Source of the DNA: an uncultured Lachnospiraceae bacterium | Lineage (GTDB): Bacteria; Bacillota; Clostridia; Lachnospirales; Lachnospiraceae | DNA length: 64,000 nucleotides | Direction: 5' to 3' | NCBI GenBank assembly: GCA_947571775.1 | Contig: CANOZK010000009.1 | Coordinates: 1 to 64,000 of the forward strand | Part shown: positions 1 to 64,000 of the stretch, piece after piece | Numbering within the stretch: the first letter of the stretch is position 1 | Layout of the letters: every line of letters begins with the position of its first letter | Notes under the pieces: generated by a model | Databases searched by the model: none | Told to the model about the DNA's origin: nothing | The model's input: the letters and a program-made list of their open reading frames with translations, nothing else | Position numbers and translations under genes: made by a program

Positions 1-24
1 ATAAGAGAGGTGGTGGGCGGAAAT

Positions 25-178
25 ATGAACAGAAAACTGAAAGGGGCCGTTGATGCTGCTATGACGGTGGCGCTGCTGTTCTGGAGTATTGCTGCCCGGC
101 AATACGGCAAAAATGGCGGGATGGATTCAGCAGAAGGTCGGCGGTGACTTGTTTTCGATTGCTGTGTCAGAACCTTAA
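25..178 (+). pseudogene. Gene debris: DUF4405-like N-terminus running into a flavodoxin-like fragment
   Basis: From ATG 25 the reading MNRKLKGAVDAAMTVALLF looks like the first membrane helix of DUF4405 proteins. It stops at TGA 145-147 after 40 residues. In another frame, from about position 84 to TAA 176-178, the sequence reads PGNTAKMAGWIQQKVGGDLF and ends in SIAVSEP. That resembles the region after the phosphate-binding loop of flavodoxins. Neither part is a complete gene, and the join suggests a deletion between two formerly separate genes. Both family assignments rest on short motifs I recognise, so they are tentative. Confidence 0.4.
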
Positions 179-375
179 ACTAACGATATTGGCAATGAAC
201 AGCAACAAGTGTTTGCCGAACTCACATTTTCTCTTCTTTTGACCGCGGGTATATTGAAAGTATGTCTGCCCCATAAAAATACTGTGACGAAAATTTGGAA
301 AAAATGTCAAAAAAATTACGATATACAGTTGCATTATTTTAAAAATGTGTTACAATAATATTGCGAAAAAAGTTG
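179..375. other. Intergenic stretch, no gene seen
   Basis: AT-rich sequence with no convincing coding frame. It contains TTTGCCGAACTCACATT at 212-228, which resembles an 18-base repeat found at 23343 and 55211 (see findings). Confidence 0.4.
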
Positions 376-404
376 TTGACATATGGGGAAGATTATAGTA
401 TATT
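376..404 (+). promoter_or_regulatory. Promoter of the tRNA-Gly gene
   Basis: TTGACA at 376-381 and TATATT at 399-404 are separated by 17 bases. Transcription would start near 411, about 23 bases before the mature tRNA end. Confidence 0.75.
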
Positions 405-433
405 AAGTATTGTCGATAGAGAGTCGGCAATAC

Positions 434-506
434 GCGTGAATGGCTCAGTTGGTAGAGTACAACCTTGCCAAGGTTGGGGTCGCGGGTTCGAGTCCCGTTT
501 CACGCT
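434..506 (+). tRNA. tRNA-Gly (anticodon GCC)
   Basis: A 73-nt cloverleaf. The acceptor arms GCGTGAA and TTCACGC pair fully, with U as discriminator base. The anticodon stem CAACC/GGTTG closes the loop TTGCCAA, giving anticodon GCC. The T arm GCGGG TTCGAGT CCCGT is canonical. The 3' CCA is not encoded. The gene has its own promoter and terminator, so it is a single-gene unit. Confidence 0.95.
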
Positions 507-510
507 CTTA

Positions 511-556
511 AAGACCGAAAGTTCCCTATATTAAGTAGGATGCTTTCGGTCTTTTC
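511..556 (+). terminator. Rho-independent terminator after tRNA-Gly
   Basis: GACCGAAAG (513-521) pairs with CTTTCGGTC (543-551) around a 21-base loop, followed by TTTT. Confidence 0.85.
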
Positions 557-665
557 TATACCATAATCATATGTCGGAGTGCGTCAGAAGAAAGTTTCTG
601 GAATTTGTGCTCAGGCCCCCCAGTGTTTAGATGAATGATAGAGAAAAACAGGATGGGGAGGCGTA

Positions 666-2216
666 ATGATTATGAAAAATATTTTGGAATATTTGGAGCA
701 GTCTGCGCAGAGAACGCCGCAGAAGGCAGCATTTATCGACACAAAGCGGACATATACCTACGGAGAACTGGAAGCTGCGGCCCGGCGGCTGGGCAGCTTT
801 CTGGCAAAGGAATTGCCGGTTCATTCACCAGTGCCTGTTTTTATGGATAAATCCGTAGAAGCGATCGTGGCTTTTCTGGGAAGTGTTTATGCGGGCTGTT
901 TCTATGTGATGGTCGATTCTGGTCATCCCATTGGAAGGGTAAAACGGATTTTGGATACTCTGGAGCCGAAGGTTCTGCTCACGGATAAAAAGCATGAGAA
1001 GCAGGCGAGGGAGCTTGGCTTTTCCGGCAAAATCCTGATACTGGAAGAATGTCTGGAAAGCCAGGAGGATAGCTGTCTGCTGCGGCAGATCCGCCGCCAG
1101 TCGAAGGATACCGACCCTCTGTACGGAATGTTTACTTCCGGTTCCACCGGGACGCCAAAAGGGGTGGTGACCGCTCACCGGGGCGTGATCGATTTTATCG
1201 ACTCCTTTACGGGGCTGTTTGAGATCACCGGGGAAGATATCCTGGGAAACCAGGCTCCGTTTGATTTCGATGTGTCGGTAAAAGATATTTATTCCACGTT
1301 AAAAACAGGGGCGACCATGGTGCTGATTCCCAAGCAGTTCTTCTCTTTTCCGACAAAGCTGCTGGATTACATCAGTTGGCATCGGGTGACTACGCTGATC
1401 TGGGCGGTGTCTGCTCTTTGTATGGTCAGCGCGTTAAAAGGGCTGGAATACAAGACGCCCTCTGCGGTCAATAAGATTTTGTTCAGCGGGGAAGCTATGC
1501 CGGTAAAACAGTTAAACATCTGGAAAAAACATTTGCCGGATGCGATGTATGTCAATCTGTACGGCCCTACGGAAGTTACCTGCAACTGCTGTTATTATAA
1601 AATCGACCGGGAGTTTGCGCCGGGGGAAGTTATCCCGATGGGAAATACTTTTCCCGATGAACAGGTGTTTCTGCTGGACGAAGAAGGCCGTCTGGTAACG
1701 CCGGATCACGAAGGGGTAAAAGGGGAAATCTGCGTAAGCGGCACCGGCCTAGCGCTGGGTTATTACAACGCCCCCGAACAGACGGCGGAGCGTTTTGTGC
1801 AGAATCCGCTGCAAAGCGAAGCGCCACAGAGGGTTTATCTGACCGGAGATCTGGGGTATTACAACGACCGCGGGGAACTGTGCTATGCGGCCCGCAGGGA
1901 CAACCAGATCAAGCATATGGGGCACCGGATTGAATTGGGCGAGATTGAAGTATCCATGGAAGAGCTGGAGCCTGTGGAGCGCGCTTGCTGTATTTTCGAC
2001 GCAGAAAGAGGCCGAATCATTGGCTTTTACCAGGGAAATATACACGAAAGGCAAATACGCCAGGAGTTAGGCAAACGTCTGCCGACTTATATGCTGCCGC
2101 ACAAATGGATGGCCGTGACGCGTATGCCAGTGACGGCAAACGGCAAGGTTGACCGCAGGGAGCTGGAAAATTATTATTTGGAGGAATGTCATGTATCAAA
2201 TCGACAAGCAGGCTAA
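666..2216 (+). CDS. DltA-like amino acid adenylation enzyme
   Basis: Predicted to activate an amino acid as aminoacyl-AMP and load it on the carrier protein encoded two genes downstream. At 516 residues it has the length of stand-alone DltA, with no fused condensation or carrier domain. Visible motifs: P-loop FTSGSTGTPKG near residue 155, the DltA-type NQAPFDFDVSV, LYGPTEVT near 300, YLTGDLG, and the C-terminal PVTANGKVDR with its catalytic lysine near 490. In Dlt systems the substrate is D-alanine. Here the adjacent decarboxylase makes another substrate likely, and I cannot read the specificity reliably. GGGGAGG at 655-661 serves ATG 666 or, with better spacing, ATG 672. The 3' end overlaps the next gene by 26 bases. 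Confidence 0.85.
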   Translation: MIMKNILEYLEQSAQRTPQKAAFIDTKRTYTYGELEAAARRLGSFLAKELPVHSPVPVFMDKSVEAIVAFLGSVYAGCFYVMVDSGHPIGRVKRILDTLEPKVLLTDKKHEKQARELGFSGKILILEECLESQEDSCLLRQIRRQSKDTDPLYGMFTSGSTGTPKGVVTAHRGVIDFIDSFTGLFEITGEDILGNQAPFDFDVSVKDIYSTLKTGATMVLIPKQFFSFPTKLLDYISWHRVTTLIWAVSALCMVSALKGLEYKTPSAVNKILFSGEAMPVKQLNIWKKHLPDAMYVNLYGPTEVTCNCCYYKIDREFAPGEVIPMGNTFPDEQVFLLDEEGRLVTPDHEGVKGEICVSGTGLALGYYNAPEQTAERFVQNPLQSEAPQRVYLTGDLGYYNDRGELCYAARRDNQIKHMGHRIELGEIEVSMEELEPVERACCIFDAERGRIIGFYQGNIHERQIRQELGKRLPTYMLPHKWMAVTRMPVTANGKVDRRELENYYLEECHVSNRQAG

Positions 2217-3417
2217 AGGCGGGTTATACGATGAGAACATCACGCCGTCTTATGTCTTTGATCTGGATCGGCTGCGGGAACGCGTAGAGGCGGTCCGTGC
2301 CGGGATAAAAAGAGACGGGACAAAGATTTGTTTTAACGTAAAAGCAAATCCGTTTCTCGTGGAAGTATTAAAAGATCAGGCAGATTACTTTGAAGTCTGT
2401 TCGCCAGGGGAGTTCCATGTCTGTGAAAAGGGAGAGATCCCGATGGAGCAGGTCGTGGTGTCCGGTGTTTACAAGGCTCCGCTGGACGTAGCGCGATTTA
2501 TCGGAGAGCACGAGGGCAAGAGTGTGTTTACGGCGGAGTCTTTCGGACAGTTGCAGGTATTGAATCTCTGTGCCAAGATGCAGGGCAGGCAGATACGGGT
2601 ATTGCTGCGGCTTACCAGCGGGAACCAGTTTGGAATGGAGTTCGAGGAGCTCAAAGAATGCATTTCCCGGCAAAAAGAGTACGAGAACATAAAGATTCTG
2701 GGCATTCAATACTATTCCGGCACACAGAAAAAAGATCTGTCGAAGATAAAAGAGGAATTGCAGATGCTCGATGATTTCTGTGAGGAGTTAAAAAGGGAGT
2801 ACGGCTTCTCGACAGAGGTTTTGGAATACGGGCCGGGTTTAAGCGTTCCTTATTTTGAAAAAGATGAAGAAGAAGATCTAGATCGGACTTTAGCGGATCT
2901 GAATGATTTATTGGACGGGCTTGGTTTCTCTGGAACCGTGGTTTTGGAGATGGGGCGTTTCCTGACGGCTTACTGCGGTTCCTATTATACGTCCATTGTG
3001 GAGATCAAACGCCATGGGGATCAGAACTATTGTATTGTGGACGGAGGAATCCATCATCTGAATTATTACGGACAGGCGATGGGCATGCGGATTCCGCATT
3101 ATACGCATTTGCCCCAGGAACCGGATTTTGAGGCCCCGGAGCAGATATGGGACGTCTGCGGGTGCCTGTGTACGACTTCGGATGTGCTGATGCGCCAGAT
3201 TCCCATGCAGAATCCCAGACCGGGGGATCTGCTGATCTTTGAGCGGGCGGGCGCGTATTCGGTCACAGAAGGAATCAGCCTGTTCCTCAGCCACGATTTG
3301 CCAAAGGTTTATTTCTATTCGGAGGAAATGGGAATGGAGCTGGTACGGGAACGGGAAGGGACGTGTCAATGGAATATGAGAACAGGGGAGGATGAAACGG
3401 ATGGAGCAGATGATTGA
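2191..3417 (+). CDS. PLP-dependent decarboxylase (Orn/DAP/Arg group 2, fold type III)
   Basis: A 408-residue protein of the family that holds LysA and ornithine decarboxylases. FNVKANP carries the predicted PLP lysine (residue 51). EMGRFLTAYCG is the phosphate-binding EPGR-like block. CGCLCTTSDVL and ERAGAYSVTEG form the C-terminal active-site blocks. ATG 2191 is chosen because GGAGG ends 6 bases before it. The gene lies between a DltA-like enzyme and a carrier protein, overlapping both. By analogy with BtrK (butirosin) and VinO (vicenistatin), which decarboxylate aminoacyl groups while bound to a carrier protein, it may convert the loaded residue on the ACP. That role is inference. A free amino acid decarboxylase is the alternative. 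Confidence 0.8.
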   Translation: MYQIDKQAKGGLYDENITPSYVFDLDRLRERVEAVRAGIKRDGTKICFNVKANPFLVEVLKDQADYFEVCSPGEFHVCEKGEIPMEQVVVSGVYKAPLDVARFIGEHEGKSVFTAESFGQLQVLNLCAKMQGRQIRVLLRLTSGNQFGMEFEELKECISRQKEYENIKILGIQYYSGTQKKDLSKIKEELQMLDDFCEELKREYGFSTEVLEYGPGLSVPYFEKDEEEDLDRTLADLNDLLDGLGFSGTVVLEMGRFLTAYCGSYYTSIVEIKRHGDQNYCIVDGGIHHLNYYGQAMGMRIPHYTHLPQEPDFEAPEQIWDVCGCLCTTSDVLMRQIPMQNPRPGDLLIFERAGAYSVTEGISLFLSHDLPKVYFYSEEMGMELVREREGTCQWNMRTGEDETDGADD

Positions 3418-3628
3418 AATTTTGGAGGATATTCAACCAGGGGTGGATTATGCCAATTGCACGACGTTGATTGACGATGGGATTTTGGAATCCTTTGCAA
3501 TTTTGTCCATTGTAGGGGAATTGGAAGATGTTTTTGGAGTCAGCCTGACTCCTGCGGAAATTATACCGGAAAACTTTAATTCTGCTCAGGCTCTGTGGGA
3601 GATGGTGCAGCGTCTGCAGAAAGCATAA
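3401..3628 (+). CDS. DltC-like acyl/aminoacyl carrier protein
   Basis: A 75-residue acidic carrier protein. The phosphopantetheine attachment site is Ser31 in DDGILESFAI, equivalent to the DS motif of DltC. ATG 3401 is preferred over the in-frame ATG 3392 because GGGGAGG (3385-3391) abuts 3392 but lies 9 bases from 3401. The gene overlaps the decarboxylase end by 17 bases, which fits tight co-expression. It would receive the aminoacyl group from the DltA-like enzyme and present it to the decarboxylase and then to the MBOAT protein at the membrane. Confidence 0.85.
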   Translation: MEQMIEILEDIQPGVDYANCTTLIDDGILESFAILSIVGELEDVFGVSLTPAEIIPENFNSAQALWEMVQRLQKA

Positions 3629-3645
3629 GGGGTAAAGAGAGCGTT

Positions 3646-5136
3646 ATGTCGTTGGTTTCTATGGCGTTTGTGCTGCTTTTGGCGGCAGCAACGGCCGGGT
3701 ATTATCTGATTGCCGGGAAATATCAGTGGATATGGCTGTTGGGGTTCAGCTATCTCTATTATCTTTCCTGCGGGTGGAAAGCGGCGCTTTTTTTGGTCTT
3801 TACCACTCTGACGACTTATGCGGCGGGCAGATTTTTGGAAAAGTATGAGCGAAAGTCTATTCTAGTTATCGGGCTTCTTCTGAATTTCGGTATGCTTGCC
3901 CTGTTAAAATATAGCAATTTTGCTATCAGTAACCTGAACAGCCTGACGGGCAGCCACATTTCGTTTCGGAATTTTGTGCTGCCTCTTGGCATCTCTTTTT
4001 ACACCTTCCAGTCTATGGGGTATCTGCTGGATGTTTATTGGAAGAAAGTGAAACCGGAGACGAATGTCTTCCGGTTTGCTTTATTTGTCTCCTTTTTCCC
4101 ACAGCTTCTCCAGGGGCCGATTGGGCGATACCATAAGCTGGCCGGGCAGTTGTATGAGCGCCATGCTTTTTCTCTGGAACGGCTGCAGCTTGGCGTGCAG
4201 CGGATTTTATGGGGGTATTTTAAGAAGCTGGTGCTGGCGGATCGGGCGGCGCCGGTGGTCAATCTGGTTTTTCAGGATTATTCGAGTCATTCCGGGGTGA
4301 CCGTGATTTTTGCCCTGCTTTGCTATTCTATCCAGTTGTATTGTGATTTCTCTGGGGGTATGGATGTGGTGATCGGAGCGGCCCAGCTTTTCGGCGTCTC
4401 TCTGGACGAGAACTTTAAGCGGCCGTATTTTGCGGTGTCTATCTCGGATTTCTGGCGTCGCTGGCACATTACTTTAGGTACCTGGATGAAAGATTACGTC
4501 TTTTATCCGTTTAACCTCTCACGCGCCATGAAACGTTTTGGGAAATGGACGAAAAAGGTGTTCGGCAGGCAGTACGGACGGCTCCTGCCCATCTGCGCGG
4601 GCAATCTGCTGGTGTTCTGGCTGGTGGGCGTCTGGCATGGGCCGGACTGGAAGTTTATTTTTTATGGACTGTACCATGGAATCCTCATCGTTTTCAGCAG
4701 TCTGATGGCTATGCATTTTCAGAATTGGAAAAAAAGGCTGCACATTCGGGACGAGTCGCCGCTCTGGAAAGGCTTTCAGATGGCGCGCACGTTTGTATTG
4801 GTCAATATCAGTTGGTATTTTGATATGGCGGTTTCCCTGGGGGCGGCTTTTGCCATGATGAAAAGCACGGTCGTCGGGTTTCGCCTGTCGGCGGTGACGG
4901 ACGGAAGCCTTCTGCAGTTGGGGCTTGGCATAGAGGATTTCCTGATCCTGGCGGCGGGCTGCCTGACGGTTTTGGCGGTCAGCGTTCTGCAGGAACGGGG
5001 CGTGTCCATCTGCAGCCGTCTGTCGGACGCTCCGCTTGCTGTTCGCTGGGGGATTTATCTGGCTCTGATTTTGTCGATGGCGGCTCTGGGACAGATCGAA
5101 GGCACAGAAGGAGGATTTATCTATGCGCAGTTTTAG
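3646..5136 (+). CDS. MBOAT family O-acyltransferase (DltB/AlgI-like)
   Basis: A 496-residue polytopic membrane protein. It carries the MBOAT core: SFYTFQSMGYLLDVYW, FFPQLLQGPIGRY, DFWRRWHITLGTWMKDYV, and the catalytic-histidine motif VGVWHG near residue 330. In Dlt systems DltB passes the D-alanyl group from DltC across the membrane to teichoic acid. In AlgI systems acetyl is moved to polysaccharide. The upstream carrier protein supports the DltB-type role here, with an aminoacyl or decarboxylated aminoacyl donor. ATG 3646 follows the carrier gene by 17 bases. A longer reading from 3595 would overlap that gene and lacks a ribosome site. Confidence 0.85.
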   Translation: MSLVSMAFVLLLAAATAGYYLIAGKYQWIWLLGFSYLYYLSCGWKAALFLVFTTLTTYAAGRFLEKYERKSILVIGLLLNFGMLALLKYSNFAISNLNSLTGSHISFRNFVLPLGISFYTFQSMGYLLDVYWKKVKPETNVFRFALFVSFFPQLLQGPIGRYHKLAGQLYERHAFSLERLQLGVQRILWGYFKKLVLADRAAPVVNLVFQDYSSHSGVTVIFALLCYSIQLYCDFSGGMDVVIGAAQLFGVSLDENFKRPYFAVSISDFWRRWHITLGTWMKDYVFYPFNLSRAMKRFGKWTKKVFGRQYGRLLPICAGNLLVFWLVGVWHGPDWKFIFYGLYHGILIVFSSLMAMHFQNWKKRLHIRDESPLWKGFQMARTFVLVNISWYFDMAVSLGAAFAMMKSTVVGFRLSAVTDGSLLQLGLGIEDFLILAAGCLTVLAVSVLQERGVSICSRLSDAPLAVRWGIYLALILSMAALGQIEGTEGGFIYAQF

Positions 5137-6091
5137 AGACGGCTCTGGGCGGCTTTTGCGGGCGGCCGGATTCCTGGCGATTCTCCTTTTGCTCAATGTA
5201 ATTTTGTCCTGGCTTTTACGGGCTTACAGCATTGTGGATGTGGATTTTCATAAGATAGCGCAGGGAGATGTGCAGGATCTGATCGTGGGCAGTTCCCATG
5301 GGCTGTCCGGCCTTGACCCGGACGTGCTGGAGGAATATACTGGAGGCAAGACGCAAAACGCTTGCCTGGGCGGGGAGTTTCCCATAGACAGTTTCTACAT
5401 TATCCAGGAGGCCGAGCGGCATCAAAAGCTGAGACGGGTGATTTACGAGCTGGACCCAGGGTATTGGGTGGCGGGGAACCATTATAATGCTGTTTATCAG
5501 AGTTTTCCCCGTTCCGCTTTGAAAGTTCGATACTATCTGGACCGGGTGTTGATGTCGGATTTTCGTATGACATTGCTGCCCTGGTATCAATATGCCCACG
5601 ATTACCGGAACATTCCGCGGATCGTACAGGCGAAGCAGAGCGCATCTTACCGCAGACGGGATGCGGAAATATTGAGAGATACAACCTATTTCTGCAAAGA
5701 CAACGGCTTTATGTATATCAACCGCATCGAGGGCGCGGCAAAAGATTCTTCGATTCCGGTTCTGTGGGAGCAGGACAATATCAAAGAGGACAGCCTTCGT
5801 TATTTCCAGAAGATGCGAAAGTATTGCCAGGAAAACGGGATTGAGCTGGTGGTGGTGACGCTGCCCATACCGACGGAAACGCTAAAGCAGTATGAGGAGC
5901 ATTTCAGAGGAGCTTATGAGTATTTTAAAGAATTGCTCCAGGACAGCGGCGTCGTCTATTATAATCTTAACTATGGTGCGGAGAAAATGCGGCTTTCGGC
6001 GCAGGATTTTAACGACTATGACGGGCATATGTATGGGGACACGGCGGCGCGTGTCAGCAAAAAACTGGGAGAGCTGGTGGCAAAAGAGTGA
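5123..6091 (+). CDS. DltD-like SGNH-type membrane-anchored protein
   Basis: A 322-residue protein with one N-terminal transmembrane helix (about residues 13-34) and an extracytoplasmic SGNH-hydrolase-like domain. VGSSHGLSG near residue 56 holds the predicted nucleophile serine. DYDGHMYGD near residue 300 holds the Asp/His pair. This is the layout of DltD and of AlgJ/AlgX-like partners of MBOAT proteins, which act on the outer face in the transfer to polymer. GGAGG at 5110-5114 precedes ATG 5123. The gene overlaps MBOAT by 14 bases. Confidence 0.75.
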   Translation: MRSFRDGSGRLLRAAGFLAILLLLNVILSWLLRAYSIVDVDFHKIAQGDVQDLIVGSSHGLSGLDPDVLEEYTGGKTQNACLGGEFPIDSFYIIQEAERHQKLRRVIYELDPGYWVAGNHYNAVYQSFPRSALKVRYYLDRVLMSDFRMTLLPWYQYAHDYRNIPRIVQAKQSASYRRRDAEILRDTTYFCKDNGFMYINRIEGAAKDSSIPVLWEQDNIKEDSLRYFQKMRKYCQENGIELVVVTLPIPTETLKQYEEHFRGAYEYFKELLQDSGVVYYNLNYGAEKMRLSAQDFNDYDGHMYGDTAARVSKKLGELVAKE

Positions 6092-6954
6092 AATATAAAG
6101 GAATTGTCTGTATTATCGTATCGGCGTTTTGTTTTGCACTGATGAATCTGTTTGTGCGCCTTTCTGGGGATCTGCCCTCGGTTCAGAAAAGCTTTTTCCG
6201 AAATCTGGTGGCGTTTTTCTTTGCCCTAGCGGTTATGAAGAAGAACCACATCGGTTTTTCGGGAAAAAAATCAAATCTGCTGCCGCTGATTCTCCGATCG
6301 GCGTTCGGAACGGCCGGTATTCTGGGAAATTTTTATGCGGTGGATCATCTGGTGCTGGCCGATGCCTCTATGCTGAATAAGATGTCGCCTTTTTTTGCCA
6401 TTGTATTTAGCGCGTTTATCTTAAAGGAAAGGGTGCGCCCGTTCCAGGCGTTTGCCGTCGGCGGAGCTTTTCTGGGAAGCCTGCTGATCATCAAGCCCAC
6501 CGTGGCGGGAATGGAGATGTTTCCGGCGATCCTGGGCTTTCTGGGCGGAATGGGGGCCGGCGCGGCTTATACGATGGTGCGGTACTTATCGGAGAGAGGG
6601 GAGAAAGGCCCGTTGATTGTCTGCTTTTTCTCCGGTTTTTCCTGTCTGGCGACGCTGCCTTTTCTGATTTTCGGTTATCATCCAATGAGCGGGCAGCAGC
6701 TTGCGATCCTGTTGTTGGCGGGCTTGAGCGCGGCGGGCGGGCAGTTTGCGATTACGGCGGCGTACAGCTACGCGCCGGCCAGGGAAATCTCTGTTTATGA
6801 TTATTCTCAGATTATTTTTTCGGCGGGTTTCGGGTATCTGGTATTCGGCCAGATCCCGGATCTCTTAAGCTGGCTGGGTTATCTGGTGATTTGTTCCATG
6901 GCGGTGGCGATGTTTTTTTACAACAAACCTTTATGCGCCCGGCATCGGATGTAA
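6088..6954 (+). CDS. EamA/DMT superfamily transporter
   Basis: A 288-residue protein with about ten predicted membrane helices in two EamA repeats. The sequence FCFALMNLFVRLSGDLPSVQ and the following FFRN are typical of the first repeat. It starts at GTG 6088, which overlaps the stop of the DltD-like gene (GTGA), so it is translationally coupled to the surface-modification operon. Members export amino acids, nucleobases or other small metabolites, and the substrate here cannot be read. A role in providing or disposing of a metabolite for the acylation system is possible but only inferred from position. Confidence 0.75.
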   Translation: MKYKGIVCIIVSAFCFALMNLFVRLSGDLPSVQKSFFRNLVAFFFALAVMKKNHIGFSGKKSNLLPLILRSAFGTAGILGNFYAVDHLVLADASMLNKMSPFFAIVFSAFILKERVRPFQAFAVGGAFLGSLLIIKPTVAGMEMFPAILGFLGGMGAGAAYTMVRYLSERGEKGPLIVCFFSGFSCLATLPFLIFGYHPMSGQQLAILLLAGLSAAGGQFAITAAYSYAPAREISVYDYSQIIFSAGFGYLVFGQIPDLLSWLGYLVICSMAVAMFFYNKPLCARHRM

Positions 6955-6998
6955 CGATTTGAACTTTTATAGCGACTTTGGAAAGAAAGGTGAGAGAA

Positions 6999-7925
6999 AT
7001 GCAGATCAAGACGACACAAATCATATCCCGGGAGGATGGGCTGCCTCTCTCTGTAATGGAGACGATCCCCGAGCGAGAACCTTGGTGCCTGGTGCAGCTT
7101 GTCCACGGGATGAGCGAGTACAAGGAGCGCTATCTGCCCTTTATGGAATATCTGGCAGACAGAGGGATTTCTTGTATCATACACGACCACCGGGGGCATG
7201 GACAGAGCGTGCGCCAGGAGGGGGAGCTGGGCTATACTTATGGTGCCGGGGGAGCTTCCCTGGTGCAGGATACCCGCCTGGTGACTGCTTATCTGCGCAA
7301 GAAGCGGGGAAAAGAGCTTCCCCTGGTGCTGATTGGGCACAGCATGGGCAGCCTGGTGACGCGCGCTTATCTGAAAAAATATGACCACCTGGTCAATGCG
7401 GTGATTCTGTGCGGATCGCCCAGCAAAAACTCTTTTTTGAAATTGGGAAAACACCTTGTCAAAGCGGAGGAGAAGATCCGCGGAGAGCGTCATCCCAGCC
7501 GCCTGATGCAGACTTTGAGTTTCGGCCCATACGCTGCCAGATTTCCCAGAGAAAAAAGCGCCTATGCCTGGGTCTGTTCTGATCCGGCTGTCGTCAGCGA
7601 GTATGAGACGTCCAGCCTGTGCGGGTTTCCCTTCACCGCAGACGGCTACCGTTCCCTGCTGGAGCTGATGGAGGCGACCTATTCCGATAAAGGATGGAAT
7701 TGCAGCAATCCAGACCTGCCGATCCTGTTTATCAGCGGAGGAGACGACCCCTGTATGGGAAACGTGCGCAAATTCAAACAGGCGCTGGATCATATGCGGA
7801 TGCAGGGATACCGCGATGTCCGCGGCAAAATTTATCCGGGCCTGCGGCATGAATTATTAAATGAGTATGAAAAAAGAAAAATTTATAGAAACTGCTATTG
7901 TTTTATTCGGCAAAAGTTAGTATAA
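6999..7925 (+). CDS. Alpha/beta hydrolase, lysophospholipase/monoglyceride lipase type
   Basis: A 308-residue serine hydrolase of the Hydrolase_4 group. LIGHSMGS carries the nucleophile serine, HDHRGHGQS is the family block before it, ISGGDDPCMG supplies the likely Asp, and PGLRHELLNE the His. No signal peptide is seen, so it is probably cytoplasmic. ATG 6999 is chosen over TTG 6978 because AAAGGTGA ends about 6 bases upstream of it. It follows the EamA gene by 44 bases and may be the last gene of that operon. Lipid or ester substrates are typical of the family. Confidence 0.75.
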   Translation: MQIKTTQIISREDGLPLSVMETIPEREPWCLVQLVHGMSEYKERYLPFMEYLADRGISCIIHDHRGHGQSVRQEGELGYTYGAGGASLVQDTRLVTAYLRKKRGKELPLVLIGHSMGSLVTRAYLKKYDHLVNAVILCGSPSKNSFLKLGKHLVKAEEKIRGERHPSRLMQTLSFGPYAARFPREKSAYAWVCSDPAVVSEYETSSLCGFPFTADGYRSLLELMEATYSDKGWNCSNPDLPILFISGGDDPCMGNVRKFKQALDHMRMQGYRDVRGKIYPGLRHELLNEYEKRKIYRNCYCFIRQKLV

Positions 7926-7926
7926 T
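7898..7926 (+). promoter_or_regulatory. Promoter for the surface protein gene, inside the hydrolase 3' end
   Basis: TTGTTT 7898-7903 and a perfect TATAAT 7921-7926 are spaced by 17 bases. The element overlaps the last codons and the stop of the upstream hydrolase gene. Confidence 0.65.
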
Positions 7927-7973
7927 ACTTATATTATGGTGGCAAGTATATTATAGAAAGAAGGGAATGGGCT

Positions 7974-9896
7974 ATGTTGAATAAACGGGCAGCGACATTA
8001 TTGGCATTCGTATTGGCAGGTTCTATGGCATTGTCAACGCCTGCAACGGCGATGGCTGCTTCCGGCGGAAGCGAAAAAGCCAGTCAGACAGAAGATGAAG
8101 AGAGCGACATGGACGACGAAACAGAAGAGGACGAAGAAGAGGAAAAGACTAGTCAGGCAAAAGAGGACGAAGATTCCGATTCCGTAAAAGGAAAAAAAGC
8201 GGATACTAAGGAAGATTCCGGGGAAAATGGAAAAAAGACCAAAAGCAGCAAGGTATCTTCCAATACTTCTAAGTCAGCCGGTTCTTCATCAAATAAAACA
8301 TCCGCAAAAACATTGCAGGATCAGCCGCGCGCCGAGGCAGGGGAGGGCACAACTACTCCAACTCCTTCTGGTGATGAGGTTTCCGGCAATACTCCAGGGG
8401 CAGATGTCTCAGGCAATGAGACTCCGACTCCAGGGGGAAATACCTCAGGCAATGAGACTCCAACCCCAGGGGGAAACGTCTCAGGCAATGTGATTTCTGC
8501 GGGCGATTTTAAATTAAGCGGAGATCTTTCTGAAGGGGATTATTCTTATGAGGAAACCTCGAAAGGGCAGCAGATATTAACCATAAAAACGGATAGGGCA
8601 GCAACGATTTCTGGAGTTGTTACCTTTGGAAAAATCGTGGTGAACAGTCCAAAAGGGGCAGACTTAACGCTGAACAATATGCAGCTGGGAGCAAATCGTG
8701 GTGATAACATTATAGAAGTGTTGAGTGGAACCGGAAAGGTTCAGATTCATCTGTCTGGGGAGAATACTTTCAACACCTTCAAAAATGCTACCAGTGAGGC
8801 GGTAACGATAGACGGATCTGGAATTTTGAAAGCAAACAAGATTTATAATATGGTAATCATAGGCGGAGGTAATATCCAGACAGAGTCTTCCTGGGACAAT
8901 GTGCCTCAAAATGCTGCCGGCAAAGATTTGTATGCTGTGTCTGTGAAAAATTTGAATCCAAATGCAGAATATAATATTGAAAGTTTAACGGCAGGAACGC
9001 CTTCGGCAAAATACAATTATGGAGATCGGATACGTTCAGACAGCACTGGAACAATCGTGATGTATCTTCCTACCGGAGAGGCATCGCTGACTTTAAACGA
9101 TGCTGTATATCAGGGAACCGTAACTTCTGATGGAAATGGAGAACTGAAAAAACAGACCATAACCGGAACGCCAATTCCGTCTGGCTCAATCACACCATCA
9201 CCTTCTCCTACTACGCCAGTTTCGGATATGCAGGCAGATCCAGCGAATAACGGTCTGTATTGGATCAATTCCGGGTCAACTTACCGTTCCGGGGCAACCC
9301 TGCAATTTTACGCTACTGGGGATGGCTATGGGCCGGAGGATCCGCAGGATATAGATCCGGAGCGCGGCGCTACCAGATATAAACCGGTTAGTTGGACGGT
9401 AGGTCCCGACACAAGCGGAAGCGGAACTTCCGATAAGGGTTCCTGGAAAAAACGTTCAGAAGTAACCACAGGTCAGACGGTTTCTGGTGCCTATACATCT
9501 GGAGAATATCGTTACAAGGCTTCCTTTACACCAAGTACAAGCCAGACAACATCGGTAGCTTATACTTTGCAGGTAAGATACGACAGGGAAACATACTATG
9601 GGAAAAACAGGAAATGGGAGAAAGACGGCACGACGGCTACAAAAAGTGTAAGTTTCTACATAAGGAATACGAGCCTTACCGTTACGCCTACGTACACCCC
9701 TCGTCCGACGTATTACACAACCACCACTCCGGTACGGTCAACGATTACAACCACAGCAGCCCAAAGCAGCGTCAGCTCCAATGCCAGAAACGCATCTACC
9801 GGGGATCATACGCCGATTGGAACACTGGTATTCCTGATGATTGCCGCAGCAGGCAGCGGAATCGGTATTTTCCGTAAAAAGAGGGATTCCTTCTAA
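7974..9896 (+). CDS. Secreted, C-terminally anchored surface protein with acidic and Pro/Thr/Gly-rich regions
   Basis: A 640-residue protein. It has an N-terminal signal peptide (hydrophobic residues about 8-28, ending near AMAAS). A very acidic, low-complexity stretch (about 32-110) follows, then tandem GNETPTPGGN/VSGN repeats (about 130-175). A beta-rich middle comes next, then a Ser/Thr-rich linker and a C-terminal helix followed by RKKRDSF. The tail ASTGDHTPIGTLVFLMIAA resembles sortase substrates but lacks a clear LPxTG: only TGD remains. It may be a variant sortase substrate or simply be membrane-tethered. I recognise no enzymatic domain. It has its own promoter and terminator. Confidence 0.7.
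   Translation: MLNKRAATLLAFVLAGSMALSTPATAMAASGGSEKASQTEDEESDMDDETEEDEEEEKTSQAKEDEDSDSVKGKKADTKEDSGENGKKTKSSKVSSNTSKSAGSSSNKTSAKTLQDQPRAEAGEGTTTPTPSGDEVSGNTPGADVSGNETPTPGGNTSGNETPTPGGNVSGNVISAGDFKLSGDLSEGDYSYEETSKGQQILTIKTDRAATISGVVTFGKIVVNSPKGADLTLNNMQLGANRGDNIIEVLSGTGKVQIHLSGENTFNTFKNATSEAVTIDGSGILKANKIYNMVIIGGGNIQTESSWDNVPQNAAGKDLYAVSVKNLNPNAEYNIESLTAGTPSAKYNYGDRIRSDSTGTIVMYLPTGEASLTLNDAVYQGTVTSDGNGELKKQTITGTPIPSGSITPSPSPTTPVSDMQADPANNGLYWINSGSTYRSGATLQFYATGDGYGPEDPQDIDPERGATRYKPVSWTVGPDTSGSGTSDKGSWKKRSEVTTGQTVSGAYTSGEYRYKASFTPSTSQTTSVAYTLQVRYDRETYYGKNRKWEKDGTTATKSVSFYIRNTSLTVTPTYTPRPTYYTTTTPVRSTITTTAAQSSVSSNARNASTGDHTPIGTLVFLMIAAAGSGIGIFRKKRDSF
8409..8490 (+). repeat. 36-bp tandem repeat inside the surface protein gene
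   Basis: Two near-identical 36-base units (8409-8444 and 8445-8480) and the start of a third (8481-8490). They encode SGNETPTPGGN-type repeats. Such in-frame repeats can change copy number and so linker length between strains. Confidence 0.75.
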
Positions 9897-9942
9897 ATCT
9901 GATTGAGGATAACAGATAAAGACCGTATAAATATATACAAAG

Positions 9943-9974
9943 AAGCAGGCGCTCAGAGGCGTCTGCTTTTTCTT
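9943..9974 (+). terminator. Terminator after the surface protein gene
   Basis: AGCAGGCG pairs with CGTCTGCT (one G-U pair), followed by TTTTTCTT. Confidence 0.8.
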
Positions 9975-10234
9975 ATACAGTCAAAGCTTTATCTGCATAG
10001 ATAGATGTATCGTAACACATAATATTAACATGAGTCCAACGGAGGATTTTAAACATAAGAATCAGTCGCTTCTTAAATTTAAGGAATAATTTTGCGATGT
10101 TTCCCTCTATATATCCAAATTATTACAAAATTTTCCAAAAAATGCAGAAATTTATTTACTTTAACAGGGCGATTTGATAAAATCAAGAAAACTGTAATTG
10201 TTAAATTTATGAAAGGTTAGAGGGAGAAAGAGAG
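9975..10234 (+). promoter_or_regulatory. Leader and promoter region of the purine permease gene
   Basis: AT-rich non-coding sequence. The best promoter is TTTACT 10155-10160, 17 bases, TAAAAT 10178-10183. I looked for a purine riboswitch core and did not find one. The rest shows nothing I can name. Confidence 0.5.
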
Positions 10235-11617
10235 ATGTTAGAAAAATTTTTTAAACTAAGTGACAATGGCACAGACCTAAAGACTGAGATAGTGGCCGGG
10301 ATTACGACATTTATGACAATGGCTTATATCCTGGCGGTAAATCCCAGTATTATGGCGGCGGCGGGGATGGATCAGGGGGCAGTCTTTACCGCAACGGCGC
10401 TGTCCGCTTTGATTGGCACTTTATTGATGGCAGTTTTTGCTAATTATCCATTTGCTCTTGCCCCTGGTATGGGACTGAATGCGTACTTTGCCTATACGGT
10501 AGTTCTGGGGATGGGGTATAGCTGGCAGGTTGCGCTTACGGCGGTATTTGTGGAAGGACTTATATTCATTGTTCTTTCTCTTACGAATGTGCGCGAGGCG
10601 ATTTTTAACGCAATTCCAAAGAACTTGAAGGCTGCGGTCAGCGTGGGAATTGGTCTGTTTATTGCGTTTATCGGTCTGCAAAACGCGAAGATTGTCATTG
10701 GAGGCTCGACGCTGCTTCAACTGTTTTCCGTGGAAAATTATAATGCGGTCAACAACGTGCAGGCCTCTTTTCAAAACGCAGGGATTACGGTGCTTCTCGC
10801 TGTGATAGGCATTATCATTACAGGGATTTTGGTGATTCAGAATATCAAAGGAAATATATTGTGGGGAATCCTGATTACATGGGTGCTCGGAATTGTGTGT
10901 CAGTTTACGGGGCTTTACGTTCCAGATCCAAAGCTTGGATTTTATGGACTTCTTCCAGATTTCAGCTCCGGGCTGTCGATCCCCAGTCTGGCGCCGGTTT
11001 TTGCCAAACTGGATTTTAGCAGCATACTTTCTCTGAATTTTATCGTAGTTATTTTTGCGTTTTTGTTTGTAGATATGTTTGACACGATTGGAACGCTGAT
11101 TGGCGTATCTTCCAAAGCTGATATGCTGGATGAGGAAGGAAAGCTTCCGCGCATCAAAGGCGCGCTCTTTGCAGACTCAATCGCAACAACAGTAGGCGCC
11201 GTGCTTGGCGCTTCAACGACGACGACGTTTGTGGAAAGTGCTTCCGGTGTATCGGAAGGAGGCCGAACAGGTCTTACGGCGGTGACGACGGCGATTCTGT
11301 TCGGGCTTTCTCTGTTTTTGTCGCCGATTTTCCTTGCGATTCCGTCTTTTGCGACAGCTCCGGCTCTTGTGGTCGTTGGTTTTTATATGCTGACAAATGT
11401 AGTAAACATTGACTTTGATGATATGGCGGAAGCGATTCCATGTTATATTTGTATGATAGCGATGCCGTTCTTTTACAGTATTTCCGAAGGGATTTCCATG
11501 GGGGTTATTTCTTATGTGGCGCTGCATCTGATTACAGGCAGGGGGAAGGAGAAAAAGATCAGCATTCTGATGTATATCTTGGCGGTCTTATTTATTCTAA
11601 AGTATCTCTTCTTGTAA
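10235..11617 (+). CDS. NCS2-family adenine/guanine/hypoxanthine permease (AzgA/PbuG type)
   Basis: A 460-residue proton symporter-type permease with about 12-14 membrane segments. The family start AGITTFMTMAYILAVNP and the block APGMGLNAYFAY are intact, as are VDMFDTIGTLIG and the ASTTTTFVESASG block that forms part of the nucleobase site. It imports purine bases for salvage. It stands alone behind its own promoter. The purine nucleoside phosphorylase gene further right (17330) would release bases from nucleosides, so the two functions are related though not co-transcribed. Confidence 0.92.
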   Translation: MLEKFFKLSDNGTDLKTEIVAGITTFMTMAYILAVNPSIMAAAGMDQGAVFTATALSALIGTLLMAVFANYPFALAPGMGLNAYFAYTVVLGMGYSWQVALTAVFVEGLIFIVLSLTNVREAIFNAIPKNLKAAVSVGIGLFIAFIGLQNAKIVIGGSTLLQLFSVENYNAVNNVQASFQNAGITVLLAVIGIIITGILVIQNIKGNILWGILITWVLGIVCQFTGLYVPDPKLGFYGLLPDFSSGLSIPSLAPVFAKLDFSSILSLNFIVVIFAFLFVDMFDTIGTLIGVSSKADMLDEEGKLPRIKGALFADSIATTVGAVLGASTTTTFVESASGVSEGGRTGLTAVTTAILFGLSLFLSPIFLAIPSFATAPALVVVGFYMLTNVVNIDFDDMAEAIPCYICMIAMPFFYSISEGISMGVISYVALHLITGRGKEKKISILMYILAVLFILKYLFL

Positions 11618-11724
11618 GAAGGAAGATAGCGCTTAGAAAAAATAACGTTCTCAAACTCATTGCATATTGCTGCCAAAATCAGCCACACTATCTGCATAAA
11701 ATCAGAGAGGAGATGTTTCATAAT

Positions 11725-11862
11725 ATGAAACGCAGATACGCAAAATTTCTATTTCTTCTGGCAGCGGTGTCGGTGCTGCTTGTTGGCTGTTCCAACCAGC
11801 CGGCGGAAGATCAGGGGGAGTTGATTCAAAGGCAGACGGAACAATTAGAGATGTACATCTAG
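11725..11862 (+). CDS. Very small predicted lipoprotein
   Basis: A 45-residue protein with charged start MKRRYAKF, a hydrophobic helix and lipobox LLVGC, which predicts lipidation of Cys22. Only 24 residues of mature peptide would remain, rich in Gln and Glu. AGGAG at 11708-11712 suits ATG 11725. The in-frame ATG 11713 directly abuts that site. It lies 107 bases after the purine permease and may be its co-transcribed partner. I do not recognise the family. Confidence 0.5.
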   Translation: MKRRYAKFLFLLAAVSVLLVGCSNQPAEDQGELIQRQTEQLEMYI

Positions 11863-12004
11863 CGAAAAAAATGGTAAAATACAGCACATAGCGAGGTAAA
11901 TAGTATCTTGGGAATTTCCCGTGCATCTGACAAAATGTCATCTCATAAAATCAAATACAAAGAAATTCCACAGATACACAGAAATATCAAAGGGGGTAAT
12001 CGTT

Positions 12005-13483
12005 ATGCGCGCAAGTGGTGTGCTGCTTCCGATATCCAGTTTGCCGTCGAAATACGGGATTGGATGTTTTTCCAGGGAGGCTTATGAATTTGTAGATTTT
12101 TTGATTTCTGCCGGGCAGAAATACTGGCAGATCCTGCCCTTAGGGCCAACTGCCTATGGGGATTCTCCATATCAGTCTTTTTCTACGTTTGCCGGAAATC
12201 CCAATTACATTGATTTGGAAATGCTGATCCGGGATGGGCTTTTGACACAAGAAGAAGTCGCTTCTGTGGATTGGGGCACACAGGAAAGCTATGTAGATTA
12301 TGATAAAATCAACCAATCCCGCACAAAGATCCTGCGCAAAGCATTTGAACGCTATCATCTGGACCAGGACAGGGAGTTTGCTGCTTTTGTTCAGGAAAAC
12401 GGTTTTTGGCTGGAGGACTATTGCCTGTATATGGCGATCAAGGATGAGCAGGAGGGCATGGGCTGGAACCAGTGGCCGGAGGAACTTCGCAACCGTCATC
12501 CCGGCGCACTGCAAACATGCAGGGAACGGCTGGAAAATGCCGTCTCTTTTTACCGTTTCCGTCAATATCTGTTTCATAAACAGTGGAGTTGGCTGAAAAA
12601 TTATGCCAACCAAAACGGAATCAAAATCATTGGGGATCTTCCGATTTATGTGGCTTTCGACAGTGCGGATACCTGGGCAAACCCGCTGCTGTTCCAGTTT
12701 GATGAGAGGAACGAGCCGGTGGCCGTGGCGGGATGCCCGCCGGACGGGTTTTCTGCGGACGGGCAGCTTTGGGGCAATCCCCTTTATAGTTGGGAGTATC
12801 ACCGTGCGACGGAATATAGCTGGTGGCTGAGGCGGCTTTCTTACAGTCTGTCCATGTACGATGTGGTGCGGATAGACCATTTCCGGGGCTTCGATGAATA
12901 TTATTCGATTCCATATGGAGACGAGACGGCCAAGTATGGCCATTGGGAAAAAGGGCCGGGAATCGAATTTTTCCATGTGATCAGGGAGAAACTGGGGGAT
13001 GTGCCTGTAATTGCGGAGGATTTGGGGATGATTTCTGACAGCGTGCGCCAGATGCTCCGGGAGACCGGTTTTCCCGGCATGAAAGTCTTGCAGTTTGCGT
13101 TTGACAATACGGAAAACAGCAACTACCTGCCCCATAACATTGACCGCAACTGCGTCGTTTATACAGGAACTCACGACAACGACACGGTGAGGGGCTGGTA
13201 CGAGACGGCGAACGAGCACGATCTATGGCAGGCGCGTCAGTACATGAACAACGAAGACCACGATATGGAAACATCCATCTGGGATATGATCCGTCTGGCC
13301 ATGTCCAGCGTGGCGGATCTGGCGATTGTACCGATACAGGATTACCTGTGTCTGGGAAGCGCGGCGCGGATCAATACGCCGTCTACCCTGGGGGATAACT
13401 GGAAATGGCGGCTGAAAAGGAACCAGATTAGCCATGAGGTTGTGGAAAAAATGCGGCTTTTGGTGAGAATTTACCGGAGATAG
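12005..13483 (+). CDS. malQ: 4-alpha-glucanotransferase (amylomaltase, GH77)
   Basis: Transfers alpha-1,4-glucan segments between maltooligosaccharides in glycogen and maltodextrin metabolism. It is 492 residues, normal for bacterial MalQ. RASGVLLPISSLPSKYGIG is the family N-terminus. VRIDHFRGFDEYY holds the nucleophile Asp, IAEDLGMIS the acid/base Glu, and GTHDNDT the third carboxylate. ATG 12005 is preceded by AAAGGGGG. The longer reading from 11921 would lack a ribosome site. The stop is 2 bases before the ABC exporter gene, so they share a transcript despite unrelated functions. Confidence 0.95.
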   Translation: MRASGVLLPISSLPSKYGIGCFSREAYEFVDFLISAGQKYWQILPLGPTAYGDSPYQSFSTFAGNPNYIDLEMLIRDGLLTQEEVASVDWGTQESYVDYDKINQSRTKILRKAFERYHLDQDREFAAFVQENGFWLEDYCLYMAIKDEQEGMGWNQWPEELRNRHPGALQTCRERLENAVSFYRFRQYLFHKQWSWLKNYANQNGIKIIGDLPIYVAFDSADTWANPLLFQFDERNEPVAVAGCPPDGFSADGQLWGNPLYSWEYHRATEYSWWLRRLSYSLSMYDVVRIDHFRGFDEYYSIPYGDETAKYGHWEKGPGIEFFHVIREKLGDVPVIAEDLGMISDSVRQMLRETGFPGMKVLQFAFDNTENSNYLPHNIDRNCVVYTGTHDNDTVRGWYETANEHDLWQARQYMNNEDHDMETSIWDMIRLAMSSVADLAIVPIQDYLCLGSAARINTPSTLGDNWKWRLKRNQISHEVVEKMRLLVRIYRR

Positions 13484-13485
13484 CG

Positions 13486-15234
13486 ATGAGAAGACTGTTG
13501 CGATATTTGCGAGGCTATGTGAAAGAATCCATACTTGCGCCCCTGTTTAAAATGCTGGAAGCGAGCTTTGAGCTGATTGTCCCGCTGGTCACAGCGCAGA
13601 TTATCGATGTGGGCATCCGGGAGCAGGATGCGCCTTTTATCTGGAAGATGTGTCTGGTGATGGTGGCGCTGGGCGTGGTCGGCCTGGCCTGCTCCCTGAC
13701 CGCCCAATACTTTTCAGCAAAGGCGGCGATGGGTTTTAGCACGGCTCTGCGCAAGGATTTATTCGCACATATCAGTAGCCTGTCTTATCAGGAACTGGAT
13801 GTGATCGGCACGCCTGCGCTGATTACGCGGATTACCAGCGATGTGAACCAGGCGCAGACAGGCGTGAATCTGGTGCTCCGGCTGTTTCTGCGCTCGCCGT
13901 TTATTGTGGCGGGGGCGCTTATCATGGCTTTTACCATTGATGTGCCGACGGCTTTGATTTTCTTGGCGGCGGTGCCGTTGATTTCTTTTGTGATTTATCT
14001 GATTATGCACTGGACGGTGCCGATTTACCAGGACGTGCAGAAAATGTTGGATCAGGTTTCCCGGCTGACCAGGGAGAATCATGTGGGGGCGCGGGTAGTG
14101 CGGGCCTTTGGCAGACAACCGGAAGAGATCGAGGATTTTCAACAGGCTAACCGGGAATTTACCCGGATACAGATGTCGGCGGGGCGGATCTCTGCCCTGT
14201 TAAATCCGGCTACCTACGTGATTATGAACCTGTCCATTGTAGCGATCCTGTGGGTGGGCGGCCGACAGGTGGATATGGGCCGTCTAACTCAGGGCGAGGT
14301 GACGGCGCTGGTCAATTATATGACCCAGATTTTGCTTGCCCTGCTGGCGCTGGCAAATCTGATTGTGGCGGTGACCAAGGCGGCTGCTTCCGGGACGCGG
14401 CTCAACGAAGTGTTTGCAACATCGGCTTCTTTAAAAGACGAGGCAGAGCAGGAAATCCAGACCGTCTCTTCAGACAGCCGGGTAACGTTTTCTAATGTGA
14501 GCTTTTCCTATGCCCACTCTAGCGCCCCGGCGCTTTCCGATATTTCTTTTTCGGCAAAAAAGGGGGAAGTGATCGGAATTATCGGAGGCACGGGCAGCGG
14601 CAAATCCACATTGGTCAATCTGATTCCTCGGTTTTACGATGCATCTTCGGGCACAGTGGAGGTGGACGGTCATCCCGTAGGCAGATATCCGCTGCAACAG
14701 CTCAGAAACAAAATTGGGGTCGTTCCCCAGCGGGCGGTTTTGTTCCAGGGAACCATCCAGGAGAATATGCGCTGGGGCAAGGAGGACGCCTCTAAAGAGG
14801 AGATTTACCAGGCGTTGGATACGGCGCAGGCGCGGGAATTTGTAGAAAAAAAAGAAGGGAAGCTGGAGGCCAAGGTATCCCAAGGAGGCAGAAACCTCTC
14901 CGGCGGCCAGCGGCAGCGGCTGACCATCGCCCGTGCGCTGGTGCGCAGCCCGGAGATTTTGATTCTCGACGACAGCGCTTCGGCGCTGGATTACGCCACC
15001 GATGCGGCCCTGCGCCGTTCCTTAAGCGAACAGTCTAAAAAGAACGGGCAAGAGATGACCGTGTTTTTGGTTTCTCAAAGAGCCGCTTCTATCAAGCAGG
15101 CGGATCAGATCTTGGTACTGGACGAGGGGCGCCTGGTGGGCGCAGGTACGCACAAAGAGCTGTTGGAGAGATGCCCGATTTATAAAGAAATCTGTCTTTC
15201 CCAGTTGTCGGAAAAGGAGGTGTCCGCGGTATGA
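13486..15234 (+). CDS. Heterodimeric ABC exporter subunit with degenerate ATP site
   Basis: A 582-residue half-transporter: six membrane helices (about residues 1-310) then an ATPase domain. Walker A is GGTGSGKST and the signature is LSGGQRQR. After Walker B the sequence reads ILILDDSASALD, so Asp replaces the usual catalytic Glu. This is the mark of the non-catalytic site in asymmetric heterodimeric exporters such as BmrCD and TM287/288. The gene overlaps its partner by 4 bases. Drug, lipid or peptide export is typical, but the substrate is unknown. Confidence 0.9.
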   Translation: MRRLLRYLRGYVKESILAPLFKMLEASFELIVPLVTAQIIDVGIREQDAPFIWKMCLVMVALGVVGLACSLTAQYFSAKAAMGFSTALRKDLFAHISSLSYQELDVIGTPALITRITSDVNQAQTGVNLVLRLFLRSPFIVAGALIMAFTIDVPTALIFLAAVPLISFVIYLIMHWTVPIYQDVQKMLDQVSRLTRENHVGARVVRAFGRQPEEIEDFQQANREFTRIQMSAGRISALLNPATYVIMNLSIVAILWVGGRQVDMGRLTQGEVTALVNYMTQILLALLALANLIVAVTKAAASGTRLNEVFATSASLKDEAEQEIQTVSSDSRVTFSNVSFSYAHSSAPALSDISFSAKKGEVIGIIGGTGSGKSTLVNLIPRFYDASSGTVEVDGHPVGRYPLQQLRNKIGVVPQRAVLFQGTIQENMRWGKEDASKEEIYQALDTAQAREFVEKKEGKLEAKVSQGGRNLSGGQRQRLTIARALVRSPEILILDDSASALDYATDAALRRSLSEQSKKNGQEMTVFLVSQRAASIKQADQILVLDEGRLVGAGTHKELLERCPIYKEICLSQLSEKEVSAV

Positions 15235-16988
15235 AAAAAAAGAAGGATGCCATCCAGAAAGATACTGTCCGGCGGCTTCTGGTTTATCTTCGCCCATATG
15301 CTTTGCAGATTATAGCGATGCTGCTGTGTGCCGCGGTTACCGTAGGGTTTACGCTTTATGCGCCGGTGCTGATCGGACAAGGCGTAGATCAGATCGCGGG
15401 GGCAGATCAAGTAAATTTCGACAGGCTGTGGCAGATCTTGCTATATTTGACGGCGACGGTCGCGGTCACGGCTCTGGCCCAATGGCTGATGAATCTGCTG
15501 ACGAATCAGGTTACCTACCATGTGGTGGAGGATATCCGCAGTCAGGCGTTTGTCCATCTGGAACAGGTGCCCATTGGTTATGTAGATCAGAACCAGCCCG
15601 GCGATATTCTAAGCCGGATTGTCACGGACGTGGGACAGTTTTCCGACGGCTTGCTGATGGGTTTTACCCAGTTGTTTACGGGAGTTGCGTCGATTCTGGG
15701 AACCATCGGGTTTATGATTTCCATCAATGGAAAAATCGCTTTGTTGGTGATTCTTCTGACCCCAGTGTCTTTGTTTGTGGCGAGTTTTATCGCCAGCCGT
15801 ACCTTTCATATGTTCCAGGTTCAGTCGGAAAAACGCGCCGATATGACTTCCCTGGTGGAAGAATTGGTGGGCAATCAGAGGGTGGTGCAGGCGTTTTCCT
15901 ATGAGGAAAGGGGCATGAAACGGTTTGACCAGGTAAATGAGGAACTGCGGGTTTGGGGCATCAAGGCATTATTCTTTTCTGCGATCACCAACCCGTCCAC
16001 CCGGTTTGTCAACGGGCTGGTTTATACCGGAGTAAGCATTCTGGGCGCGTTTATTGTCATAGGGGGCGGCATGAGCGTAGGACAGCTTATCAGCTTTCTG
16101 AATTATGCCAATCAGTACACCAAGCCGTTTAATGAAATTTCCGGTGTGATTACAGAGCTGGAAAATGCCTTAGCATGTGCCAGGCGGATCTTTGACTTTC
16201 TGGAAACTCCGGCCGAGGAGCCGGACGCCCCGGACGCACAGGTTTTGCAGGAGGCGGACGGAAGCGTGGATCTGGAACGGGTGAGTTTTTCCTATGTTCC
16301 GCAGACTCCCCTTTTGCAGGACATCACCATACGGGTAAAACCAGGGCAGCGCATTGCCGTTGTGGGGCCTACCGGCTGCGGCAAGACCACCCTGATCAAT
16401 CTGCTGATGCGCTTTTACGATGTGGACAAAGGAGAAATCCGAATCAGCGGTCGTCCGGTAAAGCAGCTTACGCGGGATTCCCTGCGCCGCAATTTCGGCA
16501 TGGTGCTGCAAGAAACCTGGCTGAAATCTGGAACCATTGCGGAAAACATTGCCTACGGCAAGCCGGACGCATCCAGGCAAGAGATCGAACAGGCCGCCCG
16601 GCAGGCATACGCCCATGGATTTATCCAGCGGATGAAGGACGGGTACGATACATGGATCGCCGAAGACGGGGAAAATATTTCCCAGGGTCAGAAGCAGCTT
16701 TTGTGCATTGCCCGCGTGATGCTGATGCGCCCGCCCATGCTGATTTTGGACGAGGCGACGTCTTCTATCGATACGCGCACAGAAGTCCGGGTGCAGCAGG
16801 CGTTTGAAAAATTAATGCAAGGACGCACCAGTTTTGTGGTCGCGCACCGCTTGTCTACGATACAGACGGCGGACCGGATTTTGGTTATGAAGGACGGCAA
16901 TATCATTGAGCAGGGCACCCATGAGGAGCTGCTGGCAATGGATGGATTTTATTCGCAGTTATACCAAAGCCAGTTTGCCCATTTATAA
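15231..16988 (+). CDS. Heterodimeric ABC exporter subunit with intact ATP site
   Basis: A 585-residue partner of the preceding subunit. It has six membrane helices, Walker A GPTGCGKTT, signature ISQGQKQLL (variant of LSGGQ) and canonical Walker B MLILDEATSSID with the catalytic Glu, plus the H-loop VVAHRLST. The pattern of one degenerate and one intact site across the pair predicts an obligate heterodimer in the inner membrane. ATG 15231 overlaps the upstream stop codon. Confidence 0.9.
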   Translation: MKKKKDAIQKDTVRRLLVYLRPYALQIIAMLLCAAVTVGFTLYAPVLIGQGVDQIAGADQVNFDRLWQILLYLTATVAVTALAQWLMNLLTNQVTYHVVEDIRSQAFVHLEQVPIGYVDQNQPGDILSRIVTDVGQFSDGLLMGFTQLFTGVASILGTIGFMISINGKIALLVILLTPVSLFVASFIASRTFHMFQVQSEKRADMTSLVEELVGNQRVVQAFSYEERGMKRFDQVNEELRVWGIKALFFSAITNPSTRFVNGLVYTGVSILGAFIVIGGGMSVGQLISFLNYANQYTKPFNEISGVITELENALACARRIFDFLETPAEEPDAPDAQVLQEADGSVDLERVSFSYVPQTPLLQDITIRVKPGQRIAVVGPTGCGKTTLINLLMRFYDVDKGEIRISGRPVKQLTRDSLRRNFGMVLQETWLKSGTIAENIAYGKPDASRQEIEQAARQAYAHGFIQRMKDGYDTWIAEDGENISQGQKQLLCIARVMLMRPPMLILDEATSSIDTRTEVRVQQAFEKLMQGRTSFVVAHRLSTIQTADRILVMKDGNIIEQGTHEELLAMDGFYSQLYQSQFAHL

Positions 16989-17047
16989 CAGATGCGGGCT
17001 GTCTCCGGTTAAAGTTTGCCTCGGCCGGAGAAGCCTCATCATCTGTT
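16987..17047 (+). other. Long imperfect hairpin between the ABC genes and the next gene
   Basis: AACAGATG (16987-16994) pairs with CATCTGTT (17040-17047). Inside, GGCT pairs with AGCC, and TCTCCGG (17002-17008) pairs with CCGGAGA (17025-17031). No U-run follows, so it is not a typical terminator. It may stabilise or process the transcript. Confidence 0.5.
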
Positions 17048-17063
17048 AAAAGAAGGAGAGAGC

Positions 17064-17333
17064 ATGAACAAAAAAACTTCGTATGCATTTCGGATACTGG
17101 CGGGCGCCTATCTGGTATACATAGGGTATTCCCTGATCAAAAAGACATTGGCAGATGGTCAGGCGTCCGTCGGCTTCTTAGTTTCAGGCGTTTTATTTGC
17201 GGCGCTGGGGCTGTGCTGCTGTGTGACAGGACTGTTGGCGAGCTATCGATCCGATCGCAAAAGCAGGGAAGAGGAACAGGAAAAAAGTCTGGAGGAACAG
17301 ACAATCGAAGAAAACAAGGAGAAAGAGCAATGA
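17064..17333 (+). CDS. Small membrane protein, two helices, acidic tail
   Basis: An 89-residue protein of unknown function. It has two hydrophobic helices (about residues 8-27 and 37-62), then a highly charged Glu/Lys-rich C-terminal tail predicted cytoplasmic. AAGGAGAG precedes ATG 17064. Its stop overlaps the start of the purine nucleoside phosphorylase gene, so the two are translationally coupled. I do not recognise a named family. Confidence 0.7.
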   Translation: MNKKTSYAFRILAGAYLVYIGYSLIKKTLADGQASVGFLVSGVLFAALGLCCCVTGLLASYRSDRKSREEEQEKSLEEQTIEENKEKEQ

Positions 17334-18163
17334 ATACGGTTTATGAAAAATTAATGAGATGTTATAAAAGCGTGCAGGAGAAGATTCATTTTCGGCCGGG
17401 AGTAGCCCTAGTCTTAGGTTCCGGTCTGGGGGATTATGCAGACGGCATTCAGGTACAGGAGGTTCTGGATTATTCCCATATTGAGGGATTTCCGGTATCC
17501 ACAGTGCCGGGCCATAAAGGACGGTTTGTCTTTGGATATGTGCGGGACGTACCCGTCGTGATTATGCAGGGCCGTGTGCATTATTATGAAGGCTATGACA
17601 TCAGCGACGTAGTGCTGCCCATACGTCTGATGAAATTAATGGGCGCACAAAAACTGTTTTTGACCAATGCCGCCGGAGGAATTGGAGATGGTTTTCAAGC
17701 CGGGGATTTTATGCTGATCACCGGGCAGATCGCCAACTTTGTTCCATCGCCGTTGATTGGGCCGAACATGGACGAGCTGGGAGTGCGGTTTCCAGATATG
17801 AGTGAAATTTATGATAAAGACTTACAAAAAGTAATTCTTGGGGCGGCTAAAGACCTGGAGATTCCCATGCAGCAGGGCATTTACATCCAGTTGACCGGGC
17901 CGAATTACGAATCCCCCCAGGAAGTGCAGATGTGTAAAACCCTCGGCGCAGATGCCGTGGGCATGAGCACAGCCTGCGAGGCGGTCGCCGCAAACCATAT
18001 GGGGATGCAGATCTGCGGGATTTCCTGTATCTCGAATCTGGCCTGCGGAATTACAGACCATCCCCTCACCCACAAAGAAGTTCAGGATACGGCGGATCGG
18101 GTGGCGCCGCTGTTTAAGCAGTTGATTACCGAATCCATTGTGCGGATTGGAAAGCTGAAATAA
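17330..18163 (+). CDS. punA: Purine nucleoside phosphorylase (trimeric, PNP-I type)
   Basis: Phosphorolysis of purine nucleosides to base plus ribose-1-phosphate. It is 277 residues. Motifs: VLGSGLGDYAD (phosphate loop), GRVHYYEGYD, LTNAAGGIG, TGPNYESPQE, and VGMSTACEA with the purine-site residues near the C-terminal third. ATG 17330 is preceded by AAGGAGAAAG and lies inside the stop of the small membrane protein gene. mtnA follows after 31 bases. Together they could act in salvage of methylthioadenosine or 5'-deoxyadenosine. Confidence 0.93.
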   Translation: MNTVYEKLMRCYKSVQEKIHFRPGVALVLGSGLGDYADGIQVQEVLDYSHIEGFPVSTVPGHKGRFVFGYVRDVPVVIMQGRVHYYEGYDISDVVLPIRLMKLMGAQKLFLTNAAGGIGDGFQAGDFMLITGQIANFVPSPLIGPNMDELGVRFPDMSEIYDKDLQKVILGAAKDLEIPMQQGIYIQLTGPNYESPQEVQMCKTLGADAVGMSTACEAVAANHMGMQICGISCISNLACGITDHPLTHKEVQDTADRVAPLFKQLITESIVRIGKLK

Positions 18164-18194
18164 AACTTATAAAATAAAGTGAGTGTAAAAACGT

Positions 18195-19235
18195 ATGGAA
18201 AACGTATCATGGAATCAATCAGGTGACCGGGTAGTAATCCTAGATCAGACCAAACTGCCCAATCAGGTGGATTATATCGAGCTGGGGACAGCAGAAGACG
18301 TCTATCAGGCCATTTTCCAGTTAAAGGTGCGGGGCGCTCCGGCGATTGGCATCTGCGCCGCGTTCAGTATGTATGTGCTGGCGCTGACTATGCCTCATGG
18401 AAGTTACAAGGAATTTTGCCGGGAATTTTCCAGGACGAAAGAATACCTTGCCAGTTCGCGCCCCACGGCGGTGAATCTGAGATGGGCCTTGGATCGGATG
18501 GAAAAGGTGGTGACAAGCCGCGCATCTTCCTCTATTTTGGAAATTTGTGAGAAGCTCAAAGAAGAGGCGTTGTCCATCCAGCGAGAAGATCGGGAAATGT
18601 GCCGCCGTATCGCAGAATATGGGCTTTCCCTTGTAAAAGACGGGGATGGGATTTTGACTCACTGCAATGCGGGGCCTCTGGCGACTTCGCGTTATGGTAC
18701 AGCCCTCGGCCCGATTTTCCTGGGAAAAGAAAAGGGGATTCATTTTCGGATATTTGCCGATGAAACCCGTCCTCTGCTCCAGGGAGCGCGCCTGACGTCC
18801 TATGAGCTGCAAAAGGGCGGAATTGACGTGACGCTGATCTGCGACAATATGGCCTCGATGGTGATGAAGAACGGATGGGTGCAGGCTTGTTTCGTGGGAT
18901 GCGACCGGGTGGCGGCAAACGGGGATACCGCAAATAAGATCGGCACCAGCGGCGTGGCCATCCTGGCCAAATATTATGGGATTCCGTTCTATGTGCTGGG
19001 ACCAAGTTCCACCATCGATCTGGACTGTCCCACTGGGGCGGATATCCCGATTGAACTGCGCACGCCCCAGGAGATAAAAGAACAGTTTTATACGCATCCA
19101 ATGGCGCTGCCGGAGACAAAATGCTACAATCCGGCATTTGATGTGACGGATCATTCCCTGATTACTGCCGTTGTGACAGACCAGGGAATTTTCCGGGAGC
19201 CGTATACGCAATCACTGCGTCAGATTCGGAAGTAA
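18195..19235 (+). CDS. mtnA: S-methyl-5-thioribose-1-phosphate isomerase
   Basis: Isomerises 5-methylthioribose-1-phosphate to the ribulose form. It is 346 residues, normal for MtnA. VRGAPAIG near residue 48, [21 protein letters not shown] with the catalytic Cys, and [10 protein letters not shown] with the catalytic Asp, are present, as is NKIGT. No mtnK, mtnB, C or D is nearby. With the phosphorylase upstream this looks like the shorter DHAP-shunt type route (phosphorylase, isomerase, then an aldolase elsewhere), which also recycles 5'-deoxyadenosine. The route is inferred. Confidence 0.92.
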
Positions 19236-19252
19236 CTGGCGGGCTATTTGTG

Positions 19253-19762
19253 TTATTTTCCCCGTTTCTTCTTTTTCGGAATCAGCAGTAAGAAAATCCA
19301 GCAGAAGATACGCACAGCCAGAATTCCGAAAAAGATGCCGATGCTGTCAATGGCCACATCCCGTTTGGAGGGGCCGCGTCCTGCCACAAAGGACTGGTGA
19401 TATTCGTCCAGTCCGGCAAATCCCACGCAGATGACCCCGGCCACCAGCATCAAGGGGATGCCGCGCAGTCCATATACATAGAAAGGAAAAGATACGGCGA
19501 TAGCCAAACAGAAGTATTCGGTCATGTGGGCCAGCTTCCGTACCTTTGGGTGAATCAATTCCGCTTCGTAAGCCAGTTGGTATTCGTCCTTATAATCGCC
19601 TGCCAGTCTGCTTTTCATCTCCACAATCTTATAGCTGACCTTATAGCTGAGCGCCGCGGAGGTTTCTCCCGGCTGGCCGGACATGGTAAAGATTGCGTAC
19701 ATAATTAAGATGGCGGGAAGAAAAGAAAAAGGACGTAAAAGGTTTAACATTAATTCTCTCAT
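19253..19762 (-). CDS. VanZ-like membrane protein
   Basis: A 169-residue protein with an N-terminal helix and several further membrane segments. RKLAHMTEYFCLAIAV and GFAGLDEYHQSFVAGRGPS are the conserved VanZ-family blocks. The function in most bacteria is unknown, although one family member confers low teicoplanin resistance. The start is uncertain: ATG 19762 has no clear ribosome site, and ATG 19750 is preceded by GAGAG. A TATACT sequence lies just upstream, so the leader may be very short. It converges on mtnA with a 17-base gap. Confidence 0.75.
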   Translation of the reverse strand: MRELMLNLLRPFSFLPAILIMYAIFTMSGQPGETSAALSYKVSYKIVEMKSRLAGDYKDEYQLAYEAELIHPKVRKLAHMTEYFCLAIAVSFPFYVYGLRGIPLMLVAGVICVGFAGLDEYHQSFVAGRGPSKRDVAIDSIGIFFGILAVRIFCWIFLLLIPKKKKRGK

Positions 19763-19919
19763 AAAATTAGTATAGCATGGAATTAGCAGAAATGCACGCA
19801 TATTTGATTATGATTTTGCTGTGAAAATGATTGCACTGGCTTTTTTTCTATGTTAAAATAAGACGATGACTGGCTTTTCCAATAATAAACAATATATATA
19901 GTGGGGTGAAACAAAACGT

Positions 19920-21590
19920 ATGGTGTTACAGAAAAAAGTTTTGGTCGTAGAAGATAATATGCTGAACCGGGAAATACTGTGTGACATTTTATCTTCGACA
20001 TATGAGGTTTTGGATGCAGAAAACGGTCAGGAGGCGCTTGAAGTTCTGGAGAAATATGGAGAAGAAATTTCTCTGATTTTATTAGATATTGTTATGCCAG
20101 TAATGGATGGATATACCTTTCTTTCCCGTATGAAAGAAAACCCCGGTTATTCCTCTATACCTGTCATCGTAACAACACAAAGCGATACGGAAGCCGATGA
20201 GGTGGCCGCGTTATCTCATGGTGCAACAGACTTTGTTTCAAAGCCCTACAAACCACAGATTATTTTGCATCGGGTGGCAAGTATCATTCATCTGCGGGAA
20301 ACTTCTGCCATGATGCATCGGGTGCAGTATGACCGGTTAACGGGAATTTACAGCAAAGAATTTTTTTATCATAGTGCCAATGATATCTTGAGTAAAAATC
20401 CGGATCAGGAGTATGATATCGTTTGTTCCGATATTGAGAGTTTTAAATTGATTAACGATGTATTCGGCATTCCTTCAGGGGATATGCTTTTGCGCACAGT
20501 GGCAAATATATACAAGGAGTTTGTAGAGGGACGGGGGATCTGCGGCCATTTGAATGCGGATCAGTTTGTATGCCTGCTTGAGCGGCCCAGATGGGACTAT
20601 ACGGAAGAGCTTTTTGTAAAAGCCAATGAGCGGATCCGTTCTGAGACAAATATGAAGAATGTGACCATAAAGTGGGGAATTTACCATGTAAAGGATCGGT
20701 CGCTGCTGGCAGAGCAGATGTTTGACCGGGCGCTTATGGCTGCACGCAGTATCTGGGGCCAGTACGGAAAGCATCTTGCCGTATTCAACGATGAGATGCA
20801 CAATAGCCTGGTTCGGGAACAGATGATTACAGATGTGATGGAGTCGGCTTTGGAAGAGGAGCAGTTTACCGTTTATTTGCAGCCTCAGTACGATATTAAG
20901 ACCAATACGCTCTCAGGGGCTGAGGCTTTGGTTCGCTGGATTCATCCAGAATGGGGGTTCCAGTCGCCCGGCGTGTTTGTTCCGCTTTTTGAGAAGAACG
21001 GTTTTATTACCAAGCTGGATCAGTTTGTCTGGAGGCGCGCCTGTGCGATTCTGCGGGAATGGGACGACAAGGGATATCCGCAGGTTCCCATATCTGTGAA
21101 TGTTTCCAGGGCAGATATTTACAATGTAAATCTGCCGGATATATTGACAGATATCATCAGTCAGTACAATATTCCTCCAGAAAGGCTGCACTTGGAACTT
21201 ACAGAGAGCGCCTACACAGAAAATCCCAGCCAGATTATTGAAAATGTGAGCAGGCTGCGGGAGTTGGGCTTCCTTTTTGAGATGGATGATTTCGGCAGCG
21301 GATATTCTTCTTTAAATATGTTAAATAACCTTCCCATAGATGTGATGAAGCTGGATATGGAATTTATCCGCAATGAAACCGCCAAGTCCAACACACCAGG
21401 AATCTTGTATTTTGTCATACAGATGGCGCATTCCATGAACCTGCATGTAATAGCGGAGGGAGTGGAAACCCAGGAACAATTGGATCGTCTCCGTTCCATT
21501 GACTGCGATTATGTACAGGGCTATTATTATGCGAAGCCCATGCCGTCGGAAGAATTCACCGCTTTTTTGGCGGGGATGGACAAAAAATAA
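19920..21590 (+). CDS. Response regulator with degenerate GGDEF and intact-looking EAL domain
   Basis: A 556-residue predicted cyclic-di-GMP phosphodiesterase. Residues about 6-125 form a receiver domain with phospho-Asp in LLDIVMP. About 140-290 form a GGDEF fold whose signature is replaced by LNADQF, so cyclase activity is unlikely. About 300-550 form an EAL domain with GAEALVRW, LELTESAY, MDDFGSGYSSL, KLDMEFI and IAEGVETQEQ, all consistent with catalysis. No kinase gene is adjacent. GGGGTGA lies 11 bases before ATG 19920. A small coiled-coil gene follows. Confidence 0.9.
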   Translation: MVLQKKVLVVEDNMLNREILCDILSSTYEVLDAENGQEALEVLEKYGEEISLILLDIVMPVMDGYTFLSRMKENPGYSSIPVIVTTQSDTEADEVAALSHGATDFVSKPYKPQIILHRVASIIHLRETSAMMHRVQYDRLTGIYSKEFFYHSANDILSKNPDQEYDIVCSDIESFKLINDVFGIPSGDMLLRTVANIYKEFVEGRGICGHLNADQFVCLLERPRWDYTEELFVKANERIRSETNMKNVTIKWGIYHVKDRSLLAEQMFDRALMAARSIWGQYGKHLAVFNDEMHNSLVREQMITDVMESALEEEQFTVYLQPQYDIKTNTLSGAEALVRWIHPEWGFQSPGVFVPLFEKNGFITKLDQFVWRRACAILREWDDKGYPQVPISVNVSRADIYNVNLPDILTDIISQYNIPPERLHLELTESAYTENPSQIIENVSRLRELGFLFEMDDFGSGYSSLNMLNNLPIDVMKLDMEFIRNETAKSNTPGILYFVIQMAHSMNLHVIAEGVETQEQLDRLRSIDCDYVQGYYYAKPMPSEEFTAFLAGMDKK

Positions 21591-21626
21591 TTATGAGAGA
21601 AGCTTTTATTTAGGAGGGAATGTTCA

Positions 21627-21908
21627 ATGGCAAGAGGCAGAAAGAAAAAAAACATGACATTAGAAGAGGAGTTGCTTGCCCTGAGTGAGGAAATGACCCA
21701 GTGTGAGGAAAAGATAAAAGAACTTACCAGCAGAAAAAAAGAATTAAAACAGTTGATCGAAAAGAAGCAGATGGAAGCGCTTTATAAAGCGACGATAGAA
21801 TCTGGAAAAAGTATTGAGGAGGCGATCTCCCTGATTCATGAAAACAAAGAAGGATCTCCGCAACTGGAACCAGCTCCAGTTTCACAAGAAATTCGTCACG
21901 AATATTAA
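21627..21908 (+). CDS. Small coiled-coil protein
   Basis: A 93-residue protein with a basic start (MARGRKKKN), a strong coiled-coil segment rich in Glu and Lys at about residues 12-50, and a short acidic/proline tail. It resembles DUF4315-type proteins in general plan, but I cannot place it firmly. It follows the EAL gene by 36 bases with AGGAGGG upstream, and a terminator follows, so the two probably form one transcript. Confidence 0.65.
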   Translation: MARGRKKKNMTLEEELLALSEEMTQCEEKIKELTSRKKELKQLIEKKQMEALYKATIESGKSIEEAISLIHENKEGSPQLEPAPVSQEIRHEY

Positions 21909-21914
21909 GAAAAA

Positions 21915-21957
21915 GACCGCTATGGAAACGTTCGTATTTCCGTAGCGGTTTGTTTTC
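21915..21957 (+). terminator. Terminator after the coiled-coil gene
   Basis: ACCGCTATGGAAA pairs with TTTCCGTAGCGGT (one G-U pair) around a 9-base loop, followed by TTGTTTT. Confidence 0.85.
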
Positions 21958-21980
21958 ACAAATACTTCAGGAGGCAGGAT

Positions 21981-22817
21981 ATGGATTTTTTGACGATTGG
22001 AAGCCATCTTTCCTCAGCAAAGGGATATGAGGCTATGGGGAAAAACGCAGTACATATGAAAGCCAATACGTTCGCTTTTTTTACCAGAAATCCCAGGGGC
22101 AGAAAGGCGAAGGAGATTCAAGCGCAGGATGTGGAAAAATATAAGGAAATTGCAAAGGAACATAAATTTGGAAAAATTGTAGCCCATGCGCCGTACACGC
22201 TGAATGCCTGCGCGGCGAAAGAGGATCTGCGGGAATTTGCCGTAGAGATTATGACGGATGACTTGCAGCGTATGGAGTATCTTCCGGGAAATTATTATAA
22301 TTTCCATCCCGGCAACCATGTGGGACAGGGAGCCGAGGCGGGCATCCGAAAAATTGCTCAAGTGTTAAATCAGGTGCTAAAGCCAGATTGGAACACCATG
22401 GTGCTGTTGGAAACCATGTCTGGAAAAGGTACGGAGATAGGGAGAAATTTTGAAGAACTCCGGGAAATCATGGATCAGGTAAAATACCGGGAAAAGATAG
22501 GGATTTGCCTGGATACCTGCCATATATGGGACGGCGGATACGATATAGTCCATGACCTAGAGGGGGTGGTGCAGGAATTCGATTCCGTCATCGGTTTGGA
22601 GCATTTAAAGGCGATTCATTTAAACGACAGCAAAAACCCGCTGGGAAGTCACAAAGACAGGCATGAAAAGATCGGCAAAGGCCAGATCGGCCTGGAGGCC
22701 CTGTCGGCGGTTACCCGTCATCCTGCGCTGAAACATCTGCCTTTTATCCTGGAAACCCCCAACAATGAAAACGGATGGGCCGAGGAAATTCGGATATTAC
22801 GGGAAATGTATTCGTAA
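21981..22817 (+). CDS. nfo: Endonuclease IV (AP endonuclease)
   Basis: Cleaves DNA at abasic sites in base-excision repair. It is a TIM-barrel tri-zinc enzyme of 278 residues. Zinc ligands are visible in [50 protein letters not shown] and the LGSHKDRHE block. AGGAGGCAGGAT precedes ATG 21981. It forms a single-gene unit after a terminator. Confidence 0.95.
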
Positions 22818-22890
22818 ATCACCCATATTGTTGAGAAAAATTATCAATAAAATACCTTGCAAAATTCCCAGTAAATTGATATGATATTTT

Positions 22891-22919
22891 TTGAGAAGTT
22901 AGTATATACTAACTAAAAT
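22891..22919 (+). promoter_or_regulatory. Promoter whose 17-bp spacer lies within a perfect palindrome
   Basis: TTGAGA 22891-22896 and TAAAAT 22914-22919 are 17 bases apart. The perfect 18-bp palindrome AGTTAGTATATACTAACT (22897-22914) fills the spacer. A repressor bound there would block RNA polymerase. The GTTAG/CTAAC arms resemble half-sites of DtxR/IdeR-type metal regulators, which is an inference. Confidence 0.6.
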
Positions 22920-22956
22920 TGGAAAATACATAAATTTAAGAAAGAAGGAAATTGGT

Positions 22957-23238
22957 ATGAGTGTAGTGATTATTGGAGGCCATGACCGGATGGTCTGTAA
23001 ATATAAAGATATCTGCAAAAAACATAAATGCAAGGCAAAAGTATTTACCCAAATGCCAGGGGATTTGAAAAAACAGATTGGATGTCCGGATCTGTGCGTG
23101 CTGTTCACCAATACAGTCTCCCATAAGATGGTAAAATGCGCTCTGGAAGAAGCGAAGAGGAAAGAAGTCAATGTGGTGCGGTGCCACAGCAGCAGCAGTT
23201 CCGCGCTAGACCAAATATTGGGGGATTACTGCGCATAG
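22957..23238 (+). CDS. DUF2325 protein
   Basis: A 93-residue cytoplasmic protein of the DUF2325 family. VVIIGGHDRM at the N-terminus, a middle part rich in Cys and Lys, and the ending with SSSSALDQIL are typical. The function is unknown. Members are often found near iron-transport genes and carry several Cys and His residues, which suggests metal or redox sensing. AAGAAGGAAATT precedes ATG 22957. It is alone behind the palindromic promoter, which suggests tight repression. Confidence 0.8.
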   Translation: MSVVIIGGHDRMVCKYKDICKKHKCKAKVFTQMPGDLKKQIGCPDLCVLFTNTVSHKMVKCALEEAKRKEVNVVRCHSSSSSALDQILGDYCA

Positions 23239-23453
23239 GAGATAACGAAAACGCGGAAACTAAAAATTTAGCTGTCATATTGTGTTTCCCTTACTTGCAT
23301 GTCTGCAAAAAAATAAATTTCCGTATAATACATAAACATTTTTATCGAACTCACGTTATATTAGCCTGTGGACTTGGTTCGTATTTGAGTACAAGCCGGA
23401 CGTTTAAACGGTGATAACAAATATACAAACACAAGTTTGTCAAGAAAAAGAAC
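23239..23453. other. Intergenic region between DUF2325 and ylxM
   Basis: No gene seen. It holds the 18-base repeat TTTATCGAACTCACGTTA (23343-23360), also present inverted at 55211-55228, and the small inverted repeat ACAAAC-acaa-GTTTGT (23425-23440) just upstream of the ylxM promoter. Confidence 0.45.
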
Positions 23454-23482
23454 TTGACATTGCAAAAGATATGGTTTATGAT
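23454..23482 (+). promoter_or_regulatory. Promoter of the ylxM-ffh operon
   Basis: TTGACA 23454-23459, a 17-base spacer and TATGAT 23477-23482: near consensus, as expected for an essential operon. Confidence 0.8.
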
Positions 23483-23499
23483 AGGCAAGGTGATTACGG

Positions 23500-23823
23500 A
23501 TGGAAGATATTTTGATGCAGACTTTGCTGTTTGATTTTTACGGCGAACTGCTCACCGACAAGCAGCAGGAAGTCTATCAGCAGGTGATGCAGGAAGACTA
23601 TTCTCTCAGCGAGGTGGCCCAGCAGATGCACATCAGTCGGCAGGGAGTTCACGACATGATCCGCAGATGCCGAAAGGCCCTGGAAGAGTATGAGGCGAAA
23701 CTGCATCTAGTAGAGCGGTTTGTAAAGATACAAGAGCAGGTGCATCAGATTCAGAAATTATCCAGAGAACACGGGATTGCGGAGATCGAATCCATTGCCG
23801 GCAGGATTTTGGATGAATTGTAG
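23500..23823 (+). CDS. ylxM: YlxM, putative SRP-associated DNA-binding protein
   Basis: A 107-residue helix-turn-helix protein of the YlxM/p13 family. It has LLFDFYGELLTDKQQEVYQQ at the N-terminus and the recognition helix in MHISRQGVHDMIRR, like sigma-70 region 4. YlxM genes are nearly always next to ffh in Firmicutes, and the protein is reported to affect signal recognition particle function. ffh follows after 27 bases. Confidence 0.92.
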   Translation: MEDILMQTLLFDFYGELLTDKQQEVYQQVMQEDYSLSEVAQQMHISRQGVHDMIRRCRKALEEYEAKLHLVERFVKIQEQVHQIQKLSREHGIAEIESIAGRILDEL

Positions 23824-23850
23824 AGGGAAGTAAAAACAGGGAGAGAATTC

Positions 23851-25194
23851 ATGGCTTTTGAAAGTTTAAGCGAGAAACTGCAAAACGTATTTAAAAACTT
23901 AAGGAGCAAGGGCAGACTGACAGAGGCAGACGTAAAGACCGCCCTCAAGGAAGTGAAACTGGCCCTGCTGGAAGCGGATGTCAATTTCAAGGTCGTCCGG
24001 CAATTTGTCAAATCTGTCCAGGAGAAAGCCATCGGCCAGGATGTGATGAGCGGTTTGAATCCAGGGCAGATGGTAATTAAGATTGTAAACGATCAGTTGG
24101 TGGATCTGATGGGGAGCGAGACTGCGGAGCTGCCCATGAACTCGGGAGGGATCACCGTCTTTATGATGGCGGGCCTTCAGGGAGCGGGAAAGACGACCAC
24201 GGCTGCCAAGCTGGCGGGAAAGCTGAAATCCAAGGGCAGGAAACCTTTGCTGGTTGCCTGCGACGTATATCGGCCTGCCGCCATCACCCAATTGCAGGTC
24301 AACGGCGAGAAACAGGGCGTGGAGGTATTTACCATGGGTCAGAAGCAAAGCCCGGTAGATATCGCCAAGGGGGCCATGGAGCACGCAAGATCCAACGGGC
24401 AGAATGTGGTGATTCTGGATACGGCTGGCCGTCTGCACATTGACGAAGGGATGATGCAGGAGCTTGCCGAGATAAAAGAACAGATAGAAGTCAACGCCAC
24501 GATTCTGGTGGTGGACGCCATGACTGGTCAGGATGCAGTGAACGTTTCCGAGACTTTTCAGGAAAAAGTCGGGATTGACGGCGTGATTCTCACAAAGCTG
24601 GACGGCGACGCCCGCGGCGGCGCTGCGTTGTCTATCCGGTCGGTTATCGGAAAACCCATTTTCTATGTGGGCATGGGCGAGAAGCTCTCAGACTTGGAGC
24701 AGTTTTATCCAGATAGAATGGCCTCCAGGATTCTGGGCATGGGCGATGTGATGAGTCTGATTGAGAAGGCGGAAGCCCAGATCGATGAAGAAAAAGCCCG
24801 TGAAATGGAGAAGAAATTTAAAAAAGCAGAATTTGGATTTGACGACTACCTGGAAAGCATGGAACAGATGAAAAACATGGGCGGGCTGCAAAGCGTTTTG
24901 AGTATGCTGCCCGGCATGGGCGGGAAGATGAAAGAGCTGGAAAGCATGATTGACGAGGCGGATATGATGCACAAAGAAGCAATTATCCTCTCGATGACGC
25001 CGAAAGAGAGAGCAAATCCATCCCTGCTGAATGTGTCCAGAAAAAACCGGATCGCCAAGGGCTGCGGGCTGGATATCTCGGAGGTCAACCGCATGGTCAA
25101 ACAGTTTGAGCAGGCGCGCAAGATGATAAAGAAAATGCCCGGCCTGATGGGCGGAAAAGGCGCAAAAAGAGGCGGTTTTAAATTGCCTTTTTAA
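23851..25194 (+). CDS. ffh: Signal recognition particle protein Ffh
   Basis: The GTPase of the signal recognition particle, which targets nascent membrane proteins with SRP RNA and FtsY. It is 447 residues in N, G and M domains. G1 is GLQGAGKTTTAAKLA, with DVYRPAA, LDTAGRLH and TKLDGDARGG following. The C-terminal M domain is methionine-rich, ending in MIKKMPGLMGGKG. GGGAGAG precedes ATG 23851. It is first in the series ffh-rpsP-khpA-rimM-trmD. Confidence 0.97.
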   Translation: MAFESLSEKLQNVFKNLRSKGRLTEADVKTALKEVKLALLEADVNFKVVRQFVKSVQEKAIGQDVMSGLNPGQMVIKIVNDQLVDLMGSETAELPMNSGGITVFMMAGLQGAGKTTTAAKLAGKLKSKGRKPLLVACDVYRPAAITQLQVNGEKQGVEVFTMGQKQSPVDIAKGAMEHARSNGQNVVILDTAGRLHIDEGMMQELAEIKEQIEVNATILVVDAMTGQDAVNVSETFQEKVGIDGVILTKLDGDARGGAALSIRSVIGKPIFYVGMGEKLSDLEQFYPDRMASRILGMGDVMSLIEKAEAQIDEEKAREMEKKFKKAEFGFDDYLESMEQMKNMGGLQSVLSMLPGMGGKMKELESMIDEADMMHKEAIILSMTPKERANPSLLNVSRKNRIAKGCGLDISEVNRMVKQFEQARKMIKKMPGLMGGKGAKRGGFKLPF

Positions 25195-25242
25195 ATAAAA
25201 AATAAACAAAACGTACACAGAACAAAATGGAGGTAAAGAAAA

Positions 25243-25488
25243 ATGGCAGTAAAAATCAGATTGAGAAGAATGGGACGCAAGAAAGCACCTTTTTATAGAA
25301 TCGTGGTTGCGGATTCCAGATCTCCCAGAGACGGAAAATGTATCGAAGAGATCGGCACCTACGACCCAAACTGCGATCCCAGCGCCTACAAAGTAGACGA
25401 GGAGAAAGCAAAAAAATGGCTGGCTAACGGCGCACAGCCCACAGATGTAGTAAGCCGGATCTTCAAACTGGCCGGAATTGAGAAATAA
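25243..25488 (+). CDS. rpsP: 30S ribosomal protein S16
   Basis: An 81-residue ribosomal protein with the family start [20 protein letters not shown] and the block [22 protein letters not shown] precedes ATG 25243. It lies in the conserved ffh-rpsP-khpA-rimM-trmD order. Confidence 0.97.
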
Positions 25489-25508
25489 GACAGTATGCGC
25501 CAGTCAGG

Positions 25509-25531
25509 GGGAAGTTGGAAGAAAACTTCCC
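25509..25531 (+). other. Hairpin between rpsP and khpA
   Basis: GGGAAGTT pairs with AACTTCCC around a 7-base loop. No U-run follows. It is likely an mRNA stability or processing element that lets S16 be made in excess over downstream proteins. Confidence 0.5.
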
Positions 25532-25575
25532 AATCTACCTGAATGACGCAGCAAGTGCATCAGGAGGAGGAAACC

Positions 25576-25803
25576 ATGAAAGATTTGGTGGAAGTAATTG
25601 CAAAAGCTCTTGTGGACAATCCAGATGAGGTAGTGGTGACGGAAACCGAGAAAGAAGATGCGATCTATGTGGAATTAAAGGTAGGAGCGTCGGACATGGG
25701 CAAAGTCATCGGCAAACAGGGGCGTATCGCAAAAGCCATACGCACCGTGGTAAAAGCTGCGTCATCCAAAGTAAACAAGAAAATCATTGTAGATATTATG
25801 TAA
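25576..25803 (+). CDS. khpA: KH-domain RNA-binding protein KhpA
   Basis: A 75-residue single KH domain with the RNA-binding GKQG loop in MGKVIGKQGRIAKAIR. KhpA (YlqC) acts with KhpB in Firmicutes and affects cell division and RNA stability. ATG 25576 follows AGGAGGAGG. An upstream in-frame start at 25543 has no suitable ribosome site. Confidence 0.93.
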   Translation: MKDLVEVIAKALVDNPDEVVVTETEKEDAIYVELKVGASDMGKVIGKQGRIAKAIRTVVKAASSKVNKKIIVDIM

Positions 25804-25825
25804 GTTTACAGGAAAATGAAAACTG

Positions 25826-25866
25826 AGGCTGTCTCAAAAGAGATTTTTTGGGACAGCCTTTGTTTC
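25826..25866 (+). terminator. Hairpin with U-rich tail between khpA and rimM
   Basis: AGGCTGTCTC (25826-25835) pairs with GGGACAGCCT (25850-25859, one G-U pair), followed by TTGTTTC. It is probably a partial terminator, since rimM and trmD continue without an evident promoter. Confidence 0.6.
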
Positions 25867-25902
25867 GATTCAGTTCGTTTCACAGTAGAAAAGGAATGGA
25901 TT

Positions 25903-26412
25903 ATGGAAGCAATGCTGCAAGTAGGAGTGATTTCCACAACACATGGAGTCCGGGGGGAAGTGAAGGTATTTCCCACCACCGATACAGCCCAGCGTTTTCT
26001 GGATTTGACGCACGTTTATCTGGATTTGGGCAAAGGAGAATTGCAAAAACTGGAAATCCAGCAGGTAAAATTTGTAAAAAAATTTGCAGTTCTGAAATTA
26101 AAAGGGCTGGATGATATCAACGAGGCGGAGCAATACAAGGGGAAAACCCTATGGATTCCCAGGGAAGAAGCACAGCCTTTAGGGGAAGACGAATATTATA
26201 TTGGTGATTTGATTGGTATGGATGTGGTTTTGGAAGACGAAAGTCCATTCGGCGTTTTAAAAGACGTGATGGAAACCGGGGCCAACGACGTATATATAGT
26301 GGAAACCGTCCAGGGAAAAGAGGTGCTGCTTCCGGCCATTGGAGAATGTATCCAGCAGGTAGATGTGGAAGCGGGCGTGATGACCATTCATCTGATGGAT
26401 GGCCTGCTGTAA
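25903..26412 (+). CDS. rimM: Ribosome maturation factor RimM
   Basis: Assists maturation of the 30S head by binding S19. It is 169 residues. The N-terminal domain has VGVISTTHGVRGEVKVFP, and the C-terminal PRC barrel contains YYIGDLIGM and GANDVYIVE. ATG 25903 is preceded by AAAGGAATGG. A longer reading from 25816 would run through the upstream hairpin and is unlikely. Confidence 0.95.
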   Translation: MEAMLQVGVISTTHGVRGEVKVFPTTDTAQRFLDLTHVYLDLGKGELQKLEIQQVKFVKKFAVLKLKGLDDINEAEQYKGKTLWIPREEAQPLGEDEYYIGDLIGMDVVLEDESPFGVLKDVMETGANDVYIVETVQGKEVLLPAIGECIQQVDVEAGVMTIHLMDGLL

Positions 26413-26464
26413 CAGTGAAGGTATCGAGAACGGTTATGTCTGAGTGAAAAAAGGATGGATAAAA

Positions 26465-27181
26465 ATGAGATACCATATATTAACCTTGTTCCCGGAAATG
26501 GTCTTGCAGGGACTGCACACAAGCATCATTGGACGGGCGGCGGATCGGGGAATCATTTCCCTGGAAGCTGTCAATATCCGCGACTATGCGGATAACGAAT
26601 ATGGAAAGATCGACGATTATCCCTATGGGGGCGGCGCAGGTATGGTGATGCAGGCAGAACCGGTATACCGGGCCTACCAGGCGGTGGCAGATCGTCTTTC
26701 GACAAAGCCGCGCGTCCTGCATATGACTCCCCAGGGTCAGGTTTTTACCCAGCAGATGGCACAGGAGTTTGCCAAAGAGGAGGACCTGATTTTCCTATGC
26801 GGGCATTATGAGGGCATCGACGAACGGGTATTAGAGGAAATCGTCACGGATCACGTATCCATCGGGGATTATGTCCTCACCGGCGGGGAGCTTCCGGCCA
26901 TGGTAATGATCGACGCCATTTCCCGCATGGTGCCGGGGGTTTTAAGCAATCAGGAGTCCGCCCAGTTTGATTCTTTTTCGGACGGCTTGCTGGAATATCC
27001 GCAGTACAGTCGTCCCCAGGAGTGGCATGGACGGCAGGTGCCCGAAATACTGTTGTCCGGGCATCACGCCAATGTTGAGCGGTGGCGGCAGGAGCAGTCC
27101 TGGCTGCGCACCCAGGAGCGCAGGCCGGATCTGCTGGAAAAAAATCAGAAGATACAAAGAACCGAAAAAGGAGGGGAATGA
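26465..27181 (+). CDS. trmD: tRNA (guanine-37-N1) methyltransferase
   Basis: Methylates G37 of tRNAs reading CNN codons, which prevents frameshifts. It is a 238-residue SPOUT enzyme with a trefoil knot: [36 protein letters not shown] and the Asp/Arg region SRPQEW. ATG 26465 has AAAGGATGG upstream. The GTG at 26444 would add seven residues that other TrmD proteins lack. Confidence 0.96.
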
Positions 27182-27184
27182 AAC

Positions 27185-28564
27185 ATGGCTCAGTTGTGGG
27201 GAGGGCGTTTTACAAAGGAAACCGATGAACTGGTTTACCGTTTTAACGCTTCCATTTCCTTTGACCAGAGACTTTGTGAGCAGGATATCCGCGGAAGCAT
27301 CGCCCATGCGACAATGCTGGCAGAACAAAAGGTGCTTACCCAGGAGGAAAAGACGGCCATTGTAGAAGGCCTGGAAGGCATTCGGGAGGATGTCCGATCT
27401 GGGAAATTGGAAATCAGTGAGAAATTTGAAGATATCCACAGTTTTGTGGAGGCAACCTTGACAGAACGTATTGGGGAGCCGGGCAAGAAACTGCACACCG
27501 GCAGAAGCCGCAACGATCAGGTGGCTTTGGATATGAAACTGTATGTGCAAGATGAGATTTTGTTTCTGGATGAACTTTTAAAAGAATTGTTGCAGGTGCT
27601 GCTGCGGATTATGGAAGAAAATCTTGATACGTATATGCCCGGTTTCACCCATTTGCAGAAAGCCCAGCCTGTCACACTGGCCCACCATATGGGCGCTTAT
27701 TTTGAGATGTTCAAACGGGACAGAGGGCGTTTGCATGACATTTACCAGAGGATGAATACCTGTCCATTGGGTTCTGGCGCACTGGCAGGCACGACCTACC
27801 CGTTGGATCGGGCGTATACGGCAAAGCTGCTGTCTTTTGAAAGCGCCACGCTAAACAGTATGGATTCGGTGTCGGATAGAGATTATCTGATTGAGCTGTT
27901 GTCAGCTTTATCTACGGTTATGATGCATTTGAGCCGTTTTTGCGAGGAGATCATTATCTGGAATTCTAACGAATACCAGTTTGTGGAGATTGACGATGCG
28001 TACAGCACAGGCAGCAGCATCATGCCCCAGAAGAAAAACCCGGACATCGCGGAGCTGGTGCGGGGAAAAACAGGGCGCGTTTACGGCGCGCTGATGGGAT
28101 TTCTGACCACGATGAAAGGGCTGCCGCTGGCCTACAACAAGGATATGCAGGAAGATAAGGAATTAGCCTTTGACGCCATCGATACGGTAAAAGACTGTCT
28201 TACTCTGTTTACAGGGATGATGGATACAATGGCATTTCGGAAAGATGCGATGGAAAAAAGCGCCAAGAACGGTTTTACCAACGCCACAGACGCAGCGGAT
28301 TACCTGGTCAATCACGGAGTGGCATTTCGGGATGCCCACGGGATTGTAGGCCAACTGGTTCTCTATTGTATTGAGAAGGGGATTTCTTTGGATGAAATGT
28401 CCTTGGAAGAGTATCGGAAAATCAGCCCGGTATTTGAAGAAGAAATTTACCAGGCCATCAGCATGGAAACCTGTGTCAAGCGCCGCATGACTTTGGGCGC
28501 GCCGGGAGAGGATGCCATGCGCGCAGTCATTGAGCTTTGCAGAAAATATTTGGAGGAGAAATAG
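27185..28564 (+). CDS. argH: Argininosuccinate lyase
   Basis: Splits argininosuccinate to arginine and fumarate. It is 459 residues. LWGGRF at the start, TGRSRNDQVALD, FTHLQKAQPVTL with the catalytic His, and the fumarase-superfamily signature GSSIMPQKKNPD are all intact. It starts 3 bases after trmD, with asd next, so amino acid biosynthesis genes have joined the translation operon. argG is not in the window. Confidence 0.96.
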   Translation: MAQLWGGRFTKETDELVYRFNASISFDQRLCEQDIRGSIAHATMLAEQKVLTQEEKTAIVEGLEGIREDVRSGKLEISEKFEDIHSFVEATLTERIGEPGKKLHTGRSRNDQVALDMKLYVQDEILFLDELLKELLQVLLRIMEENLDTYMPGFTHLQKAQPVTLAHHMGAYFEMFKRDRGRLHDIYQRMNTCPLGSGALAGTTYPLDRAYTAKLLSFESATLNSMDSVSDRDYLIELLSALSTVMMHLSRFCEEIIIWNSNEYQFVEIDDAYSTGSSIMPQKKNPDIAELVRGKTGRVYGALMGFLTTMKGLPLAYNKDMQEDKELAFDAIDTVKDCLTLFTGMMDTMAFRKDAMEKSAKNGFTNATDAADYLVNHGVAFRDAHGIVGQLVLYCIEKGISLDEMSLEEYRKISPVFEEEIYQAISMETCVKRRMTLGAPGEDAMRAVIELCRKYLEEK

Positions 28565-28567
28565 AAA

Positions 28568-29653
28568 ATGAGTGAGAAATTAAAAGTCGGAATTTTGGGA
28601 GCCACAGGAATGGTAGGACAGCGGTTTATCTCTCTGCTGGACGGCCATCCGTGGTTTGAGGTAACAGCAGTAGCGGCGAGTCCAAGGAGCGCCGGAAAAA
28701 CATATGAGGAGGCGGCAGGCCCCCGTTGGAAAATGGATACGCCCATGCCCGAGGCGGTAAAAAAGCTGGTGGTGATGAACGTCAACGAAGTGGAGCAGGT
28801 AGCCGGCGGCGTGGACTTTGTGTTCTCAGCCGTGGATATGTCCAAGGACGAGATCCGTGCCATTGAGGAAGCTTATGCCAAGACGGAAACGCCGGTGGTT
28901 TCCAATAACAGCGCCCACCGCTGGACGCCGGATGTGCCTATGGTGGTACCGGAAATTAACCCAGAGCATTTTGAGGTCATTGAATTTCAGAAGAAGCGCC
29001 TGGGGACTTCCAGGGGATTTATCGCGGTAAAACCCAACTGTTCTATTCAAAGCTATGCGCCGGTTCTGACAGCTTGGAAAGAATTTGAACCTTATGAAGT
29101 GGTGGCGACCACATATCAGGCCATTTCCGGGGCCGGGAAAAATTTCCAGGATTGGCCGGAGATGGAGCATAACATCATTCCGTATATCGGCGGGGAAGAA
29201 GAGAAAAGCGAGAAAGAACCGTTGAGGATATGGGGGAAAATCGAAAACGGCGTAATTGAGCCTGCCAGGGAGCCAATGATTACCTGCCAGTGCGTGCGTG
29301 TTCCGGTGTTAAACGGACATACGGCGGCAGTTTTTGTAAAATTCCGCAAAAAACCTACCAAGGAGCAGTTGGTGCAGGCTTTACAGAATTTTGCAGGCGT
29401 GCCTCAGAAATTAAATCTGCCCAGCGCTCCCAAACAGTTTATCCAATATCTGGAGGAGGAAAACCGTCCCCAGGTGTCCGAGGATGTGGATTATGAGAAC
29501 GGTATGGGCGTGTCTGTGGGAAGACTGCGGGAGGATACCATATACGATTATAAATTTATCGGCCTGTCTCATAATACCGTAAGGGGGGCTGCCGGGGGCG
29601 CGGTGCTCTGTGCGGAAACCTTAAAAGCTCAAGGATATATCACAAGGAAATAG
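28568..29653 (+). CDS. asd: Aspartate-semialdehyde dehydrogenase (archaeal/fungal-like type)
   Basis: Reduces aspartyl phosphate to the semialdehyde for lysine, threonine and methionine. It is 361 residues with NADP loop GILGATGMVGQRF, catalytic Cys in KPNCSIQ, and GHTAAVFVKF with the active His. The block SNNSAHRW and the length match the class known from archaea and yeast. It follows argH by 3 bases. Confidence 0.93.
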   Translation: MSEKLKVGILGATGMVGQRFISLLDGHPWFEVTAVAASPRSAGKTYEEAAGPRWKMDTPMPEAVKKLVVMNVNEVEQVAGGVDFVFSAVDMSKDEIRAIEEAYAKTETPVVSNNSAHRWTPDVPMVVPEINPEHFEVIEFQKKRLGTSRGFIAVKPNCSIQSYAPVLTAWKEFEPYEVVATTYQAISGAGKNFQDWPEMEHNIIPYIGGEEEKSEKEPLRIWGKIENGVIEPAREPMITCQCVRVPVLNGHTAAVFVKFRKKPTKEQLVQALQNFAGVPQKLNLPSAPKQFIQYLEEENRPQVSEDVDYENGMGVSVGRLREDTIYDYKFIGLSHNTVRGAAGGAVLCAETLKAQGYITRK

Positions 29654-29662
29654 ATCGGTTCT

Positions 29663-31693
29663 ATGTTAAAATCTTTATATATATCAGAAAAACCCAGCGT
29701 CGCGCAAGAATTTGCCAAGGCCCTGAAAATCAACGGGGCCAGACGAAGCGGATATCTGGAATCGGAGACGGCTATCGTAACCTGGTGCGTGGGGCACCTG
29801 GTTACCATGAGCTATCCAGACAAATACGATGAGAAATACAAGAAATGGAGTCTGGAAACCCTGCCTTTTCTGCCCCAGGAATTCCGGTATGAAATCATCC
29901 CTTCTGTAAAAGAGCAATACGAGATTGTCAGCGAGCTTTTGAACCGTTCGGATGTAGATACCATTTATGTCTGTACCGATTCTGGAAGGGAGGGCGAGTA
30001 TATCTACCGCCTGGTGGAGCAGATGGCCAGGGTAAAAGGCAAAACGCGCAAAAGAGTCTGGATCGATTCCCAGACAGAAGAGGAGATTTTGCGGGGAATC
30101 CGCGAGGCAAAAGATCTCTCGGAATACGACAACCTTTCCGCCTCGGCGTATCTGCGGGCGAAGGAAGATTACCTGATGGGGATTAATTTTTCCCGGCTTC
30201 TCTCTTTGAAATATGCGAATAGCATCTGTAATTATCTCCGCACCGGATACCAGGCGATCTCCGTGGGCCGGGTGATGACCTGCGTGTTGGGCATGGTCGT
30301 TCGGCGGGAACGGGAGATCCGAGAATTTGTCAAAACCCCGTTTTACCGTGTGCTGGCAAAGTTTCTTCTGCCGGCCGGGCCGTTCGAGGGAGAATGGCGG
30401 GCCGTGGAAGGCAGTCCCTATTATCAGTCCCCGAAGCTGTATAAAGAAAACGGCTGGAAAAACAAAGAGGACGCCGAAAACCTGATCCAACATTTGAGTC
30501 AGGAGACGCCCATTGAAGGCGTGGTGGAAAAAAAAGAGCAGAAAAAGGAAAAGAAACATCCCCCTTTGTTGTTTAACCTGGCTGAGCTTCAGAACGTGTG
30601 CTCTAAACTGTTTAAAATCAGCCCGGACGAAACTTTGCAGATGGTACAAGAACTATATGAGAAAAAACTGGTTACTTACCCCCGGACAGATGCCCGCGTG
30701 CTCTCCACTGCGGCCGCAAAGGAGATACGCAGAAATCTGTCTGGACTGTGCCGCTACGGCGTCTGCTCAGAGTTTGCCGCCCAAATCCTGGAGAAAGGCA
30801 GTGATTCCTCCATCGGAAAATCCAGATATGTCAATGATAAAAAGATTACCGATCATTATGCCATTGTCCCTACAGGCCAGGGACTGGGACTTTTGCCGAA
30901 ATTGAGCCAAACCTCCCAGAATATCTATGAACTGATTGTCCGCCGTTTTCTGAGCATTTTTTATCCCCCGGCCGTGTATCAAAAAATCAACGTCGTGATT
31001 AAGATAAAGGAGGAACGCTTTTTTGCCGGATTTAAAGTGCTTCTGGAAGAAGGGTATCTGAAAGTGGCTGAAGTTTCTTTTGCAAAAAAGAAAAAAGAAG
31101 AAAAAGAGAACAAAGAGAAGGACAATAAAGACAAAGAGGAAGAGGAAACGGCCTGTAATGCAGAAATGATGAAAGCTTTGCAGGAGCTGCGCAAAGGAAA
31201 CCACATTCCGGTAGAGCAGTTATTTCTCAAAGAAGGAGAAACGGCGCCGCCTAAGCGTTACAACTCCGGGACCATGATTCTGGCGATGGAAAATGCGGGT
31301 CAGTTGATCGAGGACGAAGAACTGCGCGCCCAGATCAAAGGCAGCGGCATCGGCACCAGCGCCACCCGTGCCGAAATCCTGAAGAAATTGGTGAACATCC
31401 AATATCTGGCGCTGAATCAAAAGACACAGGTGATCACGCCTACGCTTTTTGGGGAGATGGTATACGATGTGGTCAGTCAGTCCATCCGTTCGCTGTTGAA
31501 TCCAGAATTGACCGCCAGTTGGGAAAAAGGGCTGACTTATGTAGCCGAGGGCCAGATTACGTCGGAGGAATATATGGAAAAGCTGGAGCATTTCATCCGC
31601 CGTCATACGCAGGCAGTTATGAACTTGAATAACCAGTACAGCCTGCGCAGTCTTTACGATGCGGCGGCAAAAAATTATAAAGGAGCAAACTAG
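29663..31693 (+). CDS. topB: DNA topoisomerase III
   Basis: A 676-residue type IA topoisomerase that relaxes and decatenates DNA. The TOPRIM domain has LYISEKPSVAQEFAKAL and CTDSGREGEYIY. Tyr in LVTYPRTDARVLS is the nucleophile. A lysine/glutamate-rich insertion of about 30 residues lies near residues 475-505 and looks like a flexible linker. No zinc fingers follow the core. Such solo TopB proteins can be chromosomal or come with mobile elements. Here the flanks are housekeeping genes. Confidence 0.93.
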   Translation: MLKSLYISEKPSVAQEFAKALKINGARRSGYLESETAIVTWCVGHLVTMSYPDKYDEKYKKWSLETLPFLPQEFRYEIIPSVKEQYEIVSELLNRSDVDTIYVCTDSGREGEYIYRLVEQMARVKGKTRKRVWIDSQTEEEILRGIREAKDLSEYDNLSASAYLRAKEDYLMGINFSRLLSLKYANSICNYLRTGYQAISVGRVMTCVLGMVVRREREIREFVKTPFYRVLAKFLLPAGPFEGEWRAVEGSPYYQSPKLYKENGWKNKEDAENLIQHLSQETPIEGVVEKKEQKKEKKHPPLLFNLAELQNVCSKLFKISPDETLQMVQELYEKKLVTYPRTDARVLSTAAAKEIRRNLSGLCRYGVCSEFAAQILEKGSDSSIGKSRYVNDKKITDHYAIVPTGQGLGLLPKLSQTSQNIYELIVRRFLSIFYPPAVYQKINVVIKIKEERFFAGFKVLLEEGYLKVAEVSFAKKKKEEKENKEKDNKDKEEEETACNAEMMKALQELRKGNHIPVEQLFLKEGETAPPKRYNSGTMILAMENAGQLIEDEELRAQIKGSGIGTSATRAEILKKLVNIQYLALNQKTQVITPTLFGEMVYDVVSQSIRSLLNPELTASWEKGLTYVAEGQITSEEYMEKLEHFIRRHTQAVMNLNNQYSLRSLYDAAAKNYKGAN

Positions 31694-31695
31694 CT

Positions 31696-32361
31696 ATGAA
31701 GAATTATACGATTGAAAAACTTCTTGATTTGTCACATACCGAAGCGGCAGAACTTTTTGTGGGAAAGATTTATCCCTGGGAAGTGCTGGGAGAGATCCAT
31801 GACTTTATTTTGAAACTGGGCAGCACCCTGGATCCGCAGGAATACGAGCAGAGAGGGGAGAATCTGTGGGTGGCAAAGTCTGCGAAAGTAGCCGGCTCCG
31901 CCAGTATCCAAGGCCCGGCGATCATCGGAAAAGAGGCGGAGATCCGTCACTGTGCGTTTATCCGGGGAGATGTGATTGTGGGAGAGGGCGCGGTCGTAGG
32001 GAACTCTACCGAGCTGAAAAACTGCGTATTATTCCACAAAGTACAGGTGCCGCATTATAATTATGTGGGAGACTCCGTATTGGGCTACCGGGCGCATATG
32101 GGGGCTGGATCTATCTGCTCCAACGTAAAATCAGACAAAAAGCTGGTGGTGGTAAAAGCAGAAGGGGCGTCCGCAGAAACCGGCCGAAAGAAGTTCGGGG
32201 CCATTCTAGGCGATCTGGTAGAAGTGGGCTGTGGATCGGTGCTGAATCCGGGAAGTGTGATTGGCAGAGAGTCCCATATTTATCCGCTGTCCTCCGTCAG
32301 AGGCTGCGTGCCTGCTCAGAGTATCTACAAGCAGGCAGGCCAAGTCGTAAAAAAACAATAA
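31696..32361 (+). CDS. Left-handed beta-helix (hexapeptide repeat) nucleotidyl/acyltransferase-like protein
   Basis: A 221-residue protein with an N-terminal helical part (about 1-50) and a left-handed beta-helix formed by hexapeptide repeats from AKSAKVAGSASIQGPAIIG to the end. Annotators often call such proteins UDP-N-acetylglucosamine pyrophosphorylase-like because they match the C-terminal half of GlmU. The sugar nucleotidyltransferase domain is absent, so that activity is not supported. It starts 2 bases after topB. Confidence 0.75.
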   Translation: MKNYTIEKLLDLSHTEAAELFVGKIYPWEVLGEIHDFILKLGSTLDPQEYEQRGENLWVAKSAKVAGSASIQGPAIIGKEAEIRHCAFIRGDVIVGEGAVVGNSTELKNCVLFHKVQVPHYNYVGDSVLGYRAHMGAGSICSNVKSDKKLVVVKAEGASAETGRKKFGAILGDLVEVGCGSVLNPGSVIGRESHIYPLSSVRGCVPAQSIYKQAGQVVKKQ

Positions 32362-32366
32362 ATTTC

Positions 32367-33092
32367 TTATATATTGAAAAAACGCAGGCGCAGCCAGGCT
32401 AACAACAGCAAATGTGCCGGGTAAAAAACGTAGAACAGATATTTTAAAACAGGGCCTTTCATCCATCCCCGTTCGTTGTTGTACATGGTAATGGGAATCC
32501 ATGCAAAGATCGCTTTCCATTCCCAGTAAAGGCACAGAGCGCCGCAGATAAAACGGGGTAGGGGATAATCCCGGAACAGATAGAAAATGACAATCAAAAG
32601 CACGCCTTTGAAATCATAGTCCGTATGTAACAGATAAGCCGCGGCCATGCATGCAGCCGCAGGCAGAACCATCAGCAGGAGATGTTTTTTCCGCAGTTCT
32701 TCCATAGCCCAGATGGCCAGCAGTCCAAGCAGCAACGTAAAAAACACGTTTTGATTTCCCGGCAGCCGCAGCCTTGCACCCAGAAATAGATTAAACGGAA
32801 TTTCTGAGAGGATACAGAAAAGCAGCAGGTTCCTGGCATAGCGGGGGCGGCTTTTCGTATGGAAAAAGCCCTCTACCAGCAAAAAGCAATAGATAGGAAA
32901 GGCGATGCGCCCAATATCCCTGCAAAGTTGGTAATAAGGAATGCGGCTGTCACTCCAATATACCAGTGCGTAGCCAAAGTGATCAATAAACATGGTCACT
33001 ACGGCAATCATTTTCAATACACTAGAGCTGAAAATCTGATAAGGTTTTCCGGCAGACTTTTTAGGAGTCTGGTTTGACAAAAACAGGTTCAT
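32367..33092 (-). CDS. TraX-family membrane protein
   Basis: A 241-residue protein with about eight membrane helices. LKMIAVVTMFIDHFGYAL and GRIAFPIYCFLLVEGFFHT are the TraX-family blocks. On plasmid F, TraX acetylates pilin. Chromosomal homologues are common in Firmicutes and probably acylate other surface molecules. No conjugation genes are nearby. GAAGGAGG precedes ATG 33092. Its 5' leader contains two hairpins on the plus strand, GACGCG-tttgc-CGCGTC (33108-33124) and TTTGGAA/TTCCAAA (33135-33154). Confidence 0.8.
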   Translation of the reverse strand: MNLFLSNQTPKKSAGKPYQIFSSSVLKMIAVVTMFIDHFGYALVYWSDSRIPYYQLCRDIGRIAFPIYCFLLVEGFFHTKSRPRYARNLLLFCILSEIPFNLFLGARLRLPGNQNVFFTLLLGLLAIWAMEELRKKHLLLMVLPAAACMAAAYLLHTDYDFKGVLLIVIFYLFRDYPLPRFICGALCLYWEWKAIFAWIPITMYNNERGWMKGPVLKYLFYVFYPAHLLLLAWLRLRFFNI

Positions 33093-33317
33093 GGTTTCCT
33101 CCTTCTGACGCGTTTGCCGCGTCGTCCAGGTAGATTTGGAAATTTACTTCCAAACTTTTTCTCTTTTTTTGCGTCTCTTTTCTGAATCACACACATTGTA
33201 TCATGAAATGATTTTTTTTTCTATAAAATTGTGGTAGAATAGCCAGGAAGGTATTTGTGTTCGTTACTGTTTACACAGTGAACAGTAATATTTTTCAGAA
33301 AGGGGGATTACAGATAA

Positions 33318-33899
33318 ATGATGAATATATGGTTTTTGCTTTTCTATATGATTTATCTGTCGGTGTGTGCGGTTTTTATACTGGTGGGATATATGCTCTA
33401 TGGAATTGGGCTGTACGGCATGGCGCGAAGCGCGGGAATCGGGAATGAATGGCTGGCGTTTGTACCTTTTGCGCGCAAGTATCTCCAAGGAAAGCTGGGC
33501 GGTCCCATTACGATCCACGGCAAGACGATCAAGCAGCCGGGATTATGGTTGCTGCTGCTGCCTTTTTTTGTGGGGATGGCTTCCGGTTTTCTGGCGGGTA
33601 TCGTAGTGGTCTTGATGGCAGCCGGAATTGTGGTTGGCACAAATGCGATCCTTACGATTCCCGTATCGGGCGTGGCTTTTTTGTCGAGCGTCATTATTTT
33701 ATTGCTGATTCTGGCGGGGACAGCGGCGAAAAGCGGACTGCGGGCGCTAATCAATTACCAGATTTTGTCCCGTTACTGTCAGGGAAATGTATTGATTTTA
33801 CACATTGTATTCAGTGTCGTTCTTCCCTTATACGAGGCCGTGCTCTTTTTCTATTACCGCAGCAAACCGACTATCTGCGATTTACATAAAGAACTGTAA
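33318..33899 (+). CDS. Multi-pass membrane protein of unknown function
   Basis: A 193-residue protein with about five hydrophobic segments. The block MARSAGIGNEWLAFVPFARK resembles a motif seen in many small clostridial membrane proteins, in which a Gly-Ile-x-Asn-x-Trp-Leu-Ala turn follows the first helix. No catalytic motif is seen. AAAGGGGG is 14 bases before ATG 33318. The next gene starts 27 bases downstream and is probably co-transcribed. Confidence 0.65.
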   Translation: MMNIWFLLFYMIYLSVCAVFILVGYMLYGIGLYGMARSAGIGNEWLAFVPFARKYLQGKLGGPITIHGKTIKQPGLWLLLLPFFVGMASGFLAGIVVVLMAAGIVVGTNAILTIPVSGVAFLSSVIILLLILAGTAAKSGLRALINYQILSRYCQGNVLILHIVFSVVLPLYEAVLFFYYRSKPTICDLHKEL

Positions 33900-33926
33900 T
33901 ATTTGAAAGAAACGGGAGGCCGTGCT

Positions 33927-34877
33927 ATGGAACAATTGATGACAGAGGTTTTTCTAAAATACAAGAAGGACTGGCTTCCTATACCAAAATGCAGAGCCGG
34001 AGAGCGGATCTATCATTATACGGATTTGGGCGCTTTAAAAGGAATCGTGATGAACCACTCGTTCTGGGTGACAAAAAGCGATTTCTTAAATGACAAGTAT
34101 GAGTTCTACTATGCGTTTAAGGTAATCCAAAAGGTCTGTGCCAAAGTGATTCCCAATTCCCAGAACCGGAAAATTCTGACGCGTATGTTAAAAGAGCGGA
34201 TGGAGTTTTTTCACGGAAGCATGACGGATCAGATCCTCTCAGGATGGTATATTCTGTCTTTTTCCAAGGCAAAGGATAGTCTGCTGCTGTGGACGGAATT
34301 TGCCCAGTCTCAGGGGTATTGCCTAGAGTTTGACTATAAATGCCTGACACGGGGGATACCGGACGGGATCCATCTGGATGGATCTGTGATTTACGACAAA
34401 AAGAAGCAGCAGGAGCTGGTGGAAAATACCTTGTACCGGATTTTGGAGAAAAAGAACGCTCACAGAAAGAAACTGCGGGAAAAGCTGCTTTCAGAGGATA
34501 AGCTCGTCATCCACAAGGAACTGCACAGCTTTGTGGAAGAATTTTCGGTCTGTTGTTTTGTGTATTCGATGTTTTTTAAAAAGGACTGTTTTCGGGAAGA
34601 ACGGGAATACCGCTTTGTCTTCTGGGCATTTCACGAACAAGGGGCCAAGGAGCTGGCGCAGCCGATTATCCCGATCCATTTTCGGAAAAAAGACCAGGCT
34701 TTGATTCCCTATATTGAGGTGAATTATAAGGAGGAAGAGCGGAACAATCCCATTTGTTCCATTACTGCTGGGCCGAAAAATGACAGTGATCTGGCGGTAA
34801 AAGGAATGCAGTATTTCCTGCGCAACGAAAAGATTGTGATACCAGTACGGGAATCCAAGATTCCTTTGCGGTATTAA
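33927..34877 (+). CDS. DUF2971 protein
   Basis: A 316-residue soluble protein. RIYHYTDLGALKGIV and FWVTKSDFLNDKYEF are the DUF2971 start, SFSKAKDSLLLWTEFAQ is the middle block, and REEREYRFVFWAFH the conserved Arg/Glu block. Function unknown. GGGAGG ends 7 bases before ATG 33927, so the TTG at 33903 is not used here. The phosphoglucomutase gene follows after 10 bases. Confidence 0.8.
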   Translation: MEQLMTEVFLKYKKDWLPIPKCRAGERIYHYTDLGALKGIVMNHSFWVTKSDFLNDKYEFYYAFKVIQKVCAKVIPNSQNRKILTRMLKERMEFFHGSMTDQILSGWYILSFSKAKDSLLLWTEFAQSQGYCLEFDYKCLTRGIPDGIHLDGSVIYDKKKQQELVENTLYRILEKKNAHRKKLREKLLSEDKLVIHKELHSFVEEFSVCCFVYSMFFKKDCFREEREYRFVFWAFHEQGAKELAQPIIPIHFRKKDQALIPYIEVNYKEEERNNPICSITAGPKNDSDLAVKGMQYFLRNEKIVIPVRESKIPLRY

Positions 34878-34887
34878 GGAGGAGAAA

Positions 34888-36606
34888 ATGGATTATCGGG
34901 AAATTTATGAAAAGTGGTGTACCGATCCTTTTTTTTCAGAGGAAACCAAACAGGAACTGAAAGCATTAGAAGGAAACGAAGCGGAAATTCAGGATCGGTT
35001 TTACTGTCCACTGACGTTCGGAACCGGCGGTTTGCGGGGAATTTTGGGGGCTGGCATCAATCGGATGAATATTTATACGGTTCGCCAGGCGACCCAGGGA
35101 CTGGCAAATTATATTCTTTCCATGAATGGGCAGGAAAAGGGCGTAGCCATCGCCTATGATTCCCGGCAGATGTCCCCGGAATTTGCCCAGGAGGCGGCGT
35201 TGTGTTTAAATGCCAATGGAATTCGGGCATATCTGTTTGAAAGCCTGCGGCCGACGCCAGAGTTATCTTTTGCTGTTCGGCATCTGGGCTGTATGGCCGG
35301 GATCGTCTTAACAGCCAGTCATAATCCCAGAGAGTATAACGGCTATAAGGTATACTGGGAGGACGGCGCACAGATTTTACCGCCCCATGATCAGAAGATT
35401 TTGGAGGAGGTAAAAAAGGTGTCGGATTTCTCCAAGATTCATATGATGAATAGGCAAGAAGCCGCCCAAAAAGGGCTTTATCGCATCATTGGCAGCGAGA
35501 TTGATGATCGGTATATGGAACAGTTAAAAGAACAAAGCATTCATCCTGAAATCATCCAGGAAGTGGCAAAGGATATCAAAATCGTTTATACGCCTCTGCA
35601 CGGCACGGGTAATCTTCCGGTACGCCGGGTGTTGCAGGAATTGGGCTTTACCCAAGTCTATGTGGTGCCGGAGCAGGAATCTCCAGACGGGACGTTTCCT
35701 ACCGTAGCCTATCCCAATCCAGAGGATCCCAATGCCTGGAAGCTGGCCCTAGATCTGGCAAAAAAGGTTGATGCAGATCTGGTATTGGCCACAGACCCAG
35801 ACGCAGATCGCCTGGGATGTTATGCAAAGGACAGAAAAAGCGGTGAGTATATCAGCTTTACTGGAAATATGTCTGGAGTGCTGATCGCCGAGTATCTTCT
35901 GCGAGAACAGGCCAGGATGCAGACTTTGCCGGAAAATCCTGCCCTTGTGGAAACCATTGTGACCACGGATATGGCAAAGGCCGTGGCAAAAGAATACGGT
36001 GCTGCTCTGATTGAAGTGCTGACTGGGTTTAAATATATTGGGGAACAGATTCGGCTGTTTGAAGAAAACCAGACGTACCATTATGTCTTTGGAATGGAGG
36101 AAAGCTACGGCTGCCTGGCCGGGACTTATGCCCGCGACAAAGACGCATGTGTGGCTGTAATGCTGCTGTGTGAGGTGGCGGCATATGAGAAAAAGCAGGG
36201 AAAAACTCTTTGGGACGCCATACTGGAGCTGTATCACAAATATGGTTTTTATAAAGAAGGGCTGGCATCTTTGACTTTAAAGGGAATCGACGGAGCGAAG
36301 CAAATTCAGGAGCGGATACGGCTGATGCGGGAAAATCCGCCCAAAGCGCTGGGCGGCCATCGGGTGCTGGCCATCCGTGATTATCAAGCCGACAGGCGGG
36401 AGAATATGCAGACAGGTGAGGTTACAAAAACCGGACTTCCGGCTTCTAATGTGCTTTATTATGAACTGGAGGACAATGCCTGGTGCTGCGTTCGCCCCTC
36501 CGGCACAGAGCCAAAGATCAAGTATTACTTTGGGGTAAAAGGAGATTCCCTGACGGATGCAGAAACAAAGCTGGAACGGCTGAAAAAAGATTTGTTAAAA
36601 GAATAG
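34888..36606 (+). CDS. pgcA: Phosphoglucomutase/phosphomannomutase
   Basis: Interconverts hexose-1- and hexose-6-phosphates. It is 572 residues in four domains. GTGGLRGILG at the N-terminus, phosphoserine in LTASHNPREYNGYK, metal loop ATDPDADRLG, sugar loop GMEESYG and phosphate loop RPSGTEPKIKYY are intact. The length matches alpha-phosphoglucomutase of Bacillus (PgcA). AAGGAGGAG precedes ATG 34888 and a terminator follows. It feeds UDP-glucose and glycogen synthesis. Confidence 0.94.
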   Translation: MDYREIYEKWCTDPFFSEETKQELKALEGNEAEIQDRFYCPLTFGTGGLRGILGAGINRMNIYTVRQATQGLANYILSMNGQEKGVAIAYDSRQMSPEFAQEAALCLNANGIRAYLFESLRPTPELSFAVRHLGCMAGIVLTASHNPREYNGYKVYWEDGAQILPPHDQKILEEVKKVSDFSKIHMMNRQEAAQKGLYRIIGSEIDDRYMEQLKEQSIHPEIIQEVAKDIKIVYTPLHGTGNLPVRRVLQELGFTQVYVVPEQESPDGTFPTVAYPNPEDPNAWKLALDLAKKVDADLVLATDPDADRLGCYAKDRKSGEYISFTGNMSGVLIAEYLLREQARMQTLPENPALVETIVTTDMAKAVAKEYGAALIEVLTGFKYIGEQIRLFEENQTYHYVFGMEESYGCLAGTYARDKDACVAVMLLCEVAAYEKKQGKTLWDAILELYHKYGFYKEGLASLTLKGIDGAKQIQERIRLMRENPPKALGGHRVLAIRDYQADRRENMQTGEVTKTGLPASNVLYYELEDNAWCCVRPSGTEPKIKYYFGVKGDSLTDAETKLERLKKDLLKE

Positions 36607-36623
36607 GTTGGATAAAGAGAAAT

Positions 36624-36659
36624 CGCTTCAAAGGTTTGAAAATCTTTGGGGCGTTTTTT
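36624..36659 (+). terminator. Terminator after pgcA
   Basis: CGCTTCAAAG pairs with CTTTGGGGCG (two G-U pairs) around a 10-base loop, followed by TTTTTT. Confidence 0.8.
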
Positions 36660-36719
36660 ATTTCTGCGAGTTCGGTAAAATTTATTTGTAACAAATTGCA
36701 CAAAAAAGGAACAAACAAT

Positions 36720-37232
36720 ATGAGGTGCAAAAATATGAAGAAAGCAGAGATGGAAGAATTATATCAAAAAAATGCAGCGATGGTATACCGATACTTATGC
36801 CGACTGACACAGGATGCCGGGCTTGCCGAGGAACTGACACAGGAAACTTTCTTTCAGGCAATCAAAGGAATCGACAAATTCCGGGGAGACTGCAAAGTCT
36901 CTGTCTGGCTGTGTCAGATTGCAAAAAACTTATGGTATAAAGAACTCCAAAAAAGAACCAAACACAAAACCGTGGAGCTGGACGACGCCATACCTTCCAA
37001 ACAAAGCGTGGAAAGCGATTGTCTGAATCATTTGGAGAGGATAGAGATTTTCCGCCTTATGCACAACCTGGAGGAAGTGACGAGGGAGGTCATGTATCTG
37101 AGGCTTGCCGGAGATTTGCAATTTTCGGAAATTGCAAGTATTCTGGGGAAAACGGAAAACTGGGCAAGGGTAACTTATTACAGGGGAAAACAAAAACTGA
37201 TGAAAGGAATGAAAGAATGGACACAAAATTAG
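36720..37232 (+). CDS. ECF-type RNA polymerase sigma factor
   Basis: A 170-residue sigma-70 family protein with only regions 2 and 4. Region 2 contains YRYLCRLTQDAGLAEELTQE and TFFQAIKGIDKFRGDC. Region 4 contains FSEIASILGKTENWARVTYY. It starts at ATG 36720 (AAGGA upstream) or ATG 36735 (AGGTG upstream). It overlaps the anti-sigma gene by 16 bases, the usual sign of a regulator and its inhibitor. TTTGTAACAAA at 36685-36695 contains a TGTAACA that could be an ECF -35 element, but I see no matching -10. Confidence 0.88.
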   Translation: MRCKNMKKAEMEELYQKNAAMVYRYLCRLTQDAGLAEELTQETFFQAIKGIDKFRGDCKVSVWLCQIAKNLWYKELQKRTKHKTVELDDAIPSKQSVESDCLNHLERIEIFRLMHNLEEVTREVMYLRLAGDLQFSEIASILGKTENWARVTYYRGKQKLMKGMKEWTQN

Positions 37233-37975
37233 ATTGTGAGATTGTAAAAGATTTGCTGCCGCTCTACGTGGACAAAATGGTAAGCGATGTTTCCCAAAAA
37301 AGCATAGAACAACATTTACAACAGTGTACAGACTGCATGGAGTGCTACCAAAATATGGCTGTTGAGCTGGAGAGCAGCGCGCAGACGCCAGAGGTTTCGG
37401 ACATCAAAAGATTTTTGAAAAAAACAAAGCGCATGTACTTTTTCTATGGATTATGCGGACTGAGTTTTCTTTCTATATTTGTCTGTCTGATTGTAGATTT
37501 AGCATTAAACAAAGGTATTACATGGTCTTTGATTGTGGGAAGCGCGGTTCTGTTCGCGGATATTCTCGTGTATGTCCTCTCCGCCTGCAAAAAGAACAAA
37601 GGCTGTATTACAATGGCGGTGTTAAGCATTGGCACAGGCTGTCTGCTTTCTGTGATACAGTTTACTAGATATTATCTTATGAACACAGGAACAGTTTGGA
37701 TTTTTCGCTATGGTTTTCCGATCCTTTTCGTATGGCTGGGCGTTCTCTGGCTTCCACTGCTTTTTCGGACTGTTTTCAAATGGAATCTCTGGGATTGTAT
37801 TGCGTTCTTTCTGTTTCTGGTAATTGTAGGAAATTATTTCACGAAATGCATTACTGGGGATTTTGTATGGAGGGATATCTTCTATACGCGCGATTTTATC
37901 ATCAATGCACTGGGGGAAGCGATTGGAATCCTGGTATTCGGAGCGATTGGCCGAGTAAAAAAATGGAGGAGATGA
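37217..37975 (+). CDS. Zinc-finger anti-sigma factor, membrane-bound
   Basis: A 252-residue inhibitor of the preceding sigma factor. The N-terminal cytoplasmic domain has LDCEIVKDLLPLYVD and the zinc motif HLQQCTDCMEC (His-x3-Cys-x2-Cys). About six hydrophobic segments follow from residue 75 to the end. Signal perception probably occurs in the membrane part. ATG 37217 lies inside the sigma gene and has AAAGGAATG upstream. Confidence 0.85.
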   Translation: MDTKLDCEIVKDLLPLYVDKMVSDVSQKSIEQHLQQCTDCMECYQNMAVELESSAQTPEVSDIKRFLKKTKRMYFFYGLCGLSFLSIFVCLIVDLALNKGITWSLIVGSAVLFADILVYVLSACKKNKGCITMAVLSIGTGCLLSVIQFTRYYLMNTGTVWIFRYGFPILFVWLGVLWLPLLFRTVFKWNLWDCIAFFLFLVIVGNYFTKCITGDFVWRDIFYTRDFIINALGEAIGILVFGAIGRVKKWRR

Positions 37976-38020
37976 GAGCGCTTTCCAGCGAATTTATACG
38001 ATTTTTCTTGAAAATGGGTA

Positions 38021-38060
38021 TTGACAAGGTGAGTATATATATATATATAATGAGTATATA
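38021..38060 (+). promoter_or_regulatory. Promoter and probable GntR operator
   Basis: TTGACA 38021-38026 is followed by TATATA 38044-38049 (17-base spacer) or TATAAT 38046-38051 (19). GAGTATATA occurs at 38031-38039 and again at 38052-38060, 21 bases apart, flanking the -10. This suggests autoregulation by the adjacent GntR protein. Confidence 0.6.
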
Positions 38061-38101
38061 CAATAGGTAGAATAAATACAATTTAACAAGGAGAATCTGC
38101 T

Positions 38102-38476
38102 ATGAACATTATCATCAGCAATTCCAGCGGCAAGCCCATTTACGAGCAGATTACCTTCCAGTTAAAGCAATTGATCCTGACCGGGGAGTTAAAGCCTCAC
38201 GATATGCTGCCGTCTATGCGGTTGCTGGCCAAAGAGCTGCGCATCAGTGTGATTACCACAAAGCGGGCCTATGAAGACCTGGAGAAAGACGGATTTATCT
38301 ATACCGTAGTGGGCAAAGGCAGCTTTGTGGCGGACACCAACCAGGACATCCTGCGGGAAGAGCACCTCAGGCAAGTGGAGGATTATCTGGAGCTGGCAGT
38401 CGAACAGGCCCGGCAGGCTGGAATCTCAAAAGGGGAAGTGCTGGAAATATTGGAAATGCTGTTTGAGGAGGTATGA
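38102..38476 (+). CDS. GntR-family repressor, YtrA subfamily
   Basis: A 124-residue regulator with a winged HTH (KPIYEQITFQLKQLILTGEL, LPSMRLLAKELRIS) and only a short helical C-terminal part, as in YtrA. YtrA-type repressors control the ABC genes that follow them. Here an ATPase and a permease follow with 4-base overlaps. The family often answers to cell-wall antibiotics. Confidence 0.9.
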   Translation: MNIIISNSSGKPIYEQITFQLKQLILTGELKPHDMLPSMRLLAKELRISVITTKRAYEDLEKDGFIYTVVGKGSFVADTNQDILREEHLRQVEDYLELAVEQARQAGISKGEVLEILEMLFEEV

Positions 38477-39342
38477 ATCGAATGGAAGCTGCGGTTAGTT
38501 TAAAAAATGTAACAAAACACTACGATCAATTTACACTGGATCACATCACCATGGACATTCCCAAGGGCAGCATTGTGGGTCTGGTGGGGGAGAACGGGGC
38601 CGGAAAGACCACCCTGTTAAAAATGATTTTGCAGATGACCTCCATTCAGGAAGGGGAAGTTCTGGTGGATGGGAAAAACATCAAAGAGCTGACGCCTCAG
38701 TGGAAGGAGCAGGCGGGCGTGATTCTCTCCGGTCTGGAATTCGCCGGCCAGATGAACGCACGGGAACTGGGAAACTGTATGCGCCGCCTTTACCGGAACT
38801 GGCAGGACGATCGGTTTGAAAAATATTTAAACGATTTCCAGATCGATCGGCACAAAAATATTAAGAATTATTCCAAAGGAATGAAAAGGAAGCTGGATCT
38901 CGCCGTAGCCCTCTCGCATCAGGCAAAACTGCTGCTTTTTGACGAAGCGACCAGCGACCTGGATCCCGTAGTGCGGGACGATATCCTGGATATTCTTCTG
39001 GAATTCATCCAGGACGAAGAGCACACCGCGGTAATTTCCTCCCATATTATCAGCGATTTGGAAAAAGCCGCAGATTATATTGCATTTCTCCATGAAGGAA
39101 AACTCAAGTTTTTTATGAACAAAGACGAGATGCTTTGCCAGTTCGGAGTGGTTCGCTGCACCCCGGAGGATTACCGAAAGATTCCCGATACGTATGTGCA
39201 GGGATTCCGAAAAAACCAGTTTGGATACGAAGTGCTGATTCAGAACAAGGAGGAGTTTCAGCGGAAGTATCCGAATTATACAGTAGATTATACAACCATC
39301 GAAGAAATCATTGTGTATTATGTGAAAGGAGGCACAAGATGA
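38473..39342 (+). CDS. ABC transporter ATP-binding protein
   Basis: A 289-residue ATPase. Walker A is GENGAGKTT, signature NYSKGMKRKLDLA, Walker B LLLFDEATSDLD and H-loop ISSHIISDLE. It resembles YtrB-type ATPases of GntR-linked transporters. ATG 38473 overlaps the regulator stop codon. The permease gene overlaps its end by 4 bases. Confidence 0.9.
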   Translation: MNRMEAAVSLKNVTKHYDQFTLDHITMDIPKGSIVGLVGENGAGKTTLLKMILQMTSIQEGEVLVDGKNIKELTPQWKEQAGVILSGLEFAGQMNARELGNCMRRLYRNWQDDRFEKYLNDFQIDRHKNIKNYSKGMKRKLDLAVALSHQAKLLLFDEATSDLDPVVRDDILDILLEFIQDEEHTAVISSHIISDLEKAADYIAFLHEGKLKFFMNKDEMLCQFGVVRCTPEDYRKIPDTYVQGFRKNQFGYEVLIQNKEEFQRKYPNYTVDYTTIEEIIVYYVKGGTR

Positions 39343-39995
39343 AAGGATTGCTGCTGATGAACTGTTACAATATGAAAATGTATCTGCGTCAATATTTGAT
39401 TTTGTTGGTAATTTTTCTGGTATTCGGAGTCAGTACCGGAAATTCCTTTTACATTATGGGGATGTCGCTGGTTGTGGGGATCAATATTAGCTTTCTCACT
39501 TTTTCTTTTGGGGAGGCAGGCGGATACGCTTATCTGCTGTCCGGTCCGGTCACACGAAAAGCCATCGTTCAGACAAAATATTTGTTCCAGCTTGTGGGGG
39601 CCGCTTTCATCCTATTGTGCTCTGGAGTCGGGGAATTGTTCAACCGCCTGGTTACTGGGAGAGCGGAGGAAACCTGGCTGCTGTCGATAATTAGTATTCT
39701 AGGCATTTACTTTCTCTTTATGGGGATTTTAGTACCCGTGACTTACCGTTATGGCACGGAGAAAGCCCGTATCGTGTCCATTGGAATAATTGCCGCGCCG
39801 ATGATTCTGGTTTTTCTGGGTGCGAGGCTGATGCAGATACCTATTTTGCTAGAAATATTAGATAGACTTTCCTGGCTGTTTACCCAGGAACAGATGGTCT
39901 TCTTTATAGTGCTTGTCATCTTTGTGGCCAGTGTATTGATTATGGGTGTTTCCTATCTGATCTCTATGAGAATATTCGAGAAAACCGAATTTTAA
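39339..39995 (+). CDS. ABC-2 type permease
   Basis: A 218-residue protein with six predicted membrane helices, beginning MKGLLLMNCYNMKMYLRQY. It is the membrane partner of the preceding ATPase. ATG 39339 overlaps the upstream stop, and AAAGGAGG lies 8 bases before it. Longer readings from 39135 lie inside the ATPase gene. A terminator follows. Confidence 0.8.
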   Translation: MKGLLLMNCYNMKMYLRQYLILLVIFLVFGVSTGNSFYIMGMSLVVGINISFLTFSFGEAGGYAYLLSGPVTRKAIVQTKYLFQLVGAAFILLCSGVGELFNRLVTGRAEETWLLSIISILGIYFLFMGILVPVTYRYGTEKARIVSIGIIAAPMILVFLGARLMQIPILLEILDRLSWLFTQEQMVFFIVLVIFVASVLIMGVSYLISMRIFEKTEF

Positions 39996-40009
39996 GAAAG
40001 ATTTTTGAG

Positions 40010-40053
40010 AAGGACGACGCGGCGGAAATTTTTTGTCTGCGGCGTTCTTTTTC
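40010..40053 (+). terminator. Terminator after the GntR-ABC operon
   Basis: AAGGACGACGC (40010-40020) pairs with GCGGCGTTCTT (40039-40049) with one mismatch and one G-U pair, followed by TTTC. Confidence 0.65.
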
Positions 40054-40115
40054 AATGGCAAAGATGATAGTCGAAAGGCTGGAATAAGCCTTCGTTTTGG
40101 TAAAATTTTATCTGG

Positions 40116-40144
40116 ACTATTTTGGCAATCTATGAGAAAATAGT
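40116..40144 (+). promoter_or_regulatory. Inverted repeat in the leader of the NifU-like gene
   Basis: ACTATTTT (40116-40123) and AAAATAGT (40137-40144) are perfect complements 13 bases apart. It could be an operator or a leader hairpin. No factor can be named. Confidence 0.35.
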
Positions 40145-40210
40145 GCTGGAAAATGAATATAAATTTTGAGTTTCATGGTTACTCGATGGACGATGGAAAG
40201 GAGTAGTAAA

Positions 40211-40903
40211 ATGATTTATTCACATGAGATAGAAATGATGTGTCCGGTGGCACAGGGCGTGAACCACGGGGCGGCCCCAATTCCAGAAGAGGCGAAATGG
40301 GTAAAGGCAAAAGAGATCAAAGACATTTCCGGGTTTACACATGGAATCGGCTGGTGTGCGCCTCAGCAAGGCGCCTGCAAGCTGACGCTGAACATAAAAG
40401 ATGGGATTATCCAGGAAGCATTGGTGGAAACCATTGGATGCTCTGGTATGACGCATTCCGCAGCTATGGCGTCGGAAATCCTTCCAGGGAAAACAATTCT
40501 GGAGGCTTTGAACACAGACCTGGTATGTGATGCGATCAATACGGCTATGAGGGAACTGTTCCTTCAGATTGTATATGGAAGAAGCCAGAGCGCGTTTTCC
40601 GAGGACGGCCTGGTGATCGGCGCAGGGCTGGAGGATTTGGGCAAGGGTCTGCGTTCTCAGATCGGAACCATGTACGGAACGGTCAAAAAAGGCCCTCGTT
40701 ATCTGGAAATGACAGATGGTTATGTGACAGGCATCGCTTTAAATGAAGACGATGAGATCATCGGCTATCAGTTTGTTAACTTTGGCAAAATGATGGATTT
40801 TATCAAAGCTGGTGACGACGCCAATACTGCTCTGGAAAAAGCAAAAGGTCAGTATGGCCGTGTGGATGATGCGGTAAAAATCATCGATCCGAGAAAAGAA
40901 TAG
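40211..40903 (+). CDS. NifU-like iron-sulfur scaffold protein (partner of GGGtGRT protein)
   Basis: A 230-residue protein with an IscU/NifU-N-like core. Cys49 (GWCAPQQ), Cys56 and Cys77 (TIGCSGM), with Cys106 (DLVCDAI), are candidate cluster ligands. The C-terminal part (about 150-230) is a separate small domain. ATG 40211 follows AAAGGAG. The GGGtGRT gene lies 54 bases downstream, and the two occur together in many anaerobic Firmicutes. The recipient protein of the cluster is not known to me. Confidence 0.82.
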   Translation: MIYSHEIEMMCPVAQGVNHGAAPIPEEAKWVKAKEIKDISGFTHGIGWCAPQQGACKLTLNIKDGIIQEALVETIGCSGMTHSAAMASEILPGKTILEALNTDLVCDAINTAMRELFLQIVYGRSQSAFSEDGLVIGAGLEDLGKGLRSQIGTMYGTVKKGPRYLEMTDGYVTGIALNEDDEIIGYQFVNFGKMMDFIKAGDDANTALEKAKGQYGRVDDAVKIIDPRKE

Positions 40904-40957
40904 TCTTGGCGAAATATTACATAACTTGTCAGAATGGGATAATAGGAGGATAAAAGA

Positions 40958-41968
40958 ATGGCTTTATTTGAATCATATGAGAGAAGGGAAAAACAAATTC
41001 TGGCGAAACTGGAAGAATACGGAATCCATTCCGTTGAGGAGGCGGCAGAAGTAACTAAGGCTGCCGGGCTGGACGTGTACAAAATCGTGGAAGGGATTCA
41101 GCCAATTTGTTTTGAAAATGCCAAATGGGCTTATACCGTAGGCGCGGCAATCGCTATCAAAAAAGACTGTCGCCGGGCGGCAGATGCTGCGGCAGCTATC
41201 GGGGAAGGGCTGCAATCTTTCTGCATTCCCGGTTCCGTAGCAGACCAGCGTAAAGTAGGGTTGGGTCATGGAAACCTGGGCAAAATGCTTCTGGAAGAGT
41301 CTACCGACTGCTTCTGTTTCCTTGCCGGCCATGAGTCCTTTGCCGCAGCCGAGGGCGCAATCGGCATTGCAGAAAAGGCGAATAAAGTCCGCCAGAAACC
41401 CCTTCGGGTTATTTTAAATGGATTGGGAAAAGACGCGGCACAGATCATCGCCCGTATCAACGGCTTTACCTATGTGGAAACCGATTATGATTACCATACT
41501 GGGGAATTGAAGGAATCTTTCCGCAAAGCATATTCCGACGGTGCCCGCGCCAAAGTAAACTGCTATGGCGCCAACGATGTGGTGGAAGGCGTTGCCATTA
41601 TGTGGAAAGAAGGCGTGGACGTATCCATCACCGGAAACTCCACTAATCCTACACGTTTCCAGCATCCGGTAGCCGGAACTTACAAAAAAGAATGTGTGGA
41701 AAAAGGCAAAAAATATTTCTCCGTAGCATCCGGCGGCGGTACTGGACGTACCCTGCATCCCGATAACATGGCTGCCGGTCCGGCTTCTTACGGAATGACC
41801 GATACCATGGGACGTATGCACTCCGATGCACAGTTTGCTGGATCGTCTTCCGTACCGGCTCATGTAGAAATGATGGGGCTGATTGGAGCTGGGAATAACC
41901 CAATGGTCGGAATGACCGTTGCTGTGGCAGTTGCCGTGGAAGAAGCGGCGAAGGCCGGGAAGTTCTAA
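40958..41968 (+). CDS. GGGtGRT protein, function unknown
   Basis: A 336-residue soluble protein named for its motif, seen here as SGGGTGRTLHP near residue 265. Other strong features: GLGHGNLGKMLLEES, FLAGHESFAAAEGAIGIAEK and the Gly/Ala-rich C-terminus VGMTVAVAVAVEEA. It has no obvious enzymatic fold that I recognise. AGGAGG precedes ATG 40958. Its strict pairing with a NifU-like scaffold suggests it receives an iron-sulfur cluster or helps in its use, which is inference. Confidence 0.85.
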   Translation: MALFESYERREKQILAKLEEYGIHSVEEAAEVTKAAGLDVYKIVEGIQPICFENAKWAYTVGAAIAIKKDCRRAADAAAAIGEGLQSFCIPGSVADQRKVGLGHGNLGKMLLEESTDCFCFLAGHESFAAAEGAIGIAEKANKVRQKPLRVILNGLGKDAAQIIARINGFTYVETDYDYHTGELKESFRKAYSDGARAKVNCYGANDVVEGVAIMWKEGVDVSITGNSTNPTRFQHPVAGTYKKECVEKGKKYFSVASGGGTGRTLHPDNMAAGPASYGMTDTMGRMHSDAQFAGSSSVPAHVEMMGLIGAGNNPMVGMTVAVAVAVEEAAKAGKF

Positions 41969-41984
41969 GAAATATAGGAAAATC

Positions 41985-42025
41985 AAAGGCCGTCGGCAAT
42001 GTGAGGTGTCGGCGGCCTTTTTTTG
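41985..42025 (+). terminator. Terminator after the GGGtGRT gene
   Basis: AAAGGCCG pairs with CGGCCTTT around an inner partly paired loop, followed by TTTTT. It separates this operon from the convergent histidine kinase gene. Confidence 0.85.
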
Positions 42026-42053
42026 TAAGTTTGGTCTTTTAATCGCTTTCCTT

Positions 42054-44255
42054 TCATGTGGATGTTCCCCCGCTTTTCTTGCGGATTTCCCTGATTTTTT
42101 TCAATAAAATGTTGATATCAATCGGTTTGCTCAGGAAGTCATTCATACCGCTTTTTATGACGCGCTCCCGGTCTTCCTGAAAAGTGTTAGCGGTGCAGGC
42201 GTAAATGAGTATGGTTTGGGCGTCCGCTCTGTCCAGTTTTCGGATTGCGATGGATGCGTTGCAGCCGTCCATCACTGGCATCTGCATATCCATCAGTATA
42301 ATGTCAAATTCACCGATCTCCGATTGTTCAAACAGCTCCACAGCCTCTTTGCCGTTTTGCGCGTGGACGGTTTCAAAGCCTTCCAGCTCCAGAATTTCCA
42401 GCAGGATTTCCGCGTTTAGCTCCACATCTTCGGCTACTAGAATTTTTATAGGTTTTGCCGTATCGCATTCCGCAAAAAGAGTCGTATCCTCGATGGTATT
42501 TTCTTCGCTTTCCTTTAGATAATCGGGTATATCTTCTACAATCAAGGAAGGAATGGTAATGGTAAAAGTGCTTCCCACATCCAGTTCGCTTTCCACGGTG
42601 ATCTCTCCTCCCATGGCATTTACAAGTTGTTTGCTGATGGCCATGCCAAGGCCGGTACCCTTTATACCGTTTGTATTTCGGTTGCGTTCTTGGCTGAAGG
42701 AGTCAAAGATTTTACCAATATATTCCCTGGAAATGCCAATTCCGGTGTCTTCGCATTGATAAACAGTAGTGACATGCCGATCATCGGTCTTTTTTTGAAA
42801 AATGGAGAAGCGAATATAATGGCCTTTCGGTGTAAATTTGGCGGCATTGCCGATGATATTCATCAAGATCTGTTTGGTGCGGGTGGCATCGCCCTCAATG
42901 CAGGGTACAGAGATCTCTTTTTCTACAATAAACTCCACGCCCCGGCTCTCGATATTGTCTGCCTGCATGGCGACAATCTCATCCACCAGTGTGTCCAGCA
43001 GCATGGGTTCGCTGATGATATCCACCTTGCCAGCCTGAAGTTTTGACATATCCAAAATATCATTGACCAGTGACAAGAGATAGTTTGCGGTACTGTGGGA
43101 TTTTTTTAGCCATTCCTTGATTTGCGGTTTCTGGCTGTCATCGTCAATATGAACCATAATCAAATAGTTCATGCCAATCAGGCCGTTTAAAGGCGTGCGT
43201 ATCTCATGACTCATATTGGAAAGAAATTCTTTCTGCGACCGCTCTTTTTCGGAAGAACGGATGGATTTCCGCTGATATTTCATGACAATCAGCAGCATAG
43301 TGATAACCGTCAGCATACTGAACGACAACATCGCGATGCTCAAGGCGACAAAGGTGCGGCTTTGCTCCTTAAAGACGACTTCGTTTACCGACATAATAAA
43401 ATACAGGTCAATTTCACTTTCAAACGGGATAAAATAAAACAACTCCCTGTCATGTTCCTCAGCATGATAATGATAGAAAGCAAAAGTTTCGGAATTTTTC
43501 ATCTTCTGGGCCGTTTCTTCGTTGGTCAACTCGGAATCGTCGGCTTCGGATAAATGCTGGAACAGGTTATCCTGCTTATTCAGGTAAATTTGTTTATTGA
43601 TATTTACAATGTAGTTCCCTTTTCTATCAATAAGCGCGCTGTGCCCGCGGACTTCCCCGTCTTTTATAAAGCTGTCAATGACCATTTTGTCCTGAATGGA
43701 TGAAACATCACTGATTCCGATCAGCGCAACCATTTTTGTTTGGTCCACTTCATAATCATTCAGCCGGATCCCGTAGAGGATGCTTTCTTTTGATATCCAT
43801 CCACTTTCAATCTCGTTATCAAACCGAACCACCATCTTCTCTTTGCCGTCCTTAAAGTATGAAAGAAAATCTGGAGTGTCGCTGGAGGGACTGTATGTAA
43901 GATATTGATTTGTATAGATGGTACCGTCTTCTGCCAGCAGATAGATATGCGTAAAGCTGCTGGAAGCACATTCCAGATCCATTCTAGCTTTGACATCCTG
44001 TATGGTCCGGCAATCGTAGCTGGTAAAGCGCGCCACAATCTCCTCCAGGTCTTCCCAGCAAATATCAATATATGCTTCAATTGTCGCTTTGTCGTGTTCT
44101 GCAATTTCGCTGATGGAGCGGATGATATTATCGGAGATGGTTTGGTTTAATTGCCTGATATAAAAAAACGTAACAAGGCAGATAATTATCAAAGCGGAGA
44201 CAATGAGCCATGCATAAAAAATATGATATTTCTTTTTCAATTTTTTGTACCTCAT
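42054..44255 (-). CDS. Hybrid sensor histidine kinase with C-terminal receiver
   Basis: A 733-residue membrane sensor. It has an N-terminal helix (about 13-34), an extracytoplasmic region of about 270 residues with Cache-like features, a second helix near 310-330, then HisKA with FLSNMSHEIRTPLNGLIG (phospho-His), HATPase with NAAKFTPKG, DTGIGIS and GTGLGMAI, and a receiver with ILMDMQMPVMDG (phospho-Asp) near residue 660. No DNA-binding output is fused. ATG 44255 is preferred (GGGAG 10 bases upstream); TTG 44261 is the alternative. The ribosome site lies in a terminator-like hairpin. It lies downstream of the sugar genes on the same strand. Confidence 0.9.
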   Translation of the reverse strand: MRYKKLKKKYHIFYAWLIVSALIIICLVTFFYIRQLNQTISDNIIRSISEIAEHDKATIEAYIDICWEDLEEIVARFTSYDCRTIQDVKARMDLECASSSFTHIYLLAEDGTIYTNQYLTYSPSSDTPDFLSYFKDGKEKMVVRFDNEIESGWISKESILYGIRLNDYEVDQTKMVALIGISDVSSIQDKMVIDSFIKDGEVRGHSALIDRKGNYIVNINKQIYLNKQDNLFQHLSEADDSELTNEETAQKMKNSETFAFYHYHAEEHDRELFYFIPFESEIDLYFIMSVNEVVFKEQSRTFVALSIAMLSFSMLTVITMLLIVMKYQRKSIRSSEKERSQKEFLSNMSHEIRTPLNGLIGMNYLIMVHIDDDSQKPQIKEWLKKSHSTANYLLSLVNDILDMSKLQAGKVDIISEPMLLDTLVDEIVAMQADNIESRGVEFIVEKEISVPCIEGDATRTKQILMNIIGNAAKFTPKGHYIRFSIFQKKTDDRHVTTVYQCEDTGIGISREYIGKIFDSFSQERNRNTNGIKGTGLGMAISKQLVNAMGGEITVESELDVGSTFTITIPSLIVEDIPDYLKESEENTIEDTTLFAECDTAKPIKILVAEDVELNAEILLEILELEGFETVHAQNGKEAVELFEQSEIGEFDIILMDMQMPVMDGCNASIAIRKLDRADAQTILIYACTANTFQEDRERVIKSGMNDFLSKPIDINILLKKIREIRKKSGGTST

Positions 44256-44260
44256 ATCCA

Positions 44261-44295
44261 AAAGGCTCCCAAGTTTGCAAAACTCAGGAGCCTTT
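44261..44295 (-). terminator. Hairpin after the SDR gene that buries the kinase ribosome site
   Basis: On the minus strand AAAGGCTCC pairs with GGAGCCTTT around a 17-base loop, followed by TGGATATG. The only Shine-Dalgarno-like sequence of the kinase gene, GGGAG, overlaps the 3' arm. It can act as a weak terminator or a translation lock. Confidence 0.65.
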
Positions 44296-44310
44296 GAAAG
44301 CCCAGAAATC

Positions 44311-45111
44311 TTATGGTCTCTGTCCCAAACCGCCTTCCAGAGTAATGGTTTCCCCTGTCATAAATTTAAAGTCTGGTGATGCAAGCTGTACACATACGCG
44401 TCCGATTTCTTCTTCCGCATCGCCGTAATGTCCCATAGGAGGCATGTGTACATTCTGTTTAAATGCATCGGGATATGTTTTCTCAAAATTCTCAAGCTGT
44501 GCAGTCCATGCAAGCGGGCAGACGATATTTACGTTGATTCCGTCTTTTCCCCATTCGGTAGCGGCCACGCGGGTGAGTCCGCGGATACCTTCCTTGGCAG
44601 CAGCATAGGCGCACTGTCCGTAATTGCCGAATAGGCCTGCGCCGGAAGCAAAGTTAATCACAGAGCCTTTTGTCTTTGCCAGATAAGGATGACAAGCCTT
44701 CATATAATAGAAAGTGGCATATAACCCGGAATAAAGCGCCAGATTAAACTGCTCTGTGGTGTGATCCGCTAAAGTAACGCCGGAAGCGGAAGCCTGTGCG
44801 TTGTTGATCAAAACATGAATATCCCCGAAGGTTTCGATGGTTTGTTTGACCACACCTTCCACCACGGCTTCATTGTCTGCGCCTTCGTTGACGTCCGCCT
44901 GCAAAATCAGGACCTTGATTCCATAAAGTTTTTCCAGATCCTCTTTGGCGTTTTCCAGCTTCTGCATGTTGCGGCCCGTGATGACCAGATTTGCCCCTTC
45001 TTTCGCATAAGCGGTGGCAATCCCATAACCGATGGAACCACATCTTCCGTTGCTCAGTACGGCCTTACCGGCGCCTGTGATAATTGCTGTTTTTCCTGTT
45101 AAGAAACCCAT
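44311..45111 (-). CDS. Short-chain dehydrogenase/reductase (SDR)
   Basis: A 266-residue NAD(P)-dependent oxidoreductase. The cofactor loop is in AIITGAGKAVLSNGRCGSIG, which has a longer loop than the usual TGxxxGxG and may place the glycines as GAG-11-GxG. NNAQAS, catalytic Ser in NFASGAG and YAAAK are present. ATG 45111 has GGAGG 8 bases upstream; the upstream extension to 45204 has none. It has its own promoter and lies last in the sugar locus, so a sugar or sugar-alcohol substrate is plausible. Confidence 0.85.
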   Translation of the reverse strand: MGFLTGKTAIITGAGKAVLSNGRCGSIGYGIATAYAKEGANLVITGRNMQKLENAKEDLEKLYGIKVLILQADVNEGADNEAVVEGVVKQTIETFGDIHVLINNAQASASGVTLADHTTEQFNLALYSGLYATFYYMKACHPYLAKTKGSVINFASGAGLFGNYGQCAYAAAKEGIRGLTRVAATEWGKDGINVNIVCPLAWTAQLENFEKTYPDAFKQNVHMPPMGHYGDAEEEIGRVCVQLASPDFKFMTGETITLEGGLGQRP

Positions 45112-45204
45112 TTGTCTGTCCTCCAGTTTTATTTTACTCTCAGAGTCTTTCCTGCAGCAGAAATTAGATACAAAAAGATTCCAAAAGCACATATCGTTAT
45201 CCAC

Positions 45205-45234
45205 AGTTTATCATTGTTGAAATATTGTTGTCAA
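45205..45234 (-). promoter_or_regulatory. Promoter of the SDR gene with CAACAAT motifs in the spacer
   Basis: On the minus strand TTGACA (45229-45234) and TAAACT (45205-45210) are 18 bases apart. The spacer contains CAACAAT and overlaps a second AACAAT, the same motif as in the operator-like repeat upstream of the binding-protein gene (54200). Confidence 0.55.
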
Positions 45235-45244
45235 TCGTTAGTTA

Positions 45245-46117
45245 TCAGCAGATTGTGATATTCCATGTATTTCTATACTGTTTTTCGGGGGCTAAACGGA
45301 TTAAATCGCTTTTATACCGAAATTCCTCAACAATGTTCTGTCTGGACGGGAGGGAAGTCCAAGGTTCGATACACAGATAAGGCGCTTCTGTCTTTGGCGC
45401 ATGCCAAAGTCCCAGATAAGGCATATTTGGATAAGACACGGTTACCCGGCGCATTCCTTTCTCGGATTTTAGCGTTACTTCATCTGCCATATTCCGAAAA
45501 ACAATCGCATCCTCGTCAAACATCTTATGATATAATCTCAAGATCCGGTTATCTTCCAGCGGGAACGGCTGATTGATACCGCTTAGGAAGCAGGCGGGCG
45601 TATGGCCGATCCGTTCCGGGCAGCTTGTGCCTGAAAATTCCAGATAGTAGTCTGAGAATGTCAGTCCCTCTTCCAGCGGCACCCGAAATCCCGGATGCCC
45701 GCCGATTCCAAAATACATAGTATCTGGTGAGGCGTTGAAAACGCGGTAAGTGATTGCGATTGTGTTGTCTTGCAGCCGATACGTTACCTGGAGGATAAAA
45801 TGATAGGGATATATCTGGTAGGTTTCCGTATGATCCCGCAGCTCGAAGGTGATTGAATCTTCCTTCTGCTCTGCCACACGGTAAGGATATTTTTTGGCGA
45901 AACCGTGGATTTCCATCTCATACTCCCTGCCGCCCAGCCGATATTTTCCTTCTGTAAATCGTCCCACGTATGGAAAAAGGATCGGAGAGCGTTCTGGCCA
46001 ATACTGGGGATCTCCATTCCACAGATATTCCCTGCCGTCTTTCTCAATGGATTGGAGTTCTGCCCCTATATCTGACAGGACGAGTTGCAGCGAGTGGTTG
46101 CTGATGCTGTATTCCAT
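45245..46117 (-). CDS. Aldose 1-epimerase family protein (LacX-like)
   Basis: A 290-residue galactose mutarotase-like protein. GAELQSIEKDGREYLW at the start, SPILFPYVGRF, EIHGFAKKYPY with a candidate catalytic His, FGIGGHPGFRVP with a second His, and the C-terminal LCIEPWTSLP with the catalytic Glu. This subgroup lacks close similarity to GalM proper and is often found in sugar operons. AGGAG precedes ATG 46117. It follows the isomerase gene by 25 bases. Confidence 0.85.
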   Translation of the reverse strand: MEYSISNHSLQLVLSDIGAELQSIEKDGREYLWNGDPQYWPERSPILFPYVGRFTEGKYRLGGREYEMEIHGFAKKYPYRVAEQKEDSITFELRDHTETYQIYPYHFILQVTYRLQDNTIAITYRVFNASPDTMYFGIGGHPGFRVPLEEGLTFSDYYLEFSGTSCPERIGHTPACFLSGINQPFPLEDNRILRLYHKMFDEDAIVFRNMADEVTLKSEKGMRRVTVSYPNMPYLGLWHAPKTEAPYLCIEPWTSLPSRQNIVEEFRYKSDLIRLAPEKQYRNTWNITIC

Positions 46118-46142
46118 GTTTTTCTCCTGATTTTATCTCCTC

Positions 46143-46826
46143 TTATTTTGCCGCTGGGTACTCGTTGCAGAGAAGGCGGTATGGAGGTTCGTCTTCTTCG
46201 ATTTCCGGGAAGCGTCCGATTGGCTCATAGAAACGGTTGTCGTTTTCATCGTCGTTGCACATGGATACTTCTCCGAGAAGAACCGAGCCGCCGGTCTTGG
46301 GAACGATAAAATCGTGATACATATACGGGGTGATTGTGATACTCTGGCCCGGCTTTAAAAGCACTTTTGTCCCGGCAGGTACAATCTCGGTTCTTCCGTC
46401 GGAGCATACGGTTACATCGGTGTCTAACATCTTTCCGTCTTCTGCTCCGTTGTATACCGTGATGTAAATATCGTTTCCGCCTCGGTTGATAATATCCTCT
46501 GATTTGTACCAGTGATAATGCATGGGCGCGGTCTGTCCCTCATACAGCATCAGAAGCTTTTCTGCATAAGGCTTTGGGTATTTGTCCCGCATCTTCTGGT
46601 TGCCGTTTCGGATGGTAAGGAGAGCGAACCCAACCTGATCGAAATTATTCAGGCCATAGTCTGTAATATCCCATCCAAGACAATTATCCCGAATTTCATC
46701 GTATTCGTGGCCGATGTTTTCCCAGTCTTTGGCACTCCATTTTGCAAAGGGAGGGATCTCAAATCCATGTTCTTTTATCAGCGCTTCCATATCCTTTATT
46801 ACTTCATTAATCCTTGAACGTTTCAT
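46143..46826 (-). CDS. D-lyxose/D-mannose ketol-isomerase-type cupin
   Basis: A 227-residue metal-dependent isomerase. MHYHWYKSEDIINRGGND supplies the cupin metal ligands (two His and Glu), and MYHDFIVPKTGGSVLLGEVS a further His. The family converts D-lyxose to D-xylulose and often D-mannose to D-fructose. It sits after a hairpin that separates it from the RpiR gene, and before the epimerase gene. AAAGGAG precedes ATG 46826. Which sugar it uses in vivo cannot be told from sequence. Confidence 0.85.
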   Translation of the reverse strand: MKRSRINEVIKDMEALIKEHGFEIPPFAKWSAKDWENIGHEYDEIRDNCLGWDITDYGLNNFDQVGFALLTIRNGNQKMRDKYPKPYAEKLLMLYEGQTAPMHYHWYKSEDIINRGGNDIYITVYNGAEDGKMLDTDVTVCSDGRTEIVPAGTKVLLKPGQSITITPYMYHDFIVPKTGGSVLLGEVSMCNDDENDNRFYEPIGRFPEIEEDEPPYRLLCNEYPAAK

Positions 46827-46859
46827 TGTTTATCTCCTTTCGTTTGGCATAGATTGAGC

Positions 46860-46896
46860 AAATAGCAGGGAGGATAAGCCTCCCCCCTGCTATTTT
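46860..46896 (-). terminator. Strong hairpin between the RpiR and isomerase genes
   Basis: AAATAGCAGGGAGG pairs with CCTCCCCCCTGCTATTT with a small bulge. U-runs on both strands are short. It probably partly terminates or stabilises the minus-strand transcript. Confidence 0.6.
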
Positions 46897-46938
46897 TGAA
46901 TTCTTGTAACGGTTCGGTTCCCTCACAGTTACGAATGC

Positions 46939-47799
46939 TTATATTTTATATTCTGATAAAATCATTTCCGGTTTATCGGCATGTTTTGTTTTGATCCATT
47001 CCTCATTCGTGACAAAATGAAGCAGCGCATCAATGACAGCAGTTTCGTTTAAATGTGCATAGCCCTTATAATAGCCGAATGATTCTTCTTTTCCAGAAGA
47101 AAGAAGTACATAATCTGCCAGATCGGACACCGGCGACTGTGCAAATGCTGTGATAGCAATGCTTTTTAGGCCCTTTTCTTTTCCCAATTCCAATCCCTGG
47201 ATGACCTGCTTTGAGGTTCCAGACTGTGTGATGGCGATCAGGATATCCCCTTCGTCTGCTAGATTGACATGGTTGAGAAAATATTCTGGTGCAACGTTAT
47301 AGGTCGATTTGATGCCAAGCCTTCCAAGACGAAATCCCATGTACTGTGCCAGCGGGCTGGTATTGCCGACTGCCATGATATGTGCCTGTTTGCAGGTTTT
47401 CAGAAGATTTACGCAGTTTCGCATCACTTCTGAATCTATGTTTTTTCCTATGCGAAGCATGGCTTTTGCATATTCTTGAAACACCTTCTCCACAGTGTCG
47501 CTGCTTTGTATAGAACTGATGCTGTTATACTGCAGCTTGCCCAAGTCCTTGGCAAGCGTAATCCGAAACTGGTAATATCCTTTATACCCGATATGATGAC
47601 ACATCCTTACAACCGTTGCATCGCTGACCCCGCTGTGTTTTGCCAATTCAGATACATTGGAATCTACGGTTTTTTGAGGATTGTGCAAAACAAAATTAGC
47701 CACTTTTTTTTCAGCGGAAAAAAATTTTTCGTAGTTTTCCCGGATCACTTCCAGCACTTCTTTTTCTAAAATATCCCCGGATGCACCGTTTTTGTCCAC
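46939..47799 (-). CDS. MurR/RpiR-family transcriptional regulator
   Basis: A 286-residue regulator with an N-terminal HTH (about 1-75; LAKHSGVSDATVVRMCHHIG) and a C-terminal SIS domain that binds sugar phosphates (GNTSPLAQYMGFRLGRLG; ITQSGTSKQVIQ). GTG 47799 is chosen because AAGAGGTG lies about 8 bases upstream; TTG 47820 precedes that site. It sits between the aldolase and isomerase genes and is the obvious candidate to control the locus in answer to a phosphorylated sugar. Confidence 0.88.
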   Translation of the reverse strand: MDKNGASGDILEKEVLEVIRENYEKFFSAEKKVANFVLHNPQKTVDSNVSELAKHSGVSDATVVRMCHHIGYKGYYQFRITLAKDLGKLQYNSISSIQSSDTVEKVFQEYAKAMLRIGKNIDSEVMRNCVNLLKTCKQAHIMAVGNTSPLAQYMGFRLGRLGIKSTYNVAPEYFLNHVNLADEGDILIAITQSGTSKQVIQGLELGKEKGLKSIAITAFAQSPVSDLADYVLLSSGKEESFGYYKGYAHLNETAVIDALLHFVTNEEWIKTKHADKPEMILSEYKI

Positions 47800-47841
47800 G
47801 AACGAACACCTCTTATTCAATAAGATTGTTGCATAAGATTT

Positions 47842-48708
47842 TTAGTGGTACAAAGATGCTTTTCCGATGGTCTGGAAAAGTTCCAATTTGTGTTTTGCCA
47901 CTTTTTTCATTGCTTCCATGCAGAGCGGTTCAATGACATTTGGCTCTCTCAAACTCTGATCCTGAAGGACTTCTCTCATTTTTTCAAAATAAGCGGCTTT
48001 GATATCAGAAGAGATGTTAATCTTGCTGATTCCAAGGGTTACGGATTCGCCGATCTCTTTGTCTGGGTTGTTGGAGCCGCCGTGCAGTACCAATGGAATA
48101 TCTACTTTGGAGGCGATCTCTTTTAAGATATCCAGCTTTAATTCCGGCTTCATGCCTGCCGGATACAGGCCATGGCATGTCCCGATGGCAACAGCCAGTG
48201 TATCTACGCCGGTTTCTGCTACGAATTTTACAGCGTCGTCTGGATTGGTGTAAATGATCTTTGCGGAACCGCCTTCCAGATCTTCGGGTTCCAGGGAGCC
48301 GATGGTTCCAAGCTCCGCTTCCACAGATACGTTGACTGGGTGAGCGGCCTCTACAACCTTCTTTGCGCTGGCGATATTCTGTTCAAAGGGCAGTTCTGCG
48401 CCGTCAAACATAACGGAGGTAAATCCGCTTTGGATTGCCCAGATGATTTTTCCAAAGTCTCCGCAGTGATCCAGGTGGATACATACCGGGATGGGTGATT
48501 TGTAAGCTTTTTCTTTGATGGCGGTTACCATCTCAGGCCCGATAAAGCTTAATTCATCTGGATGGATCTCGATGATGACTGGAGAATTTGTTTCCTCACA
48601 TATATCCATAATTCCAAGAAACATAGAATAATCACTGATATTAAATGCCGGAAGTGCGAATTTGTTTTCTTTGGCCACAGCTAAGATTTCTTTCATATTC
48701 ATTAACAT
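47842..48708 (-). CDS. Class II ketose-bisphosphate aldolase, copy 1
   Basis: A 288-residue zinc aldolase of the FbaA/GatY/KbaY group. HLDHCGDF holds the catalytic Asp and a zinc His, IGTCHGLYP the second His, VLHGGSNNP the third, and INISSDIK the phosphate site. It splits a ketose phosphate to DHAP and an aldehyde. It is clearly distinct from copy 2 in the same locus, so the two may handle different substrates. GGAGG lies 10 bases before ATG 48708. It has its own promoter. Confidence 0.88.
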   Translation of the reverse strand: MLMNMKEILAVAKENKFALPAFNISDYSMFLGIMDICEETNSPVIIEIHPDELSFIGPEMVTAIKEKAYKSPIPVCIHLDHCGDFGKIIWAIQSGFTSVMFDGAELPFEQNIASAKKVVEAAHPVNVSVEAELGTIGSLEPEDLEGGSAKIIYTNPDDAVKFVAETGVDTLAVAIGTCHGLYPAGMKPELKLDILKEIASKVDIPLVLHGGSNNPDKEIGESVTLGISKINISSDIKAAYFEKMREVLQDQSLREPNVIEPLCMEAMKKVAKHKLELFQTIGKASLYH

Positions 48709-48751
48709 AGTTCATTTTCCTCCAAAAAATTAAGATTTTTTTCTATTCCTC

Positions 48752-48780
48752 ATTTTAGTCCAGCGTACCATTGATGTCAA
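48752..48780 (-). promoter_or_regulatory. Internal promoter for aldolase 1 and RpiR genes
   Basis: On the minus strand TTGACA (48775-48780), a 17-base spacer and TAAAAT (48752-48757). Just upstream a small hairpin ACAGGA-aagag-TCCTGT lies at 48781-48797 or adjacent bases, after the aldolase 2 gene. Confidence 0.65.
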
Positions 48781-48815
48781 CAGGAAAGAGTCCTGTAAGC
48801 TGATAAAATTGTTTT

Positions 48816-49670
48816 TTAGAAATGACACAGTGTTTTCATGCGTTCTTCCAGATAAGGCTGCAGTTTGGACTGCACATATTCCGGCAGGTTGATGATTTTT
48901 ACCGGATCCGGATTCTCAGCGTTTTCTGCGGCAAAAGCTGCCACCGCCTGATAGTATTTTCCCAAGAATTCTGTGCCCAAGTTGAATTTGTTGATTCCCT
49001 TTGAAAAAGCAATCAAAAGCTGGTCGTCGGGAATACCGCTTCCGCCGTGCAGTACCAGCGGAATATGAGTAGCCGCTTGGATCTCCTCTAAACGTTTGAT
49101 GTCCAGATGCGGGGTTTCTCTGTACTCGCCGTGTGCATTTCCAATGGAAACGGCCAGCGTATCCACTCCTGTCTCTTTACAGAATTTCTCTGCGGCGTCT
49201 GGCTTGGTGTACAAATCCGTTTTGTCGTTGTCGGAATCCGCGGCAGTGCCCACGTGGCCGATCTCGCCTTCCACGAAAACATCGGATTTGTGTGCCGCTT
49301 CGACGACTTTCTTTGTCAATGTAATGTTGGTGTCCAGATCGTTCATGGAGCCGTCGATCATAACGGAGCCGAATCCCGATCGGATGGTTGTCATAATTGC
49401 CTCGTAGGTGTAATCGTGGTCGCAGTGAAGGCCGATCGGTACTTTTACTTGGCCGGCCAGTTCTTTTACCATGGTTGCGTATTCCTCGAACCCGGTGGTA
49501 TGCTGGACGGTTACATGCTCTGGGTACAGCATGACAATCGCAGGGGTATTGGTCGCTTCTGCGGCATATACTACCGATCTTGCCATAATGTGATCCATAC
49601 AGATAAATGCGATGACTGCTGTATTGCTCTGCTGTGCTGTCTTAATGATGTTTCCTACTTTTTCGTACAT
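48816..49670 (-). CDS. Class II ketose-bisphosphate aldolase, copy 2
   Basis: A 284-residue zinc aldolase. HCDHDYTYE with catalytic Asp and zinc His, IGNAHGEYR, VLHGGSGIP and KFNLGTEF are all present, so it should be active. It follows the ADP-dependent kinase gene by 23 bases, with GGAGG 4 bases before ATG 49670. It probably cleaves the product of that kinase, giving DHAP and an aldehyde. The exact sugar is unknown. Confidence 0.88.
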   Translation of the reverse strand: MYEKVGNIIKTAQQSNTAVIAFICMDHIMARSVVYAAEATNTPAIVMLYPEHVTVQHTTGFEEYATMVKELAGQVKVPIGLHCDHDYTYEAIMTTIRSGFGSVMIDGSMNDLDTNITLTKKVVEAAHKSDVFVEGEIGHVGTAADSDNDKTDLYTKPDAAEKFCKETGVDTLAVSIGNAHGEYRETPHLDIKRLEEIQAATHIPLVLHGGSGIPDDQLLIAFSKGINKFNLGTEFLGKYYQAVAAFAAENAENPDPVKIINLPEYVQSKLQPYLEERMKTLCHF

Positions 49671-49693
49671 AATACCTCCTTTTTCCTGTCAAT

Positions 49694-50902
49694 TCATTCT
49701 CTGTTTTCTTTCAGCAAACCTGGTAAGAGGCCCCCCACAAAGGAGTCTCCCAGTCCAACTACGGTCGGATTCTCTACATAGCTCAAATCCTTACAAGGAA
49801 TGCAACAAATTTGTCCATCCCAGAGTTCTTTGATTTTGTTGCAAAATGCAACACTGTCTGCCTTGTCCGGGATGTTCTGCGTATCCTCGTAATCCTTCCG
49901 TGTCAAAGCGTCTCCGAGACGGAAGCGTGTGGAGGCGGTCTGCATCCCGCCCTTTAGTGCATTGTGCATATTTTGTGCCATTTTGCCATAGGCTAGTACC
50001 CATGCCGCGGAATGCACCAAGATTGTCTGGATACTGGAATGTTCGTAGACATAGGTGACCGCGTCCTTGACGGCCTGGGGATCGAAAATATCGATCCGCT
50101 TTCCAATGTACTGCTGCAATTCATCTTCATTCATGCTTAACACATGAATAACCGGCGCTAGCTGACTGTGTACATAATACCGGAAATCCCTTTTTACATA
50201 GCAGCCATCTTCCAAAACGATGCAAGCGTCCCGCGGAAGATAAGATAACAAAGCCTTTGTCTTTTTCATACAGTCTTTTAAGACGTCCAGCTCAATGACT
50301 TCGCTGAAACAGCCCAGCAGGAACACCTCCGCATCTGTGATCCGTTTTCCGAATGCATCCGGCAGGATTGGCATATGCAGGCTGTCGATGTCTCTGGAAA
50401 TCATCATCCGGTTCTCTCTTGGCGTGATAAAGTCAATGTCATTCGCGTGAATCCGCACGCCGCCGCGGCATTGTATCACGACATGAGGATAGATCCGATC
50501 ATGCCCGGCCTCTACGCCTGGAAGTGCATGGACACGTGCAGGCATTAATCGCTCTACGTGTTCGTTGTAACAACTGGTCTGGAGTACAGTATCGTACCCC
50601 AGACGGTCTAAGATAATCGCTGCACGAGTCGGCGTCCCTCCCAGTGTGATGTCGTAGGTAAAATGACTGGCAAACTGCTCACAAATCTCTGCCGTGTCGG
50701 GAACCATCTCTCCGCCGATGCCTTCCTTCAAATGCGCAAGACATGCAATCCAGACGGAGCGTTCGCAATCCATATCCATATCCATTTGCAGTTCCTCTGC
50801 ATGGATATCAAATGCTCGGATCTGCTCTTCCACAACTTGCGTATCCCAGAGCAGTTCATAGTCCACACAGGTATGAAAACCCATGGCAATTCTTTCGCCC
50901 AT
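49694..50902 (-). CDS. ADP-dependent phosphofructokinase/glucokinase family sugar kinase
   Basis: A 402-residue member of the ADP-dependent glucokinase/phosphofructokinase family, a branch of the ribokinase fold. LGGTPTRAAIILDRLG matches the sugar-site region, VLSMNEDELQQYIG the conserved Asn-Glu block, LVHSAAWVLAYGK the His block, and VGLGDSFVGG near the C-terminus the anion hole with the catalytic Asp. The family is best known from archaea and vertebrates and uses ADP in place of ATP. AAGGAG precedes ATG 50902. Its place between a sugar importer and an aldolase predicts phosphorylation of the imported ketose. Confidence 0.8.
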   Translation of the reverse strand: MGERIAMGFHTCVDYELLWDTQVVEEQIRAFDIHAEELQMDMDMDCERSVWIACLAHLKEGIGGEMVPDTAEICEQFASHFTYDITLGGTPTRAAIILDRLGYDTVLQTSCYNEHVERLMPARVHALPGVEAGHDRIYPHVVIQCRGGVRIHANDIDFITPRENRMMISRDIDSLHMPILPDAFGKRITDAEVFLLGCFSEVIELDVLKDCMKKTKALLSYLPRDACIVLEDGCYVKRDFRYYVHSQLAPVIHVLSMNEDELQQYIGKRIDIFDPQAVKDAVTYVYEHSSIQTILVHSAAWVLAYGKMAQNMHNALKGGMQTASTRFRLGDALTRKDYEDTQNIPDKADSVAFCNKIKELWDGQICCIPCKDLSYVENPTVVGLGDSFVGGLLPGLLKENRE

Positions 50903-50947
50903 TTTGCAATCTCCTTAAAGTCTCATAGTTTAGTGTCATATTTAAGA

Positions 50948-51784
50948 TTAACCTTTTACACCGCCGGAAGACATACCAGCGATAAAATACTTCTGGAAGA
51001 AAATAAACAGAATCAATACTGGAATCGAGCCTAATACGCTCATCGCCATCATCTGGCTCCAATCGTATGCATGCTGTCCCATCAGTAGGTTGATACCAAT
51101 CGGAACGGTACGCATCTCGGTTGTCTGCGTCAAAGCCAATGCAAACAGGTACTCATTCCATGCCTGCATAAAAGTATACATTCCTACGGAAACCATACCG
51201 GGCAAAGAGATTGGCACCAATACTCCCCAGAGGGCTCTCCACCTGGAACCGCCGTCAATCATAACCGCCTCGTCCAGCTCTTTGGATAACGTGTTAAAAT
51301 ACCCCGTCATCATCAAAATACAGTATGGAAGCGTGGTAATCAGGTAGGTCAGAATCAGTGCGAAATAGGTGTTAAACAATTTCAACGCTACGATCATTCC
51401 CATATAAGGGATCAGCAGTACAATCGGCGGAATCGCCTGGACACTGACGATCAGAGAATTGAAAACGCCTTTTCCCGGAAAATCAAAACGGCTGAATGCA
51501 TAAGCAGCGAGGATTCCGATAAACAAAGTTACAATTACGACGCATCCGGCAACAATGTAACTGTTGATAAAGAAACGCACCTTCATGGAGTCCGTAAACA
51601 CAGCTACATAAGAGGCCAGGCTTGCGGTTTTGTCAAAAAACTTCGGCGGCCAGGAAAAGATTGCAGAGTTATCTTTCAGTGAAGAACAGAGCATCCAAAG
51701 AATCGGAAATGCCGCAAAGATACCGCCGATGATCAATAAAATAGATAGTACGACTTTTATCCATCTTTTATAACTTCCAACCAT
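50948..51784 (-). CDS. Carbohydrate ABC transporter permease (MalG-like)
   Basis: A 278-residue inner-membrane permease of the CUT1 group with six helices. The cytoplasmic EAA loop is DEAVMIDGGSRWRALWGVLV, which contacts the ATPase. The C-terminus VKG resembles MalG-type ends. GAGGGAA precedes ATG 51784, and the MalF-like gene ends 3 bases upstream. No ATPase gene is in the locus, so a shared MsmK-type ATPase elsewhere is expected. Confidence 0.92.
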   Translation of the reverse strand: MVGSYKRWIKVVLSILLIIGGIFAAFPILWMLCSSLKDNSAIFSWPPKFFDKTASLASYVAVFTDSMKVRFFINSYIVAGCVVIVTLFIGILAAYAFSRFDFPGKGVFNSLIVSVQAIPPIVLLIPYMGMIVALKLFNTYFALILTYLITTLPYCILMMTGYFNTLSKELDEAVMIDGGSRWRALWGVLVPISLPGMVSVGMYTFMQAWNEYLFALALTQTTEMRTVPIGINLLMGQHAYDWSQMMAMSVLGSIPVLILFIFFQKYFIAGMSSGGVKG

Positions 51785-51787
51785 ACG

Positions 51788-52669
51788 CTATTCCCTCACT
51801 TTCTTCTGCTGCCTTACATAGAAGATAGCGATAAACACACAGACAACCAGCAGCACCGTCGCGGCGGTACCGGCCATACTGTAATCCACCTTCTGGAACG
51901 CCAGCTTGTAAATATAAATACTCAGAGTTTCCGTAGACTGTACTGGTCCGCCTCCTGTCAGCATCCAGATAACGTTGAAGGACTGTAATGTCCAGATGAA
52001 ATCCAGCATAGCAATACTAATTAGGATGGGTTTGAGCTGAGGGATCGTAATATGTAAAAAGCTCTTTGTCAGTGTAGCTCCGTCAATCGCAGCACTTTCA
52101 TAGAGATCCCCGGAGATTCCCTGTAATCCGGCAAGGATACTGATCATATAGAACGGATATCCGCACCAGATGTTGATAAAGCAGATTACGGCCAATGCAA
52201 GATCTTTATTACTTAACCACTCTGTATTTCTGCTAATTTGCGGAAAAGCAGATAACAGATAATTGATAATACCGGAAGGCTGAAGCATCAGTTTCCATAA
52301 GATTGCAACAACCGATGCGGTAAATACCCAAGGCAGAATATAGATTACGCGGGCAATGGTCTTGGTTCCGTTGGAAAAATATTTTGAGTTCAACAGCATT
52401 GCAAAAATCATGCCAATAACAAGATGGGCAACAACGCTTACGACTACAAATATGATGGTGTTGGACACCGCATTCCAAAACGAACTGTCTGCGAACAGCT
52501 CCGCATAATTTGCCAGACCCACAAAATCTGGATCTGGTGATACCACTGCTTTATCCACAAAAGAGTACCGGATGACCATAATAATCGGTACAACCAGAAA
52601 GACAATCATCAAAATCAATGTGGGAAGCAGGTATCGGTATGGTGTGGTCTTTTTTCCAAATAATTTCAA
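51788..52669 (-). CDS. Sugar ABC transporter permease (MalF-like)
   Basis: A 293-residue CUT1 permease with six helices and EAA loop DLYESAAIDGATLTKSFLHI. TTG 52669 is preferred because AAGGGGGG (52676-52683) lies 6 bases before it. TTG 52675 would directly touch that site. It lies downstream of a strong hairpin after the binding-protein gene. Confidence 0.9.
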   Translation of the reverse strand: MKLFGKKTTPYRYLLPTLILMIVFLVVPIIMVIRYSFVDKAVVSPDPDFVGLANYAELFADSSFWNAVSNTIIFVVVSVVAHLVIGMIFAMLLNSKYFSNGTKTIARVIYILPWVFTASVVAILWKLMLQPSGIINYLLSAFPQISRNTEWLSNKDLALAVICFINIWCGYPFYMISILAGLQGISGDLYESAAIDGATLTKSFLHITIPQLKPILISIAMLDFIWTLQSFNVIWMLTGGGPVQSTETLSIYIYKLAFQKVDYSMAGTAATVLLVVCVFIAIFYVRQQKKVRE

Positions 52670-52712
52670 AATCAACCCCCCTTATCCATGTAAAAAAGGA
52701 TTTTTTAATAAA

Positions 52713-52742
52713 GAAACGGAATCAAAAGCCTGATTCCGTTTC
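52713..52742 (-). terminator. Perfect 12-bp hairpin between binding-protein and permease genes
   Basis: GAAACGGAATCA pairs fully with TGATTCCGTTTC around a 6-base loop, with TTTATT following on the minus strand. Its position suggests partial termination and protection of the upstream message, so that the binding protein is made in excess. Confidence 0.8.
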
Positions 52743-52766
52743 CCATAGTTTCCTCTTTGCTAAGCT

Positions 52767-54125
52767 TTATTTTCCGGCTTCGTCGAGATAACCCTGCCAA
52801 TTTGTCAACATTGCATCACATTCCAAGTCACCTTCCAGATATAATACCAGATCGTTTGTCATAGAAGTCATGACGTCAGAAGCGTTTGCCAGTCCGATAT
52901 ATTCGTTGATTACGTAGCAGTTCTTGTAAAGTTCATAGAAAGACTGGAACTGTTCAGGAGCTGCGCTGTAATCTGGCTCTGCAACGGTACTGTTCGGGAA
53001 TGCAGACATTTCTACTGCCAGTCCAGCGGCAACAGAACCGTCTGTTCCATCTAAACCGCCCAGAAGGTAGTTGATAAATTTCGCTGCTTCTTCTTTGTTC
53101 GCGCTTGCTTCAGAGATACCAACTGCCCAGCTTGCATAGCAGATGCCGCTTTCGCCTTCATAGCCGTCTTTTACAGGAACGGTGGTAGCTTCAAAATTAA
53201 TATCGGTAAACTGACTCATAGTAGCTGCGGATGCCAGTGTAAATGCGCAGTTGCCTGCTGCAAAGTTACTTGTCATCTCAGACTCTTCCAGAGTACTCAT
53301 ACCTGGATATAAGCATTCGTTGTCGTACAGTGTTTTGAATAATTCAGCCAGAGAAGCCAGTTCTTCGTTGCCTTCTGTCTTGTATGCGCCGCTTTCGTCT
53401 TTCAAGTTGATTCCAGAAGCCCATCCGGTTCCGCCGAATACGTTCTGGATACCATTTGCATTTGTGGTGCCAAGGTTCAGAGCAAATGCGGAATATCCGG
53501 CATCTTTGATCTTATTACATGCATCAATCAATTCTGTCCATGTCTTTGGAATTTCAGAAACTTTTGCTTTTTCCAGGATGTCCATGTTGACATACATTGG
53601 ATATGCAAAGTTATTTACTGGAACAACGTATTTTGTTCCTTCTACTTCCCAGATATCGCTTGCAAGAGCGGTATCCACACCGGCTGCTTCTACATCTGCA
53701 ATGATGCCCATATCAGCAAATTCTGCAAGCCATGCGCCGTCCACACTGATGATATCTGCGATGGTGCCGTTGGTAGCTCCGGCTGTGATTGCAGTTTTGG
53801 TATCTGCCCATGGAGCAGTCAAAAGCTCTACGGTAACGCCGGTTTCTTCTTTGTATTTGGCAACGATATCATCCAGATAGCCGTCTGGAAGCTCTGCGCC
53901 CCACCACTGCTGGAATTTCAGTGTCACGTCACTTTTGGCGCTTTCTTGGCTTTCACCGCTTTCGTCGCTTCCAGTGTCGTCGCTGGTGTTTTGAGCTTCC
54001 TGTTCCTGGCTGCTACTTCCCGTATCGTCTGGTGAAGAACCGCCGCCACATGCGGTCAGGGACAATACCATTGCGCCGATTACGGCCCCAGAGAGCACCT
54101 TTTTTGCTACTGTTTTCAATTTCAT
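52767..54125 (-). CDS. Extracellular sugar-binding lipoprotein of an ABC transporter
   Basis: A 452-residue CUT1 solute-binding protein. The signal peptide ends in the lipobox SLTACGGG (lipidated Cys about residue 24). An acidic linker of about 35 residues follows, then the MalE-like fold with VTLKFQQWWG at its start and KEEAAKFINYLLGG near the C-terminus. Aromatic residues suggest an oligo- or monosaccharide ligand. AGGAGG precedes ATG 54125; the longer reading to 54179 has no ribosome site. It is the first gene of the sugar locus. Confidence 0.92.
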   Translation of the reverse strand: MKLKTVAKKVLSGAVIGAMVLSLTACGGGSSPDDTGSSSQEQEAQNTSDDTGSDESGESQESAKSDVTLKFQQWWGAELPDGYLDDIVAKYKEETGVTVELLTAPWADTKTAITAGATNGTIADIISVDGAWLAEFADMGIIADVEAAGVDTALASDIWEVEGTKYVVPVNNFAYPMYVNMDILEKAKVSEIPKTWTELIDACNKIKDAGYSAFALNLGTTNANGIQNVFGGTGWASGINLKDESGAYKTEGNEELASLAELFKTLYDNECLYPGMSTLEESEMTSNFAAGNCAFTLASAATMSQFTDINFEATTVPVKDGYEGESGICYASWAVGISEASANKEEAAKFINYLLGGLDGTDGSVAAGLAVEMSAFPNSTVAEPDYSAAPEQFQSFYELYKNCYVINEYIGLANASDVMTSMTNDLVLYLEGDLECDAMLTNWQGYLDEAGK

Positions 54126-54199
54126 AGCCTTTCTCCTCCTTAGATTTGATGAAATTTTTTTTTGGCATTCTGCAAACACTGACGTATTTTCTAAAAACT

Positions 54200-54217
54200 A
54201 TTGTTGAATTTAACAAT
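54200..54217 (-). promoter_or_regulatory. Operator-like inverted repeat in the binding-protein leader
   Basis: ATTGTT (54200-54205) and AACAAT (54212-54217) flank six bases. It lies about 40-60 bases downstream of the predicted transcription start. Likely target of the RpiR-type regulator encoded in the locus (inference). Confidence 0.5.
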
Positions 54218-54264
54218 ATATGTAGAAATTTGCCGGGGTTGCTTTATGCCATTTGCATGATTCT

Positions 54265-54292
54265 ATTATAAAATAAAATTTCACGATGTCAA
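54265..54292 (-). promoter_or_regulatory. Main promoter of the sugar locus
   Basis: On the minus strand TTGACA (54287-54292), a 16-base spacer and TATAAT (54265-54270). The leader to ATG 54125 is about 130 bases. Confidence 0.8.
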
Positions 54293-54383
54293 TACTTTTT
54301 TCGTAAATCGTATAAGAAATCCTCTAAATTGAAATTTTGGGAAGGAACGGTATAATATAACATGTACTGAAATAAGGGGGCAT

Positions 54384-54734
54384 ATGATAGGATTGGGAAC
54401 AATTGTAAACGTTCTTGCGATTATAGCCGGAGGTCTGGCCGGGCTTGTTGCCATCATTGTGATGGCCCTGGGCAGTACTCTGTCGCAGATGTTTGTGGTA
54501 AACATATCGGTGGGAGCGGATCGATGGAGCGGGAGCTTGGATGTACAGGGGACAATTACGCTGCTGGCAAAAGAAGCCGCCCCTGTTATGACGGAAGCGG
54601 CTGTTGGGAATCTTGCTTTGGTGGGCAATGTTCTGATTCTATGTGTGGGCGTTAATCTGATTTGGCCGAAAACGATCCGTGTGGCAAATGTTCTGCCTGC
54701 CATTGTCATTGCCATGATCTTTACCTTGTTTTAG
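54384..54734 (+). pseudogene. DUF554 membrane protein with internal deletion
   Basis: A 116-residue reading. It begins MIGLGTIVNVLAIIAGGLAG, the normal DUF554 start, and ends with MTEAAVGNLALVGNVLI, CVGVNLIWPK and VANVLPAIVIAMIF, the normal DUF554 end. Full proteins are about 230 residues, so the middle half is missing, and the reading frame is kept. The join lies near residue 21 (GLAGL/VAIIVM). AAGGGGG precedes ATG 54384, so a short protein could still be made. Function of the family is unknown. Decay after deletion is the simplest view. Confidence 0.7.
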
Positions 54735-55189
54735 AGCTGCTGTGCCCAGGCGATTCCTGGATAGAGTTCTCCGGTTTGGATAAAATATTCCACTGCTTTT
54801 CTCCCAGCTTCGATGTCTTTGAGGGCAAGATATTTTTCGATAGGGGATTGACCACCGCTTTCCAGTGGAGACAATTCTTCTGTTCCGGCAAAATCCGCAT
54901 TGTAGGAATAATAGATATCACATCCGCCGTTAAAACAATAGCCAAGGGCCAGCCATTCGCCGTCGCTGATGACTTCGAGCCAATCGTCCTCCCCATAAGG
55001 ATCCAGCGATAGATAAACGTTGATTCCATTGGGAATTTGCCCCAATATTTTGGAAATAACGGCTTCGGTAATTTCCTTTTCTTCGTAAACGCCATCGCAA
55101 GAGGGATAGTATTCAATATGTTTGAGTTGGATTGCTTTGGTATCAAATATTAGGTTTGCATTTTGTTTGGGAATGATTTTAAGTTCCAT
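54731..55189 (-). CDS. Acidic protein, possibly Imm1-like
   Basis: A 152-residue soluble acidic protein. The C-terminal pattern with SPIEKYLALKDIEAGRKAVE followed by FIQTGELYPGIAWA recalls immunity proteins of the Imm1 group, which end in a Phe-x5-Gly-x-x-Pro-x-x-x-Trp arrangement. The match is loose. No toxin gene is adjacent. ATG 55189 lies about 12 bases after AAAGGAG. The stop overlaps the end of the DUF554 remnant, and the start overlaps the HTH gene. Confidence 0.5.
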   Translation of the reverse strand: MELKIIPKQNANLIFDTKAIQLKHIEYYPSCDGVYEEKEITEAVISKILGQIPNGINVYLSLDPYGEDDWLEVISDGEWLALGYCFNGGCDIYYSYNADFAGTEELSPLESGGQSPIEKYLALKDIEAGRKAVEYFIQTGELYPGIAWAQQL

Positions 55190-55433
55190 CTGATTGATTT
55201 TCTCCTTTCTTAACGTGAGTTCGATAAACATTCACTGCCATTAATGCCAATGCCATGATATGGAAAGAAACAAACAGAATTTGACATAACCGTTCTAATG
55301 TATACATGGTGATTGAGTTGTTGTGTTTTAAGTTGTTTATGGTTCTGGGATTGATACCATATGTATTGATAAGCGTATATGTGGTTATCTTTTGTTCTTT
55401 CATTGTATCCCATAACGGTTTATAGTTGAACAT
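55179..55433 (-). CDS. XRE-type HTH protein, probably truncated at its C-terminus
   Basis: An 84-residue reading. MFNYKPLWDTMKEQKITTYT, the helix region INTYGINPRTINNLKHNNSI and TMYTLERLCQIL are typical of small Cro/C1-type regulators. After that point the expected ending (a short acidic tail) is replaced by FVSFHIMALALMAVNVYRTH, which includes part of an 18-base repeat. The C-terminus is thus probably of foreign origin. It is encoded just after TetR 1 on the same strand; GAGAAAG precedes ATG 55433. TTG 55451 overlaps the TetR stop and is an alternative start. Confidence 0.6.
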   Translation of the reverse strand: MFNYKPLWDTMKEQKITTYTLINTYGINPRTINNLKHNNSITMYTLERLCQILFVSFHIMALALMAVNVYRTHVKKGENQSDGT

Positions 55434-55447
55434 GGAAACGCTCTTTC

Positions 55448-56044
55448 TCAATGTTTCGGTTTTATCAGGTTTTTGATCATTTCCTGCACGTGATACCAGT
55501 CTGCGTTTTTATTCCAGTTAAGGGATTTATTCACGGCGAAGTTTCCATGGAGCATGAAAAGGAAGAGTTTTTCTGCCTCCCATTCGGTGACGCGATAGTC
55601 TCTCATGATTTCTGGAATGCGATGGGGTTTCTGCAACTGATATAGCTTGTTCAATATGTGGTGTGATAAGCTTTCGTCTAGGAAAAGGATTCTATATTTC
55701 GGATTGCTTGCGGCACGCTGGCATGCAGGAAGTAAAGCGTCTGGGTCGTCGGACGATTCTTTGAGGTCTTTCTCATTTTCTATACTGCGATTTAAGACTG
55801 CAAAATTCATCGAATGCAGTGTATCCAGCTCCGTAAGCCGAAGGGCGTCGTCTAGTAATTCGTTTAATACATCGTCAATATTTTGGTAGTGCAGATAAAA
55901 AGTTGCTCTGGTGATTTCCGCTTGTCTGCACAGGGCGGTCACCGTTATTTTTTCATACGACGTACTTTGCAGCAGTTCCAAAAGCGCATCTTTAATCATG
56001 CCCTTTGTCATGATCGTCCTTCGGTCTGTCTTTCTCAAAGTCAA
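55448..56044 (-). CDS. TetR/AcrR-type regulator 1
   Basis: A 198-residue repressor. The HTH is in EKITVTALCRQAEITRATFY followed by LHYQNIDDVLNELLDD. The C-terminal ligand domain is of the TetR_C type common in Firmicutes (includes a Cys and Asp/Glu-rich part). It starts at TTG 56044 with GGAGG 8 bases upstream. It is a paralogue of the regulator at 58703 (both begin with a KTDRRT block). It faces the sirtuin operon and probably controls it and itself. Confidence 0.88.
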   Translation of the reverse strand: MTLRKTDRRTIMTKGMIKDALLELLQSTSYEKITVTALCRQAEITRATFYLHYQNIDDVLNELLDDALRLTELDTLHSMNFAVLNRSIENEKDLKESSDDPDALLPACQRAASNPKYRILFLDESLSHHILNKLYQLQKPHRIPEIMRDYRVTEWEAEKLFLFMLHGNFAVNKSLNWNKNADWYHVQEMIKNLIKPKH

Positions 56045-56068
56045 TTCAAATACCTCCTGAAAGTTCTA

Positions 56069-56089
56069 TACAAAATTCATAGATTTGTA
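56069..56089. promoter_or_regulatory. Candidate TetR 1 operator
   Basis: TACAAA and TTTGTA arms 9 bases apart, between the TetR 1 start and the shared promoter. Another TACAAA lies at 56159-56164 inside the minus-strand promoter spacer. Confidence 0.4.
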
Positions 56090-56141
56090 AAGAAATGTGT
56101 CTATCCGTCTGATCTTGGATAGGACTTTTAAGACTGTTTAC

Positions 56142-56170
56142 ATTATAATTTTTCTCATACAAACTGTCAA
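56142..56170 (-). promoter_or_regulatory. TetR 1 promoter with palindromic -10 shared with the plus strand
   Basis: On the minus strand TTGACA (56165-56170), 17 bases, TATAAT (56142-56147). The sequence ATTATAAT also gives TATAAT on the plus strand (56144-56149), with only a weak -35 upstream, so the sirtuin operon may depend on relief by the regulator. Confidence 0.7.
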
Positions 56171-56234
56171 GAAATGTAGATTATGAAAACAAAACTGGAA
56201 AATAGTTTGTCGATTTTATTTGGGGAGGTGTTTT

Positions 56235-57080
56235 ATGGAAGAATATAAAGAAATAGCAGATAAAATAAAACAGGCAGACGCCATTTTGATTGGCGCAAGC
56301 AATGGTTTTTCCATCTCGGAGGGGCTTCATATTTTTGCAGATGACACAGCGTTTGAGGAAATTTTCGGAGATTTCAAGCGAAAATATGGCATTTGCAATA
56401 TACTCACGGGGCTTTTTTTTAACTGGCCTTCACAGAAAATCAAATGGGCGTTTCTGAGCAGGCTGATTGCTCATTACAGCATTGGTTATACCGGAAGTTC
56501 TAATACAGAAGCGCTCAAAACAATCGTCCACGATAAGCCGTATTTTTTTGTAACTTCTAATGGAGAAAATCATTTTGAACTTGCTGGATTTTCACCGGAT
56601 CGCATTTGGGAGATTGAGGGAAGCTGGAAAGAAATGCAGTGTGAAAGGGGATGCCACGATACCCTTTATCTGCTGTTTCCACTGATTCCGAATATGGCGG
56701 CGTCCGAAAAAGATATGAAAATCTTATCAGAACTTGTCCCCAGATGTCCGAAATGCGGCGGGCCTATGAGCATACATTCTCCCCAGAGGCATGCAGTGGC
56801 AGCGGATATGAAAATACAGAAACGGTTTCAAGATTTCATTCAGAAATATCATGAGAAAAGAATCGTAATTCTGGAACTTGGGATCGGCTGGAAAAATCAG
56901 CTTATCAAGGCGCCGCTTATGAGGCTCGCAAAACAAGAACCATATGCCGCCTATATTACATTGAATAAGGGAGAGATTTATATTCCAAACGAGATTGCGG
57001 CAAAATCCTACGGACTTGACGGCGATATGACAGAAATATTGGAGCGGCTCAAACAGGCGGTAGAGGAAAAGAACACTTGA
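56235..57080 (+). CDS. Sirtuin-like protein A (class M type)
   Basis: A 281-residue Sir2-fold protein. ILIGASNGFSISEGLH is the NAD-binding loop, FVTSNGENHF the ribose-site block, and WEIEGSWKEMQC begins the zinc module, whose four Cys are CERGC and CPKC. The order and spacing match class M sirtuins of staphylococci and streptococci, which ADP-ribosylate a lipoylated GcvH-like protein. The usual catalytic His is not in place, as in that class. GGGGAGG lies 6 bases before ATG 56235. No macrodomain, LplA or GcvH gene is nearby, so the target here is unknown. Confidence 0.8.
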   Translation: MEEYKEIADKIKQADAILIGASNGFSISEGLHIFADDTAFEEIFGDFKRKYGICNILTGLFFNWPSQKIKWAFLSRLIAHYSIGYTGSSNTEALKTIVHDKPYFFVTSNGENHFELAGFSPDRIWEIEGSWKEMQCERGCHDTLYLLFPLIPNMAASEKDMKILSELVPRCPKCGGPMSIHSPQRHAVAADMKIQKRFQDFIQKYHEKRIVILELGIGWKNQLIKAPLMRLAKQEPYAAYITLNKGEIYIPNEIAAKSYGLDGDMTEILERLKQAVEEKNT

Positions 57081-57096
57081 AAAAGGAGAGACAATT

Positions 57097-58068
57097 ATGA
57101 GTATGTATGAAAATCTGGTGATGCAGACACAGATGAATTATTCTAAATATTATAGATTGTATGCCGCCGGAAAAACACCAGTAAAATTAAGCGAAAAGAA
57201 AGCATTGCCTTATGAAAAGCAGATTTCAGAATTTGCTAGAAAAATTAAGGAAGCAGATTGTATCGTAGTTGGAGGCGCTTCCGGGTTATCCTCCGCAGGA
57301 GGCGGGGATTTCTACTATGAAGATACACCGTCTTTTCGCCGTTATTTCGGAAAGTTTGCGGACAGATACGGTTTTAAAGGTGCATTTAACGGGATGCAGT
57401 ACCCATATAAGACGCGGGGAGAGTTCTGGGCTTATCTTGCTACATTCCTTCACACGACGCAGACAGCGCCCGTACGGAAACCTTATCTGGATCTCGATCA
57501 GATTTTACAGGGGAAAGATTTTTTCGTTTTGACGACCAACCAGGACACGCAGTTTGTGAAGCTTTATCCAGAAGAAAAGGTAGCTCAAATTCAGGGAGAT
57601 CATCGTTTCTTTCAATGCTCCAGACAATGCTGTGACGAAACCTGGGATGCGGTAAAACCGGTGGAGAAAATGATGGAAGCTATGGGAAACGATACCTGCA
57701 TTCCAGAAGAAATAATTCCCCGCTGCCCAAACTGCGGCGCGGAGGCGTTTCCATGGGTACGGGGCTATGGAAATTTTCTTCAGGGCAGAAAATATGAGGA
57801 ACAGTACGAGAAGATCTCAGAATACATTGAGGAAAATGCAGATAAAAAAATACTCTTTCTGGAGTTTGGCGTAGGCAGGATGACGCCGATGTTTATACAA
57901 GAGCCTTTCTGGAATCTGACGCTGAATCTGCCGGATGCCTACTATATTGCTGTAAACACACAATATGACTTCCTGCCAGAACAGATAGAAGAGAAGGGGT
58001 TCGTGATAGGTAAAAATATCAAACAAGTATTGGAGGATATACGCATAGAGCTGAAAGGGGGCTGCTAG
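57097..58068 (+). CDS. Sirtuin-like protein B (class M type)
   Basis: A 323-residue paralogue of the preceding protein with an extra N-terminal 45 residues. IVVGGASGLSSAGGGDFYY is the NAD loop, FVLTTNQDTQF is close to the TTNAD block of class M sirtuins, and VAQIQGDHRFFQCSRQCC and PRCPNCGAE form the zinc module. ILFLEFGVGRMTP is the C-terminal Rossmann strand. It conserves the family motifs better than copy A, so B may be the active partner and A a modified one. AAGGAG precedes ATG 57097. Confidence 0.82.
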   Translation: MSMYENLVMQTQMNYSKYYRLYAAGKTPVKLSEKKALPYEKQISEFARKIKEADCIVVGGASGLSSAGGGDFYYEDTPSFRRYFGKFADRYGFKGAFNGMQYPYKTRGEFWAYLATFLHTTQTAPVRKPYLDLDQILQGKDFFVLTTNQDTQFVKLYPEEKVAQIQGDHRFFQCSRQCCDETWDAVKPVEKMMEAMGNDTCIPEEIIPRCPNCGAEAFPWVRGYGNFLQGRKYEEQYEKISEYIEENADKKILFLEFGVGRMTPMFIQEPFWNLTLNLPDAYYIAVNTQYDFLPEQIEEKGFVIGKNIKQVLEDIRIELKGGC

Positions 58069-58071
58069 GAC

Positions 58072-58692
58072 ATGACGCAGTTAAAACAAACACAGGAAAA
58101 CCGCGCTTTTATGGAAATGCTAAAGGTGGCAAGAGAATGGCTTGCACAGCGGGGGCCTTTGGAGATCGCAGAGAAAACCGGCATTATTTATGACAAAGAA
58201 AACTCGAACTTTCATTTTGCCAGTCTGGGTACGAAAGTCTGTATCCGATATCCAGATTATGAGATAACGCCGAATATAAACGAATGGCAGCAGCTAGTTA
58301 TTTTGCATTATATGAAGTTGGCGGACGGAACACCTTTGACTGGCAAATGGATGGCCATGGGGGAAGCAAAAGACGGCCTGATCCGGGGAGGAGATTTTGA
58401 CCGCAGGTGCGAGAATGTCATCCGCCAGCGTTTGAATCAAGTATCAATAGAAGCATTTTCAGAGAAATGTCTAAATCTGGGAGGCAGGATCATAGACAGT
58501 AACGCTGATTTTACCGTACAGTTTGATTTTCTCCCGCGTTATCCGCTGCTGCTTAAACTGTGGTTTGCAGATGAGGAATTTCCGGCATCTGGAAAGCTTT
58601 TGTTAGACGCAAGCGCGAATCATTATCTGATGATTGAAGATGCGGTGACGGCGGGACAGGTGCTTATGGAGGAACTTGTTGGAGTCTTTTAA
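58072..58692 (+). CDS. DUF3786 protein
   Basis: A 206-residue soluble protein of the DUF3786 group. Blocks seen: VCIRYPDYEITP, ILHYMKLADGTPLTGKW, and near the C-terminus FDFLPRYPLLLKLWFADEE followed by ASGKLLLDASANHYLMIED. The family has no proven function. I associate it with anaerobes that carry CODH/ACS or corrinoid genes, from memory. It starts 3 bases after sirtuin B and is the last gene of that operon. Confidence 0.78.
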   Translation: MTQLKQTQENRAFMEMLKVAREWLAQRGPLEIAEKTGIIYDKENSNFHFASLGTKVCIRYPDYEITPNINEWQQLVILHYMKLADGTPLTGKWMAMGEAKDGLIRGGDFDRRCENVIRQRLNQVSIEAFSEKCLNLGGRIIDSNADFTVQFDFLPRYPLLLKLWFADEEFPASGKLLLDASANHYLMIEDAVTAGQVLMEELVGVF

Positions 58693-58702
58693 AAAAATAA
58701 TC

Positions 58703-59290
58703 TTATGAAAAATCTTCACGCTGGTCTTGGATTAGAAAGTTTTCCAGACCAGCCCGGATAAACTGATCGATGGTCTGCTGTATTTTGCCCCAGTCGGTAC
58801 ACTGGTTTTTCAGCATCATGCGGTTAATCGCAAGGCAGCCATTCATCTGAAAGTAGAAGACAGCTTCCGCCTGCTCAAAGGTCAGGAGGCTGTTTTTCAT
58901 CAGACGTGTAACGAAATTTTCTTTGCCCAAGTTACACAGTTTTTCCAGCATTCGGGCGGAAGTCACATCATCAAAGAAAAGAACCTGATAATGAGGAGAG
59001 GAGCGTATTTTTTCACAGAACGGATACGTGCAGCTCAGCTTGTAAGGACAGAGTACATGATCCAGAACGCTTGAGGTATCCGAGAGAAAATCGTCTAAAA
59101 TCTCATTGAGTACATCGTCTATATCGTAGTAGTGAAGATAAAAGGTGCCGCGGTTCATTTCTGCTTTTTTGCATATTTCGGTCACTGTGATTTTACTATA
59201 TGATTTGATTTTCAATTCTTCTAAGAATATATCTTTGATGGTCTGGCGGGTGTATCTGGTGCGCCGGTCGGTTTTACGTGATTTTTCCAT
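58703..59290 (-). CDS. TetR/AcrR-type regulator 2
   Basis: A 195-residue repressor, paralogous to regulator 1: the HTH YSKITVTEICKKAEMNRGTF and then YLHYYDIDDVLNEILDDF. Several Cys residues in the C-terminal part (SCTYPFCEK) could bind metal or sense redox state. AAGGAG precedes ATG 59290. It converges on DUF3786 with a 10-base gap and faces the MoxR/CooC operon. Confidence 0.88.
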   Translation of the reverse strand: MEKSRKTDRRTRYTRQTIKDIFLEELKIKSYSKITVTEICKKAEMNRGTFYLHYYDIDDVLNEILDDFLSDTSSVLDHVLCPYKLSCTYPFCEKIRSSPHYQVLFFDDVTSARMLEKLCNLGKENFVTRLMKNSLLTFEQAEAVFYFQMNGCLAINRMMLKNQCTDWGKIQQTIDQFIRAGLENFLIQDQREDFS

Positions 59291-59309
59291 AGGTTTCTCC
59301 TTTGATTAC

Positions 59310-59333
59310 TGAACAATTTTTTGACTTTGTTCA
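59310..59333. promoter_or_regulatory. Candidate TetR 2 operator
   Basis: TGAACAA (59310-59316) and TTGTTCA (59327-59333) are perfect 7-base arms. A second site of similar type, CAATATGTTCA-aaaac-TGACGTATTG, lies at about 59411-59436 on the other side of the promoters. Confidence 0.5.
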
Positions 59334-59362
59334 GAAACATATCAATGTGAAATCATTGATGA

Positions 59363-59411
59363 TTGAACTTTTCTATGAGTCTATTATAATGAGTTTGACA
59401 CTAAAAATCAA
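59363..59411. promoter_or_regulatory. Divergent overlapping promoters for TetR 2 and the MoxR/CooC operon
   Basis: Plus strand: TTGAAC 59363-59368, 16 bases, TATAAT 59385-59390. Minus strand: TTGATT (59406-59411), 17 bases, TATAAT (59383-59388). The two -10 boxes overlap in ATTATAAT, so polymerase can serve only one direction at a time. Confidence 0.75.
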
Positions 59412-59494
59412 CAATATGTTCAAAAACTGACGTATTGTTATAGAAAGACGGGTGAAAACATCTGGGGGAAAACTGGATAGAAATACAAGACTAC

Positions 59495-60394
59495 TTGAAA
59501 GCACAGGAAATAGATAACGACCTGATTGCCGAACTCAAAGAGTTCAGGCAGGCATACACCGTAGATGAATTGGTACAAGAACGGGTGTCGCTGCCGGATA
59601 TTTTATTTTATGGGAAGGATATTCTGGAAATGTCTGTATCATCCCTCCTTCAGGGGGACAACCTTCTGCTCTCAGGCGCAAAGGCTACTGGAAAAAACGT
59701 GCTTTGCGAAACGCTGGCGTGGCTGTTTGGGAGACCGGCCTATGATATTTCGTTTCATGTAAACACGGATAGTGCCTCTTTGATTGGAACAGACACCTTT
59801 ATTGCGAATGAAGTCCGCCTTAGAAAAGGGCCAATTTATCAATGCGCCGAGTTCGGAGGGTTTGGAATACTAGATGAAATCAACATGGCAAAAAACGATG
59901 CCGTTTCCGTGCTCCACGCCGCGCTTGACCACCGCAGAAGAATTGATGTTCCCGGATACGATAGAATTTCACTGCATCCGGCAACCCGGTTTATCGGCAC
60001 GATGAATTATGGATATGCCGGGACAAGGGAATTGAATGAAGCGCTGGTTTCCCGTTTCATGGTTGTGGACATGCCTGCGCTTGACGGGAGTAACCTCCTC
60101 TTTTTGCTGAAGCAGCATTTTAAAGATGCGAGGAACGAATCGTTGGAAGCGTTTGCGGGGCTGTTCCTAGATCTGCAAGACAAAGCATACCATGGGGAAA
60201 TATCAACAAAATCCCTGGATTTGCGCGGTTTGATTTCCGCCATAAAAGCCATAAGAAGCGGACTTTCTCCGATTAAAGCAATCCGCATGGGAATTGTGAA
60301 TAAAAGCTTTGACGTGTTTGAAAAGGAGATGATAGAGGATGTGGCAGCCACCCGGATTCCATCTTCTTGGACGAGGCGCGATATATGGGAGTAA
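59495..60394 (+). CDS. MoxR-type AAA+ ATPase
   Basis: A 299-residue ATPase of the MoxR/NorQ/CbbQ kind, which with VWA proteins remodels or activates metalloenzymes. Walker A is unusual, GAKATGKN: the Ser/Thr after Lys is Asn. Walker B is GFGILDEINMA, sensor 1 GTMNYGYAG, and ELNEALVSRF holds the arginine finger. The start is uncertain. TTG 59495 has no clear ribosome site. The frame is open upstream to 59456, and a CTG at 59462, 6 bases after GGTGA, would add LGENWIEIQDY in good agreement with a coding N-terminus. It overlaps the VWA gene. Confidence 0.85.
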   Translation: MKAQEIDNDLIAELKEFRQAYTVDELVQERVSLPDILFYGKDILEMSVSSLLQGDNLLLSGAKATGKNVLCETLAWLFGRPAYDISFHVNTDSASLIGTDTFIANEVRLRKGPIYQCAEFGGFGILDEINMAKNDAVSVLHAALDHRRRIDVPGYDRISLHPATRFIGTMNYGYAGTRELNEALVSRFMVVDMPALDGSNLLFLLKQHFKDARNESLEAFAGLFLDLQDKAYHGEISTKSLDLRGLISAIKAIRSGLSPIKAIRMGIVNKSFDVFEKEMIEDVAATRIPSSWTRRDIWE

Positions 60395-62244
60395 ATCGCA
60401 GGAAGGGCGGAAATTGCCGACAAATGGAAAAACCATTGGAAGAACATCAGTTGGAAATCGAGAACCGAATAAAAAACCTGTTCTGGACAGTCAGCGGCGA
60501 TTATACCCTGGAGTTTGAGCCGGATATAAAAGATTATGCCAGGTCAAAGCACCGCACACTCTACGAAGCCATAAAGCAGGGCGCGTTTGCCAGACATTAT
60601 GATTCGGATAAACTGGGGTTGTACTTGATGAAGAAACTATATCTTTCAGCGGACGAGGGGCTGCTTCTGGAACTTGCCCGTTTGTGCATAGATGCCGCTG
60701 TCTATCCGCTCCTTCAAAAGGACCGTCTTGGAGCAGAGGAAATAAGGGCGGAGGCATTCCAGGAGCAGTTGGAGAATATGGAAAATATTCCTGAACAGGA
60801 CATTCTTGGCCAGGTAAAGGCTCTGATTATGGTGCAGACTTTACAGGAAATGGGAAAAGAAAACACAAAGGGAATGATTCACGCAGGGAGGAACGGCTGC
60901 CCCGAACAGGTAAGATTTTTGAAAGACGAGATTTCCGCGCTGGGGTGTGCGAAGGATACGGACGATGTGATAGCGGCCATAGAAAAAATCTATAATTCTG
61001 TCCTGGATCCTTCTTTTGAAAGCAGGAATGGCAATCTGGAACAGGTAATGAAATTTCCCACCATGTCGCTGGCGCAAGACGCCCGGCAGGAATGTATGAC
61101 AGACGAACAGATGGAGGGGGTGATCCAGAAATATCTTTCCAGCCTGAAGAAAAAAATGATGAGCCTGGAGATAAAAGATGATAAGAAAAAATCAGCGTTT
61201 TCAGACGGCAAATCAAACGGGGATGAAACACAGGCGGAAGAAATCGATCCGCAGACTGTGAAGAGGGTTCGGGAATATGTGGAATTGAATTATGGGAAAT
61301 CTTATCTGAGCGCACTGGAGCAGGAAAGGATGAACCGAAAGTTCTGCAACGGGATCCACAAAGGCTGCACGTTATATTTAACAGACGGAATTTTACAAAA
61401 TCCTGTCATGAAGAACAATCAATACCGCTTTTCCCAGCTCCAGTTTGAGAAAAACCAGGCGTATTATGGAAACAATCACCGAATCCTAAAAAGAAACATT
61501 GCGATTCTGGCAGATTCTTTGAAAAAAGCTTTTGTACTCAGAAACGACCATTATGTCAGCCGATCCACAACCGGGCAGTTATCTCCGAACAGGTTGTGGA
61601 AGCTCACACGGACAAAGGATGATAAGCTGTTTGACCAAAAAAAGAAATCGGAGAATTCAGAATTTGTCGTAGATATCCTTCTGGATTCCAGCGGTTCACA
61701 GATGAAAAGGCAGTCCCAGGTGGCGGCGCAGGGCTATATCATCAGTGAAGCGTTAAGTGAGATAGGAATTCCGCATCGTGTTTCTGGATATTGCGCTTTT
61801 TGGGGTTATACAGTACTTCAGAGATTCCGCGATTATGAGGATGCCAGGGAAGCAAACAATAGAATTTTTGAGTTTCGGGCTTACGCGAATAACAGGGACG
61901 GACTTGCGCTGAAAACGGTCTGCGCTTCCCTTACAGAAAGGCCGGAAGAAAATAAAATCCTGATTGTTTTAAGCGATGGAAAACCCTGCGATATGAGCGT
62001 CAAACGGCCAGGGATAAAGCAGCCAGCCATTTATGACGGGGAAGCAGCTGTCAAAGATACTGCTTTCGAGGTGCGCAGGGCAAGAAATCAGGGGATATCT
62101 GTGATTGGCATTTTTGCAGGAAGCGAAATAGATCTTCCGATAGAAAAACGTATTTTCGGGAAGGATTTCGCCTATATCCGCGATATCAGTAATTTTTCAC
62201 GTATGGTAGGTACGTTTTTGCGCAGGCAGATCGACGCGGAGTGA
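60385..62244 (+). CDS. VWA-domain protein, NorD/CobT-like partner of the MoxR ATPase
   Basis: A 619-residue protein. The first 400 residues are mainly helical with a charged linker (about 255-290). The C-terminal VWA domain has the MIDAS metal site VDILLDSSGSQMKR (Asp-x-Ser-x-Ser), NRDGLALKT and LIVLSDGKPCD. NorD/CbbO/CobT-type proteins act with MoxR ATPases in metal or cofactor insertion. ATG 60385 has GAGG 9 bases upstream; ATG 60424 is an alternative that would remove 13 basic residues. It overlaps the ATPase gene, so both are made together. Confidence 0.85.
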   Translation: MGVNRRKGGNCRQMEKPLEEHQLEIENRIKNLFWTVSGDYTLEFEPDIKDYARSKHRTLYEAIKQGAFARHYDSDKLGLYLMKKLYLSADEGLLLELARLCIDAAVYPLLQKDRLGAEEIRAEAFQEQLENMENIPEQDILGQVKALIMVQTLQEMGKENTKGMIHAGRNGCPEQVRFLKDEISALGCAKDTDDVIAAIEKIYNSVLDPSFESRNGNLEQVMKFPTMSLAQDARQECMTDEQMEGVIQKYLSSLKKKMMSLEIKDDKKKSAFSDGKSNGDETQAEEIDPQTVKRVREYVELNYGKSYLSALEQERMNRKFCNGIHKGCTLYLTDGILQNPVMKNNQYRFSQLQFEKNQAYYGNNHRILKRNIAILADSLKKAFVLRNDHYVSRSTTGQLSPNRLWKLTRTKDDKLFDQKKKSENSEFVVDILLDSSGSQMKRQSQVAAQGYIISEALSEIGIPHRVSGYCAFWGYTVLQRFRDYEDAREANNRIFEFRAYANNRDGLALKTVCASLTERPEENKILIVLSDGKPCDMSVKRPGIKQPAIYDGEAAVKDTAFEVRRARNQGISVIGIFAGSEIDLPIEKRIFGKDFAYIRDISNFSRMVGTFLRRQIDAE

Positions 62245-62330
62245 GCAAAAGGAGGATGACAGTAAGCGACAGTGTGTGTGAGGCGTGCGGATATCTTCTG
62301 CCGGAAGGATCCGATTTGGATGAGGAATAG
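62241..62330 (+). CDS. Tiny CxxC peptide between VWA and CooC genes
   Basis: A 29-residue reading from GTG 62241, which overlaps the VWA stop (GTGA). It encodes VCEACGY, a CxxC pair that could bind metal, and ends in an acidic tail GSDLDEE. An inner ATG at 62256 directly abuts GGAGG, so coupling from the upstream gene is the more likely way to start. The next gene begins 15 bases after its stop. It may be a shortened form of small Cys-rich acidic proteins seen in these bacteria. It is too short for firm proof of coding. Confidence 0.4.
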   Translation: MSKRRMTVSDSVCEACGYLLPEGSDLDEE

Positions 62331-62345
62331 AAAGGGGTAAATCAA

Positions 62346-63116
62346 ATGGGACATATCATAGCAGTGGCCGGTAAAGGCGGCGTCGGAAAAACAACATTAT
62401 GCGGATTATTGATTCAGTATCTATGCGAGAGCGGGAAAAAGCCTGTGCTGGCCGTGGATGCGGACGCAAACGCGAATTTAAACGAAGTCCTTGGCGTGGA
62501 AGTGGAGGTCACATTGGGAGAATTACGGGAGGAAATCGAGCGGGCCGGTGTAGACAGCCGCTATCAGATTCCGGCGGGAATGACAAAACAGGCTTATCTG
62601 GAAACGCGGCTGGCGCATGCGGTTGCGGAAGAAGACGATTATGATTTGATGGTTATGGGACGTACTCAGGGACAGGGGTGTTACTGTTTTGTAAACGGTC
62701 TGGTTCAGACGCAGGTTCAGAAGCTCCAGAGTCATTACCCTTATGTGGTGGTGGATAATGAGGCCGGCATGGAGCATATCAGCCGGGGTCTGATCCCGTC
62801 TATGGAGACCGCCATATTAGTCAGCGACTGTTCCAGACGGGGCGTGCAGGCGGCAGGCAGGATTGCGGCTTTGATGAAAGAACTGAATTTCAAACCAAAG
62901 ACCGTAGGTTTGATTATAAATCGCGCTTTGCAGGGCAAGCTGGATGAAGGAACGCTAGAAGAAGTCAACAAGCAGGGACTGAACCTGTTGGGCGTGGTGC
63001 CTCATGACCAGAACGTATATCAGTATGACTGCGACGGGAGACCGATTGTCCGGCTTCCAAAAGATTCACCTGTGCGAAGCGCGCTTCATGATATTGTACG
63101 CAAGCTTGGATTGTAG
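62346..63116 (+). CDS. cooC: CooC/AcsF-type nickel-insertion ATPase 1
   Basis: A 256-residue P-loop ATPase of the MinD/CooC type. The deviant Walker A is GKGGVGKTT with the signature Lys, then DADANANLNEVLG. GQGCYCFVN holds the CxC motif through which CooC dimers bind nickel. VVVDNEAGMEH is Walker B. CooC proteins load nickel into the C-cluster of carbon monoxide dehydrogenase, and AcsF acts on acetyl-CoA synthase. AAAGGGG lies about 8 bases before ATG 62346. Confidence 0.92.
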   Translation: MGHIIAVAGKGGVGKTTLCGLLIQYLCESGKKPVLAVDADANANLNEVLGVEVEVTLGELREEIERAGVDSRYQIPAGMTKQAYLETRLAHAVAEEDDYDLMVMGRTQGQGCYCFVNGLVQTQVQKLQSHYPYVVVDNEAGMEHISRGLIPSMETAILVSDCSRRGVQAAGRIAALMKELNFKPKTVGLIINRALQGKLDEGTLEEVNKQGLNLLGVVPHDQNVYQYDCDGRPIVRLPKDSPVRSALHDIVRKLGL

Positions 63117-63128
63117 GAGGCAAAGCAG

Positions 63129-63365
63129 ATGCGTTTGGAAAAAATACAGGATTATCTGCGCCAAAAAGGATGGAAGTACCATTATACAGAAGAATTCGGT
63201 TGCGGAAGCATCGACTGGGAGTATCGGGGACTTACCTACCATGTATGGGAGTTTTCAGAAAACGGCGCGCAAAGCAATGTGAAAATGGCGGGAAAAATGG
63301 AAGATTATTTTGGAGACTACGAAGAGAAAATTATGGAATTAATAGAGGGGTGGGCGAAGATATGA
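63129..63365 (+). CDS. Small protein between two CooC genes, function unknown
   Basis: A 78-residue soluble protein rich in aromatic residues, with WKYHYTEEFGCGSIDWEYRG and TYHVWEFSENGAQSN. The single Cys lies in a Gly-Cys-Gly turn. GGAGG precedes ATG 63129, and the stop overlaps the next start (ATGA), so it is coupled to CooC 2. I do not recognise the family. Context suggests an accessory role in CODH/ACS assembly. Confidence 0.7.
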   Translation: MRLEKIQDYLRQKGWKYHYTEEFGCGSIDWEYRGLTYHVWEFSENGAQSNVKMAGKMEDYFGDYEEKIMELIEGWAKI

Positions 63366-64000
63366 AGATTGCAGTAACGGGAAAAGGCGGCGTCGGCAAG
63401 ACTACCATAGCAGCGGTACTTGCAAAGCTTTATGCAGAGGAAGGACACAGAGTGGTCGCCGCGGATGCCGATCCGGACGCCAATTTGGGTCTTGCGCTTG
63501 GATTTCCAGAAGAATTGTTGGATGAGATTGTTCCAATCACAGCGCTAAAGAAGCTGATTGAAGAGAGAACAGGGGCAAGTGAGGATCCTACTTTTTACAA
63601 ACTGAATCCAAAGGTAGACGACATACCCGATACTTATGGAAAAGAATACCAAGGGATAAAACTTTTACTGCTTGGCACTGTGGAGACGGCGGGAGGCGGC
63701 TGTGTCTGCCCAGAAAATGCAATTTTAAGAAGGCTTATCAACAATCTGGTATTGCACAGGAAGGATGTTGCGATTCTGGACATGGAGGCCGGGCTGGAGC
63801 ATTTCGGAAGGGCGACGACCCAGGGTGTGGATCGGTTTATTGTGGTGATCGAACCTGGAGCCAGAAGCATTCAGACATATAGAAACGTAAAACGTCTGGC
63901 TAAAGATCTGGGTGTGCCGGAAGTTGGTGTGATTGCCAATAAGGTGAGAAATATGGAGGACGAGCGTTTTATCCTTACATATATTCCAAAGGAAGAATTT
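63362..64000 (+). CDS. cooC: CooC-type nickel-insertion ATPase 2 (cut by window end)
   Basis: The first 213 residues of a second CooC. MKIAVTGKGGVGKTTIAAVL is the deviant Walker A, ADADPDANLGLALG the following block, GGGCVCPEN the CxC nickel motif, and LDMEAGLEHFGR Walker B. It differs well from copy 1, so the two probably serve different sites (for example CODH and ACS). The reading is open at 64000; the genes for the catalytic subunits may follow outside the window. Confidence 0.92.
   Translation, partial: MKIAVTGKGGVGKTTIAAVLAKLYAEEGHRVVAADADPDANLGLALGFPEELLDEIVPITALKKLIEERTGASEDPTFYKLNPKVDDIPDTYGKEYQGIKLLLLGTVETAGGGCVCPENAILRRLINNLVLHRKDVAILDMEAGLEHFGRATTQGVDRFIVVIEPGARSIQTYRNVKRLAKDLGVPEVGVIANKVRNMEDERFILTYIPKEEF

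Follow-up and report, generated by a model that had tools for sequence, protein, structure and literature searches.

The window analysed here is a 64,000-nt stretch of DNA from an uncultured Lachnospiraceae bacterium (contig CANOZK010000009.1 of assembly GCA_947571775.1). Five intact genes without internal stops lie between positions 666 and 6091, all on the + strand, and encode an adenylation enzyme (A), a fold-III PLP decarboxylase (D), a carrier protein (C), an MBOAT acyltransferase (M) and an SGNH transferase (S) (Table 1). A and D overlap by 26 bases, as do D and C, M and S overlap by 14 bases, and C and M are separated by a gap of 17 bases. An earlier note on this DNA had described these five genes in this order, overlapping or at most 17 bases apart, and the coordinates and family matches confirm the description. 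A tRNA-Gly gene is found at 434-507, upstream of A.

Table 1. Coordinates of the five genes, a neighbouring gene and predicted functional codons in the window
Feature	Position	Strand	Basis or remark
A, stand-alone amino-acid adenylation enzyme, 516 aa	666..2216	+	AMP-binding / amino-acid adenylation family match
D, fold-III PLP decarboxylase (BtrK/VinO/LysA superfamily), 408 aa	2191..3417	+	Orn/DAP/Arg decarboxylase N and C domains
C, acyl/peptidyl carrier protein, DltC-like, 78 aa	3392..3628	+	weak DltC match; conserved start probably 3401
M, MBOAT acyltransferase, 496 aa, DltB-like with C-terminal extension ending FIYAQF	3646..5136	+	MBOAT match; DltB match below cut-off
S, SGNH transferase with N-terminal helix, DltD-like fold, 322 aa	5123..6091	+	predicted structure
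EamA-family transporter gene	6088-6954	+	4-base overlap with S
Lys206 codon of A (GrsA position 239)	1281..1283	+	putative role: contact with the substrate's free carboxylate
Lys51 codon of D, PLP-binding lysine	2341..2343	+	by motif; K in 80/80 loci
Cys327 codon of D, conserved decarboxylase cysteine	3169..3171	+	C in 80/80 loci
Ser34 codon of C, predicted phosphopantetheine attachment site	3491..3493	+	S in 73/73
Conserved MBOAT His codon of M (WHG motif)	4636..4638	+	64/64
Tyr codon of M, C-terminal FxYxxF acyl-shuttle motif	5122..5124	+	Y in 64/64
Ser58 codon of S, predicted SGNH nucleophile	5294..5296	+	64/64
Asp298 to His302 codons of S, predicted rest of catalytic triad	6014..6028	+	D 61/64, H 63/64

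The same note had proposed searching genomes for this five-gene order, and the order does recur. Among 80 loci of named genomes, which are the best 80 of 512 and include many close relatives, all five genes occur together in 55 (45 ADCMS, 8 MSADC and 2 ADSCM), with gene presence called by score thresholds and orders counted after weak matches had been filtered out. Thirteen of the remaining 25 loci lie near a contig end, including the solo D (L021) of a sister species (G001), and 12 do not. C was not found nearby in two loci that have M, S, A and D, and A was not found nearby in three that have D, C, M and S. The contiguous order A-D-C is kept in 53/55 full loci (45 ADCMS and 8 MSADC), and 45 of 47 C-M junctions overlap or span at most 60 bases. 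The gene order is more than chance, because the five genes co-occur at this frequency, D is present in 40 of 200 Lachnospiraceae genomes and A is directly upstream of D in at least 34 of the 41 D matches in these 200 genomes. The matches in the genomes of the family were found with an alignment as the query, and a single-protein query of the contigs gave none. In 14 of the 80 loci the module is immediately preceded by a two-component system. Five loci carry A-D-C without M and S; here the triad belongs to a polysaccharide cluster and adjoins genes for a hexapeptide-repeat transferase and a sugar aminotransferase. DltA scores above its curated cut-off in only 6 of the 200 genomes. Mutual exclusion of the D system and classical DltA was considered and rejected, since two genomes (G110 and G180) carry both.

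The pocket code of A reads DVKILSLCNK (GrsA positions 235, 236, 239, 278, 299, 301, 322, 330, 331 and 517). Among 78 A enzymes, for which some genomes were counted twice (e.g., L011 and L066), 76 show the code DVKxxSxCNK, whereas the code of all eight DltA enzymes from Lachnospiraceae is DLMVLCTV(A/C)K. Lys at 239 and Asn at 331 are each present in 76/78 and Ser at 301 in 77/78, whereas the eight DltA enzymes have Met, Ala or Cys, and Cys at these positions, respectively; the A enzyme of G013 is deviant, with Ile at 235 and Arg at 239. Against the DltA equivalog model, A scores 299 bits, below the cut-off of 559.85. The code predicts that A is not a D-alanine enzyme, bearing in mind that pocket codes are poor predictors outside the families on which they were trained. 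The proposal that the acyl group is something other than D-alanine thus agrees with the pocket, in which the substitutions at 239, 301 and 331 contradict a D-alanine-specific A. The suggested pocket comparison also covered VinN, and here too A differs. The TECKR stretch, which carries the carboxylate residues of VinN, is absent from A of the window and TEVTCNC stands in its place, so that by these residues A does not resemble VinN in detail. Basic residues in the pocket region are also present at 329-330 in a VinN-type enzyme (L123; best PDB match 3wvn, E 4e-115) and at 330 in an XrtA-type ligase (L124), so these A-D-C triads have a basic pocket trait in common, through different residues. In A, Lys at 239 would fit a second, free carboxylate on the substrate, as on-carrier decarboxylation of the VinN/VinO kind requires. 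The combination of Lys239 and Asp235 also occurs in some enzymes that load glutamate via its alpha carboxylate, and if glutamate were loaded in that way, D could not act on the carrier.

Five residues of D (Lys51, Arg256, Cys327, Asp331 and Tyr356) are each conserved in 80/80 loci. The nearest structures of D are LysA and BtrK; a LysA is the top match in both sequence and fold, and BtrK is among the top fold matches. D also matches Ala_racemase_N, and its score against the LysA equivalog is 168.7 bits, below the cut-off of 297.9. Both D and BtrK have a PLP-facing aromatic residue and Cys-Thr, whereas Aquifex LysA has His and Cys-Glu; a LysA-like decarboxylase with Cys-Glu, distinct from D, is encoded at G000:C12. 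In blastp comparisons, the D enzymes of the window and three other loci reach 112-156 bits with BtrK and with three carrier-linked enzymes, compared to 37-51 bits with the LysA-like enzyme of this genome; the decarboxylase of a VinN-type triad gives D a slightly higher score than BtrK does. An annotated diaminopimelate decarboxylase (L125), whose listed neighbours include no carrier gene, nevertheless has Tyr and Cys-Thr, and its blastp score is comparable to those of the carrier-linked enzymes. By this comparison, the traits that D has in common with BtrK are not exclusive to carrier-linked enzymes. The tree groups D with the carrier-linked enzymes weakly (support 68/84); given this support and L125, neither phylogeny nor the two active-site traits could tell carrier-linked and free decarboxylases apart.

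M ends in FIYAQF, an acyl-tyrosine shuttle motif fused to the MBOAT. In the residue sets for M, S and C (64, 64 and 73 sequences, picked by score and including the window), strict FxYxxF is found in 42/64 M sequences, Leu or Pro takes the first position in the other 22, and the Tyr and the last Phe are present in 64/64. Passages of PMC12148441 describe FxYxxF as a C-terminal acyl-shuttle motif. All five true dlt operons examined in the family contain a DltX-like ORF of 53-54 aa that ends in the motif, together with a DltB of 383-396 aa without it, and a D match is absent from the five operons. A separate DltX microprotein is absent from positions 1-7200 of the window, where M is the only ORF of at least 30 aa ending in the motif. 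The view of the locus as a Dlt operon with an extra enzyme therefore holds for the carrier, MBOAT and SGNH genes linked to an adenylation gene, but not for the shuttle peptide, which is on the MBOAT. S has no Pfam or NCBIfam match, and its profile search against PDB sequences returned DltD only at E 0.49, ranked below unrelated matches. The model of S (pLDDT 93.7) has an SGNH fold, for which Foldseek ranks DltD highest, and the triad Asp and His are both invariant among 29 aligned sequences. The features of an MBOAT-SGNH pair are all present, namely the His and the FxYxxF Tyr of M and the Ser, Asp and His of S.

We compared the locus with known systems. Like the Dlt pathway, it has an adenylation enzyme, a carrier, an MBOAT and an SGNH protein in one operon, and the S model is closest to DltD; unlike in the Dlt pathway, there are an extra decarboxylase, a non-DltA pocket and FxYxxF on the MBOAT instead of DltX, and the scores against the DltA, DltB and DltC models are all below cut-off. 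VinN/VinO/VinL of vicenistatin and the FlvN-type relatives likewise have an adenylation enzyme, a fold-III PLP decarboxylase and a stand-alone carrier, and the analogy drawn in the earlier note appears sound in that A, D and C are encoded together. VinN/VinO/VinL, however, serves a polyketide synthase and has its basic pocket residues in TECKR rather than at 239, and we know of no MBOAT or SGNH protein that works with it. In the butirosin pair BtrK/BtrI, BtrK is a PDB relative of D with a similar PLP-facing aromatic residue and Cys-Thr, but D is without a stretch of ~15 residues found in BtrK and the other compared enzymes; loading in butirosin uses an ATP-grasp enzyme. The exosortase A-associated triad (TIGR03098/TIGR03099) has the same A-D-C order in L124, but it belongs to a polysaccharide cluster, has no MBOAT or SGNH protein annotated within the 11 kb seen of L124 and has a different A pocket; A and D score 197 and 158 bits against TIGR03098 and TIGR03099, below the cut-offs of 592 and 478. 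PatA/PatB and AlgI-type pairs resemble M and S as an MBOAT with fused FxYxxF and an SGNH partner, and as passages of PMC12148441 present them, they are without a carrier protein and evidently use acyl-CoA, whereas a carrier and a predicted loading enzyme are encoded here. Judged by gene content and residues, the system is a hybrid of Dlt, VinN/VinO/VinL and PatA/PatB. A literature search of titles and abstract starts, with few subscription journals covered, did not find such an operon or surface modification, which is weak evidence of absence.

The sequence and the models make it probable, in our judgement, that the operon acylates the cell surface with the decarboxylated form of an acidic amino acid, such that a beta-alanyl or gamma-aminobutyryl group would reach an extracellular polymer. 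A would load aspartate or glutamate on C via the side-chain carboxylate in an ATP-dependent reaction, and D would then take off the alpha carboxylate while the amino acid is carrier-bound, as VinO and BtrK do. Loading via the distal carboxylate is predicted because the alpha carboxylate of a carrier-bound amino acid must be free if a PLP alpha-decarboxylase is to act on that amino acid. On-carrier decarboxylation is the published order for VinN/VinO/VinL according to passages of PMC11284099, in which VinN accepts 3-methylaspartate and not 3-aminoisobutyrate and VinO decarboxylates on VinL. The acyl group would pass from C to the tyrosine of M, to the serine of S and finally onto a hydroxyl group of a polymer made of glycan or glycerophosphate, and the product would be a free amine on the surface, as with D-alanine. 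We lean slightly towards aspartate and beta-alanine over glutamate and GABA, because of the slightly better score of D with the VinN-type triad decarboxylase and because gamma-aminobutyryl esters cyclise easily. With regard to the acceptor, one LtaS-like protein, far below the equivalog cut-off, is encoded in the same genome. A sulfatase-type, glycerophosphotransferase-like neighbour (L022) is itself below equivalog cut-offs, and in a search for this one synthase type, proteins like it were near the module in only 3/80 loci. Overall, the model of the earlier note is largely supported in its parts, their order and the non-DltA pocket, and the locus departs from it in that the MBOAT carries the shuttle peptide and A-D-C sets also occur without M and S in polysaccharide clusters.

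The same surface product could arise by another order of steps, in which D acts first, on a free amino acid, and A subsequently attaches the decarboxylation product (such as beta-alanine or GABA) to C for export by M and S. LysA and other fold-III decarboxylases use free amino acids, and the top PDB matches of D include LysA; in a related pathway, IdnL3 decarboxylates free beta-glutamate before loading (passages of PMC11284099), and the occurrence of the D traits in L125 also leaves room for this order. We consider it unlikely, however, as a monocarboxylic beta- or gamma-amino acid would offer the conserved pocket lysine of A (76/78) no evident counterpart, D has the Cys-Thr common to BtrK and the carrier-linked enzymes rather than the Cys-Glu of Aquifex LysA, and D is placed between A and C in 53/55 full loci.

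Two further explanations seem highly improbable to us, and to a similar degree. Ordinary aminoacylation with D-alanine or another alpha-amino acid, with D as a racemase or an unrelated step, would agree with the Ala_racemase_N match and with the name alanine racemase that some databases give to relatives of D, but D has a decarboxylase C-terminal domain and the conserved decarboxylase Cys, the DltA pocket is missing in A, and G110 and G180 encode, in addition to D, a DltA that passes the curated cut-off. A-D-C could also make the donor of an acyl group that ends up on a small molecule or on a cytosolic sugar, with M and S acetylating or processing something else. The tight run that includes M and S in 55/80 loci, the close C-M junctions (45/47), the shuttle motif of M and the transferase fold of S argue against such a split, while the five A-D-C loci without M and S beside polysaccharide genes and the similar triad in the XrtA cluster argue for it.

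We extend the preferred reading, decarboxylation on the carrier followed by transfer to the surface, to the family with slightly less confidence: on balance, many Lachnospiraceae may replace or supplement D-alanine with a cationic beta-alanyl or gamma-aminobutyryl ester that is made by decarboxylation of Asp or Glu on the carrier and transferred via an MBOAT with its own acyl-tyrosine shuttle. How sensitive Gram-positive bacteria are to host peptides, bacteriocins and metal ions is influenced by the charge of their surface polymers, with Dlt D-alanine as the textbook case. If the reading is correct, a major group of gut bacteria bears a surface amine ester for which our literature search found no report, and the pathway would join the logics of Dlt, macrolactam-starter synthesis and peptidoglycan O-acetylation in a carrier-fed surface acylation with a new acyl group and new wiring.

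Of the five genes, three sister species retain D alone at this site. The solo D is without its PLP lysine in two of them (Lys51 to Asn in G002 and to Ala in G003), and the solo D branches are longer in the tree; we count both as signs that D probably depends on the other four genes. The dN/dS of solo D is about 0.16, indicating purifying selection without the other four genes, but a role strictly tied to C fails to explain this persistence. An EamA gene lies directly 3' of D in the three sister species, and both EamA and hydrolase genes are found in G001.

In the model considered here, the amino-acid adenylation enzyme (A) would load an acidic amino acid on the carrier (C), the fold-III PLP decarboxylase (D) would decarboxylate it there, and the MBOAT (M) and SGNH protein (S) would acylate a surface polymer. 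We scanned genome contigs with a pattern from the D alignment and found 512 coding relatives; locus counts refer to the best 80 of these 512. The full five-gene set is present in 55 of the 80 loci, in the orders ADCMS (45), MSADC (8), and ADSCM (2). Thirteen of the 25 incomplete loci lie near contig ends, including the solo D of sister species G001 (L021), and the other 12, away from contig ends, are 3 DCMS, 2 MSAD, 6 ADC, and 1 AD. Within the 55 full loci, junctions overlap or are at most 60 bases apart for A-D (53/55), D-C (47/53), C-M (45/47), and M-S (53/53). Named hosts of D relatives include Blautia, Dorea, Mediterraneibacter, Lacrimispora, Faecalicatena, Anaerocolumna, and Clostridium cadaveris. 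D is present in 40 of 200 same-family genomes, and of the 41 matches to D, at least 34 have A no more than 300 bases upstream. DltA scores above the cut-off in six of the 200, two of which (G110 and G180) also have D, and therefore both systems can coexist. The window spans bases 1-64000 of contig C9 in a 2.7-Mb genome (98.98% complete), where an alpha/beta hydrolase gene follows the EamA transporter gene.

Coordinates of the operon, its neighbours, and related loci
Feature	Record	Position	Strand	Remark
tRNA-Gly	window	434-507		
A	window	666-2216	+	no internal stops
D	window	2191-3417	+	no internal stops
C	window	3392-3628	+	no internal stops
M	window	3646-5136	+	no internal stops
S	window	5123-6091	+	no internal stops
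EamA transporter	window	6088-6954		overlaps S
640-aa protein	window	7974-9896		
Solo D	L101	12822-14051	-	
Solo D	L102	9341-10567	-	
Solo D	L103	9335-10546	-	
A-D-C triad region	L070	5492-10522		same region in L073, L076, L080, L095
A-C-D-M locus	L105 (G013)	6745-11337		divergent order
VinN/VinO/VinL-like triad	L123	5956-10040		Streptomyces plasmid; with ACP synthase

The pocket positions of A follow GrsA numbering and were set by motif and an ungapped A4 region. D235, V236, K239, C330, and N331 are found in 76 of 78 A enzymes, and S301 in 77; the two exceptions to the pattern are a non-adjacent paralogue (L097) and the enzyme of genome G013 (L015). The G013 pocket (L105) has Ile at 235 for Asp and Arg at 239, and perhaps this sequence reflects a different substrate. 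The same-family search gave eight DltA (five above the cut-off and three below), with the code DLMVLCTVAK in six and DLMVLCTVCK in two; set against the A codes, Met239 of DltA is therefore Lys in A. VinN of the vicenistatin triad (3wvn, viewed via the VinN-like enzyme of L123) retains the Asp, as A does, and has its basic pair in TECKR, while the exosortase A (XrtA) ligase of L124 has Arg at the TECKR place. From these alignments we infer that each triad would bind the free carboxylate by its own, different basic residue. According to PMC11284099, VinN accepts 3-methylaspartate and not its decarboxylated form, and VinO acts on the loaded carrier. The predicted substrate of A is Asp or Glu. The triad of L123 adjoins ectoine-type genes (diaminobutyrate transaminase and acetyltransferase).

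K51, R256, C327, D331, and Y356 of D are conserved in all 80 loci; at position 175, 49 loci have Tyr and 31 have Phe. An aromatic residue at position 175 and CT at the Cys also occur in the butirosin decarboxylase BtrK and in the carrier-linked decarboxylases L122-L124. The corresponding residues are His and CE in Aquifex LysA, and Phe and CE in a LysA-like enzyme elsewhere in the window genome. However, Tyr and CT are also present in the plasmid-encoded L125, which carries a diaminopimelate decarboxylase annotation and whose listed neighbours include no carrier gene; this counts against a clean split between carrier-linked and free-substrate enzymes. The D family lacks about 15 residues that the compared enzymes have between the LLR and QFGM motifs. 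Phylogenetically it is a distinct clade (100/100), separate from two LysA-type enzymes, and joins the carrier-linked enzymes weakly (68/84). The blastp scores of window D are 155 bits for L122, 144 for L123, 131 for L125, 126 for L124, 116 for BtrK (partial), and 51 for the LysA-like enzyme of the window genome.

In the transfer part, the MBOAT His is present in 64 of 64 M sequences, as are the shuttle Tyr and last Phe of the C-terminal motif, which is FIYAQF in the window. Strict FxYxxF occurs in 42 of the 64, and the remainder start with Leu or Pro. PMC12148441 places the Dlt motif on the microprotein DltX and describes MBOATs with a fused motif as having no carrier, acyl-CoA evidently being the donor. 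In five same-family dlt operons whose DltA scores above the cut-off, DltB has 383-396 aa and lacks the motif, which is found on an ORF of 53-54 aa; a carrier was detected in four of these operons, and a D match in none. Because the window has both a Dlt-like carrier and an M-fused shuttle, the pathway unites a carrier donor with a fused shuttle. The C Ser is conserved in 73 of 73 sequences, and S has Ser58 in 64/64, Asp298 in 61, and His302 in 63.

Five loci have A-D-C without M and S, in polysaccharide clusters with glycosyltransferases, UDP-GlcNAc 2-epimerase, and EpsG; a hexapeptide-repeat transferase flanks the triad on one side and a DegT sugar aminotransferase on the other (gene families checked in L070 only). 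In all five, residue 278 of A is Thr and residue 323 of D is Tyr, and the same donor may serve there for N-acylation of a sugar amine. In two other loci (L069 and L089), which have M, S, A, and D, the S protein is much longer (641 aa, with an ILEI-like domain in L069), and a second acyl ligase and a reductase lie upstream; L069 also has a different small carrier-like ORF. A response regulator and histidine kinase directly precede A in 14 of 80 loci (families checked in L047), and a sulfatase-type, glycerophosphotransferase-like protein is near the module in three; the L022 copy scores below the cut-off.

In sister species G001-G003, tRNA-Gly, D, EamA, and hydrolase genes occupy the same place as in the window. 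A, C, M, and S were not found in the stretches read at this site (tblastn, E 1e-3), no A match was found anywhere in these genomes (91-98% complete) at E 1e-10, and the other MBOATs they encode share no more than 41% identity with M. In the fourth sister, G004 (61% complete), D was not found. The solo D form one clade beside window D on branches several times longer, and the PLP lysine at position 51 is retained in G001 and replaced by Asn (G002) or Ala (G003). The pathway was likely lost in the sister species, followed by relaxed constraint on D or a new use of it. The dN/dS of about 0.16 between G002 and G003 D (dN 0.158, dS 0.963), despite the lost lysine in both, hints at a retained pseudoenzyme. 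Downstream in the window, a 640-aa protein without a Pfam family has a signal-like start, an acidic, Thr- and Pro-rich low-complexity region, and a C-terminal hydrophobic stretch, and its counterparts occupy the same place in three sister species.
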